From Alphaproteobacteria bacterium (GTDB lineage Bacteria > Pseudomonadota > Alphaproteobacteria > Acetobacterales > Acetobacteraceae): a DNA stretch of 64,000 bases. Under the pieces are notes generated by a model that saw only the letters and a program-made list of their open reading frames with translations, made no database searches and was not told the DNA's origin. Shown piece after piece: positions 1 to 64,000 of this stretch. Each line of letters begins with the position of its first letter. Position 1 is the first letter of the stretch. The translations under genes and the position numbers were made by a program. The stretch is taken from contig VGDL01000001.1 in assembly GCA_016869735.1 (NCBI GenBank), positions 1-64,000 on the forward strand. Reading direction: 5' to 3'.

Positions 1-1
1 A

Positions 2-241
2 TGTTTCGCGCGCCTGCCGCGCGCCCTGGCGCAGGAAGGCGGCAGCTTCGCCGATGTGTTGAAGCTGAACACCTATCTTTCGGATATGCGCGACTATGCC
101 GGCTTTGATGCTGTGCGTCGGCGCGTCCTGGCGACTCTGCCCGTGCCGCCCGCCAGCACGTGTGTCGGTGGCGCCAGCTTCACCACACCGCTGACGCGCA
201 TTGAAATCGAGGCCATTGCGGTGATTGGCGCCACTGCATGA
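2..241 (+). CDS. RidA/YjgF family protein (C-terminal fragment, 5' end outside window)
   Basis: In-frame translation ...ALAQEGGSFADVLKLNTYLSD...IEIEAIAVI matches RidA C-terminal motifs. Confidence 0.8.
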   Translation, partial: CFARLPRALAQEGGSFADVLKLNTYLSDMRDYAGFDAVRRRVLATLPVPPASTCVGGASFTTPLTRIEIEAIAVIGATA

Positions 242-645
242 GTTTGGCCGCACGCATCGCAACCGAAGGTGCCCGCATGGCAGAAGCCTCCACCGCCTGC
301 GGTGCTTGCGTGCAAGCCTGCCCCATGACGCGCTTTGCTGCAGGGGTGACGGAGGCCGATCCGGCCGAGGTCGCAGCCGGTATGCGTGCGCTGCTGCGTG
401 GTGAGGAAGCATCGCGCGTTTCACTCGCCTGGATTGGTGCCTGCACGCGAAGTGCCGCCTGCAACAGCGCCTGTCCCGAAAAGCTCGATGTCGCCTTGAT
501 GATGCGCTTTGCCAGCATGCGTGCACGCGGCGCCTTGGATGGTGCGCCGCTATTGCCGGTGAAGACCGATAGCGGTTGGTCCGCCCGCGTGAAGGGCTTT
601 GCGCGGCTTGGCCTGACACAACAGGAGCAAGCGGAATGGCTGTAA
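238..645 (+). CDS. 4Fe-4S dicluster protein, HdrC-like
   Basis: CGACVQACP and CTRSAACNSACP cysteine clusters; overlaps RidA stop and the next gene. Confidence 0.75.
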   Translation: MSLAARIATEGARMAEASTACGACVQACPMTRFAAGVTEADPAEVAAGMRALLRGEEASRVSLAWIGACTRSAACNSACPEKLDVALMMRFASMRARGALDGAPLLPVKTDSGWSARVKGFARLGLTQQEQAEWL

Positions 646-1493
646 CGCAACACCCCTTGCCGGCGGAGCGCGCGATATTCTGGTATGGCTGCAACCTGCT
701 GCGCCATGGCGATGTCTTGCGCCTGACCGCACGGTTTCTGGAGGCCGTTGGCGTGGATGCCGCACCACACGGCGGGCCTTCGCATTGCTGCGGTTCAACC
801 ACGGAACATAATGCGCGCATTACCGAAGCCATGGGCCGGCGCATCGTTGCAGCGTTTAATGCGACGGGGCGCGATAAGGTGATCACCTGGTGCCCTTCCT
901 GCCATATGAATATGGAAGATGTGATGGCACCGGAAACGCCGGCGCAATTCAGCACGACTCATGTGACGGAAGTGCTTTGGGAACGTCGCGCTGCCTTACA
1001 GAAATTGTTGGTGCAGCCTGTGCCTTTGCGTGTTTTGCTGCATCGGCATGTCGGGTTTCAGCCGCGTGTTGCGGTGAATGATCTTGTCTCAAACCTACTG
1101 CGCCTGATCCCTGGTCTGGAGTTGGTGGAGGATGAGGAAGCACTGCCCGGCCATATGTGTTCCGCCTTGACCGGCGTACCGGGTGCCCTGGCCGCAGCGC
1201 ATCAGGCGAATCTGGCCGCCATGGCGCAGCATGGGGCGGATACGCTTTGCACCATATTCCATTCCTGCCATCGCGAAGCCGTTGCCTTGGAACGAGGCCG
1301 CGCCATGAGCGTCATGAATTGGGTGCATCTATTAGCGCGATCGGCGGGCTGTGAATTTCGTGATGAATACACGCATTTGCGAAATGCTGAAGACCCGCGC
1401 GCCGCCTTGGATGACGGCGCCCTGGGGCGCATCGGCGCTGATGTCTTCGCGCAATTGCTGGAACCGGAATTGCGCCGGAAGCCGGTGGTTTAG
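636..1493 (+). CDS. CCG-domain Fe-S protein, HdrB-like
   Basis: ATG at 636; YGCN...HCCGS...CPSCH forms one CCG domain; second repeat is degenerate (HMCS...CTIFHSC). Confidence 0.75.
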   Translation: MAVTQHPLPAERAIFWYGCNLLRHGDVLRLTARFLEAVGVDAAPHGGPSHCCGSTTEHNARITEAMGRRIVAAFNATGRDKVITWCPSCHMNMEDVMAPETPAQFSTTHVTEVLWERRAALQKLLVQPVPLRVLLHRHVGFQPRVAVNDLVSNLLRLIPGLELVEDEEALPGHMCSALTGVPGALAAAHQANLAAMAQHGADTLCTIFHSCHREAVALERGRAMSVMNWVHLLARSAGCEFRDEYTHLRNAEDPRAALDDGALGRIGADVFAQLLEPELRRKPVV

Positions 1494-1496
1494 GCG

Positions 1497-2048
1497 ATGC
1501 TGATTGCGGTGGTGGGGCCTTCCGGGGCGGGCAAGGATACGCTGATGGCCGGCGCGTGCGCCGCACTTGTGCAGGATACCCGTTTCCGTTTTGTGCGCCG
1601 CGCCATCACGCGCCCCGCAGATGCGGGTGGTGAGGATCATGAAGCGTTGCATGATGCTGAATTTGCCGCACGCGCTGAAGCTGGCGGCTTCGCGCTTGCC
1701 TGGGGGGCGCATGGGCTGCGTTATGGCATTCCGCGCGATATTGAAGATGACATGGCGGCGCGGCGCGTGGTGATTGCCAATCTCTCCCGCGCGGTGCTGC
1801 TGGAAGCCGGCGCGCGCTACCCTTTGCGGGTGCTGCACATCACCGCCCCCATTTCTGTTCTGGCGGCGCGGCTGGCTGCGCGCGGGCGTGAAACGCAAAC
1901 CGATATCGCGGCAAGATTGGCGCGTGAGGTCGCGCTGCCGGATGGCTTGGATGTTGAGCGCGTGATGAATGATGCCGATGTCGCGGAGGGTATCGCGCGT
2001 GTGCTGGCCGCGCTTAACCGCGCAGCGGAAGACGCTCAAGGATTGTGA
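1497..2048 (+). CDS. phnN: Ribose 1,5-bisphosphate phosphokinase PhnN
   Basis: P-loop GPSGAGKDT at N-terminus, guanylate-kinase-like, within phn locus. Confidence 0.9.
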   Translation: MLIAVVGPSGAGKDTLMAGACAALVQDTRFRFVRRAITRPADAGGEDHEALHDAEFAARAEAGGFALAWGAHGLRYGIPRDIEDDMAARRVVIANLSRAVLLEAGARYPLRVLHITAPISVLAARLAARGRETQTDIAARLAREVALPDGLDVERVMNDADVAEGIARVLAALNRAAEDAQGL

Positions 2049-2691
2049 AGGGCGCACCAGGCGCGGCTTGTGTGAAAACACAAATATCCGCCACGCTGCG
2101 GGGCAAGCCCGGCGCATCGCCCAGCGCTTCAGTGGCTGCCGGTAGGATGGTTGCTTTTTCAGCGGCCGACAGGCGCCGCGTCAACGTCATGTGAAAGCGC
2201 CATTCGGCAAAAACGTAAGGATAGCCCCAGGCAGCAAGGTAGTCGCGTTGGCGCTGGCTCAGGCGTTCCGGCTTGCGGCGCGCGATTTCAGCTTCGGTCG
2301 GCGGCGCGCGATGGGCATCAAGCGCGGTGACCGCCCCATCGGCCAAGGCCTGCAGGGCAGGGCAGGGCGTCGCCTCACGCAATGCCAGGAAACCATCCAA
2401 ATCCGTTATCTGAAGTGGCGGCAGAGAGAAAGGCGCGGTGCGTGCAGCAAACTCCTGCGCGGTTTCAAGTGCTGCCTTTAAGTCACCTTGGATCCGAAAG
2501 GGTGGCTTCAGCGTCGCGTGAAAACCATAGCCGCGCGCATCGGCGGTAACCTCAGTAACATCAATACCAGCAATGGCGGTCTGGGGTTTTTCCGTACCAT
2601 TGACAGCATCGCGCCCCAGCCAGGCCGAGGCACGCTGATGCAATGGGTCATCAATGGCCGGCGCGTAGTAAAGCGCAATGCGGTAAGGCAT
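2014..2691 (-). CDS. DUF1045 putative phosphonate metabolism protein, 2H-phosphoesterase-like
   Basis: MPYRIALYYAP start; two HxTL motifs (FHATLKPPF, FHMTLTRRL); start overlaps phnM stop. Confidence 0.85.
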   Translation of the reverse strand: MPYRIALYYAPAIDDPLHQRASAWLGRDAVNGTEKPQTAIAGIDVTEVTADARGYGFHATLKPPFRIQGDLKAALETAQEFAARTAPFSLPPLQITDLDGFLALREATPCPALQALADGAVTALDAHRAPPTEAEIARRKPERLSQRQRDYLAAWGYPYVFAEWRFHMTLTRRLSAAEKATILPAATEALGDAPGLPRSVADICVFTQAAPGAPFTILERLPLRG

Positions 2692-3833
2692 CACGCAATG
2701 CGTTCCCCATCGCGCCAAACGCCACGCACCAGCGGCATATCGCCAATGCTGCGCACCCGCACCAAATCAGCCTTAAGCCCGGCAGCGAGGCGCCCGCGAT
2801 CAGCAAGCCTTGCCATGCGCGCGGGCGTATCCGCCACCATGGCAATCGCCTGCGGCAGGGTGATGCCGCCCGCATCCACCGCGCGCCACGCGGCTTCCAG
2901 CATGGAAGCGGGCACGTAATCAGATGCGAAAGCCTGCGCCAAACCTTCACGCACCAAATCAGCGGCGGCGACATTGCCGGAATGGCTACCGCCGCGGACG
3001 ATATTGGGTGCGCCGGCAATCACCTCCACCTTCAAATCCCGCGCCGCACGCGCAGCTTCCATGGTGACGGGAAATTCAGAAATTGTGATGCCATCAGCCA
3101 AATTACGCGCCATTTCTGATGGCGTGTCATCATCGTGCGACGCCAGCGGCAGGTTGCGATGGCGAATGCGGTCCAGAAGCCAAGTGCGCTGCTTCTCTCG
3201 CAACTCCGCACGCTGCGCCAGTAGGCTATCAATGCGTGCTTGCACCTGTGCGTCATTCCATTGCGTCTGGCGCTTGCGCATCGCGGCATAACGTACCAGG
3301 TCGCGATACTGGCCAACACCCGGTGAATGATCCATCAGGCTTACCATGACCACGCGCGGATGATCCGCCACAGGGTCTAGCGCGGGCGGCATATCCCGCG
3401 CGGGCAATTCGCAGCGCAGATGGAGAAGATGTTCACCCTTCAGCGCGCCTATATCAGCAAGTTCATCAAGATCGCGCACGCCATCCAGAAAGGTCTGGCC
3501 GCGTTCCGTGTCAAAACCAAGATCACCCAGGCAAAGCGCATCTAGAATAGTGGTGACACCGGCGGCGACACATTGCGCATCATGCGCAATCATGGCGGAA
3601 CGCGAAGGCCAGCGCGCATTGGCGCGCGGCAGCACCTGGCGTTCCAGATTATCCGTGTGGACATCAACAATGCCGGGGATCAGATGATCACCTTGCAGAT
3701 CAAGCGCGCCTCGCGCCTGGCTGCGGCCGGGTTGGATTTCGGCAATCAGCCCATCGCGCAGCACCAGCGTGCCATCCAGTACGGCATCGGGCAGAACAAG
3801 CCGTGCATTGGTCAGAATGGTCTCGGCGCTCAT
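2691..3833 (-). CDS. phnM: Alpha-D-ribose 1-methylphosphonate 5-triphosphate diphosphatase PhnM
   Basis: VDVHTDNLERQVLPR, SHDDDTPSE, GAPNIVRGGSHSGN amidohydrolase motifs. Confidence 0.95.
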   Translation of the reverse strand: MSAETILTNARLVLPDAVLDGTLVLRDGLIAEIQPGRSQARGALDLQGDHLIPGIVDVHTDNLERQVLPRANARWPSRSAMIAHDAQCVAAGVTTILDALCLGDLGFDTERGQTFLDGVRDLDELADIGALKGEHLLHLRCELPARDMPPALDPVADHPRVVMVSLMDHSPGVGQYRDLVRYAAMRKRQTQWNDAQVQARIDSLLAQRAELREKQRTWLLDRIRHRNLPLASHDDDTPSEMARNLADGITISEFPVTMEAARAARDLKVEVIAGAPNIVRGGSHSGNVAAADLVREGLAQAFASDYVPASMLEAAWRAVDAGGITLPQAIAMVADTPARMARLADRGRLAAGLKADLVRVRSIGDMPLVRGVWRDGERIA

Positions 3834-4528
3834 GCGGCATCCTGCATGGGTTCAACGGTGAAAACACGATCCGCCACGGCTTCCCGCACTTCGGCATCAT
3901 GGAAGATGCCCACAATGGCAGTGCCAGCCTGCTTCGCTTCATCGATCAGGCCAATGACAATAGCGCGGTTGGCGGCATCCAGGCTCGCGGTTGGTTCATC
4001 CAGCAGCAGCACCGGATGGCGCGGACCAAAGCCGCGCGCAAGGTTCACGCGCTGCTGTTCGCCGCCCGAAAATGTCGCCGGGGGCAGGCCATGCAGGCGT
4101 TCGGGCAGGTTCAAGCGATCAAGTAGGGCAGAGGCGCGCGCCAGCGCATCCACCCGCGCAACGCCGCGCGCCATCATGGGTTCGGCGACGATATCGCGCG
4201 TGCTAACGCGGGGAATAACGCGCAGAAATTGCGAAACATAGCCAATGGTCTGGCGCCGCGCTTCAATCACGGCGCGGGCATCGGCGCGAGCCAGATCAAG
4301 GTCCCGCCCCTGATGCGCCAGCAAAATGCGCCCGGCGCCCGCGCCGTAATTGCCATAAAGGCACCGCATCAGCGTGGATTTGCCAGCACCTGAAGGCCCG
4401 GAAAGCGCGACACATTCGCCGGCCCGTACAGCAAGATCGACGCCACCCAGCACCGGGATGCGTGTGCCGCCTTGCAAATGCAGCGTGAAGGTCTTGCCCA
4501 GACCTTCCGTGCGGAGAAGAATTGTCAT
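3830..4528 (-). CDS. phnL: C-P lyase ABC ATP-binding protein PhnL
   Basis: Walker A GPSGAGKST, FSGGEQQRVNLARG, operon position. Confidence 0.95.
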   Translation of the reverse strand: MTILLRTEGLGKTFTLHLQGGTRIPVLGGVDLAVRAGECVALSGPSGAGKSTLMRCLYGNYGAGAGRILLAHQGRDLDLARADARAVIEARRQTIGYVSQFLRVIPRVSTRDIVAEPMMARGVARVDALARASALLDRLNLPERLHGLPPATFSGGEQQRVNLARGFGPRHPVLLLDEPTASLDAANRAIVIGLIDEAKQAGTAIVGIFHDAEVREAVADRVFTVEPMQDAA

Positions 4529-5280
4529 GCCGCCAGCACCGATGAAACAAGAAGCTGCGTATAGGGATGCTGCGGATCATCCAGCACACGATCCGTGAGC
4601 CCCTGTTCCACCACCTGACCGCGCCGCATCACCAGAATACGGTCCGCGAGCAAGCGTGCCGCCGCGATATCATGCGTCACAATCAGCACGGAAAGCCCCA
4701 ATTCGTGCACCAGCGCGCGGATCAAATCCAATAGGCGCGCCTGGACTGAAACATCCAAGCCGCCGGTTGGTTCATCCATGAACACAAGCTTGGGGCGCGT
4801 GACAAGCGTGCGCGCAATTTGCAGGCGCTGCTGCATCCCTCCCGAAAAATGTCTTGGCAGATCGTCAATCCGCGCCGCGTCAATTTCCACACGCTGCAAC
4901 CAGGCTTTCGCTTCATCGCGGATATTGCCGTAGTGCCGCGCGCCAAGTGCCATCAGCCTTTCACCGACATTGCCGCCCGCCGACACACCCATGCGCAGCC
5001 CATCCCGCGGGTTTTGGTGCACAAAGCCCCAATCGGTGCGCATCAGCCGGCGGCGTTCCGCTTCCGTCATGCCCAGCACATCGCCACCAAGGTAACGCAC
5101 TGTGCCACTATCGGGCGCCATTTGCCCGGCCAGCACGCGCAGCAATGTTGTCTTGCCCGAGCCGCTTTCACCGACAATCGCCACAACTTCCCCGGCAGAG
5201 ACATCAATCGCCACATCATCCAGCGCAGCAATGGCGCCGAATTTCAGATGCAACCCGCGGGCTTCCAACAAAAGGTTCAT
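4525..5280 (-). CDS. phnK: C-P lyase ABC ATP-binding protein PhnK
   Basis: Walker A GESGSGKTT, FSGGMQQRLQIART, operon position; start at MNLLLEARGLHLKFG. Confidence 0.95.
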   Translation of the reverse strand: MNLLLEARGLHLKFGAIAALDDVAIDVSAGEVVAIVGESGSGKTTLLRVLAGQMAPDSGTVRYLGGDVLGMTEAERRRLMRTDWGFVHQNPRDGLRMGVSAGGNVGERLMALGARHYGNIRDEAKAWLQRVEIDAARIDDLPRHFSGGMQQRLQIARTLVTRPKLVFMDEPTGGLDVSVQARLLDLIRALVHELGLSVLIVTHDIAAARLLADRILVMRRGQVVEQGLTDRVLDDPQHPYTQLLVSSVLAA

Positions 5281-6128
5281 TCCGCAGCCGCCTTTGGTGC
5301 TTCCTGCCGTTCCTGGCAGTAATCCGTATCGGAACAAATAAAGGCGCGACCGCCTGCATCATTGGTGATGAGTTCATCCAAATAGCTGGTCCTGCTGCCG
5401 CATATCGCGCAAGCATGTGGCGCGCGAATGGGGCGGAAGGGATGATCTTCAAAATCCAGGCTCCGCACCGGTGTATAGGGTGGCACGGCATAGATGCGCT
5501 TTTCGCGCCCTGCGCCAAAAAGCTGCAAGGCGGCCATTTGGTGCATTTTAGGATTGTCAAAGGCGGGGATGGGTGATGGTGACATCAAATAGCGTTCATT
5601 CACCATCACCGGATAATCATAGGCTTTCGCAATATGGCCCAGCCGCGCGATATCCTCATAAAGCCTGACATGCATCAGCCCGTAATCGGCCAGGGCGTGA
5701 ATGCGCCTGGTTTCGGCACGGTGTGGTTCCAGCTTGAAAAGCGGTTCCGGCTGCGGCACTTGATAAACCAGGATTTGGTTTTCGGTCAGCGGCTTTTCGG
5801 GGATGCGGTGGCGCGTCTGGATGATGCTGGCCTCACCCGTTGCATCCGTTGTGGCAATGCCGGCAACGCGGGTGAAGAAGCGGCGGATGGAAACCGCATT
5901 CGTCGTATCATCGGCGCCCTGGTCAATCACCTTCAGCACATCTTGGGGGCCAAGGATCGATGCTGTGACCTGAATGCCGCCCGTACCCCAACCGTAAGGC
6001 AGCGGCATTTCACGCGCGCCGAAGGGAATCTGGTGTCCCGGAATCGCGACCGCCTTCAGGATGGCGCGGCGGATCATGCGCTTTGTCGCTTCATCCAGAT
6101 AGGCGAAATTATAGCCGGCTTCGGTCAT
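5277..6128 (-). CDS. phnJ: Carbon-phosphorus lyase PhnJ (radical SAM)
   Basis: YNFAYLDEATKRMIRR, GWGTGGIQVTA, C-terminal CAICGSRTSYLDE. Confidence 0.97.
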   Translation of the reverse strand: MTEAGYNFAYLDEATKRMIRRAILKAVAIPGHQIPFGAREMPLPYGWGTGGIQVTASILGPQDVLKVIDQGADDTTNAVSIRRFFTRVAGIATTDATGEASIIQTRHRIPEKPLTENQILVYQVPQPEPLFKLEPHRAETRRIHALADYGLMHVRLYEDIARLGHIAKAYDYPVMVNERYLMSPSPIPAFDNPKMHQMAALQLFGAGREKRIYAVPPYTPVRSLDFEDHPFRPIRAPHACAICGSRTSYLDELITNDAGGRAFICSDTDYCQERQEAPKAAAE

Positions 6129-7210
6129 TCCGCGGCCTCCCGCAATTCAGCCTCGGCGGCGCGGCGAATGGTCCGCAGGTTTTCAAGCTCGCTCTGGAAG
6201 TCAACGTAATGCGGCAGCTTCAGATGCTCCACAAAGCCAGTCGCTTCGATATTGTCAGAATGATACAGCACGAATTCTTCCTGCTGCGCCGGCGCATCCG
6301 CATCCTCACCCAATTCGCGCGCGCGCAGGCCGCGATCCACCAAAGCCATGGACATGGCGCGCCGTTCGCCATGGCCGAAGACCAAGCCATAGCCGCGGGT
6401 AAATTGCGCGGGTTCCGTCCGGCTGCCTTTGAATTGATTGACCATCTGGCATTCCGTGATGCCGATATCGCCAATATCAATGGCAAAGCCCAATTCGGGC
6501 GGCGTGATTTCAACACCGATATGGCCGACGCGGATTTCACCCACAAAGGGATGTGAATTGCCATAGCCGCGCTGCGTCGAATAACCGAGTGCCAACAAAA
6601 ACCCTTCATCACCGCGTGCCAGGTTCTGTAGCCGCACCGGACGCGGCGCCGGAAAGCTGAGCGGTTCGCGTGTCAAGTCGCCGGGTTCTGTCTCAGCCAT
6701 GCTTTCACGCTGCATCAAACCTTCGCGCGCTAGGAATTCGGTCACGCGCGGCACATCGCTTGTATCCGCCGGTGCTTCTGGTGTGGCTGGTGCGTCGCGC
6801 CCTTCGGCGGCCAGCGCGAAATCCAGCAGCCGATGCGTATAATCAAAGGTCGGCCCCAGCACCTGCCCGCCCGGCAATTCTTTATAGGTGGCGCTGATAC
6901 GCCGGCGCAGCCGCATGCTACTTGTCTCGAGCGGGGCTGAGGCACCAAAGCGCGGCAAGGTGGTGCGATAGGCGCGCAACAAAAATGCGGCTTCGATCAA
7001 ATCGCCCTTGGCTTGCTTGATGGCGAGCGCTGCCAGAAAACGATCATGACAGGACCCTTCCGCCATGACGCGATCAACAGCAAGCGCCATTTGTTGTTCG
7101 ATCTGCGCGACACTCAATTCCGGCAGCGTTGTATCGCCACGGCGTGTTTCATCCAGCCAGGCATGGGCGGCGCTGATTGCTTTCTCGCCGCCTTTGACCG
7201 CGACATACAT
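6125..7210 (-). CDS. phnI: C-P lyase complex subunit PhnI
   Basis: MYVAVKGGEKAI start; GYSTQRGYGNSHPFVGEIR. Confidence 0.97.
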   Translation of the reverse strand: MYVAVKGGEKAISAAHAWLDETRRGDTTLPELSVAQIEQQMALAVDRVMAEGSCHDRFLAALAIKQAKGDLIEAAFLLRAYRTTLPRFGASAPLETSSMRLRRRISATYKELPGGQVLGPTFDYTHRLLDFALAAEGRDAPATPEAPADTSDVPRVTEFLAREGLMQRESMAETEPGDLTREPLSFPAPRPVRLQNLARGDEGFLLALGYSTQRGYGNSHPFVGEIRVGHIGVEITPPELGFAIDIGDIGITECQMVNQFKGSRTEPAQFTRGYGLVFGHGERRAMSMALVDRGLRARELGEDADAPAQQEEFVLYHSDNIEATGFVEHLKLPHYVDFQSELENLRTIRRAAEAELREAAE

Positions 7211-7212
7211 GA

Positions 7213-7788
7213 TCAGCCCTCCGCCATCATAACGCTGCGCGGCAGGGCAGCGATATTGTCGCCGGCGCATAGCAGCACATCCACACCACGCGGAAAAAGC
7301 GCTTGATTGCGCGCCCAGGCCGCGACGAAATCCGCAGGTGCGCCAAGCACACGCAGCCTATGTTCGTGCTGAATACCCGGCCCTGTCAGCCGCCAGCCTT
7401 CACCCGCAACCAGCCCGGCCACTTGCAGGATCAACGTTGCACCCAATTGAGGGTCCTCATCCGTACCAATATCGGGCGCATCCAAAGAAGGCGCCGCGCC
7501 GCAAGCCAATACGAAACGCGCATCCTTGATAATGCCTGTAATGGGCGCGCCGCAGTGAAAGCGTAGCCAATCCGCAGCGGCCTCACCGGCATCATGCCAT
7601 AGCGGCGTATCAGCATCCGCCAGAGCCAAAAGCGCAGCGGCGGCAGCGGTGCAGAGCGGCGCTGGCGGAGACAAGCGCGCTTCAATACATTGAACGCGCC
7701 CAGGGCGGCTCATGGCTTCCAGTATGGCGCGAAAGCTTGCTTGTGCATCCAGCACGCGATCGGCGAAGCCGGGGGTCATCTGCGTCAT
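7213..7788 (-). CDS. phnH: C-P lyase complex subunit PhnH
   Basis: GFADRVLDAQASFRAILEAMSRPGRV N-terminus, PRGVDVLL C-terminal region. Confidence 0.95.
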   Translation of the reverse strand: MTQMTPGFADRVLDAQASFRAILEAMSRPGRVQCIEARLSPPAPLCTAAAAALLALADADTPLWHDAGEAAADWLRFHCGAPITGIIKDARFVLACGAAPSLDAPDIGTDEDPQLGATLILQVAGLVAGEGWRLTGPGIQHEHRLRVLGAPADFVAAWARNQALFPRGVDVLLCAGDNIAALPRSVMMAEG

Positions 7789-8243
7789 CGCATTGTTGCC
7801 ATGGTAAAGAAATCAACGCGTGTCGCGGCGGCCTTGCGGGCCTCGGCCTCTCGCGTTGACTGTTGCCGGGCCGCGATGGGTTCAACAACCGCCCGCATGA
7901 TGGCATCATGCAACGCGGCGTCCTGTAGGGCAGCGTCAATCACGGCAGCAAGTCGCGCCTTTGAATGATCGCGCCCCGCGACATAGGCATGGCCGATATG
8001 CGGGCCTAGCCGCAAGGCGCAGCGCGTCACGGTCATCTCACCAAGATTGAAGGCATCGCCATCGCCGCCGGCACGGCCACGCACCATGACCAGCCCTGTT
8101 TCTGGTGCACGGAGAATTTCGGCTTCTGGCAATGGCGGCAATGCGGCAAGCCCTGCGGCAAGCTCCTCCACCGAGGCGCGCGCGAGTGTGGACATCCATC
8201 CTTGGCGGATGTTTTGCGGGGAGGGGGGGGAGGAATGGGCCAT
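7785..8243 (-). CDS. phnG: C-P lyase complex subunit PhnG
   Basis: LRAPETGLVMVRGRAGGDGDAFNLGEMTVTRCALRL; first gene of the operon. Confidence 0.93.
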   Translation of the reverse strand: MAHSSPPSPQNIRQGWMSTLARASVEELAAGLAALPPLPEAEILRAPETGLVMVRGRAGGDGDAFNLGEMTVTRCALRLGPHIGHAYVAGRDHSKARLAAVIDAALQDAALHDAIMRAVVEPIAARQQSTREAEARKAAATRVDFFTMATMR

Positions 8244-8249
8244 GACGCT

Positions 8250-8267
8250 TGTCTAGACCTATAGACA
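8250..8267. promoter_or_regulatory. Candidate PhnF operator (inverted repeat TGTCTA-N6-TAGACA)
   Basis: tgtctagacctatagaca in the short divergent spacer between phnG and phnF. Confidence 0.6.
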
Positions 8268-8288
8268 GGAAGCCACGGCCTATGCAAT

Positions 8289-9062
8289 ATGGATATGTCA
8301 TGGATTTGCGCGGTGATGGTTGAAACTTTGATGACAAAGCCTGCCTTGGCGCGCGGTGCCGGGGTTGCGCTCTGGCGACAGATCGCGACAGCCTTGGAAG
8401 CTGATATTTCGGGTGGCGGGCGCCAGCCCGGTGAAAGGCTGCCGACGGAAGCCGCCTTGACGGAGCGTTTCGCGGTCAATCGCCACACGGTCCGCCGCGC
8501 TTTGGAAGAATTGGAATCGCGCGGCATTATTCGTGTGGAACAGGGGCGCGGCGCCTTCGTGGCGGAAGATGTGCTGGATTATCCGCTCGGGCCCCGCACA
8601 CGCTTTTCGGAAACCATACGCCGGCAGAATCGTGAAGCGGCGGGCCGCATTTTGCAGATCAGTGAAGTTGCCGCCGAAAATCAGGTGGCGGCGGGTTTGC
8701 GCATCCGGCGCGGTCGGCCGGTTCTCAGGGTGGCGCGGCTTGGTCTTGCCAGTGGCAGGCCGTTGGTTCTGGGCTTGCACCATTTTCCGCTGCCGCGCTT
8801 CGCGGCGCTGGCGGATGCGCTTTCGCGTCAGGCTTCCATCACTGTGGCGCTGGCGGAATGCGGTGTGCCGGATTATCGCCGTCAATCCACGCGCATCACC
8901 GCGCGCCTGCCAACGCCAGAAGAAGCGAAGCAATTGATGCAGTCACGTTCCCGCCCTGTGATGGTCGCGGAAGCCCTGAATACCGATCCAGAAGGCGTGC
9001 CTGTGGATTGGACCCTCTCATGCTATGCCGCCGCGCGCGTGCAATTGGTGATGGAGAGCTGA
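8289..9062 (+). CDS. phnF: GntR/HutC-family regulator PhnF (start may be 8331)
   Basis: wHTH LPTEAALTERFAVNRHTVRRALEELESRGIIRVEQGRGAFV plus UTRA domain; divergent from phnG. Confidence 0.9.
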   Translation: MDMSWICAVMVETLMTKPALARGAGVALWRQIATALEADISGGGRQPGERLPTEAALTERFAVNRHTVRRALEELESRGIIRVEQGRGAFVAEDVLDYPLGPRTRFSETIRRQNREAAGRILQISEVAAENQVAAGLRIRRGRPVLRVARLGLASGRPLVLGLHHFPLPRFAALADALSRQASITVALAECGVPDYRRQSTRITARLPTPEEAKQLMQSRSRPVMVAEALNTDPEGVPVDWTLSCYAAARVQLVMES

Positions 9063-9064
9063 GC

Positions 9065-10204
9065 ATGGCCTGGATCATTCAAGGCGGGCGGGTGCTGCGC
9101 GATATGGCGTTGCGTCATGATGATTTGTTCATGGCGGATGGTATCATCGCCGAGGATCCCGCGCGTGATGCGCGGCGTTTTGATGCCGCTGGCCTTCTTG
9201 TCATGCCGGGGCTGGTGGATATTCACGGCGATGCGCATGAACGGCAATTTCAACCGCGCCCGGGCATTGGCTTTCCGGCCGCACTCGCCCTGCGCGATTC
9301 GGCAACGCAGTTGATTTCATCCGGCATCACCACGGCTTATCTTGGCGTGACGCTTTCTTGGGAACCTGGCTTGCGTTCACGTGACGCCTGGCGCGGCATG
9401 AAGGCGGCGCTGCGGGCGATGAAAGGAAGCGCTGCCACTGATCTTCGCGTACATTTGCGCTTTGAAGCCGATAATTTTGATGCCTTGGATGATGCCTTGG
9501 GCGATATTGCTTCCGGCGATGTGCATTTGCTGGGCTTCAATGACCATACGCCAAGCATTGTGAAAAAGCTGAATAATCTGGACGAAGTCGCGAAATATGC
9601 CGGCCGCGCTGGGATGAAGGCGGATGCCTTCATGGCGCTGGCACAGCAGGTCTATGCACGCCGCGCCGAAATCCCCGCAGCGCGTGCGCGTTTGGCTGAG
9701 GCCGCCACAAGCGCTGGCATCCCGATGCTCAGCCATGATGACGACAGTATTGAACGCCGTGCCTTGTTTCGTGCCCATGGCGCGCGAATTTGCGAATTTC
9801 CCATCACGGAAGAAGTCGCGGCCAATGCCCGCGCCGAGGGTGAAGCCGTTGTGATGGGCGCCCCCAATGTTGTGCGTGGCGGCAGTCATTTGGGCTGGGC
9901 TTCAGCAGCGCCACTCGCGGAACGCGGTTTGGTGAATGTGCTGGCGTCCGACTATTTCTGGCCGGCCATGCTGGAAGCGGCCTTCATTATGGCTGGGCGC
10001 GGCGTGCTGGATTTGCCGCGTGCCTGGGCGCTCGTTTCCGCCAATCCGGCTGAAGCTTGTGGCCTTTTTGATCGGGGGCGGCTTGCTGCCGGGTTGCGCG
10101 GCGATGTGCTTGTGGTGGATGAAGCGCGCCGCGCGCCGGTTGCGGTTTTCGCTGAGGGCAAGCTCGCCTTGTTGGCGACGGAAGGCGCGGCGCGGCTTTC
10201 CTGA
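9065..10204 (+). CDS. Second PhnM-type amidohydrolase (paralog)
   Basis: VDIHGDAHERQFQPRPGIGF, LSHDDDS, GAPNVVRGGSHLGW motifs; ATG at 9065. Confidence 0.9.
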   Translation: MAWIIQGGRVLRDMALRHDDLFMADGIIAEDPARDARRFDAAGLLVMPGLVDIHGDAHERQFQPRPGIGFPAALALRDSATQLISSGITTAYLGVTLSWEPGLRSRDAWRGMKAALRAMKGSAATDLRVHLRFEADNFDALDDALGDIASGDVHLLGFNDHTPSIVKKLNNLDEVAKYAGRAGMKADAFMALAQQVYARRAEIPAARARLAEAATSAGIPMLSHDDDSIERRALFRAHGARICEFPITEEVAANARAEGEAVVMGAPNVVRGGSHLGWASAAPLAERGLVNVLASDYFWPAMLEAAFIMAGRGVLDLPRAWALVSANPAEACGLFDRGRLAAGLRGDVLVVDEARRAPVAVFAEGKLALLATEGAARLS

Positions 10205-10210
10205 CCGAAA

Positions 10211-11209
10211 CTATTCCTTCAGCAGCGCCCAGAAACTCGGCGTCAGCGCTGCGGGCGCATCGCCATCTTTGAATACCGCGAAGCAATCATTGAAGAATGC
10301 GCTGAAGGCATCAGCATGGGTGTGCCCGCCACGCATCGTCTGCACCATGCCCCAAGGGTCGGTGACACCATCGGTGCGTTCGCGTAGCGATCCGGCATTA
10401 TAGGCAATGGCCACCAAGGGCGGGTCGAAATGCGTCGGCAATTTGCGGCGCATCGATTGGGCACGAATCATCGCCGCGCCCGCGCGGATGGATGTGGCGG
10501 GATCAAGCAATCGCACCCGATCAATGCTGGCATCCGCCAATACGTCGCGGGCGGTTGAAATCAGCGTTTGCATCATTCCAGGTGAGACGCGGTGCGGGGT
10601 TGCCGCATCGCTCACAAATCCAGGTTCTTCGCGGATGGCGTCGGCGCGTCCGCCGGATTCCGTGCAGGCGGTCGCGATCAGCAATTCCACCGGCACGCCA
10701 TAAGCCGCAGCGCAGCTTTCAAAGGCTGCGCGAAAATCGCGCCAACAGCGCGTGACCGTTTCTGGTCTGCCGCTGCTGCGCGGCGGTGCAACAAAGCCTT
10801 CCAGGCGCAGCCCTTCGGGGCTGAGCCGCCAGCGCCGCCCCCCTTGCCCCACTGGCGGCGCGCTGCCCGCCATCAGGCGTTGCACATAAGGGCGCAACAT
10901 GGCGCGCCAATTTGGCGCTGCCGCGAGCCCTGATTCGGGCGTTGCCGCGCCGGTCAGCGGATGCGGCGCGGCTTCGGGGAAAAGCGCGCTCCAGCTTTGC
11001 CGGCCCACAATGCCATCCGCGGCAAAGCCTGCATGGCGTGCTTGCATGCGCCGCTGGAAATTGAGCACCGCGCGATGCGTTGCTGGGCCAAAAATACCAT
11101 CGGCGCTACCCGCCAGCATGCCGGCGCGGATCAGCGCCTGCTGCACGGCGCGCACATCATCACCGCGTTGCAACGGCAGGCGGAGGCTGAGTTCGCGGGC
11201 GAGGGCCAT
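10211..11209 (-). CDS. Peptidoglycan-binding plus SLT/lysozyme-like domain protein without obvious signal peptide
   Basis: LQRGDDVRAVQQAL...DGIFGPATHRAVLNFQ (PG_binding_1); LLIATACTESGGRADAI...GMMQT (transglycosylase-like). Confidence 0.8.
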   Translation of the reverse strand: MALARELSLRLPLQRGDDVRAVQQALIRAGMLAGSADGIFGPATHRAVLNFQRRMQARHAGFAADGIVGRQSWSALFPEAAPHPLTGAATPESGLAAAPNWRAMLRPYVQRLMAGSAPPVGQGGRRWRLSPEGLRLEGFVAPPRSSGRPETVTRCWRDFRAAFESCAAAYGVPVELLIATACTESGGRADAIREEPGFVSDAATPHRVSPGMMQTLISTARDVLADASIDRVRLLDPATSIRAGAAMIRAQSMRRKLPTHFDPPLVAIAYNAGSLRERTDGVTDPWGMVQTMRGGHTHADAFSAFFNDCFAVFKDGDAPAALTPSFWALLKE

Positions 11210-11226
11210 GACAAATCCTCCTGGTT

Positions 11227-11883
11227 TCAAAGCTGACAATCGGTGATGCGCGCCGCACGTAAGCCTGCATCATCGGCAAGCCGCTTCAGCGCCAAATCAT
11301 TCGGTTTCAGCAATAAGCCGCGATGCGCTTCCCCCAATGCAAGCTGCGCGGCGGTGCAGCGTGCGGCCTCAGGCCCGGCGGAAGGTCTGGCTGCGGAAAG
11401 CGCGGCACGGCCCCGCAGCAAGGCGCCTTCGGCATCGGCCAAGGGGGCGGCTTCCGTGATCAAATCCCGCGCCGCCGGGGCGGCCATGGCAGGGGGTAGG
11501 TTTTCAATGGCGCAGAGCCGCGCTTGGGTACGGATCTTTCGCGCGGGTAGCAGCAATTCTCCCGCCGCCTGTTCAGCCGCCTGGGCAGCGCTGGCGGCGC
11601 AGGCAAGCAGGCCCGCTGCGCGCGCATTGGCACCAGGGCAGGCGGCATTGGGGGGGCGATCGGCAAAGGCCACTGCAAGGCAGGCTTCGGCGCGCATCAA
11701 ATGCAGGCGCTGGCAGGGCTCACCCCGCCCGGGCTCGCAATCAGCCACCACGGGTTCATCGGCGATGGCAGCAAGCGCCCCGACCAAGCGCTGCTTCTGC
11801 CAGCGTGCCAACTGCGCCACGGGCGCATCAAGGGCGCTGCAGGCCGCAAGACCAAGAAGCGCAGTAATGAACATGCGGATCAT
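11227..11883 (-). CDS. Hypothetical lipoprotein
   Basis: N-terminus MIRMFITALLGLAACS with lipobox LAAC; overlaps upstream gene by 4 bp. Confidence 0.55.
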   Translation of the reverse strand: MIRMFITALLGLAACSALDAPVAQLARWQKQRLVGALAAIADEPVVADCEPGRGEPCQRLHLMRAEACLAVAFADRPPNAACPGANARAAGLLACAASAAQAAEQAAGELLLPARKIRTQARLCAIENLPPAMAAPAARDLITEAAPLADAEGALLRGRAALSAARPSAGPEAARCTAAQLALGEAHRGLLLKPNDLALKRLADDAGLRAARITDCQL

Positions 11884-13433
11884 GGCATCACCTCCGCGAT
11901 CAGCCTTACCGGATCAAGCTTTCTATCCCGCAAATGGCCGGTCAGCATGACCAGGGCTTCAAAGGCGGCGCGGGCTTCGGGTTGGCCTGCGCCTGCCTTG
12001 CCGGCTTCATCCATCAGGCGGTTCACCTGTTCCACATTTGGCAGCGCGCCAGGCGCAGGTGCCAGCGGCGCCAGGGCAGCGGCGATTTTCTCGGGCGTCG
12101 CATCGCGCGCCGAAAGATCAGCAAGCAAGGCCGTGCGGAATTCCTGCAAGCCCGCTTCAATTTCTGCTTCACCACCCGGAAAGCGCGCCGCGTCAGCGCC
12201 ATATTTGGCCCAAAGCCGTGCCCCCGCATCATCCTGGCTGATTTTGCTGATCAGATCCGCAAAAAAACCAGGCCGTGCCTTCACATCCCCGAAGGCGCGG
12301 GCGAAGATCGGGCAGCTCTCCATGCGAAGCTCTGCTGAGCTTGGCGTGATCAAGCCCGCATCAAAAAACTGCGGCGCGAAGGGGACAGCCAAAACGCGTG
12401 CGCGCCAGCGCTGATATTCCGCCGCGCCGAAATGCCAGCCAAGCCCAATCACCGTCGCCACTGCCCCAATGGGCCCTAGCGCCGTGCCAGCCGGCAGCAA
12501 GGATGCCGCGCCGCGCAGCAGGGGCGCCAAGGGCTGCGCGCTGATCAAGCCCGCCAGGGCATCGGTTGCAGTCTTCAATGCGCCCTCAGCGCCGGGGCCG
12601 CTTTGCTGGCCTTCCAATGCTGCGGCGGCGTCGCGCGCCTTGCCAAGTGCCTGGCTTGCCCCTTCCGGGATCATGCCTTTGGGCAGCAGCGGGCCAAATT
12701 CATCCAACACCAAGCCGGCCACTTCGATATGCCGCGCCAGGCTGCCCTTTGTGGCTTCAATCCGCCCCGGCAGGGCAGCATCGCGCGCGGCGCCTTCGGC
12801 CTTTTCGAGTAGGGCCGCAGCCTCGGCGGCAAGGGCGCCATTGGCGCGTTCACGTTCGGCCAATTGTTCACTGGCCCGGCGGGCGTTCTGCGCATCCGCC
12901 CCGGTGCTGCGCGTGCCGAAGTAAAAGCCGAAAACGCCGGTGACGATACCATTTACATAGCCGGCAATCGCATCTGTCAGGCCCAGCGTCTTGGAAAACA
13001 GCAAAAGCGGCAGGCCGATCACGCCTACAATAAGCGCGAGCAAGGCGCGCACCGTGCCCTCCGGCAGGGCAAGCGGCAGGTCGCGCAGGCCGGCCAGCCG
13101 TTCCGGGCCTATGGCTGGGTTGGCGACCAGCGCGAAGCTGCGCGCTGCCAGCCACCATAGGAAGGCAGCAAAGCCGATGCCCACAAGGAAAATCATCATA
13201 CCAATAAGGGCTGGCAGGCCAGTGGCACCGGGCGCGGCGAAGGCGGCGAAAAGCGCCTCTGGCCCCGGCAGGCCAAGCGCCACGCCCGCCCCCAGCACGG
13301 CGGCAATGGCTGCGCCGGTCAATAAAATACGCAGGGGAAGGGGCAGAATGGACAGTAATTCAAAGGCGATGGGGCGTCCCGCTGGGGCGCTTACCGTGAT
13401 CTCTCCTGGTGTGGCGGGGGCGGATGGGGGCAT
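11880..13433 (-). CDS. Multi-TM protein with large C-terminal domain, unknown function
   Basis: Several hydrophobic segments in the N-terminal 160 aa, including LPEGTVRALLALIVGVIGLPLLLF. Confidence 0.6.
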   Translation of the reverse strand: MPPSAPATPGEITVSAPAGRPIAFELLSILPLPLRILLTGAAIAAVLGAGVALGLPGPEALFAAFAAPGATGLPALIGMMIFLVGIGFAAFLWWLAARSFALVANPAIGPERLAGLRDLPLALPEGTVRALLALIVGVIGLPLLLFSKTLGLTDAIAGYVNGIVTGVFGFYFGTRSTGADAQNARRASEQLAERERANGALAAEAAALLEKAEGAARDAALPGRIEATKGSLARHIEVAGLVLDEFGPLLPKGMIPEGASQALGKARDAAAALEGQQSGPGAEGALKTATDALAGLISAQPLAPLLRGAASLLPAGTALGPIGAVATVIGLGWHFGAAEYQRWRARVLAVPFAPQFFDAGLITPSSAELRMESCPIFARAFGDVKARPGFFADLISKISQDDAGARLWAKYGADAARFPGGEAEIEAGLQEFRTALLADLSARDATPEKIAAALAPLAPAPGALPNVEQVNRLMDEAGKAGAGQPEARAAFEALVMLTGHLRDRKLDPVRLIAEVMP

Positions 13434-13505
13434 GGGCGGGACCTCGGCTGGGCCCGGTTTTATGGCTAATTTTTCCTATTTTGTCAAGGAAAAAATGCTT
13501 AATAC

Positions 13506-14513
13506 CTAATCCCGTGCCACCGCCTCCGCAATCCGTGCCGCATTCAGCGCTGCGCCAAGCCGAACATCATCGCCAACCGCCCAAAGTGAAAGCCCTTGCG
13601 GCAGCGTCGCATCGCGCCTGATGCGGGAGACATAGACCATATCTTCCCCCACAATCTCGGCGGGGCTGGCATAGCCGCCATCATCGCGCCGATCGAGCAA
13701 GCTGATGCCCGGCGCCTTACGCAAAGCTTCCCTTGCATCGCGTTCATTGATCGGTTGGTCGAAGGCGATGTTCAGCGCCATGCCAAGGCCAAGCATCACG
13801 GGTACGCGCACGCAGCTTGCGGCCACCTGGATATCGGGGCCGAGGAGCTTGCGGGTTTCAACGCCCATCGCCCATTCTTCCCGCGTCGCGCCATCGGCCA
13901 TGAAGCGATCAATATGCGGAATGACATTGAAGGCGATCTGCTTGGTGAAGAACTGCGCTTCCGGATTGTCATTCACAAAAATGCCGCGCGTCTGGGACCA
14001 AAGCTCATCAATGCCTTCCTTCCCAACACCTGATGCCGGTTGATAGGTTGCGGCCACCACGCGGCGGACGCCGGCGGCTTCATGCAAGGGCTTCAGCACC
14101 GTGGCCAGGATCAGGCTGGCGGGCAGGGGGCAGGCAATGATCCGCCTTTTTTGAGCCTTGGCCAGCGCCTGGTCGTTAAGGCCAGCCACCACCAGCGGCA
14201 CATCGGGTTCCAGGTGAAAATGCCCGGAAAGGTCTATCGCCATCGCGCCGGCAGCCGCCGCGCGCGGGACTTCAACGGCGGCAAGTTTGGCGTCGCAGGC
14301 GAAAATCGCGAGGTTCGTGCCAGCAAAATCAAACCGCGCCACATCGCGCGTCTTGAGTACGGCTTTTTCGCCCCAGGAAATCTCTGCCCCCGCCGCGCGG
14401 CCAGGGGCCAGCGCCACGACCTCGGCCCCCGCAAGGCTGGTTTCGGCAAGGCAGCGCAGGATTTCGCGCCCGATCAGGGAAGGGGCGCCAATGACGGCGA
14501 TACGTTGGGCCAT
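13506..14513 (-). CDS. Aspartate-semialdehyde dehydrogenase homolog lacking canonical catalytic residues
   Basis: [33 protein letters not shown] and SCVRVPV are ASADH signatures; NPNC replaced by CPLP, GHSE by GLGM. Confidence 0.85.
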
Positions 14514-14628
14514 ACGTCAGTTCCTAAAACCTTCGCCATGTTTAGCCCCAATCGCGCCAAGCCGCACGGGCCTTAACCGGCTCGTAGCGAAATACCGGCA
14601 GAATGGGGGCTGGACTCCAGGACGCGCC

Positions 14629-15891
14629 ATGAAAGCTGAACTTCCCCAACCAGCCCTTGCTGTCACGCTTTTGCTTGCCCAACCCAGCTTGGCGGTGGCG
14701 GGTCAGGACGCCGCTGCTGGTCAAGCGCCGGGTTTTTTCGCGGGGCTTGCGGTGGGGGTTCTGATTTGCCTGTTGCTGGGCAGTTGGGCGCTTTGGCGGC
14801 AGCGCAGCATGTTGGCGGGCTTTGCCGGCAAGCTGTCTCGTTTGGCGGCGGGTGACGCCGTTCCCCCCTTCGCCGCAACCGAAGCCGATGGCCCCTGGCG
14901 CCAGATGCTGACGGCGGCCGAGGCTTTGCGGCAGCGCCCCGCGCCTGCCCCCCTGGCCCCAGCGCCGATGATTGTCCCGCCACCGGACCAATCCTTGGCC
15001 AGCCTGGCCGCCACCATTGAAGCGGAAACCGCCGCCGCGCTTGAGGATCTGGACCGCCGCGTTGCCATGCTGCGCCGAAACTGCGCTGCGATGACTGAGG
15101 CAGCGGAGGGTGGCGCGCGTGCCGCTGAGGCTTCGGCCAGCGCGGCCTCTTCAGGGCGGATCAGCGCGCAGGAAGCGTCTCGTGGCGCGGATGAGCTGGC
15201 TGGCGCGGCGGGGGAGATCGCCCAGCAAATGTCGCGGGCTGGGGAATCGACGCGCGGCGTGATGCAACGCACGGATGAAGCGCGGCGGGTTTTCGTGGAA
15301 CTCACGAGCAGCGTGGATGAAATCGGTCAGGTTTCACGCCTGATCGCGGAAATTGCCGGGCAGACCAATCTATTGGCGCTGAACGCCACCATTGAAGCGG
15401 CGCGCGCCGGTGCCGCTGGCAAGGGCTTTACCGTGGTAGCGGGGGAGGTGAAGAACCTTGCCAAGCGCACAGCGCAAAGCACGGAAGAAATCGCCGGGCG
15501 CATCGCCGCCATGCAGGCTGCCGCCAGCCGCGCCTTGGCCGCCATGGATGGTATTGGGGGCGCGGTGTCCGAACTTGATGCGGTGGCAACCTCGGTCGCT
15601 GCGGCGGTGGAAGAACAATCCGCAACCACGGCTGAAATTTCCCGCGCCATTACCGGCGCGGCGGAGAATCCCGCTGATGTCGCCACCAGGATGGAGGCGC
15701 TGACGCAGGATTCCGGCAATACCGGTGAAGCTGCCTGGACCCTGCAATCGGGCGCGGATGAATTGGCCGATGCCATCGCCGCCTTCCGGCAGAATTTGGG
15801 TGAGGCATTGCGCGGGCGCCTTTCCGGTACTGATCGGCGACGCGAAGCGCGGCTTTTCGCTTGGTGTGCCGGCCAGGCTGAATGCGCGTGA
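14629..15891 (+). CDS. Methyl-accepting chemotaxis protein, apparently truncated by frameshift before PilZ domain
   Basis: [38 protein letters not shown] signalling hairpin; N-terminal TM. Confidence 0.85.
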
Positions 15892-16120
15892 AGGCGTATT
15901 GCTGGACCTTTCGCTGAGCGGTGCGCTTTTCCTGGGTGGGGCGGCGGATTTCACCGCGGGCGAGCTTAGGATTGATGCTATGGGCCCGGCCTTGGGGGTG
16001 CGGGTGGTGTCCCGTGCTGAAGGGCGTTTGCATTTGGCCTTCACCCAGCCGGAACTGGCGCAGCCCATCCTGGCGGAACTATTGCAGGAAGGTGAAAGCG
16101 CCGAAATACGCGCGGCGTGA
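15841..16120 (+). pseudogene. PilZ-like C-terminal segment in the alternate frame (continuation of MCP)
   Basis: [28 protein letters not shown]: DxSxxG motif follows RRREAR in the MCP frame. Confidence 0.7.
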
Positions 16121-16209
16121 ACCCTTGCGGGTTTGCCAAGCGCGCCCATTTGCGCCATGCCGCCATTCCGCCGTTACCACGGCCTTTCAGCTTTCGGGAG
16201 CTTTGATCG

Positions 16210-16593
16210 ATGCGTCGCCTTATTCTCTCCGCCGCCCTGCTGGCGGGTTTTGCCATCACTGCCCCGGCCTTCGCGCAGGACGCGGATGCCGGTCAGCGCG
16301 TGTTCAACCAATGCCGCGCCTGCCACACGGTTGATAAGGGTGGGCGCAACGGTGTTGGCCCCAATCTTTGGGGCATTGTGGGGCGCAAAGCGGCTTCCAT
16401 CGAAGGCTTCCGCTATTCGGCCAATATGCGGAGCCTCGCTGAAGGTGGCCTGACCTGGAATGAGGAACGCCTGACCGCTTACCTCACCAACCCGAAATCA
16501 GTCGTGCCGCAGGGCTCCATGTCTTTCGCTGGCCTGCGCAATGAACAGCAGTTGAAGGATTTGTTGGCCTATCTTGCGAAGCTTAAGGATTGA
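16210..16593 (+). CDS. Class I c-type cytochrome
   Basis: Signal peptide; CRACH haem motif; GPNLWGIVGRKA; QGSMSFAG. Confidence 0.92.
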   Translation: MRRLILSAALLAGFAITAPAFAQDADAGQRVFNQCRACHTVDKGGRNGVGPNLWGIVGRKAASIEGFRYSANMRSLAEGGLTWNEERLTAYLTNPKSVVPQGSMSFAGLRNEQQLKDLLAYLAKLKD

Positions 16594-16598
16594 TGGCG

Positions 16599-16615
16599 GG
16601 GGCGGAAATCGCCCC
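16599..16615. terminator. Short GC hairpin between convergent cyt c and rraA-family genes
   Basis: ggggcg-gaaat-cgcccc followed by ttct. Confidence 0.4.
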
Positions 16616-16658
16616 TTCTCGATGGCGCCGCCTGGCTTCTGCCCGGCGGCGTTTTGGT

Positions 16659-17345
16659 TCAAGCACCAATAATCCGCGCATTGCTAACAATGGCGCGCAT
16701 GCGGTCATTGCTGGTCGCACCTGCTTCCACAGCGGCAATGGCGCGGGCTTCGGCGGCACGCACGGCGGCGAGTTTTTCCAGCACCGCTTCCGCCTGATCC
16801 TGTGGCACCACCACCACACCATCCGCATCGCCGACTATAATATCGCCAGGGCGCACATGCTGCCCACCAAGGGTTACGGGCGCGCCCACCACCGCCGGGC
16901 CATTGGCAGCGGGTGAGGCCGGCATGATGCCGGCAGCAAAAAGCGGCAGGCGGGATGCGACAATGCCCTCGCGGTCCCGCGCCAAGCCATCCGTCACAAA
17001 GGCCGCCACCCCTTTGTTCTGCATCATGCCGGCCACTAGATCACCGATCACCGCAGTCGCAGTATAGGCGTCATTCGCGACCACAATCACATCACCCGCT
17101 TCGGCTTCCAGCAACGCGCCATAAACCCCAACAACATCGGCGGGATAGGCAAGCGCCGTGAGTGCCGGGCCAACAAAGACAGCATTATCCGCGTCCATCG
17201 GCTTGATCCGGTAATCAAGCGCGCCGCGCCCTTCCATGGCATCCACCAAATGGCTGGTCTGCGCGCCACGAAAGGCTTCAATCAGTGCCTTGTCAGGGCG
17301 GCGATGGCCGCGATGAATGGTGAGCAGCGGGGGATTGTCGAGCAT
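16659..17345 (-). CDS. RraA family protein (HMG/CHA aldolase-like)
   Basis: VGPALTALAYPADV...GDVIVVAN...DGLARD...VRPGDIIVGDADGVVVVP. Confidence 0.88.
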   Translation of the reverse strand: MLDNPPLLTIHRGHRRPDKALIEAFRGAQTSHLVDAMEGRGALDYRIKPMDADNAVFVGPALTALAYPADVVGVYGALLEAEAGDVIVVANDAYTATAVIGDLVAGMMQNKGVAAFVTDGLARDREGIVASRLPLFAAGIMPASPAANGPAVVGAPVTLGGQHVRPGDIIVGDADGVVVVPQDQAEAVLEKLAAVRAAEARAIAAVEAGATSNDRMRAIVSNARIIGA

Positions 17346-17403
17346 GGCGGCCTCCGGTTTGGTTTCCCGCCATGCTTGCCTTTCAAGGCAAGCTCGTAAA
17401 GCC

Positions 17404-18605
17404 TCAGCCGGCGCCGACCAATCCCAAGGCATGCTCCGCAATCATGGCTTCTTCATCCGTCGGGCGGATCAGGACGCGCACGGGATCGCCAGCGCGGCCG
17501 ATCTCTGGCCGATTGGCAGCATTGGCTTCGAGGTTAAGGTTGATGCCAAGAAAGCCAAGCCCGGCGCAGATGCGCGCGCGAACCCCATGGGCATTTTCGC
17601 CAATGCCGGCGGTGAAGATCAGTGCGTCAATGCCGCCGATGGAAGCAGCGAGAGCGCCGATTTCGCGGCGCACGCGAAAGGCGAAGTGATCCAAAGCGGC
17701 TTCGGCGGCTTCGGTCCCGGCGGCTTCAATGGCGCGCACATCCTGCGATACGCCGGACATGCCTTTCAGCCCGCTTTCATGATACAGCAGATGCGAGATG
17801 TCCTGCGATGTCATCTGCAAACTATCCAACATATGCAGCACCACGCCGGGGTCCAATTGGCCGCTGCGCGTGCCCATGGGAACGCCATCCAAGGCGGTGA
17901 AGCCCATGGTGGTGGCGCGGCTTTGCCCGCCTTCAATGGCGCAAAGCGAAGCGCCATTGCCAAGATGTGCCACCACCAGCCGCGTCTGGCCCAGCGCCGC
18001 ATCCTCGGCGGCCAAGCGGCGCGCGATGTATTCGTAAGACAAGCCATGAAAGCCGTAACGGAGGATGCCCTGATCAAAAAACCGTGGCGGCAGCGCGAAG
18101 GTCGCGGCGGCGTGGCTTTGCGTACGGTGAAACGCCGTATCGAAGCAGGCAATTTGGGGAACGCCCGGAAATGCCGCGCAGCCGCTTCAATGCCCGCCAG
18201 ATTATGCGGCTGATGCAAGGGTGCCAGAGGCACCAGCGCGCGGAGCTTTGCCATGATGGCATCGGTGATCGTGACCGGTGCGATCAAATCCCGCCCGCCA
18301 TGCACCACGCGATGGCCAATGGCGCGAATGGCCGCGCCATCCAACAGCGGTGTCAGCGCTTGCAGGATCACCCCCAAAGCACCTTCATGACCCTTGGGTG
18401 CTTCGGCTGTCGTGAAATGGCGTTCCGTCAGCACCACGCCCGCAGCATCGCGCAGGATGAAGCGCGGTGCCGCGCCAATGCCTTCCAACTGGCCATCATA
18501 GCGCTGCGTTAAACTGCTTTGCTGAACAGCAAAGACCGCGAATTTCAGTGATGAAGAGCCCGCATTCAGCACCAAAAGCGCGGCCTGCTTGCCTTCAGGC
18601 GACAT
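17404..18605 (-). pseudogene. ackA: Acetate kinase, frameshifted into two ORFs
   Basis: N-terminal LVLNAGSSSLKFAVF...GHRVVHGG in one frame; GNGASLCAIEGGQSRATTMGFTALDGVPMGTRSG in another; junction near 18165. Confidence 0.85.
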
Positions 18606-19404
18606 TGTGCAACCCCGCATCAACATAAATCGTATCACCCGTCATACCGGATGACGCGCCGCTGACCAGAAACGCCACCACGCGGCCGACTTCCGCAATA
18701 TCCACGAGCCGCTGCGCCGGTGCGCGTGCCTTGGCATCCGCAATCAATTCATCAAATTGTGCAATCCCGCTGGCCGCACGGGTGCGGAGCGGCCCGGGCG
18801 AGACCGCGAAAACCCTGATGCCGCTTGGCCCAAGTTCAGCCGCCGTATACCGGACCGAGGCTTCAAGTGCGGCCTTCACCGGCCCCATGATGTTGTAGTT
18901 CGCAACAACCTTATCGGCGCCGTAATAGCTCATGGTCACCAAAACGCCGCCGGGCGCCATGATCGGTTCCGCAAGCTTCGCCCTGCGCAAGAAGGACCAG
19001 CAGGAAACGCGCATCGCCTGGGCGAAGCCATCCGCCGAACAATCAATCACGCGGCCATGCAAATCGGCGCGCGGGGCGAAGGCGATGGAATGTATCACGA
19101 AATCAAGCTTGCCCCAGTCACGCGCCAGGCGTTCAAACACCGCTTCCATTTCGCCGGGCGCTTCGACATCCAGCTTCATAGAGATTTCAGCGCCAAGCTG
19201 TTCGGCCAAGGGGCGCACATGGGGTTCGGCCTTGTCATTCAGCCAGGTCACGGCAAGGTCTGCACCAAAGGCCCGCAGCTTGGCGGCGGCACCAAAGGCA
19301 ATGGAATCGGCATTGGCAATGCCCACCACCAAGCCGCGCTTGCCCTTCAGCATATCGCCGATGCGCTGATCAGGGTTCCAGATGGTGGGTAACGGGTCGG
19401 TCAT
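18595..19404 (-). CDS. fabI: Enoyl-ACP reductase FabI
   Basis: GIANADSIAFGAA, SIAFAPRADLHGRVIDCS, SYYGADKVVANYNIMGPVKAALEA. Confidence 0.92.
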   Translation of the reverse strand: MTDPLPTIWNPDQRIGDMLKGKRGLVVGIANADSIAFGAAAKLRAFGADLAVTWLNDKAEPHVRPLAEQLGAEISMKLDVEAPGEMEAVFERLARDWGKLDFVIHSIAFAPRADLHGRVIDCSADGFAQAMRVSCWSFLRRAKLAEPIMAPGGVLVTMSYYGADKVVANYNIMGPVKAALEASVRYTAAELGPSGIRVFAVSPGPLRTRAASGIAQFDELIADAKARAPAQRLVDIAEVGRVVAFLVSGASSGMTGDTIYVDAGLHNVA

Positions 19405-19484
19405 GCTGCCCTCCTGGTATCGCGCTGCCTGTTAGCATTGCCGCCGCGCGCTTTCTTGCGCCGGATCATGGCGGCGCCGTGATT

Positions 19485-20186
19485 TCAGCAAGGGACGAAG
19501 CGGATGCGATCTATCCGTGCATCCAGCCGCGCATTCGTGTCATCCACATCGGTGCCGATCATGATTTCAAGCACCGGCGGCACCGCCCGGCCTTTGAAGG
19601 CAGCGCGCCAATCCTGAGCGAGGTCAATCTTTTCGTCGAACCATTGCTGGCGCGGGGCGGTGGCTGGGCGCAGCACATAAACCTTGCCGAGCCCGGCCAC
19701 ATAGGGGCTGGCAAAGGGGCGCGGTTCCTGACCCGTGCCGCCCCAGACATAGGTAATCATGCTGCGCGGCAGGCGGTGATCCCCGGCCATGGCCTGGGCC
19801 AGGGTGAATTGCGCCTTTTGCAAGAAACTCGCATCCGGAGGCCAGCCATCAAAGCCGACCGTCAGCGCAATGGCGCGGTCATCCCCGCCCTTGCGGTCCA
19901 GTGGTGTGGGCGGCGGCCCCTGATCCACCCGCCAGCGCCAATAGAGACAGGCATCCGCCTGCGCTACGGGGCGCCAGACGAAACTCGCCTGGCCTTGGCC
20001 GATGATACGCAAGCTGCCGTCGGGCAGCGCTTCGAAGGTCGCGGGCTTGAGGCCGGACCAGCCGCCCTTCTGCCAACCTGCGGCGCGCAGCGGGTCCGGC
20101 GTCGGCAGGCGTTCCGCCGGCGCGCCGAGCAAAGGCGCGAGCAGCAGGACGCAAAGGGCGCGGGCAAGAGGCGGCATGGGCTGCAT
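19485..20186 (-). CDS. DUF3047 family secreted protein
   Basis: LYWRWRVDQGPP...DDRAIALTVGFDG...TYVWGG...GKVYVLR. Confidence 0.75.
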   Translation of the reverse strand: MQPMPPLARALCVLLLAPLLGAPAERLPTPDPLRAAGWQKGGWSGLKPATFEALPDGSLRIIGQGQASFVWRPVAQADACLYWRWRVDQGPPPTPLDRKGGDDRAIALTVGFDGWPPDASFLQKAQFTLAQAMAGDHRLPRSMITYVWGGTGQEPRPFASPYVAGLGKVYVLRPATAPRQQWFDEKIDLAQDWRAAFKGRAVPPVLEIMIGTDVDDTNARLDARIDRIRFVPC

Positions 20187-20230
20187 ATGGGGCAGCCCAG
20201 GCGAATGTTAAATATTGCGTCCCGCAAGCT

Positions 20231-21592
20231 TCAGGCGTGAAGCAAAACCCTTGCCCGCGCCACCAGACGATCCGTGAATGCCCCCGCGCTGCCAAGGTAA
20301 CTGCTGGGGTCGGTCATGGCTTCAACCGCCGCCTTATCCAGCCGCGCGGCGATGGCGGGAATGCGCGACAAGGCGGCGGCCAGTGTAATGCCCTCGGCAC
20401 GCACCGCATCGCAGGCGTCATTTACCTGATGATGCGCCTCTCCCCGGCCCAGAATGGGGGCAAGCCGCATCATCACGGCCTCACCCATGATCATGCCGTT
20501 GGTGGCTGCCATATTGGCGCGCATCCGCGGCGCATCCACTTCAAGCCCTTCGGCCAGAAAGCGCGCCTGAGCCACCGCGCCATGGGTCAGCAGAAAGGCT
20601 TGCGGCAGGGCAAGGGCTTCCGCCTGCCAGGGGCCGGTGCCGCGTTCCAGATCATGCGCCATGGCAGAGAGCATTTGCGGCACCAGCGCATGAACGCCGC
20701 GCGCTTGCGCCAGGATATATTCGCACGCGATCGGGTTGCGCTTTTGCGGCATGGTGGAAGACCCGCCGCGCTTTGGCACATGCGGTTCGGCCACTTCGGC
20801 CAATTCCGTTTGCATCAGCAGCATCACATCCGTGCCGATCTTGGCAAGGCTGCCGCAAAGCACGCCAAGCCAGCAGGCCACTTCCGCCACGCCATCGCGC
20901 GCCACATGCCAGGGGATATCCGCTTCGATCAGGTCAAGTTCGCGCGCCAATTCCCGCGCCACCGGCAGGCCCTGATCACCAAGTGATGCCAGCGTGCCGG
21001 ACGCACCACCAAAGCCAAGGCGAAGCACGCGCGGCCGCAATTGTTCAAGCCGTTCCAACGCCGTGATCAGTGGATTGACCCAAACCGCCACCTTACAGCC
21101 GAAGGTCACCGGCAAGGCGTGTTGCAAATGCGTCCGCCCAGCCATCACCGTTCCGCGATGCTGTGCCGCGAGCGCCGCAAACCCCGCAATAGTCGCGCGC
21201 AAATCCGCTTCAATCAGCGCGAGGCCATCGCGGATTTGCAGCACCAGCGCGCTATCCATGATGTCTTGCGTGGTCGCCCCCCAATGGGTCCAGCGCCCGG
21301 CATCGTCCCCGGCCAATTTGGAAAGCTGATTGACCAGGCCAACCACCGGATAGCCCGTATTGCGCGTGGCTGCGGCAAGCGCGGCGCGGTCCAGCGCCTC
21401 GGCCTGAGCAACGCGGGTAATGGTGGCGGCTGCTTCCGCCGGGATGATCTCAAGCCTGGCCTGTGCGCGCGCAAGGGCGGCTTCCACATCCAGCATTTTT
21501 TGCAAATAGGCGTCTTCGCCAAAGGCGGCGCGCATGACATCGGTGCCATAAAGCGCGCCGAGCACGGCGCCGTCAGCGGGGTTCACGGGCAT
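20231..21592 (-). CDS. pcaB: 3-carboxy-cis,cis-muconate cycloisomerase-like (fumarase/adenylosuccinate lyase superfamily)
   Basis: GSSTMPQKRNPIACE signature; WTHWGATTQDIMDSALVLQ. Confidence 0.85.
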   Translation of the reverse strand: MPVNPADGAVLGALYGTDVMRAAFGEDAYLQKMLDVEAALARAQARLEIIPAEAAATITRVAQAEALDRAALAAATRNTGYPVVGLVNQLSKLAGDDAGRWTHWGATTQDIMDSALVLQIRDGLALIEADLRATIAGFAALAAQHRGTVMAGRTHLQHALPVTFGCKVAVWVNPLITALERLEQLRPRVLRLGFGGASGTLASLGDQGLPVARELARELDLIEADIPWHVARDGVAEVACWLGVLCGSLAKIGTDVMLLMQTELAEVAEPHVPKRGGSSTMPQKRNPIACEYILAQARGVHALVPQMLSAMAHDLERGTGPWQAEALALPQAFLLTHGAVAQARFLAEGLEVDAPRMRANMAATNGMIMGEAVMMRLAPILGRGEAHHQVNDACDAVRAEGITLAAALSRIPAIAARLDKAAVEAMTDPSSYLGSAGAFTDRLVARARVLLHA

Positions 21593-21644
21593 GGTCAACT
21601 CCCCAAACCCGGCGCCGCGCGCCGGGCGGCAAGGCTTGTGGGTT

Positions 21645-22136
21645 TTACGCCGCTTCGGGCGCCGGTGCTGGCTTGGCGGGGGTAACCACCTCCGCGCCGC
21701 TTTCATTCAAATCGGGCGTGATGGTTTGCGCTTCGCCGCGATATTCCGGCTGATCGCCGCCTTCACCGCCATTCGGCCCTTCTTGGCCTTCCTGACCGTC
21801 CTGCGGCTGGTAGCGGCGCTGCTGATATTGCTGATGCTGCATCGCGGCCTGGTTCATGGCGTTAAGGATGCGGAAGTAATGCTCCGCATGCTGGAAATAG
21901 CCTTCCGCCATCACGCGATCCCCGCCGCTGGTCGCATCGCGCCCAAGCTGGAGGTATTTTTCGAAAAGCTGTTGCGCCGTGCCGCGCAGCCGCAAATCCG
22001 GCCCGTTCGAATCAAAAACGTGGTTGCGATTGAGCGGCTGGCCGCCACCCTGGCCGCCACCCCCGCCACTATGGCGGAACTGGCCGCCCCCACCATGACG
22101 GTGACCGCCCCGGCCGCGCATGCGCTTCATGTTCAT
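21645..22136 (-). CDS. DUF4167 domain protein
   Basis: Gly/Arg-rich N-terminus and SNGPDLRLRGTAQQLFEKYLQLGRDATSGGDRVMAEGYFQHAEHYFRI. Confidence 0.9.
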   Translation of the reverse strand: MNMKRMRGRGGHRHGGGGQFRHSGGGGGQGGGQPLNRNHVFDSNGPDLRLRGTAQQLFEKYLQLGRDATSGGDRVMAEGYFQHAEHYFRILNAMNQAAMQHQQYQQRRYQPQDGQEGQEGPNGGEGGDQPEYRGEAQTITPDLNESGAEVVTPAKPAPAPEAA

Positions 22137-22355
22137 CTGTATTGCGTTTCGCTATTCCGCATTCGGCATTTCCGGGGCGCAGCGGGCCAAGGCCCTGGGA
22201 TACGTCCTGAATTCCGAGTCTGTTGCATCCAAACGGTGCCGAAAGGACCGGGCAAATACCCATAAGGCTTTTCGGGATCAGGGAGGGGAATCGAACTTCC
22301 TCGCCTCACCGCAAAGGACTTGTAGCGCCTCAGCCCCGCCGCGCCAAGGGCAAAA

Positions 22356-23231
22356 TCACGCGCCGCGCAGCACAAGGGCGCGTGGCACCCCACCCAGATC
22401 GGCTGAGCAGGCTTCGGGCGTCAGGCCGGCTGCCCTGCCCAGGGCTTCCACTGCCGCCTGCTGGCCGGCCCCCAATTCCAGCACCGCTATGCCCTGAGGC
22501 GCCAAAAGCCGCGGCAGATCGGCAATGATGCGCCGATAGGCTGCCAAGCCATCCGCCCCGCCATCAAGCGCCGAGGCCGGTTCATGCCGCGCCACTTCCG
22601 GCATCAGCCCAGGGATGGCTGCGCTTTCGATATAGGGCGGGTTGCAGAGGATCAGGTCAAACCGCCCGGCGAGTGCCGCCGCCCAATCGCCAGCCAGGAA
22701 GTGCGCCCTTGCTGCCAACCCCAGTCGCGCCGCATTGCGCGCCGCTAGAGCCGCCGCTGCGGGTTTGAGGTCAATGCCAATCCCGTTTGCGTCCGGAAAT
22801 TCACTCAGCACCGCCAGCAGCAAGGCCCCGGTCCCGGTGCCAAGGTCCAGCACGCGCAGCGCCGCGCCCTTATCCGGGCAGGCTGCCAGCGCTGCCTCCA
22901 CGAGCGTTTCGCTATCGGCGCGCGGGATCAGCGTGGCGGGGGAGACTTCCAGATCGAGCGTCCAGAAACCAACGCGCCCGGTCAGATAGGCGAACGGTTC
23001 ATGCGCGACACGCCGCGCGAGCAAGGCAGCGAAATGCTGCGCCTTGTCTGCCGGCACCGCCGCGCGCGGATCGCGGAGCAGCGCTTCTTCGGACGTGTCT
23101 AACACATGCGCCAGCAGCCGGCGCGCTTCCAGGCGTGGTGCTTCAATCGCCGCGCCGCGCAGCCTTTGCCCGGCCTGACAGAGAAAAAAGCCAATCGTGC
23201 CGGCAGGATCGGCGCAGGGCGCTTCCTTCAC
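22356..23231 (-). CDS. prmC: Release factor glutamine methyltransferase PrmC
   Basis: [24 protein letters not shown]; adjacent to prfA. Confidence 0.95.
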
Positions 23232-24283
23232 GCCGCTTCCGCCGCGAGCCGCGCCGCCTGATCTTCGGCTATCAGCGCATCAAAGACATCATCGAAATCA
23301 CCCAGCATCACGCGGTCAATCTTATGCAGCGTGAGGCCGATGCGGTGATCCGTAACGCGGCCTTGCGGGAAATTATAGGTGCGGATGCGTTCAGAACGAT
23401 CACCGGTGCCGACCTGGCTCCGCCGATCCGCAGCACGCGCCTGATCAACGGCATTGCGCTGCTGTTCATAAAGCCTAGCGCGCAATATCTTCATCGCCTT
23501 GGCGCGGTTCTTGTGCTGGCTTTTTTCTTCCTGCATCGCGACCACAATGCCGCTTGGCATGTGGGTGATGCGCACGGCGCTATCGGTCTTGTTCACATGC
23601 TGCCCACCGGCACCCGAAGCGCGATAGGTATCAATGCGCAAATCCTTGTCTTCAATCTGCACATCCACTTCTTCCGCTTCCGGCAGCACCGCGACGGTCA
23701 CGGTGGAAGTATGAATGCGCCCCTGTGTTTCCGTGGTGGGCACACGCTGGACGCGATGCACACCGCTTTCGTATTTGAGCCGCGCGAAAACTCCGCGCCC
23801 GGCGACCTCAGCCGTCGCGCCCTTGATGCCGCCCAATTCATTTTCGTCGTAATCCAGCACTTCAAAACGCCAGCCGCGCCCTTCCGAATAGCGCTGATAG
23901 GCGCGGAACAGTTCGGCGGCGAAAAGCCCGGCCTCATCCCCGCCCGCCGCCGGCCGGATTTCCAGAATGGCACTGCGTTCATCCGCCGCATCGAGGGGCA
24001 GCAGCATGATGCGGATTTCATGTTCCAGCGCGGGCACGCGTTCCTTTTGCGAGAGCCATTCGGCTTCTGCCAATTCGTGCATTTCGGGATCGGCCAGCAT
24101 GGCCTGGGCTTCATCGCGCGCTCGTTCAGCCGCGCGATATTCAGCGTATTTTTCAACGAGCGGCTCAAGCTCTGCTAATTCCTTGCTGAGCGCACCAATA
24201 TCCGCCCCCGGCGCGGTGGAGAGCATATGGCGCAGCTCCTCCGCACGGGACAGCAGCCGATCAAGGCGGGATGGCAGGCTCAT
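23228..24283 (-). CDS. prfA: Peptide chain release factor 1
   Basis: [26 protein letters not shown]. Confidence 0.97.
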
Positions 24284-25521
24284 TTCAGCCGGGCGGGGAT
24301 ATCCGCGAGTGCCACGCTTTCCTGCGTGCCGGCATCCAAATCGCGCAATTGCGCGACACCGGCGGCGATTTCGGCCTCGCCCAAAATGACGGCGGCGCGG
24401 GCATTGATGCGATTGGCGCGTTCCATCCGCCGCTTCAGATTGCCGCGATAGGCAATCTCGGCCGCGATGCCGGCGCGGTGCAAGGCACCCAGCATATCAA
24501 GCGCGGGGCCTTCCGCTTCATCGCCAACCGGGATCACCGCCACCGGACGCGGCGCCGCGGGACTTTGCGGCAGCAGCATCGCCAGCCGTTCAATGCCCGC
24601 CGCCCAGCCGACGGAAGGTGTCGGCGGCCCGCCCATTTCCTCAACGAGCCCGTTGTAGCGCCCACCCGCCATCACAGTGCCCTGCGCGCCGAGCCTTTCG
24701 GTCACGAATTCAAAGGCGGTGTGGCTGTAGTAATCGAGGCCCCGCACAATGCGCGGGTTTTCGCGGAAGGGGACGCCAAAGCGCGTCAGGTGTTTCTTCA
24801 CGGTGCTGTAGAACGCTGCCGCTTCGGCGGTGAGATGGTCACCAATCAGCGGTGCGCCGGCGACAATGGCGCAATCCGTCTCATCCTTGGAATCCAGGAT
24901 ACGCAAAGGGTTTTTTTCAAGGCGCACGCGGCTGTCATGGCTCAGCGCATCGCGATGGGCGGTAAAATAGGCAACCAGCGCGGCGCGATAGGCATCGCGC
25001 GATGGCGCATCGCCCAGCGTATTGATTTCCAGCACCGTGCCTTCGGCGATGCCGAGTTCCTGCTGGATATGCCAGCCGCAGGCAATCACCTCAGCATCGG
25101 CCAGCGGTTCTGCCGCGCCCAGGATTTCAATGCCGATCTGGTGGAATTGCCGATAGCGCCCCTTTTGCGGGCGTTCATAGCGAAACATCGGCCCTGCATA
25201 GAAAACCTTGCGCGGCAGGTTGGATTGCGTGAGGCCGTTCGAAACCAGCGCGCGACACACACCCGCCGTCATTTCCGGGCGCAAAGTCAGGCTTTCCCCA
25301 CCGCGATCGGTGAAGCTGTACATTTCCTTGGAGACAACGTCGGAGGTATCGCCAAGCCCGCGGGCAAAGACGCGCGTGTCCTCAAAAATGGGCGTCGCCC
25401 ATTCCTCAAAACCGTAAAGGGCGGAGATGCGCCGCGCGACTTCGGCCACCGCATGGTGGCGGCGGAATTCCTCACCGATCAGGTCACGGGTGCCACGGGC
25501 GGGCTGCAATTGGCTGGACAT
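24280..25521 (-). CDS. hisS: Histidyl-tRNA synthetase
   Basis: [36 protein letters not shown]. Confidence 0.97.
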
Positions 25522-25572
25522 GACTAGCCTGTATCGCCGGGCGGGCGCCCGGGGCAAGGGGTAAGGCGCGGC

Positions 25573-26703
25573 TTATTCCGCCGCGCGTGCTGCGTCTTCC
25601 GCCGCCTTCGCCGTCCGAAGCTGGGCGGCCTTGGCTTCTACAAGGCCCACAATGTGATCCACCATTTCCTCGGTCCGGATCGTGTGGTCGGTCTTGCCGG
25701 CGCTATAGACCATATGTGTGCCAGCGCCGCCGCCGGTCAGGCCGATATCGGTCATCAGCGCCTCACCGGGGCCATTCACCACGCAGCCGATGATGGAAAG
25801 GCTGATCGGCTCAACAATATGCGAAAGTCGCTCCTCCAGCTTTTCCACCGTGCGGATCACATCAAAGCCCTGGCGCGCGCAGCTGGGGCAGGAAATCACC
25901 TTCACCCCGCGATGGCGGAGATGCAGCGATTTCAGCAATTCCCAGCCGACCGAAACCTCTTCCTCCGGTTCGGCAGACAAAGAAACGCGCAAGGTATCGC
26001 CAATGCCGGCCCACAGCAGGGACCCAAGGCCGATGGCGGATTTCACCGTGCCGGTGCGCTTGCCGCCCGCTTCCGTGATGCCAATATGCAAGGGATGATC
26101 GCAGGCTTCGGCCAATTGCTGATAGGCGGCGACGGCCAGAAACACGTCCGATGCCTTTACGCTGATCTTGAATTCGTGGAAATCTTCTTGCAGCAGATGA
26201 TCCGCATGCCATAGCGCGCTTTCCACCAAAGCTTCCGGATTGGGTTCGCCGTATTTTTCCAGCAAATGCTTCTCAAGGCTGCCGGCATTCACGCCGATGC
26301 GGATGGAACAGCCGTGATCGCGCGCCGCCTTGATCACTTCCTTCACGCGTTCCTTGGACCCGATATTGCCTGGATTGATCCTGAGGCACGCCGCACCCGC
26401 CTGCGCGGCTTCAATCGCGCGGCGGTAATGGAAATGGATATCGGCCACGATCGGCACATTCACTTCGCGGACAATCTCAGCCAAGGCCGCCGTTGCTTCC
26501 TCGGTCGGGCAGGACACGCGCACAATATCAACCCCGGCCAATTCGCTGCGGCGGATTTGCGCAATCGTCGCCGCCGCGTCTTCGGTCGGCGTATTGGTCA
26601 TGGTCTGGACGGAGATCGGCGAACCGCCCCCCACCGGCACGCGCCCGACATGGATCAGGCGGGATTTGCGGCGCTCGATCTTCTGGTAGGGACGATAGGA
26701 CAT
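25573..26703 (-). CDS. ispG: 4-hydroxy-3-methylbut-2-enyl diphosphate synthase
   Basis: [41 protein letters not shown]. Confidence 0.97.
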
Positions 26704-26777
26704 AAGGCGGACCCCAAGCGTGGTTTTGTCCCGCGATTATGCCGGGGCTTTCGCCGCGCCGAAAGCCTTGAAACGCG

Positions 26778-27674
26778 TCAGGGCCGTGGCGGGGTGGGCA
26801 GCGCTGGTGCTGCGGGCGCTGGGCGCGGCGCTGCCGGCGCAGGCGGTGCCCGCAGCCGGTCTGGCTCCAGCGCGATATTGCGCCGCACGCCAGGGCCGCC
26901 GAAGGGGTCCACTTCCTGCCCATCCAGCAGAATGTCCAGGTTTTCGGCCTTGCCCGTGGTCAGCGCGATCCCTGGGCGATTGGGAATTTCGACGGTTTCA
27001 CCAGCACGCAGCACGCGATCCGTGATCACCCGATTTGCCGGATTATCCCTGATTTGCACCCAGCTTTCGCCCTTGGCGCGGATCACGATGCGCGGTTTGT
27101 CGGGGTCTATGCGCGGGGGCGGTGGCGGCGCGGCGACTGGCGCCGGGGCGGCAGGTGCGGGCGGTTCCGCAACCGGGGCCTTGGGCGTTTCCGGAGAAGC
27201 GCTGGCGTCAGCCGCGCTTTCCAGCCGGGGCGGCAGCGGCGGCACGCTATCCACCACCCGCGCACCGCGCCCGGTCCATTGATACCAGGCGATGTAACCC
27301 GCCAGTGCAATTGCGACCCCAATCGCGGCCAAAATACCGGTCGGGATGCCACGGCTGGGCACTGGTTCCGGGAAAACCAATTCGCCCGATTTCGTCACCG
27401 CCGTGCCGGATACATCCCGAAAGCGCCGCACCGCATCATCCGCATCCAACCCCAGGGCCATGGCGTAAGACCGCACGAAACCAACGGCATAGGCAGCACC
27501 AGGCAGGTCCTTCACCCGCCCTTCCTCAAGCGCCATCAGATAGCGCTTATTGATGCGAAGCTGGGTCGCCGCATCCTCAACGCTTACGCCAAGGGCGATC
27601 CGCGCCTCACGCAGTTCCTCGCCAACGCGGGCGGCTTCCTGGACGGCATTTTCGGTGCGGGCGGAGCGCTTCAT
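26778..27674 (-). CDS. RodZ-like protein (HTH + TM + DUF4115)
   Basis: LREARIALGVSVEDAATQLRINKRYLMALEEGR, single TM, C-terminal SWVQIRDNPANRVITDRVLRAGET. Confidence 0.85.
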   Translation of the reverse strand: MKRSARTENAVQEAARVGEELREARIALGVSVEDAATQLRINKRYLMALEEGRVKDLPGAAYAVGFVRSYAMALGLDADDAVRRFRDVSGTAVTKSGELVFPEPVPSRGIPTGILAAIGVAIALAGYIAWYQWTGRGARVVDSVPPLPPRLESAADASASPETPKAPVAEPPAPAAPAPVAAPPPPPRIDPDKPRIVIRAKGESWVQIRDNPANRVITDRVLRAGETVEIPNRPGIALTTGKAENLDILLDGQEVDPFGGPGVRRNIALEPDRLRAPPAPAAPRPAPAAPALPTPPRP

Positions 27675-27689
27675 GGGCTTTCCTGCGGA

Positions 27690-28730
27690 TCAGACGGCTG
27701 CGACGGCTGAGCGCGCCATTATCGCTTGTGCGGCCTGATCGCGCAATTCAGCGATGATTTCAGCGGCGGATTGTTCGCCTGTAACCATGCCAACCGATTG
27801 CCCTGCCATGAGGGAGCCATTTTCGACATCGCCATCAATCACGGCACGGCGCAGCGCCCCGGCCCAGAAATGTTCGATATCAAGCTGCGCGGCTTCCTTC
27901 GTCAGTTCGCCCGATTGGAAGCGACGAATGGTCTCGGCCTGATGTTCCAGGAAGCGCTTGGTGCCTTGATTTTGCAGGGCGCGCACCGGGATCACGGGGA
28001 AGTTTTCATCCAATTGAATGGTCGGCATGGCATCGCGCGCATTGCCGCGGATGAAGGCCTGCTTGAAATTGGCATGCGCGATGGATTCCCGCGCACAGAC
28101 AAACCGCGTGCCGAGCTGCACGCCAGCGGCGCCCATTTCAAGATAGGACAGCATTGCCTCACCGCGGCCAATGCCACCCGCCACAAACACCGGCACATCA
28201 CGAATATGGGGCAGGATTTCCTGCGCCAGAACGGTCAGGGAAACTGGCCCGATATGCCCGCCCGCTTCGCTGCCTTCAATCACCAAAGCATCCGCCCCGG
28301 CGCGGATCAGGCGCTTCGCCAGCGCAAGCGCGGGCGCGAAACAGACAACCTTCGCGCCGCCGTCCTTGGCCTTTTTGATCACGGTGCCCGGCGGAATGCC
28401 GCCGGCGAAAACAATGTGGGAAACGCGGGCCGCAAGGCAGGTATCCACCAGCTGATCCAGCCTTGGGTGCATGGTGATCAGATTGACGCCGAAGGGCTTG
28501 CTGGTCAGCGCCTGCGTGCCCACGATTTCCTCCGCCAAGCGCGGCGGTTCCATCGCCCCGCAGGCAATCACGCCAAAGGCGCCGGCATTGGAAAGGGCGG
28601 AGACCAAATGCCTCTCACTGACCCAGGACATGGCGCCACCCATGATGGCATAGCGCGCGCCCAGAAACGCCGCGCCACGCGCCATCAGCCGATCAAGCTG
28701 CGCCAGGGCCTTGGTCATGTCGTCACTCAT
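27690..28730 (-). CDS. Nitronate monooxygenase family protein
   Basis: GSEAGGHIGP, VFVAGGIGRGEAMLSYLEMGAAGVQLGTRFV. Confidence 0.88.
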   Translation of the reverse strand: MSDDMTKALAQLDRLMARGAAFLGARYAIMGGAMSWVSERHLVSALSNAGAFGVIACGAMEPPRLAEEIVGTQALTSKPFGVNLITMHPRLDQLVDTCLAARVSHIVFAGGIPPGTVIKKAKDGGAKVVCFAPALALAKRLIRAGADALVIEGSEAGGHIGPVSLTVLAQEILPHIRDVPVFVAGGIGRGEAMLSYLEMGAAGVQLGTRFVCARESIAHANFKQAFIRGNARDAMPTIQLDENFPVIPVRALQNQGTKRFLEHQAETIRRFQSGELTKEAAQLDIEHFWAGALRRAVIDGDVENGSLMAGQSVGMVTGEQSAAEIIAELRDQAAQAIMARSAVAAV

Positions 28731-29950
28731 GCCGGCGCATCCAAACCATAGGCCGTGTGCAGGGCACGTACCGCAAGTTCGGTGTAGTCAGCGCTGACCA
28801 GCACGCTCACCTTGATTTCGCTGGTGGAAATCACCTGGATATTGATGCCCTTTTCGGACAGCGCCTTGAACATGGTGGTCGCAACCCCGGCGTGGCTTCG
28901 CATCCCAATGCCAACCACGCTGATCTTGGTCACATCCGGGTCAGCCAGCAGCGCTTCATAGCCAAGATCGCTGCGCGCCTTTGCCAGCACATCCTGCGTG
29001 CGGGCGAGATCAACCTTGCCGATGGTGAATGTCATGTCCGTGCTGCCATCGGCGCCAATATTCTGGACGATCATGTCCACATTCACATTGGCCTTCGCGA
29101 GCGCGCCAAACACGGCAGCGGCCACACCGGGCCTGTCCGGCACACGGCGGAGCGTGATCTTGGCGTCATCGCGCGAATAGGCGATGCCGGAAACGACGGG
29201 CTGTTCCACGATTTCATCCTCATCAACCACGAGCGAGCCTGGCTTATCCTCAAAGCTTGAGAGCACCTGCACGCGTACACGCTGCTTCATCGCAAGTTCG
29301 ACCGAACGCGTCTGCAAGACCTTGGCGCCAACGGAAGCGAGTTCAAGCATTTCCTCATAGGAAATGCGTTCCAGCTTGCGCGCGCGCGGCACGATGCGCG
29401 GGTCGGTCGTGTAGATGCCATCCACATCGGTATAAATATCGCAGCGATCTGCCTTCACGGCGGCGGCGATGGCGACAGCCGAAAGATCGGACCCGCCACG
29501 GCCAAGGGTGGTGATGCGGTTGCGCGAGGGCTCAATGCCCTGAAAGCCCGCCACCACCGGCACTTGGCCTTGCTGCATGCGTTCAATCAGCGCGGCGCCA
29601 TCAATGCTTTCAACCCGCGCCTTGCCATGCGCCTGATCCGTGATGATCGGCACCTGCCAGCCCTGCCAGGAACGCGCATCAACGCCAATCGCTTGCAGCG
29701 CAATGGCGGTCAGGCCGGTTGTGACTTGCTCACCAGTTGCGACCACAGTGTCATATTCGCGGGCATCATGCAGTGCCGAGAGGTCCTGGCACCATTTCAC
29801 CAACTGATTGGTGACGCCCGACATGGCGGAGACCACGACAGCGACTTGATGGCCGGCATCCACCTCTCGCTTCACGCGGGCGGCGACATTGCGGATACGA
29901 TCCAGATCAGCGACTGAGGTGCCGCCGAATTTCATGACGATACGGGCCAT
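28727..29950 (-). CDS. lysC: Aspartate kinase
   Basis: MARIVMKFGGTSVADLDRIRN; GRGGSDLSAVAIAA; ACT domains. Confidence 0.96.
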   Translation of the reverse strand: MARIVMKFGGTSVADLDRIRNVAARVKREVDAGHQVAVVVSAMSGVTNQLVKWCQDLSALHDAREYDTVVATGEQVTTGLTAIALQAIGVDARSWQGWQVPIITDQAHGKARVESIDGAALIERMQQGQVPVVAGFQGIEPSRNRITTLGRGGSDLSAVAIAAAVKADRCDIYTDVDGIYTTDPRIVPRARKLERISYEEMLELASVGAKVLQTRSVELAMKQRVRVQVLSSFEDKPGSLVVDEDEIVEQPVVSGIAYSRDDAKITLRRVPDRPGVAAAVFGALAKANVNVDMIVQNIGADGSTDMTFTIGKVDLARTQDVLAKARSDLGYEALLADPDVTKISVVGIGMRSHAGVATTMFKALSEKGINIQVISTSEIKVSVLVSADYTELAVRALHTAYGLDAPA

Positions 29951-30085
29951 AGAAGGCTTTTTTCCCTGGGCGGGGCGGAAAAGGAATGGCCGGCGGTTGC
30001 ACCGGCGCGCGGGGCGGGACAGATACCGGGGGGGCCGGGGACGCGCAACCCACCCCGAAGGTTCAGCGCAAGAAAGGGCAGCATC

Positions 30086-30820
30086 TTGGCGGAAGCAACG
30101 GCGCTTGAGGCGGAAATCGCCAAATTCGACGCGCTCGCGGCGCGCTGGTGGGATCCGAATGGGCCGATGAAGCCGCTCCATCGGATGAACCCGGTGCGTA
30201 TTGGCTGGATTGCCGAAAGGCTGGCCCTCGCCCATGGCCGCAAACCTGCGGGGGCGGCGCCTTTGGCGGGGCTTAGGGTGCTGGATGTGGGCTGCGGGGC
30301 GGGGCTGGCTTCTGAGGCACTCGCCCGGCTGGGTGCCGAGGTCACAGGGATGGATGCCGCGCCGGAGGCCCTGGCCGCCGCCCGCGCCCATGCTGCGGCG
30401 GGCGGGCTGGCGATTGATTACCGCCAGGGCGGGCCGGAGGATTTGGCCGAGGAAGCGGGCAGCTTTGACGCGGTGGTCTGCCTGGAAGTGATTGAACATG
30501 TGACGGAACGCGCGGCCTTCCTGGCCGCTTTGGCGCGCGCCGCCCGGCCTGGGGGGATGGTGTTTCTTTCCACGCTGAACCGGACGCCGCGATCCTTCCT
30601 GATGGCGAAACTCGGGGCCGAATATCTGCTACGGCTGCTGCCGGTGGGCACACATGATTGGCGCATGTTCGTAACCCCGGCTGAGCTTGGCACGGGGCTG
30701 CGCGGAACGGGGTTGCGCGTGGCTGATTTGGCCGGGATGGAAATGGGGCTTTCGGGCGCCTGGCGCATCACCCGCGATACGGGGGTGAATTACCTGATGA
30801 TGGCGGAGAAGCCGGGTTGA
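30086..30820 (+). CDS. ubiG: Ubiquinone biosynthesis O-methyltransferase UbiG (TTG start)
   Basis: FDALAARWWDPNGPMKPLHRMNPVR; LDVGCGAGLASE; LEVIEHV. Confidence 0.95.
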   Translation: MAEATALEAEIAKFDALAARWWDPNGPMKPLHRMNPVRIGWIAERLALAHGRKPAGAAPLAGLRVLDVGCGAGLASEALARLGAEVTGMDAAPEALAAARAHAAAGGLAIDYRQGGPEDLAEEAGSFDAVVCLEVIEHVTERAAFLAALARAARPGGMVFLSTLNRTPRSFLMAKLGAEYLLRLLPVGTHDWRMFVTPAELGTGLRGTGLRVADLAGMEMGLSGAWRITRDTGVNYLMMAEKPG

Positions 30821-30864
30821 GTGTTTTCAAGCCAAGTGGAATCACTTGGCGACTCGGAAAACAC
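30821..30864. repeat. Nested inverted repeat GTGTTTTC...CCAAGTG-GAAT-CACTTGG...GAAAACAC
   Basis: Outer arms 30821-30828 / 30857-30864; inner arms 30832-30838 / 30843-30849. Confidence 0.75.
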
Positions 30865-30879
30865 GATCAAACAAAAGCT

Positions 30880-30918
30880 TAGTGCGGTTTCCGTGAACTG
30901 GTGTGAACGGGAACCGCA

Positions 30919-30921
<3 letters not shown>
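30880..30921. repeat. Second inverted repeat TAGTGCGGTTTCCGT...ACGGGAACCGCACTA
   Basis: 15-bp arms with one mismatch, 12-nt loop; right arm includes the YraN stop codon. Confidence 0.75.
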
Positions 30922-33029
<2,108 letters not shown>

Positions 33030-33193
33030 GGCGCGGCCGAGGCACGTGGCGTCACTCTGGCTTCAAAGGCGTGCAGAAACCAGAATTTAAAGTTTTTTGG
33101 CAAACAAAAGAGAACAGAAAACGAACCGCAATTTCATATTAAAGACAATAATTGTTGAGTGACATAGAATGCGTCCTGTGGGACTTAGGCAGG

Positions 33194-33976
33194 ATGTTCA
33201 TGATCAGGAAGGCTGTCATTTTGGCGGGCGGGCGCGGCACGCGCCTTGGCGCGGAAACCCAGCTTCGCCCGAAGCCCATGGTGGATATCGGAGGTCGCCC
33301 GATCCTGTGGCACATCATGAAATCCTATGCCGCGCATGGCATCAGGGATTTCGTGATCTGCCCTGGCTACAAAGGCCAATTGATCAAGGAATATTTCCTG
33401 AATTACCGCGCCCATTCATCGGATCTGACGCTGGATCTGGCCTCTGGCAGCGCCTCCTGGTTGACCCCGCCGGCCGAGGATTGGCGCGTGACGCTGGTGG
33501 ACACTGGTGAGGATACGCAAACCGGTGGCAGGCTTGGCCGCGTGGCGCAGCATTTGCGGGGCGAAGAAGGCTTCTGCCTGACCTATGGCGATGGTGTTTC
33601 CGATGTGGATATCGGGGCGCTGATTGCTTTTCACCGTGCCCATGGCCGGGATGCGACCGTCACTGCCGTGGTGCCGCCCGGGCGCTTTGGTGCTTTGGAA
33701 CGCGCGGGCGATGAGGTGCGCGCATTCACCGAAAAACCGCCCGGTGATGGTGCCACCATCAATGGCGGATTTTTCGTGCTTTCGCCGCGCGTGCTGGACC
33801 GTATTGATGGCGATGATTGCGTCTGGGAACAGGCGCCGTTGCGGGGCTTGGCGGCCGATGATCAGCTGCGCGCCTTTGACCATCGTGGCTTCTGGCACCC
33901 GATGGACACGCCACGTGATCGCGATGTGCTGGAAGGGCTTTGGCAGGATGGCGCAGCTCCCTGGAAGCAATGGTGA
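33194..33976 (+). CDS. rfbF: Glucose-1-phosphate cytidylyltransferase
   Basis: VILAGGRGTRLGAETQLRPKPMVDIGGRPILWHIMKSYA; GYKGQLIKEYFLNY. Confidence 0.95.
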   Translation: MFMIRKAVILAGGRGTRLGAETQLRPKPMVDIGGRPILWHIMKSYAAHGIRDFVICPGYKGQLIKEYFLNYRAHSSDLTLDLASGSASWLTPPAEDWRVTLVDTGEDTQTGGRLGRVAQHLRGEEGFCLTYGDGVSDVDIGALIAFHRAHGRDATVTAVVPPGRFGALERAGDEVRAFTEKPPGDGATINGGFFVLSPRVLDRIDGDDCVWEQAPLRGLAADDQLRAFDHRGFWHPMDTPRDRDVLEGLWQDGAAPWKQW

Positions 33977-35016
33977 TGCGCCAAGCCTCCGTTCATTTCT
34001 GGCGCAGCAAGCGCGTTCTGCTGACCGGCCATACCGGCTTCAAGGGGGCTTGGCTTGCGCTGCTGCTGGAACGGTTGGGCGCTGAGGTCACAGGCTTTGC
34101 ATTGGCGCCGGAAGCGGGGCCTTCGGCTTTTGTCGCGCTACGCCCGGCCATCACGTCGCGCATCGGTAATCTGCGCGATGCGGCGGCGGTGCAGGCAGCG
34201 GTGCAGGCCGCGCGGCCTAAAATTGTTTTGCATCTTGCAGCCCAAGCGCTCGTCGGGCGCGGCTATCGCGACCCGGAAGGCACCTTCGCCAGTAACCTCA
34301 CCGGCACCATCAACCTGATGCAGGCTTTGCGCGGCGCCGGCGCCAAGGCCGCGCTGATCATCACCAGCGACAAGGTCTATCGCAACAACAATCAAGGTCG
34401 CGCCTTTCGTGAAGATGATCCGCTTGGCGGGCATGATCCCTACAGTGCCTCCAAGGCAGCTTGCGAAATCGCGGTTGCGTCCTGGCGCGCGAGTTTCGGC
34501 GCCGAGATTGGGGGCATGGCGACGGCGCGCGCCGGCAATGTGATTGGTGGCGGTGATTTCGGCGCGGAACGGTTGATCCCTGATCTGGTGCGCGCGCGCA
34601 TCGCGGGTGAAACGCTGGTCATCCGCCGCCCGGATGCCACGCGCCCCTTCCAGCATGTCTTGGATGTGCTGCGCGGATATTTGCTGCATGCGGAAGCGCT
34701 TTGGGAGGGCAGCGCGCCACAGGCGCTCAATTTCGGCCCGCGCGATACTGAAATCTCGGTCCGCCGCGTGCTGGAACTTTATGGCGCCGCCGCTGGCGCG
34801 CCGATTGCGTGGGAAGCCGCGCCCGCACCGCCCATGGAAGAAGCGCAGCGCCTTGCCTTGGATAGCGGCCTTGCCATGCAAAGCCTGGGCTGGGCGCCGC
34901 GCCATGATGCCGCCAGCGCCATCGCCGCCACGGCGCGCTGGTATGAAGCCTGGCGCGGCGGCGCCGATGGCCGCGCCTTGGCGCTGGCCGAAATTGAGGA
35001 AGCGGTTTCACCATGA
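33970..35016 (+). CDS. rfbG: CDP-glucose 4,6-dehydratase
   Basis: FWRSKRVLLTGHTGFKGAWLALLLERLGAEVTGFAL; DKVYRNN; ARAGNVIGGGDF. Confidence 0.95.
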   Translation: MVMRQASVHFWRSKRVLLTGHTGFKGAWLALLLERLGAEVTGFALAPEAGPSAFVALRPAITSRIGNLRDAAAVQAAVQAARPKIVLHLAAQALVGRGYRDPEGTFASNLTGTINLMQALRGAGAKAALIITSDKVYRNNNQGRAFREDDPLGGHDPYSASKAACEIAVASWRASFGAEIGGMATARAGNVIGGGDFGAERLIPDLVRARIAGETLVIRRPDATRPFQHVLDVLRGYLLHAEALWEGSAPQALNFGPRDTEISVRRVLELYGAAAGAPIAWEAAPAPPMEEAQRLALDSGLAMQSLGWAPRHDAASAIAATARWYEAWRGGADGRALALAEIEEAVSP

Positions 35017-36251
35017 ACACCCAGCCTGCATGCCGCCCCATCACCGCCTGCCGCGCCTGTGGTGGCGCCATCAGCGCCATGTTCTGCGATTTGGGCGCGA
35101 CACCGCTCGCCAATGATTACCCGCTGCCAGATTCTGCGCCGCTGCCGCGCTATCCGCTTGCAGCCGTGGTCTGCGGTACCTGCCGCATGGTGCAATTGGA
35201 TCACGTGGTGGAAGCCGAGGCGATCTTCACTGATTACGCCTATTTCTCCTCCTTCTCGGAGAGCTGGCTTGATCACGCCGCGCGTTATGCTGGCGCGATG
35301 CGTGAATGCCTTTCGCTTGGTGCGCAAAGCCTCGTGGTCGAAATCGCGAGCAATGATGGCTATCTGCTGCGCAATTTCGTGGCCGCCGGCATCCCTTGCC
35401 TTGGGGTGGAGCCTGCCGCGAATGTTGCCGCATCAGCCGTGGCGGCTGGCGTGCCGACCGAAGTGCGCTTCTTTGGGCGCGAAGCCGCGCAGGATATCGT
35501 GGCGCGGCGCGGCCATGCGGATTTGGTGATTGCCAATAATGTGCTGGCGCATGTGCCGGATGTGGTGGATTTCGCTGCCGGCCTTGCGCATCTGGCGGGA
35601 TCGCGTGGCGTTGTTACCATTGAAGCGCCGCATCTGCTTTCCTTCGTGGATGGGGTGCAATTCGATACGATTTATCATGAACACTATGCCTATTGGTCGC
35701 TTTATGCGGAGGAACGTTTGCTCCGCGCCCAGGGCTTGCGTGTTTTTGATGTGGAAAAGCTCACGACCCATGGAGGTAGTCTTCGCTATTTTGCGACCGC
35801 CGATGCATCACGCGCGGATATGCCAGGCCTGGTCGCAATGCGCGCGGAGGAAGCCAAGCGTGGCATCGCCAATGATGTCTTTTATCAGGGGTTCAATGCG
35901 CGGGTTGCGGCGACGCTGGCCGCTTTCAAGGCGTGGCTGGCGCAATGCCGCGCGCAGGGGCTGAAGCTTGCCGCCTATGGCGCGGCGGCCAAGGGCAATA
36001 CCCTCCTGAATGCGGCGGGGGTGACGGCCGCGGATTTCATCGCGGTTGCGGATCGGAACCCAGCGAAGCAGCAGCGGCTTTTACCCGGCAGCGCCATCCC
36101 GATCGTTACGCCTGAGGCGCTGCTGGCGCTGGCGCCGGATGTGATCCTGATTTTGCCGTGGAATCTGGCCGATGAAATCACCGGCCAATTGCGCCTGGCA
36201 GGCTACAAGGGGCGGCTGGCGACTGCTCTACCCGAACCGCGCTGGCTATAG
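35013..36251 (+). CDS. Sugar C-methyltransferase (zinc-binding N-terminus, SAM-dependent, TylC3/NovU type)
   Basis: CRACGGAI...CDLGATPLANDY; VVEIASNDGYLLRNF; FDTIYHEHYAYWSL; THGGSLRYF. Confidence 0.9.
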   Translation: MNTQPACRPITACRACGGAISAMFCDLGATPLANDYPLPDSAPLPRYPLAAVVCGTCRMVQLDHVVEAEAIFTDYAYFSSFSESWLDHAARYAGAMRECLSLGAQSLVVEIASNDGYLLRNFVAAGIPCLGVEPAANVAASAVAAGVPTEVRFFGREAAQDIVARRGHADLVIANNVLAHVPDVVDFAAGLAHLAGSRGVVTIEAPHLLSFVDGVQFDTIYHEHYAYWSLYAEERLLRAQGLRVFDVEKLTTHGGSLRYFATADASRADMPGLVAMRAEEAKRGIANDVFYQGFNARVAATLAAFKAWLAQCRAQGLKLAAYGAAAKGNTLLNAAGVTAADFIAVADRNPAKQQRLLPGSAIPIVTPEALLALAPDVILILPWNLADEITGQLRLAGYKGRLATALPEPRWL

Positions 36252-36262
36252 CGCGGCTTGCA

Positions 36263-36724
36263 TCAATTCGCCGGGCGCGGCGCGCCAGAATCACCAACAC
36301 CGAGCGCTTGCGCCATGCTTTGAATGGCCTCGCGCTTCGCTTCCTCACAGGCGGAAGGGGTCAAGACGCCTGAGGTGCAGGCAGCGTCGATATCGGTAAG
36401 GCGGCGGGCAAGAAGGGCCGCGGGCGAGGGGGGAGGCGTAACGGGATCGACCACACTTGCCTTCACTTGCTGCGTGACACCCCTCAGCGCCGCAACCACA
36501 TCCGCGCCGACCCAATTGGTGACAGGCAGCAAGGGAACGATAATGAACAGAATACCCGCGATGGCGCTCACTGAGAAAATCGGCGTGGTCATGACATTAA
36601 TGGCCGCTGAAATCAGCGGCACCATGGCTACTGCAAACGCCGCACCGCCTTCCATCCCGACGGCTTGTGCCGCGATGAACACACCAATCGCGAGAACCGC
36701 GCCCGAAAATATCCTGAATCCCAT
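36263..36724 (-). CDS. Hypothetical small membrane protein
   Basis: Three hydrophobic segments then LTDIDAACTSGVLTPSACEEAKREAI tail; AT-rich upstream region. Confidence 0.5.
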   Translation of the reverse strand: MGFRIFSGAVLAIGVFIAAQAVGMEGGAAFAVAMVPLISAAINVMTTPIFSVSAIAGILFIIVPLLPVTNWVGADVVAALRGVTQQVKASVVDPVTPPPSPAALLARRLTDIDAACTSGVLTPSACEEAKREAIQSMAQALGVGDSGAPRPAN

Positions 36725-36888
36725 AATATTCCTGCCATTTCGAGAGTAGATGTTCTAAATCACAAATTATCGATATAATATCTTATTATTAACAAAAATA
36801 CAACTCGTTTTCCCGATCCTTGATAATCCTTAAGCCTTCTGGATAGCCGGATCCTGGCGGTCATAGCCCACCGCCAGTGGCGCCTGAC

Positions 36889-37392
36889 CTATCGCCCCAT
36901 TCGGGCAGGGTTGTTCATGGTGCTGGTCGAGGTTTCGGAAAGGCTTGGGCGCCCGATATTGCCGAATAAGGCTTGCAGCATGTTCCGTTCTGTGCCCGGC
37001 ACTGGGGTTTCGCGGGATACCATGCCCACATTTTGCCCGTCCTCGGGCTTCAATTCGCGGATATCCTGCACCACGCCGCGACGATCAAAGCTGATCGCCA
37101 CCACAACACGGTCGCGCAATTCCAGGTAACGCCCGGGCATCAACTGGGTATTGCCGCTGATGTAGTACCAATTCTCCTCATCGAAGGTGCCGCGCGCCGT
37201 GGGCGGGCCCAGCAAGGCCAGCACATCGCCACGGGTCTGCACCCCCTTGGTGACTTGAGAAAGCCTCTCCGCATCCACGCGATTGCCGCGCGGCACCGGG
37301 GGCGGGGCCAGTCTATCACAGGCGCCCAGCGCAAGGGCAGCCAGAAGGACAAAGGCGCTTATGCGGCACTTGGCGCGCAATTCTTCAGCCAT
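36889..37392 (-). CDS. bamE: Outer membrane assembly lipoprotein BamE (SmpA/OmlA)
   Basis: Lipobox LGAC; QVTKGVQTRGDVLALLGPPTARGTFDEENWYYIS. Confidence 0.9.
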   Translation of the reverse strand: MAEELRAKCRISAFVLLAALALGACDRLAPPPVPRGNRVDAERLSQVTKGVQTRGDVLALLGPPTARGTFDEENWYYISGNTQLMPGRYLELRDRVVVAISFDRRGVVQDIRELKPEDGQNVGMVSRETPVPGTERNMLQALFGNIGRPSLSETSTSTMNNPARMGR

Positions 37393-37524
37393 ATCGCGGT
37401 TCCCAGCCCAAGACGCCCCGTTCAAGATTGACCATTCGCCGCTCCGGACCCATGTCCTTTGTCCTCGATAGCCATCCCCGGCCTCTGGGGTCAACCACTG
37501 GCTTCCGGCTTTGGAACAGGATCA

Positions 37525-38079
37525 ATGGGTCTGCTGAGCGCCTTGCGCCGCCCGCCGCATGAAAGAGCGGGCTTTATTCTATACGGCGCGGCCGTGGCTG
37601 CCGCGCGTGCGCCCTTTTTCTACGCCGATCTTGGCGTGCGCGACTCGGTGGAAGGCCGGCTGGACCTGATCCACCTTCATGCCGCGCTGCTGGTCCGTCG
37701 GCTTAGGCGAGATGCCGATAAGCGCGGCCCCGCCCTGGCCCAGGCCGTTTTTGATGCGATGTTTTCCGATATGGACGTCAATCTGCGGGAGTTGGGCGTA
37801 AGTGACCTGGTGGTCGGCAAGCGCGTGCGCGGGTTGTGGGAAGCGTTTCACGGGCGCGCCATTGTCTATGAAGCCGCCTTGGATGCTGATGATGATGCCG
37901 CCATGGCCATAGCCCTGGCCCGGAATGTCTGGCGGGAGGATGCCGCCAGCCCTGCCGCCAAGCGCCTGGCCCGGATTGCCTCTGCCCAGGCGAAACATCT
38001 GCAATCGCAAGAATTTGCCACGCTTTTGGCCGGGCAGGTCCAATTCCTGGCGCCGGATGCCCTTGGCCATGCTGCCTGA
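37525..38079 (+). CDS. Ubiquinol-cytochrome c chaperone family protein
   Basis: YADLGVRDSVEGRLDLIHLHAALLVRRL...FDAMFSDMDVNLRELGVSDLVVGKRVR. Confidence 0.9.
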   Translation: MGLLSALRRPPHERAGFILYGAAVAAARAPFFYADLGVRDSVEGRLDLIHLHAALLVRRLRRDADKRGPALAQAVFDAMFSDMDVNLRELGVSDLVVGKRVRGLWEAFHGRAIVYEAALDADDDAAMAIALARNVWREDAASPAAKRLARIASAQAKHLQSQEFATLLAGQVQFLAPDALGHAA

Positions 38080-38584
38080 ATTCTCCCGCCGGCAGCTTCT
38101 GACCGAACCGCCCCAGGCAGGGGTTGAAGAAGTGCTGGAAGCAACACCGTTGGAATGCGCCGCGCTTGCCGGGCGCTTTGGGATTGAAGCCTTGCGCCAT
38201 CTCAGCGCGCGCTTCACCCGCAAGCCCTATCCGGGTGGCGGGCTGCTGCTGACCGGGCGCATCAGGGCCGAAGCGGTCCAGCTTTGCGTCGTCAGCCTTG
38301 AACCGGTGACCGAGCATCTGGACAAACCCTTCACCCTGGTTGTGCTGCCACCCGATGGCACGCCTTCCGAAGACCCGGATGGGCCGGATGAAATCGAAGT
38401 TGATGCGACCGGCCACTTTGACCTGGGCGAGGCCCTGGCCGAGGAATTGTCGCTATCGCTCAATCCCTATCCGCGCGCTGCCGGGGCGCATTTGCCGGCA
38501 GGCTTGGAATTGGAAGCAGCGCCTGAGGAAGCACCGCGGAACCCCTTTGCCAAGCTGACCGCGCTGCGTGGCCCCAAAGCCTGA
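38069..38584 (+). CDS. DUF177/YceD family protein
   Basis: MLPEFSRRQLL...; acidic C-terminal RNPFAKLTALRG; upstream of rpmF. Confidence 0.88.
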   Translation: MLPEFSRRQLLTEPPQAGVEEVLEATPLECAALAGRFGIEALRHLSARFTRKPYPGGGLLLTGRIRAEAVQLCVVSLEPVTEHLDKPFTLVVLPPDGTPSEDPDGPDEIEVDATGHFDLGEALAEELSLSLNPYPRAAGAHLPAGLELEAAPEEAPRNPFAKLTALRGPKA

Positions 38585-38677
38585 ATAGCCCCGTGCTTGC
38601 ACCCATCTGAGGGTGGTGCTAAATGCCCGCCCTTGTTCAAATCCACAGTTACGCTTGAGTGAAAGAGACCCGGCGCC

Positions 38678-38878
38678 ATGGCCGTTCCGAAAAAGAAGAC
38701 TTCGCCTTCCCGCCGCGGCATGCGCCGCAGCCATGAAGCGCTTTCATCCTCAGCGCATCATGAATGCGCCAATTGCGGTGAGCTGAAGCGCCCGCACCAT
38801 GTCTGCTCCCATTGCGGCTATTATGATGGCCGTGAAGTGGTGGCGGCGGATCGCCTGAAGCCGGCCGTCCGGCTCTGA
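38678..38878 (+). CDS. rpmF: 50S ribosomal protein L32
   Basis: [22 protein letters not shown]...[12 protein letters not shown]-like zinc motif. Confidence 0.97.
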
Positions 38879-38911
38879 TTCCGCACATCCCAGGGCGCCG
38901 AGGCTCCCGCG

Positions 38912-39961
38912 ATGGCTGATACGGGTTCCGCCTTTTCCCTGGCAATTGATGCCATGGGCGGGGATGCGGCGCCCGAGGTTGTGCTTGATGGTCTGGAATT
39001 GGCCGCCGAGCGTCATCCACAGGCGCGGTTCCTTCTATTGGGCGATGAGGCACGCGTGGGCGGGGCTTTGGCGCGGCGCAAGCGGGCCGCGCGCGCCTGC
39101 AGCCTGCGCCATGCGCCTGAGGTGATTTCGGGCGACCTTAAGCCAACAGCGGCATTGCGTATGCGCGGGTCTTCCATGCGCATGGCGATTGATGCGGTGG
39201 CGGCGGGGGAAGCTGCGGGCGTGGTTTCTGCCGGCAATACCGGGGCGCTGATGGCGCTGGCCAAAATCGTCATCAAGACCATGCCGGAAATTGACCGGCC
39301 CGCGCTGGCCGCGATTGGTCCTTCCGTGCGCGGTGATGTGGTGCTGCTTGATCTTGGCGCCAATGTGCAGTGCGATGCGCGCAACCTGGTGGAATTTGCC
39401 ATCATGGGCGATGCCTTTGCGCGTGTGGCGCTTGGCCTGACGGCGCCCAGCATTGGCCTGTTGAATGTGGGCAGTGAAGAATTGAAGGGCGATGATCGCG
39501 TGCGCGCGGCCGCCGAAATTCTGCGCGATTCGCATGTGGGCGCGCAGTTCCGCGGCTTCATCGAAGGCCATGACATCACCGCTGGCACGGTGGATGTGGT
39601 GGTGACGGATGGCTTTACCGGCAATGTCGCGCTGAAAACGGGCGAAGGCGCGCTGAAGCTGATGCGTGATTTGCTGCGCCAGGTTTTCACCAGCAGCGTG
39701 CCCGCCCGGCTTGGTTATTTGTTGGCGCGCCCCGCCTTGGATCGGCTGCGCGAATGGATGGACCCGCGCCGCTATAATGGCGCGATCCTGCTTGGGCTGA
39801 ATGGTGTGGTGGTGAAATCCCATGGCGGGACAGATGCTCTTGGCTTCGCCCATGCCGTGGATGTGGCCATGGATATGGTAACGCATGGCTATAATGATCG
39901 CATTCGGGATGGATTTGACCGGCTTGCGGGCCGCAACAGGCTGGCGCCTTCGCCAAACTGA
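38912..39961 (+). CDS. plsX: Phosphate acyltransferase PlsX
   Basis: LAIDAMGGDAAPEVVLDGLELA; SAGNTGALMALAK; DGFTGNVALKTGEG. Confidence 0.97.
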   Translation: MADTGSAFSLAIDAMGGDAAPEVVLDGLELAAERHPQARFLLLGDEARVGGALARRKRAARACSLRHAPEVISGDLKPTAALRMRGSSMRMAIDAVAAGEAAGVVSAGNTGALMALAKIVIKTMPEIDRPALAAIGPSVRGDVVLLDLGANVQCDARNLVEFAIMGDAFARVALGLTAPSIGLLNVGSEELKGDDRVRAAAEILRDSHVGAQFRGFIEGHDITAGTVDVVVTDGFTGNVALKTGEGALKLMRDLLRQVFTSSVPARLGYLLARPALDRLREWMDPRRYNGAILLGLNGVVVKSHGGTDALGFAHAVDVAMDMVTHGYNDRIRDGFDRLAGRNRLAPSPN

Positions 39962-39975
39962 TGTAGCTTAGCGCC

Positions 39976-40956
39976 ATGGTCATGCGTGCGTTGATCGCCG
40001 GCTGCGGCGGCTACCTTCCCCCTTTGCGGCTTTCCAATGATGAATTGGCGGCGCGTCACGGGCTTGAAACCTCTGACGCCTGGATTCAGGAACGTACGGG
40101 AATCAAATACCGCCATGTTGCCGCACCGGATGAAGCCGCTTCTGATCTGGCCGCCGCTGCCACGCGCGCGGCACTTGTGGATGCGGGGGTGGAGGCTTCC
40201 CAGGTGGATGGCATTATCGTTGCCACCACCACCCCGGATTCGGGCTTTCCCGCAACGGCTGCACGCGTTCAGGCCAAGATTGGCGCTGGCGCTGGCTTTG
40301 CCTTTGACATCACCGCAGCCTGCACCGGCTTCATCTATGGGCTTTCCATCGCTGAGGCGATGATGCGCGCGGGCCATGCCCGCCACGTGCTGGTGATTGG
40401 CGCTGAGGTCTATACGCGCATCATGGATTGGACTGATCGCGGCACCTGCGTGCTGTTCGGCGATGGCGCCGGCGCGGTGCTGTTGAGCGCGGGCGAAGGC
40501 GCGGGCACCAATCAGGATCGTGGCCTGCTATCCACCCATCTGCACGCCGATGGCCGGCATGGCGATATTCTGTTCGTTGAAGGCGGCGCCGGTTCTACGG
40601 GCGGGCCTGGCCTTTTGCGCATGGCCGGCAAGGAAGTATTCCGCCACGCGGTGTCCAAATTGGCGGCGGTGGTGGATGAAGCACTGGCCGCCAATGGCCT
40701 CACCCACGCCGATATTGATTGGCTGGTGCCGCATCAGGCCAATCAACGCATCATTGAAGCCATGGGCAAGAAGCTGCATTTGCAGCCCGAACGCGTGGTG
40801 GTGACGGTGGATCGCCACGCCAATACCTCAGCCGCATCCATCCCGCTGGCGCTGGCGGAAGCCCGCGGCGATGGGCGCATCAAGAATGGCGATCTGGTGG
40901 TGATGGAAGCCATTGGCGGGGGGCTGACCTGGGGGTCCGCGATCGCGCGTTTCTGA
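39976..40956 (+). CDS. fabH: 3-oxoacyl-ACP synthase III
   Basis: ERTGIKYRHVA; DITAACTGFIYGLSIA; VPHQANQRIIE; HANTSAASIPLAL. Confidence 0.97.
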   Translation: MVMRALIAGCGGYLPPLRLSNDELAARHGLETSDAWIQERTGIKYRHVAAPDEAASDLAAAATRAALVDAGVEASQVDGIIVATTTPDSGFPATAARVQAKIGAGAGFAFDITAACTGFIYGLSIAEAMMRAGHARHVLVIGAEVYTRIMDWTDRGTCVLFGDGAGAVLLSAGEGAGTNQDRGLLSTHLHADGRHGDILFVEGGAGSTGGPGLLRMAGKEVFRHAVSKLAAVVDEALAANGLTHADIDWLVPHQANQRIIEAMGKKLHLQPERVVVTVDRHANTSAASIPLALAEARGDGRIKNGDLVVMEAIGGGLTWGSAIARF

Positions 40957-41037
40957 GATTTCATGAAGCGGGCGGTTGACGACAGCGCTTGAAGCCGGTT
41001 TGCTGTAGCTAACAGGGATAATCTGGGGGCAGGGTCA

Positions 41038-41343
41038 ATGGAAACCATCACGCGGGCCAATCTGGCCGAAGCGATCTATGCTGAGGTGGGGCTTTCGCGC
41101 AATGAAAGTGCTGATCTTCTGGAATCGGTGCTGGAACGCATTTCCATCGTGCTGGAATCAGGCGAATCGGTGAAGATATCCTCCTTCGGAACATTTCTGG
41201 TGCGCCAGAAGGGCCAGCGTATTGGCCGCAACCCAAAGACCGGTGTTGAAGTGCCGATCCTGCCGCGCAGGGTTCTTTCCTTTCGTCCGTCTCAGGTCTT
41301 GAAGGCGCGTATCAATCATGAAGAAGTGGAAGACGAAGCATGA
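41038..41343 (+). CDS. ihfA: Integration host factor subunit alpha
   Basis: [56 protein letters not shown]. Confidence 0.96.
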
Positions 41344-41759
41344 GCGATACTGATGATGCGGATGAAAAGGGCCGTCCACGCAAGGCGCCAACGGCCTTTC
41401 GCACCATCAGTGAAGTCGCCGATGATTTGAATATTCCGCAGCATGTCTTGCGTTTTTGGGAAAGCAAATTCCCACAACTGAAGCCGCTGAAGCGCGGCGG
41501 TGGGCGGCGCTATTATCGGCCTGAGGATATTGCGCTGCTGAAGCGCGTGGGCGATCTGCTCTATAATCAGGGCTATACCATTAAGGGTGTGCAGCGCTTG
41601 CTGCGTGACGGGACCGATGAAGGCCCGGGGCCTGTGGCGCTTGAATTGCCCTTGGGTGATCCAGCGCCTGTCAATGAGGCTCCCGAAGCCTTGGCACTGA
41701 AGGCGGCGCTGGCCGAGCTTGAAGATATTGCGCGCGCTTTGCATCGCCTGGCGGCTTAG
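41340..41759 (+). CDS. MerR family transcriptional regulator
   Basis: [45 protein letters not shown]. Confidence 0.94.
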
Positions 41760-41828
41760 CGTTTGTTTTCCGGAGCCGTGTCGTAAGGGGTGGCAAGCCA
41801 GGATTTTGGGTGCTAAGCAAAACTACGT

Positions 41829-41905
41829 CGGAGCGTAGCGCAGCCTGGTAGCGCATCAGTCTGGGGGACTGGGGGTCGTGGGTTCGAATCCCGCCGCTCC
41901 GACCA
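41829..41905 (+). tRNA. tRNA-Pro (GGG), CCA encoded
   Basis: CGGAGCG/CGCTCCG acceptor stem; TCAGT-CTGGGGG-ACTGG anticodon arm; GGTTCGAATCC T-arm. Confidence 0.97.
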
Positions 41906-42108
41906 TTTTCCAAAATTAGTATCGGGAATTGGCGTTTGGCCCCATCGCATGGGTCAACGGCGTGACTGAAGCCCAGCCATCCTGTCGCGCAGCACTGCCC
42001 CGCCTTTCTGCGCCATGCGCGCCATCGCCCCTTGGAGTGTATCGGGATCAGGGCTAGGCTCCCGCAAAAGGGCTGATGGCAATGGGCCCCTAGCCGGAGG
42101 AGAGCTTC

Positions 42109-43086
42109 ATGACATTCATGTTGAAACGTCGCACATTGGCGCGTCTTGGTTTCGGGGCGGGCGCTGTTCTGGCTGCGCCAGGTCTTGCACGCGCACAGGG
42201 AGGTTTTCCGGAACGCGTGGTCGAAGTTGTGACCCATGCCGGCGTTGGCGGGGGTACCGATATCACCGCGCGCATGATGATGGTGCAGGCGCCGAGTGAA
42301 TTCAAACAGGAATTCGTGGTGGTCAATCGCACCGCCGGCAGTGGCGCGCAGGCGCTGCAATATCTGGCTTCAAAGCCCGCCGATGGGCATACGATTATTC
42401 TGGTGACGCAGACCCATTTGCTGACGCAAATCCGCAACCGCAATGTGCCGCAATTTTCAGAACTTGTGCCGCTGGTGCGTGCAACCGATGATCCGCAGCT
42501 TGTACTGGTGCGGCGCGAAAGCCCCTTCCGCACCGCGGCTGACCTTGTCGCCGCCGGCAAGCAGCGTTCCTTGCGCTTTGGGGGCACGCATGTGGGCGGC
42601 GTTGATCACATCGCGATATTTTCCTTCGGGCGCGCGGCGGGCATGCAGCAGCCAACCCTGGTGCCCTTCCGTGGCGGCGGAGAGATTGTGATCAATCTGG
42701 TTGGCGGCAATACCGATTCAGCCCTGGTCAATCCGGCAGAAGCTGAAGCGCAGCTGCGTTCCGGTGAAGTGCGCCCGCTGCTGGCGCTTTCCGAAAAGCG
42801 GCTTGCGGGTTTTCCTGATCTGCCAACCGCGAAGGAAGCTGGGATTGATTGCGTTGCTTCCACCGTGCGCGGCTTTTGTGTGCTGCGGGGAACGCCGGAA
42901 GACCGCGTGGCGCGATTGGAACAAGGGTTGCTCCGCGCCATGTCCGGCCCGATCTTCAAGACTTATCTGGAAAATACTGGACAATCGCCCGATAGCGTTG
43001 TGGGGCGTGCTGCCTGGGGCGCTCAGCTTCAGGCCTTCCATGAAAGCGGGCGGGAAGCGCTGCAGGCGCTTGGCCTACTGCGCTGA
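42109..43086 (+). CDS. Bug/TctC family tripartite tricarboxylate transporter substrate-binding protein
   Basis: Secretion signal; VVEVVTHAGVGGGTDITAR; linked to TctB and TctA. Confidence 0.9.
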   Translation: MTFMLKRRTLARLGFGAGAVLAAPGLARAQGGFPERVVEVVTHAGVGGGTDITARMMMVQAPSEFKQEFVVVNRTAGSGAQALQYLASKPADGHTIILVTQTHLLTQIRNRNVPQFSELVPLVRATDDPQLVLVRRESPFRTAADLVAAGKQRSLRFGGTHVGGVDHIAIFSFGRAAGMQQPTLVPFRGGGEIVINLVGGNTDSALVNPAEAEAQLRSGEVRPLLALSEKRLAGFPDLPTAKEAGIDCVASTVRGFCVLRGTPEDRVARLEQGLLRAMSGPIFKTYLENTGQSPDSVVGRAAWGAQLQAFHESGREALQALGLLR

Positions 43087-43553
43087 TGCGCCCTGCGCGC
43101 AACCCCAATCACGCCATCGCCGCCAGCATCGCGGCGGTGGCCTTCGCCGCCATTGCCGCGACCTTCACCTTTGAACCAGTACCGCCCGGCCTGCCGGGGC
43201 TTGGCGCGGTGGAGTTTCCGCGCCTGGTTTCGGCAATTCTTTTTTTGCTGGCGTTGATTCTTGGGCTTACCGCGGCATCGCCCACGAGTGAGGATGATGC
43301 ACCGCGCATTTCATCCCGTGCCTGGTTGATTTTTGCGCTTTGCCTTGGGTTTCTGCCGGTGATGGAGATTGTTGGGATGATCCCGGCGATCCCGCTATTC
43401 CTGCTGGTGGTGGGGTTGCTTTGGGGGGGCACGGCTTGGCCCACGTTGGCGCTTTCCGCGCTTGGCATGGGTATCGCCATTTGGATCATTTTTGTGAAGA
43501 TTTTCCGCCTGACCCTGCCCAAGGGCTGGCTTGTCACCTTGCTGGGGTTTTGA
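43086..43553 (+). CDS. TctB-like small permease subunit
   Basis: Four hydrophobic segments, position between TctC and TctA. Confidence 0.85.
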   Translation: MRPARNPNHAIAASIAAVAFAAIAATFTFEPVPPGLPGLGAVEFPRLVSAILFLLALILGLTAASPTSEDDAPRISSRAWLIFALCLGFLPVMEIVGMIPAIPLFLLVVGLLWGGTAWPTLALSALGMGIAIWIIFVKIFRLTLPKGWLVTLLGF

Positions 43554-43556
43554 CTG

Positions 43557-45041
43557 ATGGAAGGGTTTTTGGGCGGGCTTGCCATTCTGGTTGATCCCTG
43601 GGTCATGTTCATGGTGTTTCTTGGCACTGTGCTCGGGATTTTTGTGGGTGCGCTGCCGGGTATTTCGGGCAGCACCACCATTGCGTTGATGCTGCCAATG
43701 ACCATTGCCATGGGGCCCATTCCGGCGATTTGTTTTCTGGGGGCGATTTATTGTGCGGCGAATTTTGGCGGGTCCATCACCGCCATTATGGTGAATGCGC
43801 CGGGCGATCCTTCGGCGAGTGCGACCGCGCTTGAAGGTTATAAGATGGCAGAAAAGGGCCAGGCTGGTTTGGCGCTTGGCATGTCTGCGGTTTCTTCGGC
43901 GATTGGCGGCATATTCTCGATTTTTGTGCTGATCATCGCAGCACCCTTGCTGGCGCGCGCAGCCTATTCCTTCGGGCCACCGGAATACTTCGCACTCGCC
44001 GTATTTGGGCTTTCAATGTGCGCAGCGATTGGCGGCGATAGCGCGGTGAAGAATTTGATTGCCGCGGCACTTGGTGTCCTGATTGCGACTGTCGGCATGG
44101 ATCTGACCACGGGGGTTGAACGCTTCGCCTTTGGCATTGATGAATTGGCCGATGGGATCAAATTTGTTCCTGTGCTGATCGGGCTTTTCGCGGTGGGCGA
44201 AATGCTGGATCAGGTTGTGCGCCGGGCTGAGAAAGCGAAGATCATCGCCATGGATGCGGCGCGCGTGCCGGGCATGGCGGAATTTCGCAAATGCAACCGA
44301 TCCATCTGGATTGGCAGCGGCATTGGCACCTTCATTGGCGCCTTGCCGGCGCTTGGTGCCACGACGGCAGCGCTGATTGGCTATAATGAAACGCGCCGTT
44401 GGTCCAAGCATAAGGAGGAATTCGGCAAGGGCAGCATTGAAGGTGTGGCGGGGCCTGAGGCTGCGAATAACGCCGCAGTCGGTGGTTCCATGGTCCCGAC
44501 ACTCGCCTTGGGTATTCCTGGCAGTGCGACAACGGCCATTATTTTGGCCGCGCTGATTGTTCAAGGGGTGCGGCCAGGGCCGCATCTTTTCACGGAACAG
44601 CCGACCTTGCTTTACGCGGTATTCGCTTCAATGCTTGCGGCCAATCTGTTCTATCTTGCGCTTGGGCTTTACATGGCGAAGTTCTTTGCCCGGATTTCTT
44701 TGGTGCCGCCGGCAATTCTTTGGCCTTTCGTATTCGTGCTTTCCATCATCGGTGCCTATGGGCCGGACCAATCCATGGGCGATGTCGTCATCATGCTGGT
44801 GGCGGGGGTGGTGGGTTTTCTGTTCCGCCGTACCGGATTTTCGCCCGCGCCCTTGATCATGGGGCTGGTGCTCGGGGGCAAGATGGAAGAAACGCTCAAG
44901 CAATCACTCATCATCTTCGGCGATGATGTCAGCATGTTCGCTACACGCCCGATTGCGATGGCGCTGCTTTCTATCACCGCCATCGGGCTATTTTGGCCGC
45001 TGATCGCGCGGTTTTGGCGGATGCTTGGCGTGCAGCGCTGA
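43557..45041 (+). CDS. TctA-like large permease subunit
   Basis: [57 protein letters not shown]. Confidence 0.95.
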
Positions 45042-45047
45042 ACGAAT

Positions 45048-45983
45048 TCAGCGCTGCGTTGGGTAGTAAAGCGCCACGGTATGCGTGGCCTCAGCGAAAA
45101 TGAGCCAGCGTTCCACCAATAGCCCGGCGATGGCGCTGGCGGCGCCAAGCAGGCCCAAAACCATGGCCGCGCCACCGCCCAGGATGATGGCAAGGCAGAA
45201 CATCAGCGCCGGCAATGCGAAACCGAGCAGTAGTGCGATGCTGCGGAGCTTCGCCGCATGCACGCGGCCCACGCGAAACGCCATCTCCCGCAGCAGGTAA
45301 TTGGCTTCGGTATGCGGGCTTTCCAGCGGGCGCACCTTGCCGATGAAGCCAAGGCCGGTGGCGCTTTCGCGCGTGCTGCCGGCGGGTGTTGCATCCACAC
45401 TCGCCCAATAGGCACGCTTGAACATCAGCGCTGCCAGACCAAGCGCGGCTGCAACCAAGGCAGGGAAAAACCCGCCGCCCCAGAAAATGGCGAGCATCGC
45501 GAGCAAGGATACGCCGGAGAAACTGGCGAACAGCAAATAGCCCGGCGCCACCATGGGGTGATGCCATTCCTTGATCGGCTTCAAGGAGGCATAGATCATG
45601 CCCGTGCAATAGACCGTGACAGCGGCGCCGAGCGCGGAGAGCAAGCCTGATGGAACCATCAAGGCGTTTTCGCCATGCGCGAGCGCGATCAGAAACACTG
45701 TTGCCGGCAGAAAGGTCAGCACGGCAGCGACGCCTTCCCGCGAGAGCCAGGAAGACCGCCATTGGCTAAGTGCCCGCCAGGCGCGCTCCGGCCGCCCCAG
45801 ATGCAGCAGCGATGAACAAAGCCCCGCCGTGATCAGCGCGAGTGCGATGATGGCCGCGGTCGCGCTAAACATGCTGCTGGCGGGCAAAATGCCAAGTGGC
45901 TTCAGAACGCCAAGCCAGAACAATAGGCCATAGCCCGCACCGGAAGCCACGGTGAAGAAAATGATCGAAGGGGCCGGTTTCAT
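45048..45983 (-). CDS. DmsC/SoeC-like membrane anchor subunit
   Basis: Multi-TM; LGRPERAWRALSQWRSSWLSREG; last gene of three-gene operon. Confidence 0.88.
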   Translation of the reverse strand: MKPAPSIIFFTVASGAGYGLLFWLGVLKPLGILPASSMFSATAAIIALALITAGLCSSLLHLGRPERAWRALSQWRSSWLSREGVAAVLTFLPATVFLIALAHGENALMVPSGLLSALGAAVTVYCTGMIYASLKPIKEWHHPMVAPGYLLFASFSGVSLLAMLAIFWGGGFFPALVAAALGLAALMFKRAYWASVDATPAGSTRESATGLGFIGKVRPLESPHTEANYLLREMAFRVGRVHAAKLRSIALLLGFALPALMFCLAIILGGGAAMVLGLLGAASAIAGLLVERWLIFAEATHTVALYYPTQR

Positions 45984-46723
45984 CGGGAAAGCACCTTATC
46001 CATCCAGCGCAGCAGCGGATTGGTGATTTGGCTTGGCAGCGGCCCGGCTTCCTTCGGTGCTGTCTTCACCTGGCTTGATGCCTTGCGCGGCGGCAGATAG
46101 CGATTGACGGGCTGATAGCCCATCTCCGGCATCAGCTCATACCCGCCGCGTTCGGCAACAAGCTTGGAGACATCGCTGTTTGGATCACCAAGATCACCGA
46201 AATGCCGCGCATTGGCGGGGCAGGTGGAAACGCAGGCCGGCACGCGGCGGTCTTCCGGGATGGTTTCGTTGTAGATGCGGTCAACGCAGAGCGTACATTT
46301 CTTCATGACGCCCTGGTCTTCATCCAATTCGCGCGCACCGTAAGGGCAGGCCCAGGCGCAAAGCTGGCAGCCGATGCACATATCGGTGTTCACAAGCACA
46401 ATGCCATCTTCCGCGCGCTTATATGATGCGCCGGTGGGGCACACCGTCACACAGGCCGGCGTTTCGCAATGCATGCAGGAACGCGGGAAATGCACCGTGC
46501 GGCCTTCATCACCATCGCCGGCTTCATAGGCATGCACACGGTTGAACCAAACGCCTTCCTGCGCGGCGGAGTAAGGTTGGTGATCCGGCAGCGGCGCCAT
46601 ATGGCCGCTGGTGTTCCATTCCTTGCAATTTGTCGCACAGGCATGGCAGCCAACACAGGTATCCAAATCAATCACAAGGCCGAGCTTTCTCGCGCCCGGA
46701 GTGGGTGTGGGCAGGGATGTCAT
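45980..46723 (-). CDS. 4Fe-4S ferredoxin subunit, DmsB/SoeB-like
   Basis: CVGCHACATNCKEWN; CMHCETPACVTVCPTGA; CIGCQLCAWACPYGA. Confidence 0.92.
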   Translation of the reverse strand: MTSLPTPTPGARKLGLVIDLDTCVGCHACATNCKEWNTSGHMAPLPDHQPYSAAQEGVWFNRVHAYEAGDGDEGRTVHFPRSCMHCETPACVTVCPTGASYKRAEDGIVLVNTDMCIGCQLCAWACPYGARELDEDQGVMKKCTLCVDRIYNETIPEDRRVPACVSTCPANARHFGDLGDPNSDVSKLVAERGGYELMPEMGYQPVNRYLPPRKASSQVKTAPKEAGPLPSQITNPLLRWMDKVLSR

Positions 46724-49572
46724 GGCTTTTGGCCTCCTGCATTGAAGCGCAGAATTTTGGGTGGTTCGGGCATATTGGGTGGCGGCGTCAGCGCGCTTGG
46801 ATGGGGCGCGGTGATGCCTTCCTCACCGGACGCGCATTTTTTGATGTTCACGCGCAAATCATACCAAGCAGCCTGACCGGTAATGGGATCAGCATTGGCC
46901 AAACGCGGGCCGGTTTGTGCGGGCAGCCATTCGCTGATGACGTGATTCAGCAAAAAGCCACGCTCGGCTTCCGCCGCATCGGGGCTCAACATCCAGGCGC
47001 CGGCGCGTTTGCCAATCGCGTTCCAGGTCCAAACCGTGTCCGGGTTGACACCTTCCATCAGCGTCACTTGGCCTTTCACGCGGCCATTGCGGCTTTCGAC
47101 CCAGACCCAATCATCCTGCGCAATGCCCATGGCTTCGCCCTTGGCGCGGCTCATATACAGGCGATTGGCGCCGTGGATTTGCCTGAGCCAGGCATTCATT
47201 GAACCCCAGGAATGATACATCGCCATGGGGCGCTGTGTGACGGCCGAGAAAGGAAAACCTGAGATATCATGCGCTTCCTGTCCAAGCGGCGCATACCAGA
47301 TGGGCAGCGGGTCGCAATAGCTGCGCACACGTTCGCGCAAGGCTTCCGGTGGTTGCTTGGCGCCATGGCCTTCCGCCGCCAGGCGGAATTTCTGCAAGGG
47401 CTCTGACCAGATTTGCAAGACAATCTGATCAGACTTGCCAATCAGCCCCATCGCCTTGGCATTTTCCAGATAAAGCTTGTTGGAATGCTTGAAGTAGCTT
47501 TCCTCAGCGGAAAAATTATGCCGCCAGAAGCAGCCATTTTCGATATAGCGCTGCAATTGATCCGGGTTGGGCTTGCCGACACCCTTCGCGCTGCCATCCT
47601 CACCGCGCCAACCGGCGAGCGGACCCACACCCGGCATGCGTTCGTGATTGACGATGTAATCGGCGTAATCCTTGAAGCGCGCGCTGCCATCTTCCTTGGT
47701 GAAGGCAGGCAGGCCAAGCCGCGCGCCCAATTCAATCAGCACATCCTGGAAGGGCCGCACATCACGATCCGGCTTCAGCACGGGCTGGCGAATGGCATCG
47801 CCCGGCCCATGAGACGATCCAATCGGACGATCCAGAATGGAAATGCAATCCCAGCGTTCCAGATAGGTCGTGTCCGGCAAAATCAGATCAGCATAGGGCA
47901 CGGTTTCGCTGAAAAACGCATCGGAATAGATCACGGTAGGGATGACGTATTCGCCGGACGCATCCTTGGCCGTGAGGCATTCGATGGTTTCCAGCGGATT
48001 CATGGCACTATTCCAGGCCATATTCGCCATGAACATGAACAGCACATCAATCCTGTACGGGTCACCCTTCGCGGCATTGCCGATCACGGTATGCATCATG
48101 CCATGCAGACCAAGCGGCGCCTCCCAGGAGAATGAATGGTCAATGCGAATGGGCGAGCCATCATCATTCACCAGCAAATCATCCGGCCCATGGGTGAAGG
48201 ACAGGATATTGCCGGCCAGCGGCGTATTGGGTTTGGAATTCTTGCCCGCGGGGCCCGGGCCGGGCGGAATGGGCCGCGGGAAGGGCGCCTTGTAGCGCCA
48301 GGAACCAGGCGTATCGATGGCGCCCAGCAGCATTTGCAGAATATGCAGCGCACGGCAGGTGTGAAACCCGTTGGAATGCGCGCTGATGCCGCGCATGGCA
48401 TGCAACGCCACCGGGCGGCCGACCATTTTCTCATGCCGACGGCCAAGCGTATCCGTCCAAGGTTGATCGAGCGTGATGGTCTGGTTGAAGGCAACATCGG
48501 CCATTTCAGCAGCAATGCGGCGAATGCGTTCCGCATCCAGCCCGCAACGTTCCGCGACCGCTTCCGGCGCATATTCGGCACCCAGATAGCGTTCCGCCAT
48601 CAAGTGAAATACTGGGCGCGCTATGCGGCCATCCGCCAGCGTGAAATCACCGACCAGCACGGGGGAAAGATCCGCAGCGGCGGCATCCATGGCACCCTGC
48701 GCGCGATCCCAGGCTTGCGGCTTGCCATCGGCATCACGCACGAAAAGCCCATCATCTGCGCCGCCCGGATTGCGCACCACAAGCCAATGCGCATTGGTGT
48801 GGCGCACCAGGAATTCGGAATCCACCCAATCATGGCGCAGCAATTCATGGATCAGCGCCATGACTAAAAGCCCATCCGTGCCAGGGCGGATACCCACCCA
48901 TTCATCAGCCACGGCAGAATAGCCGGTGCGCACGGGGTTGACGGACACTACCTTTGCATTGCGCTTTTTCAGCGCTGCCAGGCCGGTCTTGATCGGGTTG
49001 GAATCATGATCCTCAGCGACACCCAGGATCAGCAGATACTTCGCGCGTTCCCAATCAGGCTCGCCAAATTCCCAGAAGGAACCGCCAATAGTGTAAAGTC
49101 CGCCAGCCGCCATATTGACGGAACAAAAACCGCCATGCGCGGCAAAATTGGGCGTGCCGAATTGCGCCGCCCAAAACCCCGTGAGCGATTGGGATTGATC
49201 GCGTCCGGTGAAGAAGGCCAGACGCTTCGGGTCTGTTTCCCGCACTTTCTTCAGCGCGCTGGTGGCGATCTCCATCGCCTCATCCCAGGAAATTTCGGCA
49301 TAGTCGCCAGAACCGCGCGGCCCAATCCGCTTCAACGGGGCCTGCAAGCGCGCGGGGCTATATTGCGTCATGATGCCTGCGCTGCCCTTGCCGCAGAGCA
49401 CGCCCTTATTCACCGGATGGTCGGGATTGCCTTCAATATAGCGCACCCGCCCATCCTTCAGATGCACGCGAATGCCACAGCGACAGGCGCACATATAGCA
49501 GGTGGTGGTTTTCACCTCATCGCCGATCGGCGCCGAATAGGCGATCCGGTCCGTGGTGCTGCCATCTGGCAT
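46720..49572 (-). CDS. Molybdopterin oxidoreductase catalytic subunit, SoeA-like
   Basis: CYMCACRCGIRVHLKDGRVRYIEGNPDHPVNKGVLCGKG; no Tat signal; Mo-bis-PGD architecture. Confidence 0.88.
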   Translation of the reverse strand: MPDGSTTDRIAYSAPIGDEVKTTTCYMCACRCGIRVHLKDGRVRYIEGNPDHPVNKGVLCGKGSAGIMTQYSPARLQAPLKRIGPRGSGDYAEISWDEAMEIATSALKKVRETDPKRLAFFTGRDQSQSLTGFWAAQFGTPNFAAHGGFCSVNMAAGGLYTIGGSFWEFGEPDWERAKYLLILGVAEDHDSNPIKTGLAALKKRNAKVVSVNPVRTGYSAVADEWVGIRPGTDGLLVMALIHELLRHDWVDSEFLVRHTNAHWLVVRNPGGADDGLFVRDADGKPQAWDRAQGAMDAAAADLSPVLVGDFTLADGRIARPVFHLMAERYLGAEYAPEAVAERCGLDAERIRRIAAEMADVAFNQTITLDQPWTDTLGRRHEKMVGRPVALHAMRGISAHSNGFHTCRALHILQMLLGAIDTPGSWRYKAPFPRPIPPGPGPAGKNSKPNTPLAGNILSFTHGPDDLLVNDDGSPIRIDHSFSWEAPLGLHGMMHTVIGNAAKGDPYRIDVLFMFMANMAWNSAMNPLETIECLTAKDASGEYVIPTVIYSDAFFSETVPYADLILPDTTYLERWDCISILDRPIGSSHGPGDAIRQPVLKPDRDVRPFQDVLIELGARLGLPAFTKEDGSARFKDYADYIVNHERMPGVGPLAGWRGEDGSAKGVGKPNPDQLQRYIENGCFWRHNFSAEESYFKHSNKLYLENAKAMGLIGKSDQIVLQIWSEPLQKFRLAAEGHGAKQPPEALRERVRSYCDPLPIWYAPLGQEAHDISGFPFSAVTQRPMAMYHSWGSMNAWLRQIHGANRLYMSRAKGEAMGIAQDDWVWVESRNGRVKGQVTLMEGVNPDTVWTWNAIGKRAGAWMLSPDAAEAERGFLLNHVISEWLPAQTGPRLANADPITGQAAWYDLRVNIKKCASGEEGITAPHPSALTPPPNMPEPPKILRFNAGGQKP

Positions 49573-49698
49573 ACGTCATTCCTCCGCTTTTCCAGGAAAG
49601 AGTAGCCCATGGCGGGGTGGCCCTGCAAAGGGGGTGGGGCGGCTTTGACGCGTGAAACCCTGGGCCTTAGCCTTCCGTCCAAGAATTGGAGAACGGCC

Positions 49699-50604
49699 AT
49701 GAAACTGCCAACGCATGGGCGCTATCAGCATAGCGCCATCCCCCATCGCCCCACCTATGAATGGCCCAATGGGGCGCGGCTGGCGGTGGTGCTGTGCAAT
49801 AATATCGAAGCCTTCGCCTTTCGTGCCGGGCTTGGCAGTGACAGTACCGGCGCCGCCGCGCCGCAATCCCAGCGCAATTACGCCTGGCGGGATTACGGCA
49901 ATCGCGTGGGGCTTTGGAACATGCTGGCGATGTTCGATGAATATGGCCTGCCTTGTGCCCATAATGTGAATGGCCTGGTGCTGGATACCTGCCCGGAAAT
50001 CGCCCCCGCGCTGATGAAGCGCGGCGATGAATTCATTGGCCATGGGCGAACCAATGCGGAACGCCAGGATATCCTGTTTGAAGATGATGAACGCCGGCTG
50101 ATTGCCGAAAGCCGCGACGCCATCCTCCGCCATACCGGCAAGGCACCAGATGGCTGGCTTGGCCCATATATCACGCAATCGGCGACAACGCTTGATCTGC
50201 TGAAGGAAGAAGGTTTCAGCTATGTCATGGATTGGCCGGCGGATGACCAACCCTTCTGGATGACAACGCGCGCCGGGCCGATGCTTTCCGTTCCTTATTC
50301 AGTGGAATTGAACGACAGCCCGATCATGGTGTTTCGCCAGCAGGCAGCGCGTGATTTCGCCGATATGGTGGTGGATCAGTTTGACGAAATGCTGGATCGG
50401 TCGCGCGATATGCCGCTTGTCTGTTCCATTGTGCTGCATCCTTTCATCATCGGTCAGCCCTTCCGTCTGCGCCCCTTCCGCCGCGCCATGCAGCATATAC
50501 TGACGCAGCGCGAAAAGATTTGGCTGGCCCGCCCCGGCGAGGTCGCGCGCCACGCGGCAAGCCTGCCCAAGGGCATTGTGCCGGGGTCGGAGCTGCTGCC
50601 ATGA
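49699..50604 (+). CDS. Polysaccharide deacetylase family protein
   Basis: NGLVLDTCPEIAPALMKRGDEFIGHGRTN; LGPYITQSATTLDLLKEEGFSYVMDWPADDQPF. Confidence 0.88.
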   Translation: MKLPTHGRYQHSAIPHRPTYEWPNGARLAVVLCNNIEAFAFRAGLGSDSTGAAAPQSQRNYAWRDYGNRVGLWNMLAMFDEYGLPCAHNVNGLVLDTCPEIAPALMKRGDEFIGHGRTNAERQDILFEDDERRLIAESRDAILRHTGKAPDGWLGPYITQSATTLDLLKEEGFSYVMDWPADDQPFWMTTRAGPMLSVPYSVELNDSPIMVFRQQAARDFADMVVDQFDEMLDRSRDMPLVCSIVLHPFIIGQPFRLRPFRRAMQHILTQREKIWLARPGEVARHAASLPKGIVPGSELLP

Positions 50605-51470
50605 ACCGCAATCTGCCCGAGTGGCGTTCCCTGCTTTATGTGCCCGCCAGCGAAGAACGCTTTGTTGCCAAGGCGCATGAACGCGGCGCGGATGCGATTA
50701 TTCTTGATTTGGAAGATGGCGTGGCGCCGGATGCCAAGGTGCCCGCGCGGGCAGGTTTGGCGGCTTCAGCGGCCAGCGCGCGACGCAATGGTGCGGATAT
50801 TGTGGTGCGCATCAACCGCCCGCTGCGGATGGCGGCGGAGGATATAGCGGCGGCGGCAGCGGCCGGCGCGGATGGGCTGATTTGCACCAAGATGATGGGG
50901 GCGGATCATGTGCGCTTGCTCTCAGAACTCGCGGCCGAATCGGAAATGGCGGCGGGGCGTGCGGTGGGCTCGCTGCGCTTCATTGTGCTGATCGAAGATG
51001 CCGCGGCCTTGCGTCATGCGGATGCGATTGCCGCGGCTGATCCGCGCATTGTGGCGCTGGGTGTTGGTGGTGAGGATTTGGCGACCGATCTGGGTGCTGA
51101 ACCCACGCCGGATGCGCTGGATTTGCCGAAGCGCCTTGGGCTGATTGCCGCGCGTGGCGCGGGGATTTTGCCGCTCGGCTTCATCGGCACTGTAGCAGGC
51201 TTGAAGGATCTGGATGGCTATCGGGCCATGCTGCGCCGGTCGCGTGCGATTGGCTTTGCCTGCGCGTCCTGCGTGCATCCGTCTCAGGTCGCCATCATCA
51301 ATGAAGAATATGGCGCGCGGCCTGAGGAGGTTGCGCGCGCCAAGAGGCTTGTTGCGGCTTTTGATGCCGCGCTGGCGGAAGGCAAGGGCGCGGTCGCCTT
51401 TGAAGGCGATATGATTGACAAGCCGATTGTGGAGCGCGCGAAGAAACTGATCGCGCGCGCCAAAGCGTGA
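50601..51470 (+). CDS. CitE/HpcH family lyase (citrate lyase beta-like)
   Basis: WRSLLYVPASEERFVAKAHERGADAIILDLEDGVAP; CASCVHPSQVAIINEEY. Confidence 0.9.
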   Translation: MNRNLPEWRSLLYVPASEERFVAKAHERGADAIILDLEDGVAPDAKVPARAGLAASAASARRNGADIVVRINRPLRMAAEDIAAAAAAGADGLICTKMMGADHVRLLSELAAESEMAAGRAVGSLRFIVLIEDAAALRHADAIAAADPRIVALGVGGEDLATDLGAEPTPDALDLPKRLGLIAARGAGILPLGFIGTVAGLKDLDGYRAMLRRSRAIGFACASCVHPSQVAIINEEYGARPEEVARAKRLVAAFDAALAEGKGAVAFEGDMIDKPIVERAKKLIARAKA

Positions 51471-51500
51471 TCCATGTTGATGGATCACACTTTGGTTTTT
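51467..51500 (+). terminator. Rho-independent terminator overlapping the CitE stop codon
   Basis: Perfect 9-bp IR GTGATCCAT-GTTG-ATGGATCAC followed by actttggttttttt. Confidence 0.8.
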
Positions 51501-51549
51501 TTGAGCGGCTGATTCACCGCTCCGGCCTTCAGCCTCCGCGGATCAGGCG

Positions 51550-52314
51550 CTAGACCACCGCTGTCATCCCGCCATCCACGTAAAGCAAATGGCCATGCAC
51601 AAAGTCTGACGCGGGGGCGGCGAGGAAGACAGTGGCGCCCACCAGTTCTTCCACCTTGCCCCAGCGTCCGGCGGGGACGCGCTGGCAGAGCCAATCGCTG
51701 AAGTCGGCGTTTTGTACCAGCGCGCTAGTGAGTTCTGTGCCGTAATAGCCGGGGGCGACGCCATTCACATTGACGCCGTGTTTGGCCCATTCGGCGCAAA
51801 GCGTGCGGGTCAGCATCCGCAGCGCGCCTTTGCTCGCGGCGTAGGGTGCGATGGTGGGTCGGCCCAATTCGCTTTGTACGGAACAAATGGTGATGATTTT
51901 GCCTGCGCCGCGGGAGACCATGCGTTTGCCGGCGGCCTGGCAGCAATACCAGACGCCGTCGAGGTTGGTGCCCAGCACTTCGCGCCAGGTTTCGGGGGGC
52001 ATTTCGGTGGCAGGCGCGCGGCGCATGATGCCGGCATTGGCGACGAGGATATGGATTGGCCCAATGCTGCTTTCCATTTCAGCGAAGGCGTCCTCCACGC
52101 TTTGGGGATCGGTCACGTCGAAGGCGCGGGTGATGGTTTCGATGCCCGCGTCTTGGAGTTTTTTGTGGGCGTTCTGCAGCCTTTCCGGATCGCGCCCATT
52201 GATGATGACGCGTGCGCCCGCCTCTGCGAGCCCCTTTGCAAGTGCAAAGCCAATCCCCTGACTGGACCCTGTCACGAGCGCTGTTTTTCCCTTTAGGTCG
52301 AATAGCTTGTTCAT
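51550..52314 (-). CDS. SDR family oxidoreductase (gluconate 5-dehydrogenase-like)
   Basis: GKTALVTGSSQGIGFALAKGLAEAGA; YAASKGALRMLTRTLCAEWA. Confidence 0.9.
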   Translation of the reverse strand: MNKLFDLKGKTALVTGSSQGIGFALAKGLAEAGARVIINGRDPERLQNAHKKLQDAGIETITRAFDVTDPQSVEDAFAEMESSIGPIHILVANAGIMRRAPATEMPPETWREVLGTNLDGVWYCCQAAGKRMVSRGAGKIITICSVQSELGRPTIAPYAASKGALRMLTRTLCAEWAKHGVNVNGVAPGYYGTELTSALVQNADFSDWLCQRVPAGRWGKVEELVGATVFLAAPASDFVHGHLLYVDGGMTAVV

Positions 52315-53534
52315 CCGCGTATCACCCCGCCATCACGTAATTTCTGAAAATGCGCCGCGCCCAAAGCCGGTTCCAGAATTTCGGCATTATGTTCCCCAAG
52401 TTTTGGCGCAGGCCGTGCCAAAATCCCCGGTGTTGCGGAAAGCCGCGGCACCATCCCATGCATGGGCAGCCAGCCGCCGGGCATATCCGCGTCAGGCACT
52501 TCGATCAGCGCCTCGCGTTCAATCGCGTAGGGGTCCTTATCCAGCATTTCGGTATCCATGATCGGCCCGATGGTCACACCGGCCTTGTCGAAATGCGCGA
52601 GGTTTTCGGCCATGTCGAGTGCGCCGATGAAGCCGCCGATGATGGCATCAAGCTCCTGCCAGTTTTTCACGCGGGCTGGGTTATTGGCGAAGCGAGGGTC
52701 GGTGATCAGCGCTTCCTGCCCGATGGAGCGCAGCAGTTTTTCCGTCATGCCTTGCGTCGAAGCCGAAAGGCAGACCCAGCCGCCATCCTTGGTGCGATAG
52801 GCGTTGCGCGGCGATGTATTGGTGCTGCGGCTACCGGTGCGGGGTTTGCGTTTGCGTGTCAGGCGCCAATTCGCCACTTGCGGTTCCAACACGCTGAACA
52901 GTGGCTCAAAGAGCGAGATATCAATCACCTGCCCTTGGCCGGTGGCTTCGGCGTGGCGCAGCGCGATCATGGCGGCGGCGGAACCATAAAGCCCGGCATA
53001 GGCATCGCCCATGAACATCGGCGGCAGCACCGGTTCACGGTCTTCAAACCCATTGATGGCGGCGAAGCCCGAATAGCCTTCGACCAAGGTGCCAAAGCCT
53101 GGCTTGTGGCGATATGGCCCATCTTGGCCCCAGCCAGAAACCCGCGCGATCACAAGCCGCGGATTGGCGGCAAGCAGGCTTGCGGGATCAAGGCCCATGG
53201 CTTCCAGCACGCCGGGGCGGAAGCTTTCCACAAGTATCGCGGCATCGCGGGCCAGGGCGCGCACGGCGGCGATCCCTTCTTCGCTTTTCAGGTTCAGGCA
53301 GACGCTTTTCTTGTTGCGGCAGATGGTCTTCCAACTGGTCTCCACACCGCCGACGCGCCAGGCGCGCAAGGTATCGCCTTCGGGCGGTTCCACCTTGATC
53401 ACTTCCGCGCCGTGATCAGCGAAAACCTTGGTCAGGATATTGCCGGCGACTAGGCGCGAAAGGTCAATGACGCGCACGCCATCCATCGCACCTTTCGCGT
53501 TGGGGTCGAAATTCTTGCGATGCATGTCGGCCAT
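52311..53534 (-). CDS. CaiB/BaiF family CoA-transferase
   Basis: GVRVIDLSRLVAGNILTKVFADHGAEVIKVEPPEGDTLR. Confidence 0.92.
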   Translation of the reverse strand: MADMHRKNFDPNAKGAMDGVRVIDLSRLVAGNILTKVFADHGAEVIKVEPPEGDTLRAWRVGGVETSWKTICRNKKSVCLNLKSEEGIAAVRALARDAAILVESFRPGVLEAMGLDPASLLAANPRLVIARVSGWGQDGPYRHKPGFGTLVEGYSGFAAINGFEDREPVLPPMFMGDAYAGLYGSAAAMIALRHAEATGQGQVIDISLFEPLFSVLEPQVANWRLTRKRKPRTGSRSTNTSPRNAYRTKDGGWVCLSASTQGMTEKLLRSIGQEALITDPRFANNPARVKNWQELDAIIGGFIGALDMAENLAHFDKAGVTIGPIMDTEMLDKDPYAIEREALIEVPDADMPGGWLPMHGMVPRLSATPGILARPAPKLGEHNAEILEPALGAAHFQKLRDGGVIRG

Positions 53535-53538
53535 GAAA

Positions 53539-54507
53539 TCAATCCAGCTTGATATTCGCCGCCGCCGCCACTTCGCGCCAGCGCGCGAGTTCTACGCGCA
53601 GGATTTCGCTGAAGGCTTGCGGCGTGGTGGGTGATGGGCGGGCACCTTCGGTTTGCAGCAGCTTCGCCATTTCCGGATCGCCCAAGGCAGCATTGGCTTC
53701 CGTATTCAGGCGCGCAAGGATTTCGGGCGGCAGGCCGCGCGGCGCAAAAAGCCCCCACCAGATATCGCTTTCATAATCAACGCCGGCTTCCTTGACGGTG
53801 AGGCCGGGGGGCGCGCCATCCGGCGCACCTGGCGCGGTATAGGCCAAAAGCCTAACGCGACCTTCGCGCACCACGCCGGCGGCGCTTGGCATGGTGGTGA
53901 TCAGCACGGGGATATGGCCGGCCACCAAATCCGTCACGGCGGGCGGCATGCCGCGATAGGGCACATGGGTCATCTTGATGCCCGCGCGCAGGCAAAAATA
54001 TTCCGTGACGAAATGATTGATGCCGCCAGGGCCGGAAGAACCATAGTCAATCGCGCCCGGCCTTTCGCGCGCCATACGCACCAGATCAGCCAAGCTTCGC
54101 GCCGGGAAATCCGGATGCACCAGCACAATGAAGGGCGATCGCGCAAGCAAGGCGACGGGCGTGAAATTCTCCAAAACGCCCCAAGGCACGCGCTGCGTGA
54201 TGGAAGTTGTCGCAAAGGATGAGGAGGATACCATGAGCGTATAGCCGTCGGCGGGCGATTGCGCGACAGCGGTGGCGCCAATGGCTCCACCTGCGCCGGC
54301 GCGATTGTCAATCACCACGGGCTGGCCAAGGCGGGCTTGCAGGCGCTCCGCCAGGGGGCGCGCGACCACGTCATTGGAACCTCCGGGCGGGAAGGGCACC
54401 ACGATTCGAACAGGCCGGTTGGGCCAGGGCGCCTGGGCGAGCGCTGGCGCGGCAGGCGGCGCAGCGGCTGCCAGCAAAAGGGTGCGGCGGGGCAGGGAAG
54501 GGGTCAT
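53539..54507 (-). CDS. Bug/TctC family substrate-binding protein (orphan)
   Basis: WPNRPVRIVVPFPPGGSNDVVARPLAERL; DYGSSGPGGINHF; no adjacent TctAB. Confidence 0.92.
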   Translation of the reverse strand: MTPSLPRRTLLLAAAAPPAAPALAQAPWPNRPVRIVVPFPPGGSNDVVARPLAERLQARLGQPVVIDNRAGAGGAIGATAVAQSPADGYTLMVSSSSFATTSITQRVPWGVLENFTPVALLARSPFIVLVHPDFPARSLADLVRMARERPGAIDYGSSGPGGINHFVTEYFCLRAGIKMTHVPYRGMPPAVTDLVAGHIPVLITTMPSAAGVVREGRVRLLAYTAPGAPDGAPPGLTVKEAGVDYESDIWWGLFAPRGLPPEILARLNTEANAALGDPEMAKLLQTEGARPSPTTPQAFSEILRVELARWREVAAAANIKLD

Positions 54508-54637
54508 CAGGTGCTCTCCTGGAAGGCAAGGGCTAGCAGCTTCGCCTATTGTAGCGCTTCTGCGAAGCGGGCTTGCCCCTGTTCAGTATTGGCGGCATTG
54601 GCCATCATGCGGTTTCCAGGAGGGAATCAGGATAGCA

Positions 54638-55147
54638 ATGGCCGATGACAGGCCTTTCAGGGAATGGCCCTTGGAACAGCTCGCCGAACATGCGGCGCAG
54701 CACAAGGATGATCGCGTCCTGCTTTCCCAATTGCTGATTGAAACAGAACGCCGCCCAGGCGCGCGCGCCAAGCTGATTGCACGGCGGATTGAAAATTCCC
54801 TGACGAATATTCTGACAAAGCTGCCAGGCCGTGGCGCGCCGCCTGAGGAAATGCGCCGCTACCTTGCCATTGCTGCGGAAGAAATCGCCGTACTGCGCAA
54901 ACGCTTGCAGGATGCGGAGCATGATCTGAAGAAGCTGAAGGAAACCCCGGCCGATGGCAGCCCCCATGCGCGGGTCTACCTGACACCCAATGCGCCGCTT
55001 TGGCTGATTGTGGAGGTACGCCGCGCCTTTCGCCGCCGCTACCACCCGGATAAGCAGACCGATCCGGTGAAGCGCCAGAATGCCGAAGAAATCTTCAAGC
55101 GCGCGGAGGAGGTTTTTGAAAACCTCCAGGGCCGCGAAGAAAACTGA
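54638..55147 (+). CDS. J-domain protein (C-terminal J domain)
   Basis: RRAFRRRYHPDKQTDPVKRQNAEEIFKRAEEVFENL with HPD motif. Confidence 0.8.
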   Translation: MADDRPFREWPLEQLAEHAAQHKDDRVLLSQLLIETERRPGARAKLIARRIENSLTNILTKLPGRGAPPEEMRRYLAIAAEEIAVLRKRLQDAEHDLKKLKETPADGSPHARVYLTPNAPLWLIVEVRRAFRRRYHPDKQTDPVKRQNAEEIFKRAEEVFENLQGREEN

Positions 55148-55157
55148 ATGAGCCCTG

Positions 55158-55628
55158 TCAGCCGAGCGTCTTCGCGGCGGCCAGCACTTCCGCCGCATGG
55201 GCTTCGGGCTTCACCTTGCGCCAGATTTTAACGATCTTGCCATCGGCACCCACCAGAAAGCTCGATCGCTCCATGCCCATGTATTTCTTGCCATACATGG
55301 ATTTCTCCACCCAAACGCCATAGGCCTCGGCCGTCTTGTGTTCGGGGTCTGACGCCAAGGGGAATTCCAGCCCGTATTTCTTGGCGAATTTTTCAATCGG
55401 CGGCATGGCATCGGGGGAAACACCAATGACCGTCAGGCCAAGCTTGCCAAGCTGGGGCAGAGCTTCCTGCACGCCGCAAGCCTGCTTGGTGCAGCCCGGC
55501 GTATCGGCCTTCGGATAGAAATAAAGCAGAAAGGGCTTGCCCTTCAGGGCGGCTGAGGAAACCTCCTGCCCGCCGCTGGCCGCCATTTTGAAGGCGGGAG
55601 CCTTTTTGCCTTCGGCCAATTCGCTCAT
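55158..55628 (-). CDS. bcp: Thioredoxin-dependent peroxiredoxin (Bcp type)
   Basis: FLLYFYPKADTPGCTKQACGVQEA. Confidence 0.95.
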   Translation of the reverse strand: MSELAEGKKAPAFKMAASGGQEVSSAALKGKPFLLYFYPKADTPGCTKQACGVQEALPQLGKLGLTVIGVSPDAMPPIEKFAKKYGLEFPLASDPEHKTAEAYGVWVEKSMYGKKYMGMERSSFLVGADGKIVKIWRKVKPEAHAAEVLAAAKTLG

Positions 55629-58606
55629 GACTGCTTCCCCTGATCCAGCCGGCCAAGCCGGGCTTCGAAAACTTGGCGCACCAAGGCGCCGCTGGATGCC
55701 ATCTGTGCGCGCAGCCCCGGAAGGTCAACGGGTGGCGTCGCGCAAAGTGGCCCCGCAACACGCAGCACGGCGGAAGCGGCGGGTTCGGGCAACCGATCCT
55801 CGCGCCAGGGGCCAAGGGTCAGGCGTAGAATACCACTGATGCCGCGCCAAAGCCGCTCAGCGGCGATCAGCGCCTCGGCCTCGGCGCTATCCAAGGCGTC
55901 GATTTTCGCCAGATTGGCGATGGCGATGCGCGTGGTGGTGGCCAGCACTTCCGGGTGGCGCGGGGCATGGCGCAATTGCAGCGCTTGGGCGATGAATTCC
56001 ACCTCCACCAACCCACCGGGGCGAAGCTTGACATCCCACGGCCCGTCGCCGGGCAATTCGCGCAGCATGCGTTGGCGCATGGCCAGCGCATCGGCAATGG
56101 CGGTCTTGGTCTTTTCGGGATTGGAAAGTGCCGCACGAATGGCCGTGCCGATGCGCCGCGTAAGCCCCGCCGGCCCCGCCACCACACGGGCGCGGGTCAG
56201 CGCCATGCGTTCCCAACTCCAGGCATCTTCAGCCTGGTAGCGTTGAAACGCGGCAAGTGAGACGGCGACCGGCCCCTTCGAACCCGATGGCCTGAGGCGC
56301 ATATCCACCTCATACAGCTTGCCCTCGGCCCCTGGCGCGGTGATGGCGCCGACCATTTGATGCGCAAGCCGCGTGAAATACTGAATGCTGGGCAAGGGGC
56401 GGATTGGCGGCGCGCCGCGCTTGGCCTTGGCTTCGCTCCCTTCGGCATCGGCGGCGTGATCATAAACCAGGATCAGATCCAGATCGGAACCGGGCAGCAT
56501 TTCCCGCCCGCCAAGCTTGCCCAAAGCCACCACGGCAAGCTGGCCACCCTTCACCACGCCATGCCGCGCGGTAAACTCCGCTGTCACGTGCGGCAACAGT
56601 GATGAAATGGCGGCATCGGCCAAGGCGCTGCGCGCTTCGCCTGCCGCATCGGGGTCTATGCTGCCTTCAAGGGTTGCGGCGTCAATGTCGAATTTGCCTT
56701 CCTGCACCAGCCGCCGAGACGCCTCCATCGCCTCCTCAAAATAACGCGCTTCCTTCACCAAGGCGGGCAGGGCCAAGGCAGCGCTGCCAATGCCGCCCCC
56801 GGCCCCCACCAGCAGCCCCTCAAGTGCAGAGGTGTGGTGCGCCAAATGATCTGCCAGTTGCGGTGCGGCGCCCAGAATGCCGGCCAAGCGTTCCAGCATG
56901 GGCGGGTTGTGCTGCAAAAGGCTCAAGACCTGCACGCCCGTTGTCAGCCGGCCAAACAAGGCATCCAGGCGCATCAGCGCCGCATCCGGTTCGCGCTGCT
57001 TGGCGAAGGCCGCGAGCAGGCTTGGCATCAGCGCGGTCAGCAATTCGCGCGCGCGTTCGCTGCGAATGGCGCGCGCATGGCCGTGATGCCAGCCGCGCAC
57101 AGTGGCCGCGATACTGCCGGGATTGCCATAGCCCATGGCGCGCAATGTCGCGATGGTGGCGGGGTCATCCTCAACGCCGGTGAACACCAAATCGCCCTGC
57201 ACCGCATCGGCGGCCAGCGTTGGTTCGGCTTCAAACATGCGCCCGTAATGCTGTTCCACGCGGCGCAGATGATGCGCGAATTCCTCGGCAAAGCCGGCGG
57301 TATCGGCGTAGCCCAGGAAGGATGCGATGCGCGCAATCCCTTCCTCATCTTCCGGCAGCCGATGCGTCTGCCGATCCGCCACCATTTGCAGCCGATGTTC
57401 AAGGCGCCGCAGGAAGCCATAGGCATCGGCCAGGTCAGCCGCGGCGCGGCGTTCGATTTTGCCGGCGGCGGCAAGGGCGGAAAGCGCGCCGAGTGTGGTC
57501 GGGTCTCGCAATGCGGGATCGCGCCCGCCCCAGATCAATTGCAGCACCTGGGCGGTGAATTCGATTTCACGAATGCCCCCCCGGCCCAGCTTCACATCAT
57601 GCCCGGCCAATTGCACCGTATCATGCGCGCCCTTCGCCCCCTTATGGGCGTGGATTTGCCGCTTGATGGAATGGATATCCGCCACCGCCGCGAAATCCAG
57701 GTAACGGCGCCAGACAAAGGGGCGAATTTCGCGCAGGAATGCCTCACCGGCGGCACGATCCGCCGCCACGGGCCGCGCCTTGATCATGGCGGCGCGTTCC
57801 CAATTCTGGCCCATGCTTTCGTAATAGGCGATGGCAGCAGGGATCGAGACCGCCAAGGGGGTTGCCGCCGGATCGGGCCGCAGCCGCAAATCGGTGCGGA
57901 ACACATAGCCATCCGCGGTGCGTTCTTCCATTAATCGGACCAGGTCGCGCGCAATCCGCACATAAATCGCCTGGGCGCGATCCGGGTCCTGCGCCGCCGC
58001 CGGATCGTAAAGCACCATCAGATCAACATCGGATGAGTAATTCAGCTCCCGCGCGCCAAGCTTACCCATGCCAAGAATGACCAGGCCCGATTGCCGCCCG
58101 ATGGATTTGGCATCCGCCTTGCCGCCACCGGTATGGCGCAAATCTCCCCGCGCCGCGGCATCGCGCAGCAGATGGGCGCAGGCGGTATCAATACTCAGCT
58201 CCGCCAAGTCGGAAAGCGCGCCAGTCACGCGATCCAGCCCCCAAAGCCCGCGAATATCGGCAAGCCCGGCCACCAGCGCCCCCTGGCGCTTGGCCTGGCG
58301 CAGCAAGCTTGCCAAGGCTGGGCGCGGTGTGGCGGGGTCCAGCCGCATCAACGGGTTTATGGCACGTTCAAAAGCCTCATCAGGGCCGCGTTCGGCCATG
58401 AAAAGCAGGGTGGGTGACTCACGCACCGCCAAATCGGCTAGATAGGGGCTATGACCCCCAAGCGCTTTCAATATCGCCGCGCCATCGGCGCTTTCGGCAA
58501 AGCGACGCTCCGCATCCCCCTTCTCGGTGAAATGCGCCCGGGCGAGGGCAGCGGCGGGCTTGTCGAATCCGCGGGGCAGGGGGAAAGCTGCTGGGGCAGG
58601 GGTCAT
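55625..58606 (-). CDS. glnE: Bifunctional glutamine-synthetase adenylyltransferase/deadenylyltransferase
   Basis: GMGKLGARELNYSSDVDLMVLYD and LGKLGGREMLPGSDLDLILVYD nucleotidyltransferase motifs. Confidence 0.97.
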   Translation of the reverse strand: MTPAPAAFPLPRGFDKPAAALARAHFTEKGDAERRFAESADGAAILKALGGHSPYLADLAVRESPTLLFMAERGPDEAFERAINPLMRLDPATPRPALASLLRQAKRQGALVAGLADIRGLWGLDRVTGALSDLAELSIDTACAHLLRDAAARGDLRHTGGGKADAKSIGRQSGLVILGMGKLGARELNYSSDVDLMVLYDPAAAQDPDRAQAIYVRIARDLVRLMEERTADGYVFRTDLRLRPDPAATPLAVSIPAAIAYYESMGQNWERAAMIKARPVAADRAAGEAFLREIRPFVWRRYLDFAAVADIHSIKRQIHAHKGAKGAHDTVQLAGHDVKLGRGGIREIEFTAQVLQLIWGGRDPALRDPTTLGALSALAAAGKIERRAAADLADAYGFLRRLEHRLQMVADRQTHRLPEDEEGIARIASFLGYADTAGFAEEFAHHLRRVEQHYGRMFEAEPTLAADAVQGDLVFTGVEDDPATIATLRAMGYGNPGSIAATVRGWHHGHARAIRSERARELLTALMPSLLAAFAKQREPDAALMRLDALFGRLTTGVQVLSLLQHNPPMLERLAGILGAAPQLADHLAHHTSALEGLLVGAGGGIGSAALALPALVKEARYFEEAMEASRRLVQEGKFDIDAATLEGSIDPDAAGEARSALADAAISSLLPHVTAEFTARHGVVKGGQLAVVALGKLGGREMLPGSDLDLILVYDHAADAEGSEAKAKRGAPPIRPLPSIQYFTRLAHQMVGAITAPGAEGKLYEVDMRLRPSGSKGPVAVSLAAFQRYQAEDAWSWERMALTRARVVAGPAGLTRRIGTAIRAALSNPEKTKTAIADALAMRQRMLRELPGDGPWDVKLRPGGLVEVEFIAQALQLRHAPRHPEVLATTTRIAIANLAKIDALDSAEAEALIAAERLWRGISGILRLTLGPWREDRLPEPAASAVLRVAGPLCATPPVDLPGLRAQMASSGALVRQVFEARLGRLDQGKQS

Positions 58607-58623
58607 GGGGGAATAGGGAAAGA

Positions 58624-61600
58624 GTGAGGCGGGTCGCAGGTCAAGCGGGGCGGGGGGTGAAGCTGCTGGCCAGAGTCTGCCTGACCTTGGCCTTGCTGGC
58701 TGGGCTGGCGCTTGGCGGCGCCGTCTGGCGGCTGGAACAGGGCCCGATCAGCCTGCCCTGGCTTGCCCGTCATGCCGAGAGCTTGGCCAATCATGCGCTG
58801 GCCGATCAAAATATTGTGATTGGCGCGGCGGAGATTTCCTGGGCGGGCTGGCGGGACGGGCATCGTTCGCCGATTGCCGTGCGGTTTTCCGATATCCGGC
58901 TTTCTGACAAGGAAGATGGGCTGATTGCCGTGCTGCCGCGGGTGGATGCGTCACTTTCCGCGGGCAGCCTGCTGCGCGGGCATATTGCCTTGCGCGGGCT
59001 GGAATTGCGCGGGCTTAGCCTGATCGCGAAGCGGGACAAGGCCGGCGCACTTTCGCTTGGATTGGCCGGAATACCAAAGGCCGAGCCCTCAGAAGCCGCA
59101 GCGGGTGAACTTGATGCCCTTGCCGAGATCATCACCGCCTGGCTGGCGCCGCCCAATGAAGAAACCGCGCTTTCGCCGATCCGGCGCATCGCGCTTGTCG
59201 ATACCCGGCTGGCGCTCTCTGATGAGGCTTCCGGGCGGGTGGTGAGTGCCAATCTTGCTTCCCTTGTCGTGCAACGCCGCGCCGCTGGCGGGTTGGAATT
59301 GGCCGGGCGTGCCATGCTGGAATTGGCGGATCAGCGCATTCCGGTGGTGATTGCCGGCAATCTGGAACAGGCACTTTGGCGCGGGGAGGCATCACTGACC
59401 GCGCAAGGCATTCGCCCGGCAGTATTGGCTGGGGCGAGTGCGGAATTGGCACCTTTGGCGGCGCTGGAAACTGAAGCGGAAATCACCCTGATTGCGCGTT
59501 TCGCCGGGGCGCCGCGGCCGGATTTGCTCGTGGGGCGGCTGCGCACCGGTACTGGGGTTTTGCACATCCCGAATGATGGTGGGGATTTGCCCTTCGCCGC
59601 CATCCTATTGGATGCGACCTTGGGTGATGACGTGGTGCGGGTGGAACGCTTGGCTTTTTCCCCGCAGCCTTCCCCGCGCCCTGGTGCCACCCCACCGCCC
59701 GAGGTTTCGGCAGCTGGTGAGGCGCGTTTGCGGGCGGGTGTCTGGGATGTGGCGGCTGATGTCAGGCTACGCGGCTTGGATATTGCCGATCTGCCGCATT
59801 ACTGGCCGCCAAGTGTTGCGCCCAAGCCGCGTGAATGGCTGGCGGAAAACCTGACTGCTGGCATGTTGCGCGAAGGCAATTGGCGCCTTGCCGCGCGGAT
59901 GGGTGCGGATGGCAGCGGCGCGGAAGTCACTGAGATTTCCGGCATGGCGCGGGCGGATGGTGTTACCGTCCATTGGCTGCGACCCATTCCGCCTTTCCAA
60001 GGCGTCAGTGGAGAGGCACGTTTTTCGCTCGATAAGATCGATATTTCAGCGACCAGCGGTCAGCAATCCGGCACGGATATTGTGGCCGATGGCGCGACGG
60101 TTTTGATCAGTTTCGCAACCGATCCGGAAATAACGCGGGTTGAGGCACAGCTGCGCGGCCCGCTGGCCGAAGCCTGGGGCATTCTGCGCCATCCAAGGCT
60201 CAAGATTTTCGAAACTCGCCCGCCGCCGATCAATGACCCAACCGGGGTGCTGGAAAGCGGGACGCTCAAACTTGTCTTTCCGCTGATCAAGACGCTGGAT
60301 ATTGAAGAAATTGATATTCAGGCAGAACTTGACGTGCGCGATTTGCGCATCCCGCGCATTGCCTTTGACCGCGATCTGGAACGGGGCGTTGCGCGCGTTT
60401 CGGTCACCAATACCGGGCTGACGGCAACGGGCACTGGCGTGCTTGGCGATATTGAAGCGCGCATCCGTCAGGAAACAGATTTTCGCAACGGCCAGGCCAG
60501 TGACATTGTTTCGCGTGAAATCATCTCAGCGCGCGCCGATGCGCGGCAATTGGCAGCACTTGGGCTGGATGGCAGGCCGCTATTGGAAGGCCCGGTGCAG
60601 CTTGATGTGCGGAATGAAACCCGGCGCAACGGGCAATCCCGGCTTGCGGTGCGGGCTGATTTGCGCGCGGCGACGCTAAACCTTGAACCCCTGGCCTGGA
60701 GCAAGCCACCCGGCACCGCCGGGAATGCCGAAGCCATGGTGCTGATGCAGGGCGGCGCGGTGACGCTGATTGAAAGCTTCCGCATCGAAACGCCGGATGC
60801 GCTTATGCGTGGGCGGGCAAATGAGGTCCGCCAGAACGTCCCGCAGCGGATTGAACTGACCAGCGCAACATTGGGGAGATCGCGTTTCACCGCTGAACTG
60901 CGCCCGCCCGCAACGCGCGCCGGCGGGCAATGGGCGATCAATCTGCGCGGGCCGGTTTTGGATTTGGCGCCGGCGCTTGGCGCCCATACAGCGCCCGACA
61001 AGCCCGCCGAGGAAGGCGCAGCCGCGCGCATTGCGGCGCGCTTTGATCGTGTGTTGCTGCCGCATGGGAAGGAAATTGCGGGGCTGGAAGCCGCACTCAG
61101 GGTCAATGCCTTTGGGGTTATGCAGCAGGCCAATATCAGCGCCCGCTTGCAGGAACGCGGCAGTTTTACGCTGAACATCACCCCTGATGGTCAGCGCCGC
61201 GCGCTGGGCCTAACCAGCGACAATGGCGGCGAATTGCTGCGCAGCTTTGATGTGCTGAAAACGATCCAGGGCGGCAAGCTGACGGTCACGGCGCATTTTG
61301 AAAATTCGCGCCCTGGCGCGATGCTCACCGGGGATGCGGTGCTGGAGGAATTTGTGGTGCGGGACGCGCCTGGGCTCGGCAAGGTTTTGCAAGCCATGAC
61401 GCTTTACGGGCTGGTGGATGCGTTGCGTGGCCCCGGCCTGAATTTCTCCCGCGCTACCATGCCCTTCAGCCTGAGCCCGGAGGCTTTGGTTTTGCAGGAT
61501 GCGCGGGCCTTTTCATCCTCGCTCGGCGTGACGGCCAAGGGGCGCTTGGATCGCGTGCGGGATACGGTTGACCTGGAAGGCACCATTGTGCCCGCCTATT

Positions 61601-61812
61601 TTTTCAATACCTTGCTTGGGCGTATTCCGATTTTCGGGCGTATTTTCAGCCCGGAAGAAGGTGGCGGCGTATTCGCCGTTTCCTATCGCATGCGCGGGCC
61701 GATGAATGATCCGCAGACCAGCATCAATCCGCTGGCCGCGCTAACACCGGGCTTCCTGCGCGGTATTTTTGGCATTGGTCAGGAACCGGCGGGGCAGGCG
61801 CCGCGGCAATAG
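58624..61812 (+). CDS. AsmA/YhdP-like (DUF3971) envelope protein, GTG start
   Basis: N-terminal TM anchor, long beta-rich repeat body, AsmA-like C-terminus PAYFFNTLLGRIPIFGRIFSPEEGGGVFAVSYRMRGPMNDP. Confidence 0.85.
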   Translation: MRRVAGQAGRGVKLLARVCLTLALLAGLALGGAVWRLEQGPISLPWLARHAESLANHALADQNIVIGAAEISWAGWRDGHRSPIAVRFSDIRLSDKEDGLIAVLPRVDASLSAGSLLRGHIALRGLELRGLSLIAKRDKAGALSLGLAGIPKAEPSEAAAGELDALAEIITAWLAPPNEETALSPIRRIALVDTRLALSDEASGRVVSANLASLVVQRRAAGGLELAGRAMLELADQRIPVVIAGNLEQALWRGEASLTAQGIRPAVLAGASAELAPLAALETEAEITLIARFAGAPRPDLLVGRLRTGTGVLHIPNDGGDLPFAAILLDATLGDDVVRVERLAFSPQPSPRPGATPPPEVSAAGEARLRAGVWDVAADVRLRGLDIADLPHYWPPSVAPKPREWLAENLTAGMLREGNWRLAARMGADGSGAEVTEISGMARADGVTVHWLRPIPPFQGVSGEARFSLDKIDISATSGQQSGTDIVADGATVLISFATDPEITRVEAQLRGPLAEAWGILRHPRLKIFETRPPPINDPTGVLESGTLKLVFPLIKTLDIEEIDIQAELDVRDLRIPRIAFDRDLERGVARVSVTNTGLTATGTGVLGDIEARIRQETDFRNGQASDIVSREIISARADARQLAALGLDGRPLLEGPVQLDVRNETRRNGQSRLAVRADLRAATLNLEPLAWSKPPGTAGNAEAMVLMQGGAVTLIESFRIETPDALMRGRANEVRQNVPQRIELTSATLGRSRFTAELRPPATRAGGQWAINLRGPVLDLAPALGAHTAPDKPAEEGAAARIAARFDRVLLPHGKEIAGLEAALRVNAFGVMQQANISARLQERGSFTLNITPDGQRRALGLTSDNGGELLRSFDVLKTIQGGKLTVTAHFENSRPGAMLTGDAVLEEFVVRDAPGLGKVLQAMTLYGLVDALRGPGLNFSRATMPFSLSPEALVLQDARAFSSSLGVTAKGRLDRVRDTVDLEGTIVPAYFFNTLLGRIPIFGRIFSPEEGGGVFAVSYRMRGPMNDPQTSINPLAALTPGFLRGIFGIGQEPAGQAPRQ

Positions 61813-61824
61813 GAAGGGGTGCAC

Positions 61825-61891
61825 GCCAAGCGGCTTCGCTTGGCTTGAATTGGACAAAAAAAGGGCGGCCCCGAAGGACCGCCCCATTTTT
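61825..61891. terminator. Two hairpins between convergent YhdP-like and groEL genes; second is bidirectional
   Basis: gccaagcg-gctt-cgcttggc (61825-61844); aaaaaaa-gggcggccc-cgaa-ggaccgccc-c-attttt (61863-61891). Confidence 0.7.
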
Positions 61892-61907
61892 CGCAAGCTG
61901 CGATGGA

Positions 61908-63563
<1,656 letters not shown>

Positions 63564-63589
63564 TCAGGTTCTGATTGGAAAATCGGCGA

Positions 63590-63880
63590 TCAGGCAGCCA
63601 GGATGCCCATGACGTCGGATTCCTTCATGATCAGGAGCTCCTCGCCATTCAGCTTCACTTCGGTGCCGGACCACTTGCCGAACAGGATGCGATCGCCAGC
63701 CTTGACGTCGAGCGGACGAAGATCGCCCTTTTCGTTCAAGGTGCCGGCGCCCACGGCGACGACTTCGCCTTCCTGGGGCTTTTCCTTCGCGGTGTCGGGG
63801 ATGATGATACCACCGGCGGTCTTTTCTTCCGCATTAACGCGGCGAACCAGAACGCGGTCATGCAGGGGACGAAATTTCAT
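63590..63880 (-). CDS. groES: Co-chaperonin GroES
   Basis: [44 protein letters not shown]. Confidence 0.99.
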
Positions 63881-63957
63881 AAGGTCCTCTCCTGAGCCTC
63901 GGGTTGATGACGGCTCGCTCTGGGAAGCCTGACCGGTCACCGGGGGTGCCCCGGCCG

Positions 63958-63984
63958 TTAGCACTCCCCCCAGAGGAGTGCTAG
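63958..63984. promoter_or_regulatory. CIRCE element (HrcA operator) upstream of groESL
   Basis: TTAGCACTC-N9-GAGTGCTAG, 1 nt from the consensus TTAGCACTC-N9-GAGTGCTAA. Confidence 0.95.
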
Positions 63985-64000
63985 CGATGTAGGCCGGGCG

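Follow-up and report, generated by a model that had tools for sequence, protein, structure and literature searches.

The window, by which we mean the whole stretch of 64,000 nucleotides analyzed here, carries on its reverse strand a gene of the aspartate-semialdehyde dehydrogenase (Asd, or ASADH) family, flanked by a divergent gene for a methyl-accepting chemotaxis protein (MCP) and followed by three genes referred to here as T8, L9 and SLT10 (Table 1). Read from the DNA, the gene starts with ATG and forms a full-length open reading frame. Family membership, as proposed in the original prediction, was borne out by both Pfam domains, which match the window protein over its full length and above cut-off (PF02774, 147 bits; PF01118, 58 bits). 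Elsewhere in the window, the acetate kinase gene (17404-18638, reverse strand) is split over two frames (ORFs 17404-18042 and 17811-18638); in a relative (L184) it is one ORF of 407 amino acids, and the split represents a frameshift or an assembly error. Below, numbers with G denote genomes and numbers with g denote genera; the window genome is G000, and its clade falls in g1.

Table 1. Features in the window at and around the Asd-family gene.
Feature	Position	Strand	Basis
Native asd orthologue turned putative pseudoenzyme, 335 aa	13506..14513	-	ORF, Pfam, synteny, tree
Degenerate nucleophile loop, residues 128-133 CPLPAS (canonical NPNCST)	14115..14132	-	codons, alignment
Pro131 codon, in place of catalytic Cys	14121-14123	-	codons read from DNA
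Cys128 codon	14130-14132	-	codons read from DNA
Leu243 codon at expected acid/base His	13785..13787	-	codons, alignment
His100 codon at expected phosphate-binding Arg (H. influenzae Arg103)	14214..14216	-	codons; role PMC3276109
Ala215 codon at expected phosphate-orienting Lys (H. influenzae Lys246)	13869..13871	-	codons; role PMC3276109
Arg236 codon kept (substrate-carboxylate binder in active Asd)	13806..13808	-	codons, alignment
MCP gene, divergent	14629..15891	+	neighbourhood comparison; context only
Membrane protein T8, without Pfam match, first of three downstream genes	11880..13433	-	context only
Lipoprotein-like L9, small, without Pfam match	11227-11883	-	context only
SLT10, PG_binding_1+SLT gene	10211-11209	-	context only

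The original prediction held that this protein lacks the catalytic cysteine and histidine of the family. Both sites, re-read from the DNA, agreed with that reading: codon 131 is CCC (Pro) and codon 243 is CTT (Leu). The rest of the nucleophile loop includes TGC (Cys) at 128, CTG (Leu) at 130, GCC (Ala) at 132 and AGC (Ser) at 133. The list of losses was correct for these two residues but incomplete, as it overlooked the replacement of the phosphate-binding Arg by His100 (CAC) and of the phosphate-orienting Lys by Ala215 (GCG). Asn130 and the canonical residues at positions 95, 97 and 72 are missing as well, and Gln158, Glu212 and Arg236 are retained. In H. influenzae ASADH, to which we set residue equivalences by motif rather than by solved structure, less than 0.01% of activity is left in C136S, 1% in H277N, 0.07-0.4% in R103L/K and 3.3% in K246R (PMC3276109). 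Since the window protein lacks all four of these mutated residues, it is, judged by its sequence, very unlikely to be an Asd, and we infer that it would have no Asd activity. A catalytic motif that is gone from a protein that is conserved defines the pseudoenzyme class, and both were found here. An AlphaFold model built from 16 near-identical sequences had a mean pLDDT of 37 and was set aside.

The same substitutions are present in all 16 full-length copies of the window subclade (90-95% protein identity), with ACPRPAS as the single loop variant. Because these copies come from separate assemblies, chance is excluded, as is the sequencing error at both sites that had been named as a possible refutation. 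A second possible refutation, that the protein is a working Asd using the shifted cysteine of ACPLP (Cys128) as its nucleophile, appears extremely improbable. Every copy of the window clade has Cys128, and some copies from g96 and g45 also have a cysteine there; in S. pneumoniae Asd, whose loop reads IIACPNCST, the equivalent cysteine stands beside the true nucleophile three residues further on, so that by precedent Cys128 is not a shifted nucleophile. Moreover, the position is taken by Asn, Ser or Thr in other degenerate lineages, the window protein has also lost the His, Arg and Lys, and its genome encodes a canonical Asd.

The original prediction had suggested searching for this second Asd. 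In the window genome (131 contigs, 99% complete) there are exactly two PF02774 matches, the window gene and a gene that we term type X (contig C18, 48633-49622, forward strand). Type X is of the same family and size as the window protein, with 37-38% identity between the two types (38% within the window genome), and its active site is complete: the loop reads ANPNCTT, and the His is present, as are the Arg, Lys, Glu, Gln and Arg ligands. Against the asd_B model TIGR01296 (cut-off 324 bits) type X scores 378 and the window protein 300. The closest solved structure to type X is 2yv3, of the Thermus type, and in several genera the gene divergent from type X reads as a class I lysyl-tRNA synthetase. 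With Cys, His and the phosphate ligands gone and a canonical Asd encoded in the same genome, the prediction that the window gene encodes a pseudoenzyme rather than an Asd is well supported.

We compared gene neighbourhoods at 41 loci, with genes called by a simple in-house codon-score caller, and found the asd gene native to the family in three settings: between an upstream MCP gene and downstream sdhCDAB (g4, g96 and several g1 genomes), with an MCP gene and T8-L9-SLT10 (the window clade, g16 and G330 of g45), or with pqq genes (g25, g29, and some g1 and g45 genomes). Within genera, intact and degenerate copies have the same neighbourhoods; MCP-asd-sdhCDAB, for instance, is common to intact and degenerate genes in g96 and is also found at the degenerate g4 loci. 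These shared settings identify the degenerate gene as the native asd, passed down within the family, and type X as a newcomer or an alternative copy. A tree of 60 rows, built by a careful search after the active-site columns had been taken out, grouped degenerate genes from g1, g16, g29 and g96 with intact genes of their own genus (support 96/90, 100/98, 100/99 and 100/93, respectively). The g4 and g45 copies lay on long branches, and their placement is thus uncertain. Compared with intact native Asd from its genus, the window protein is 61% identical. Gene order and tree together identify the window gene as the native asd, inherited vertically in the family.

Two other histories were considered and rejected. 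A first tree united most degenerate copies, as if they formed one ancient pseudoenzyme lineage, but long branches were flagged; once the other degenerate rows were omitted, the window clade joined its own genus, and the tree without active-site columns ruled out a single lineage for g16, g29 and g96 too, with synteny in agreement. Horizontal transfer of a cassette of the degenerate asd with T8-L9-SLT10 was rejected because the intact asd of g16 (G268) and of g45 (G330) has the same downstream genes.

No partner gene was conserved beside all degenerate copies across the 41 neighbourhoods. As a general functional partner, T8-L9-SLT10 is unsupported, being missing from the degenerate loci of g4, g29 and g96, and so is the MCP, which is missing from g29 and from the degenerate g45 loci. 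Without a universally conserved neighbour, genomic context does not point to a second role for the protein. As separate observations, the T8-L9-SLT10 cassette (10211-13433, reverse strand) lies next to asd in three genera, and T8 is present in 19 genomes of the window genus and in none of its 16 large-genome members. The MCP gene directly adjoins native asd in several genera, in the same direction or divergently, whether asd is intact or degenerate.

To survey the family, 398 genomes, many of them MAGs, were searched for type X and, by an intact-motif pattern, for native asd; the native gene was sought further in carriers of X not yet covered and in all motif-negative genomes, and the motifs were then read. 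Type X was carried by 70 of the 398 genomes, in ten genera. The native Asd had lost its nucleophilic Cys in 37 of the 68 scorable carriers, these 37 falling into six of the ten carrier genera: g1 (6/13 in this sample), g4 (10/10), g16 (5/6), g29 (2/3), g45 (4/10) and g96 (10/11, some by pattern only). In carriers from g25, g36, g37 and g73, all scorable native copies were intact; in G337 and G347, two carriers with fragmentary assemblies, the native gene was not found. Among the 328 non-carriers, 308 had the intact native motif. In the other 20 the native gene was absent from the assembly, partial or of a different Asd type, except in G039, which has the Cys (AVPNCST), and in G124, the one of about 309 non-carriers with Cys lost. 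In G124 the lysyl-tRNA synthetase gene that neighbours X begins at a contig end, and the X locus probably falls within an assembly gap. At the genus level, Cys loss occurred in 6 of 10 carrier genera versus 1 of 92 others (Fisher p = 1e-6); the corresponding value for genomes, which are not independent, was p = 3e-31. Loss of the nucleophile from native Asd is tied to the presence of type X.

A third Asd type, roughly 50% identical to X and with the motif NPNCVA or NPNCAA, was seen in about 16 family genomes (L131, L133, L134, L152-L162). Native asd was intact in these genomes wherever it was found, and G093 has the third type only, with no native gene.

The losses recurred. Both intact and degenerate native genes occur among X carriers of g1, g16, g29, g45 and g96, with graded intermediates between them. 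Loops in g96 run from NPNCST (G405) through NPNGST (G394) to NPSPGS (G416), NPLDAI (G262) and a CPGS type, those in g16 include NPNCST (G268), NPGSST (G298) and TPSAxV, and those in g1 include NPNCST, NPDGST (G008), NPDGAA (G002) and the CPLPAS of the window clade. In g4 all carriers are degenerate, and the native gene read in a non-carrier congener (G136) is intact. Parsimony on the 60-row tree gave 8 changes, of which at least 6 are forced by well-supported branches, and 11 if only losses are allowed. There were thus at least six independent losses and possibly 11, those in g4 and g45 being less certain.

Despite these losses, the protein was retained. The native ORF was uninterrupted in 68 of the 70 X carriers, with the G382 copy split over two contigs. 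Pairwise Nei-Gojobori estimates (own script) gave a median dN/dS of 0.105 in the window clade (maximum 0.26; 120 pairs, dS ~0.56), and 0.175 in g4, 0.22 in g96, 0.26 in g16, 0.10 in g29 and 0.36 in g45, compared with 0.16-0.19 for intact natives and 0.045-0.13 for X. The degenerate native Asd is under purifying selection, although purifying selection alone cannot tell a non-catalytic from a new catalytic role. We then compared 174 positions that are at least 95% invariant among 74 intact natives with the 37 degenerate copies, and 90 of the 174, including most of the C-terminal domain, were kept in at least 85% of the degenerate copies. Losses centred on the active site. The nucleophilic Cys131, present in 74/74 intact natives, was found in 0/37 degenerate copies, and the share of degenerate copies that kept the canonical residue was 5% for N95 and N130, 8% for S72 and S97, 11% for E245, 16% for K215, 24% for H243 and 43% for R100. 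Kept in all degenerate copies were Arg236 (37/37), Arg39, which presumably contacts the NADP ribose phosphate, Gly15, Gly42, Asp169-Glu170-Leu171, Lys191, Asn196, Pro199, Gly280-Tyr281, Arg297/299 and Asp315/Arg318. In one genome (G024, contig C16, 170101-170328; L185), a partial second C-terminal copy of about 76-92 amino acids, 88% identical, follows the full degenerate gene.

This pattern of retention makes it quite improbable that the native gene is simply redundant and decaying, without function, under relaxed selection. Decay could account for the raised dN/dS of some degenerate groups (0.36 in g45) and for the stepwise erosion of the active site, in which G394 (NPNGST) and G008 (NPDGST) are among the single-residue intermediates. 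However, not one of 68 carriers had a frameshift or stop, and bacteria normally delete decayed genes fast; the low dN/dS of the window clade at its level of synonymous divergence and the 90 family-invariant positions that are kept likewise speak against it.

On balance we lean towards a scenario in which catalysis passed to type X and the native Asd was kept for an older, non-catalytic role. Type X, whose gene adjoins that for class I lysyl-tRNA synthetase, would perform the aspartate-semialdehyde dehydrogenation, and its presence would relax catalytic selection on the native protein. The nucleophile, acid/base and phosphate-binding residues could then be lost, while the folded protein would stay under purifying selection for its older role. 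Both this second role and its nature are our inference; the most likely candidate would be a regulatory or scaffolding oligomer that binds a ligand, namely a substrate-like carboxylate and/or NADP(H). The broader proposition is that native Asd has two functions, the non-catalytic one so important that the protein was never lost, and that a second Asd took on the catalysis, which the native protein gave up at least six and up to about 11 times. It seems to us about evenly poised between true and false.

Alternatively, the Asd fold might have gained a new enzymatic activity that needs no thiol nucleophile, for example that of a simple NADP-dependent reductase. The strong purifying selection in the window clade would suit such an enzyme, as would the retention, in the nucleotide-binding half, of Arg39 and Gly9/Gly15, together with that of Arg236 and, mostly, of Gln158. 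If one new activity were shared, though, the copies should have converged, and the loops are unlike in each lineage (ACPLPAS, ATPSAAV, ASPVAGA, NPNSAV, NPDGAA, NPNGST), with no new invariant residue of catalytic type in place of the Cys or His, which counts against this possibility and makes it unlikely. That the losses recur in separate genera, with no replacement residues in common, is easier to reconcile with an older non-catalytic role than with a new activity.

We also consider it doubtful that degenerate native Asd acts as a regulatory subunit that tunes active X within mixed dimers or tetramers. Such heteromers of pseudoenzyme and enzyme are a known mode with precedent (PMC10211241), degeneration is found where X is present, and the C-terminal dimerisation domain is the best-kept part of the protein. 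X and native Asd are merely 38% identical, however, and both copies are intact in g25, g36, g37 and g73, indicating that carriers can do without mixed regulation; with an older role, X would also be unnecessary as a partner for retention.

Asd is an essential enzyme of amino-acid biosynthesis and an antimicrobial target, and is usually viewed as single-purpose. The repeated loss of its active site in a protein that is strictly kept points to a further role. If the two-function reading is true, nature has repeated in these bacteria what amounts to a separation-of-function experiment on an essential biosynthetic enzyme. In the collection of papers searched, a second role or moonlighting of Asd drew passing mentions only, and nothing was found on Asd as a pseudoenzyme, on Usg-1 together with Asd or on Asd in Roseomonas.

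Among known systems, the closest is the asd_B type (TIGR01296 / NF011456; PF01118 + PF02774), with which the window protein shares the full-length, two-domain fold and the residues Gln158, Glu212 and Arg236, its gene being orthologous to native asd by synteny. Unlike the window protein, the asd_B type has the nucleophilic Cys, the acid/base His and both phosphate ligands. The window protein nonetheless scores 338 bits against NF011456 (cut-off 223), although it is under the TIGR01296 cut-off, and annotation pipelines would probably name it Asd; metabolic models would then count two enzymes, of which one is probably dead.

The original prediction had also likened the protein to Usg-1, a comparison that stands as an analogy and not as family membership. 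E. coli Usg (b2319), an example of the gammaproteobacterial protein, is likewise Asd-derived and without the catalytic Cys and phosphate Arg, but it is 34% identical to the window protein and has the opposite residue pattern, in which the His is kept, the substrate Arg is replaced by Gln and the active-site Gln by Ile. Against NF004224 and NF005957, which we take to be Usg-like models, the window protein falls below cut-off (207 vs 284 and 196 vs 273 bits, respectively), and the genomic contexts also differ (pdxB-usg-truA versus MCP / asd / T8-L9-SLT10). By sequence, the window protein is not Usg-1, and Usg is an analogous Asd-derived protein of a different family. A further parallel is found in the fungal Ssd1-type pseudonucleases, in which Dis3L2 was inactivated repeatedly with its second function preserved (PMC8097288). 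These proteins differ in being eukaryotic, of an unrelated fold and of known second role (RNA binding), but they display the same pattern, in which active sites are lost independently while a non-catalytic role persists.
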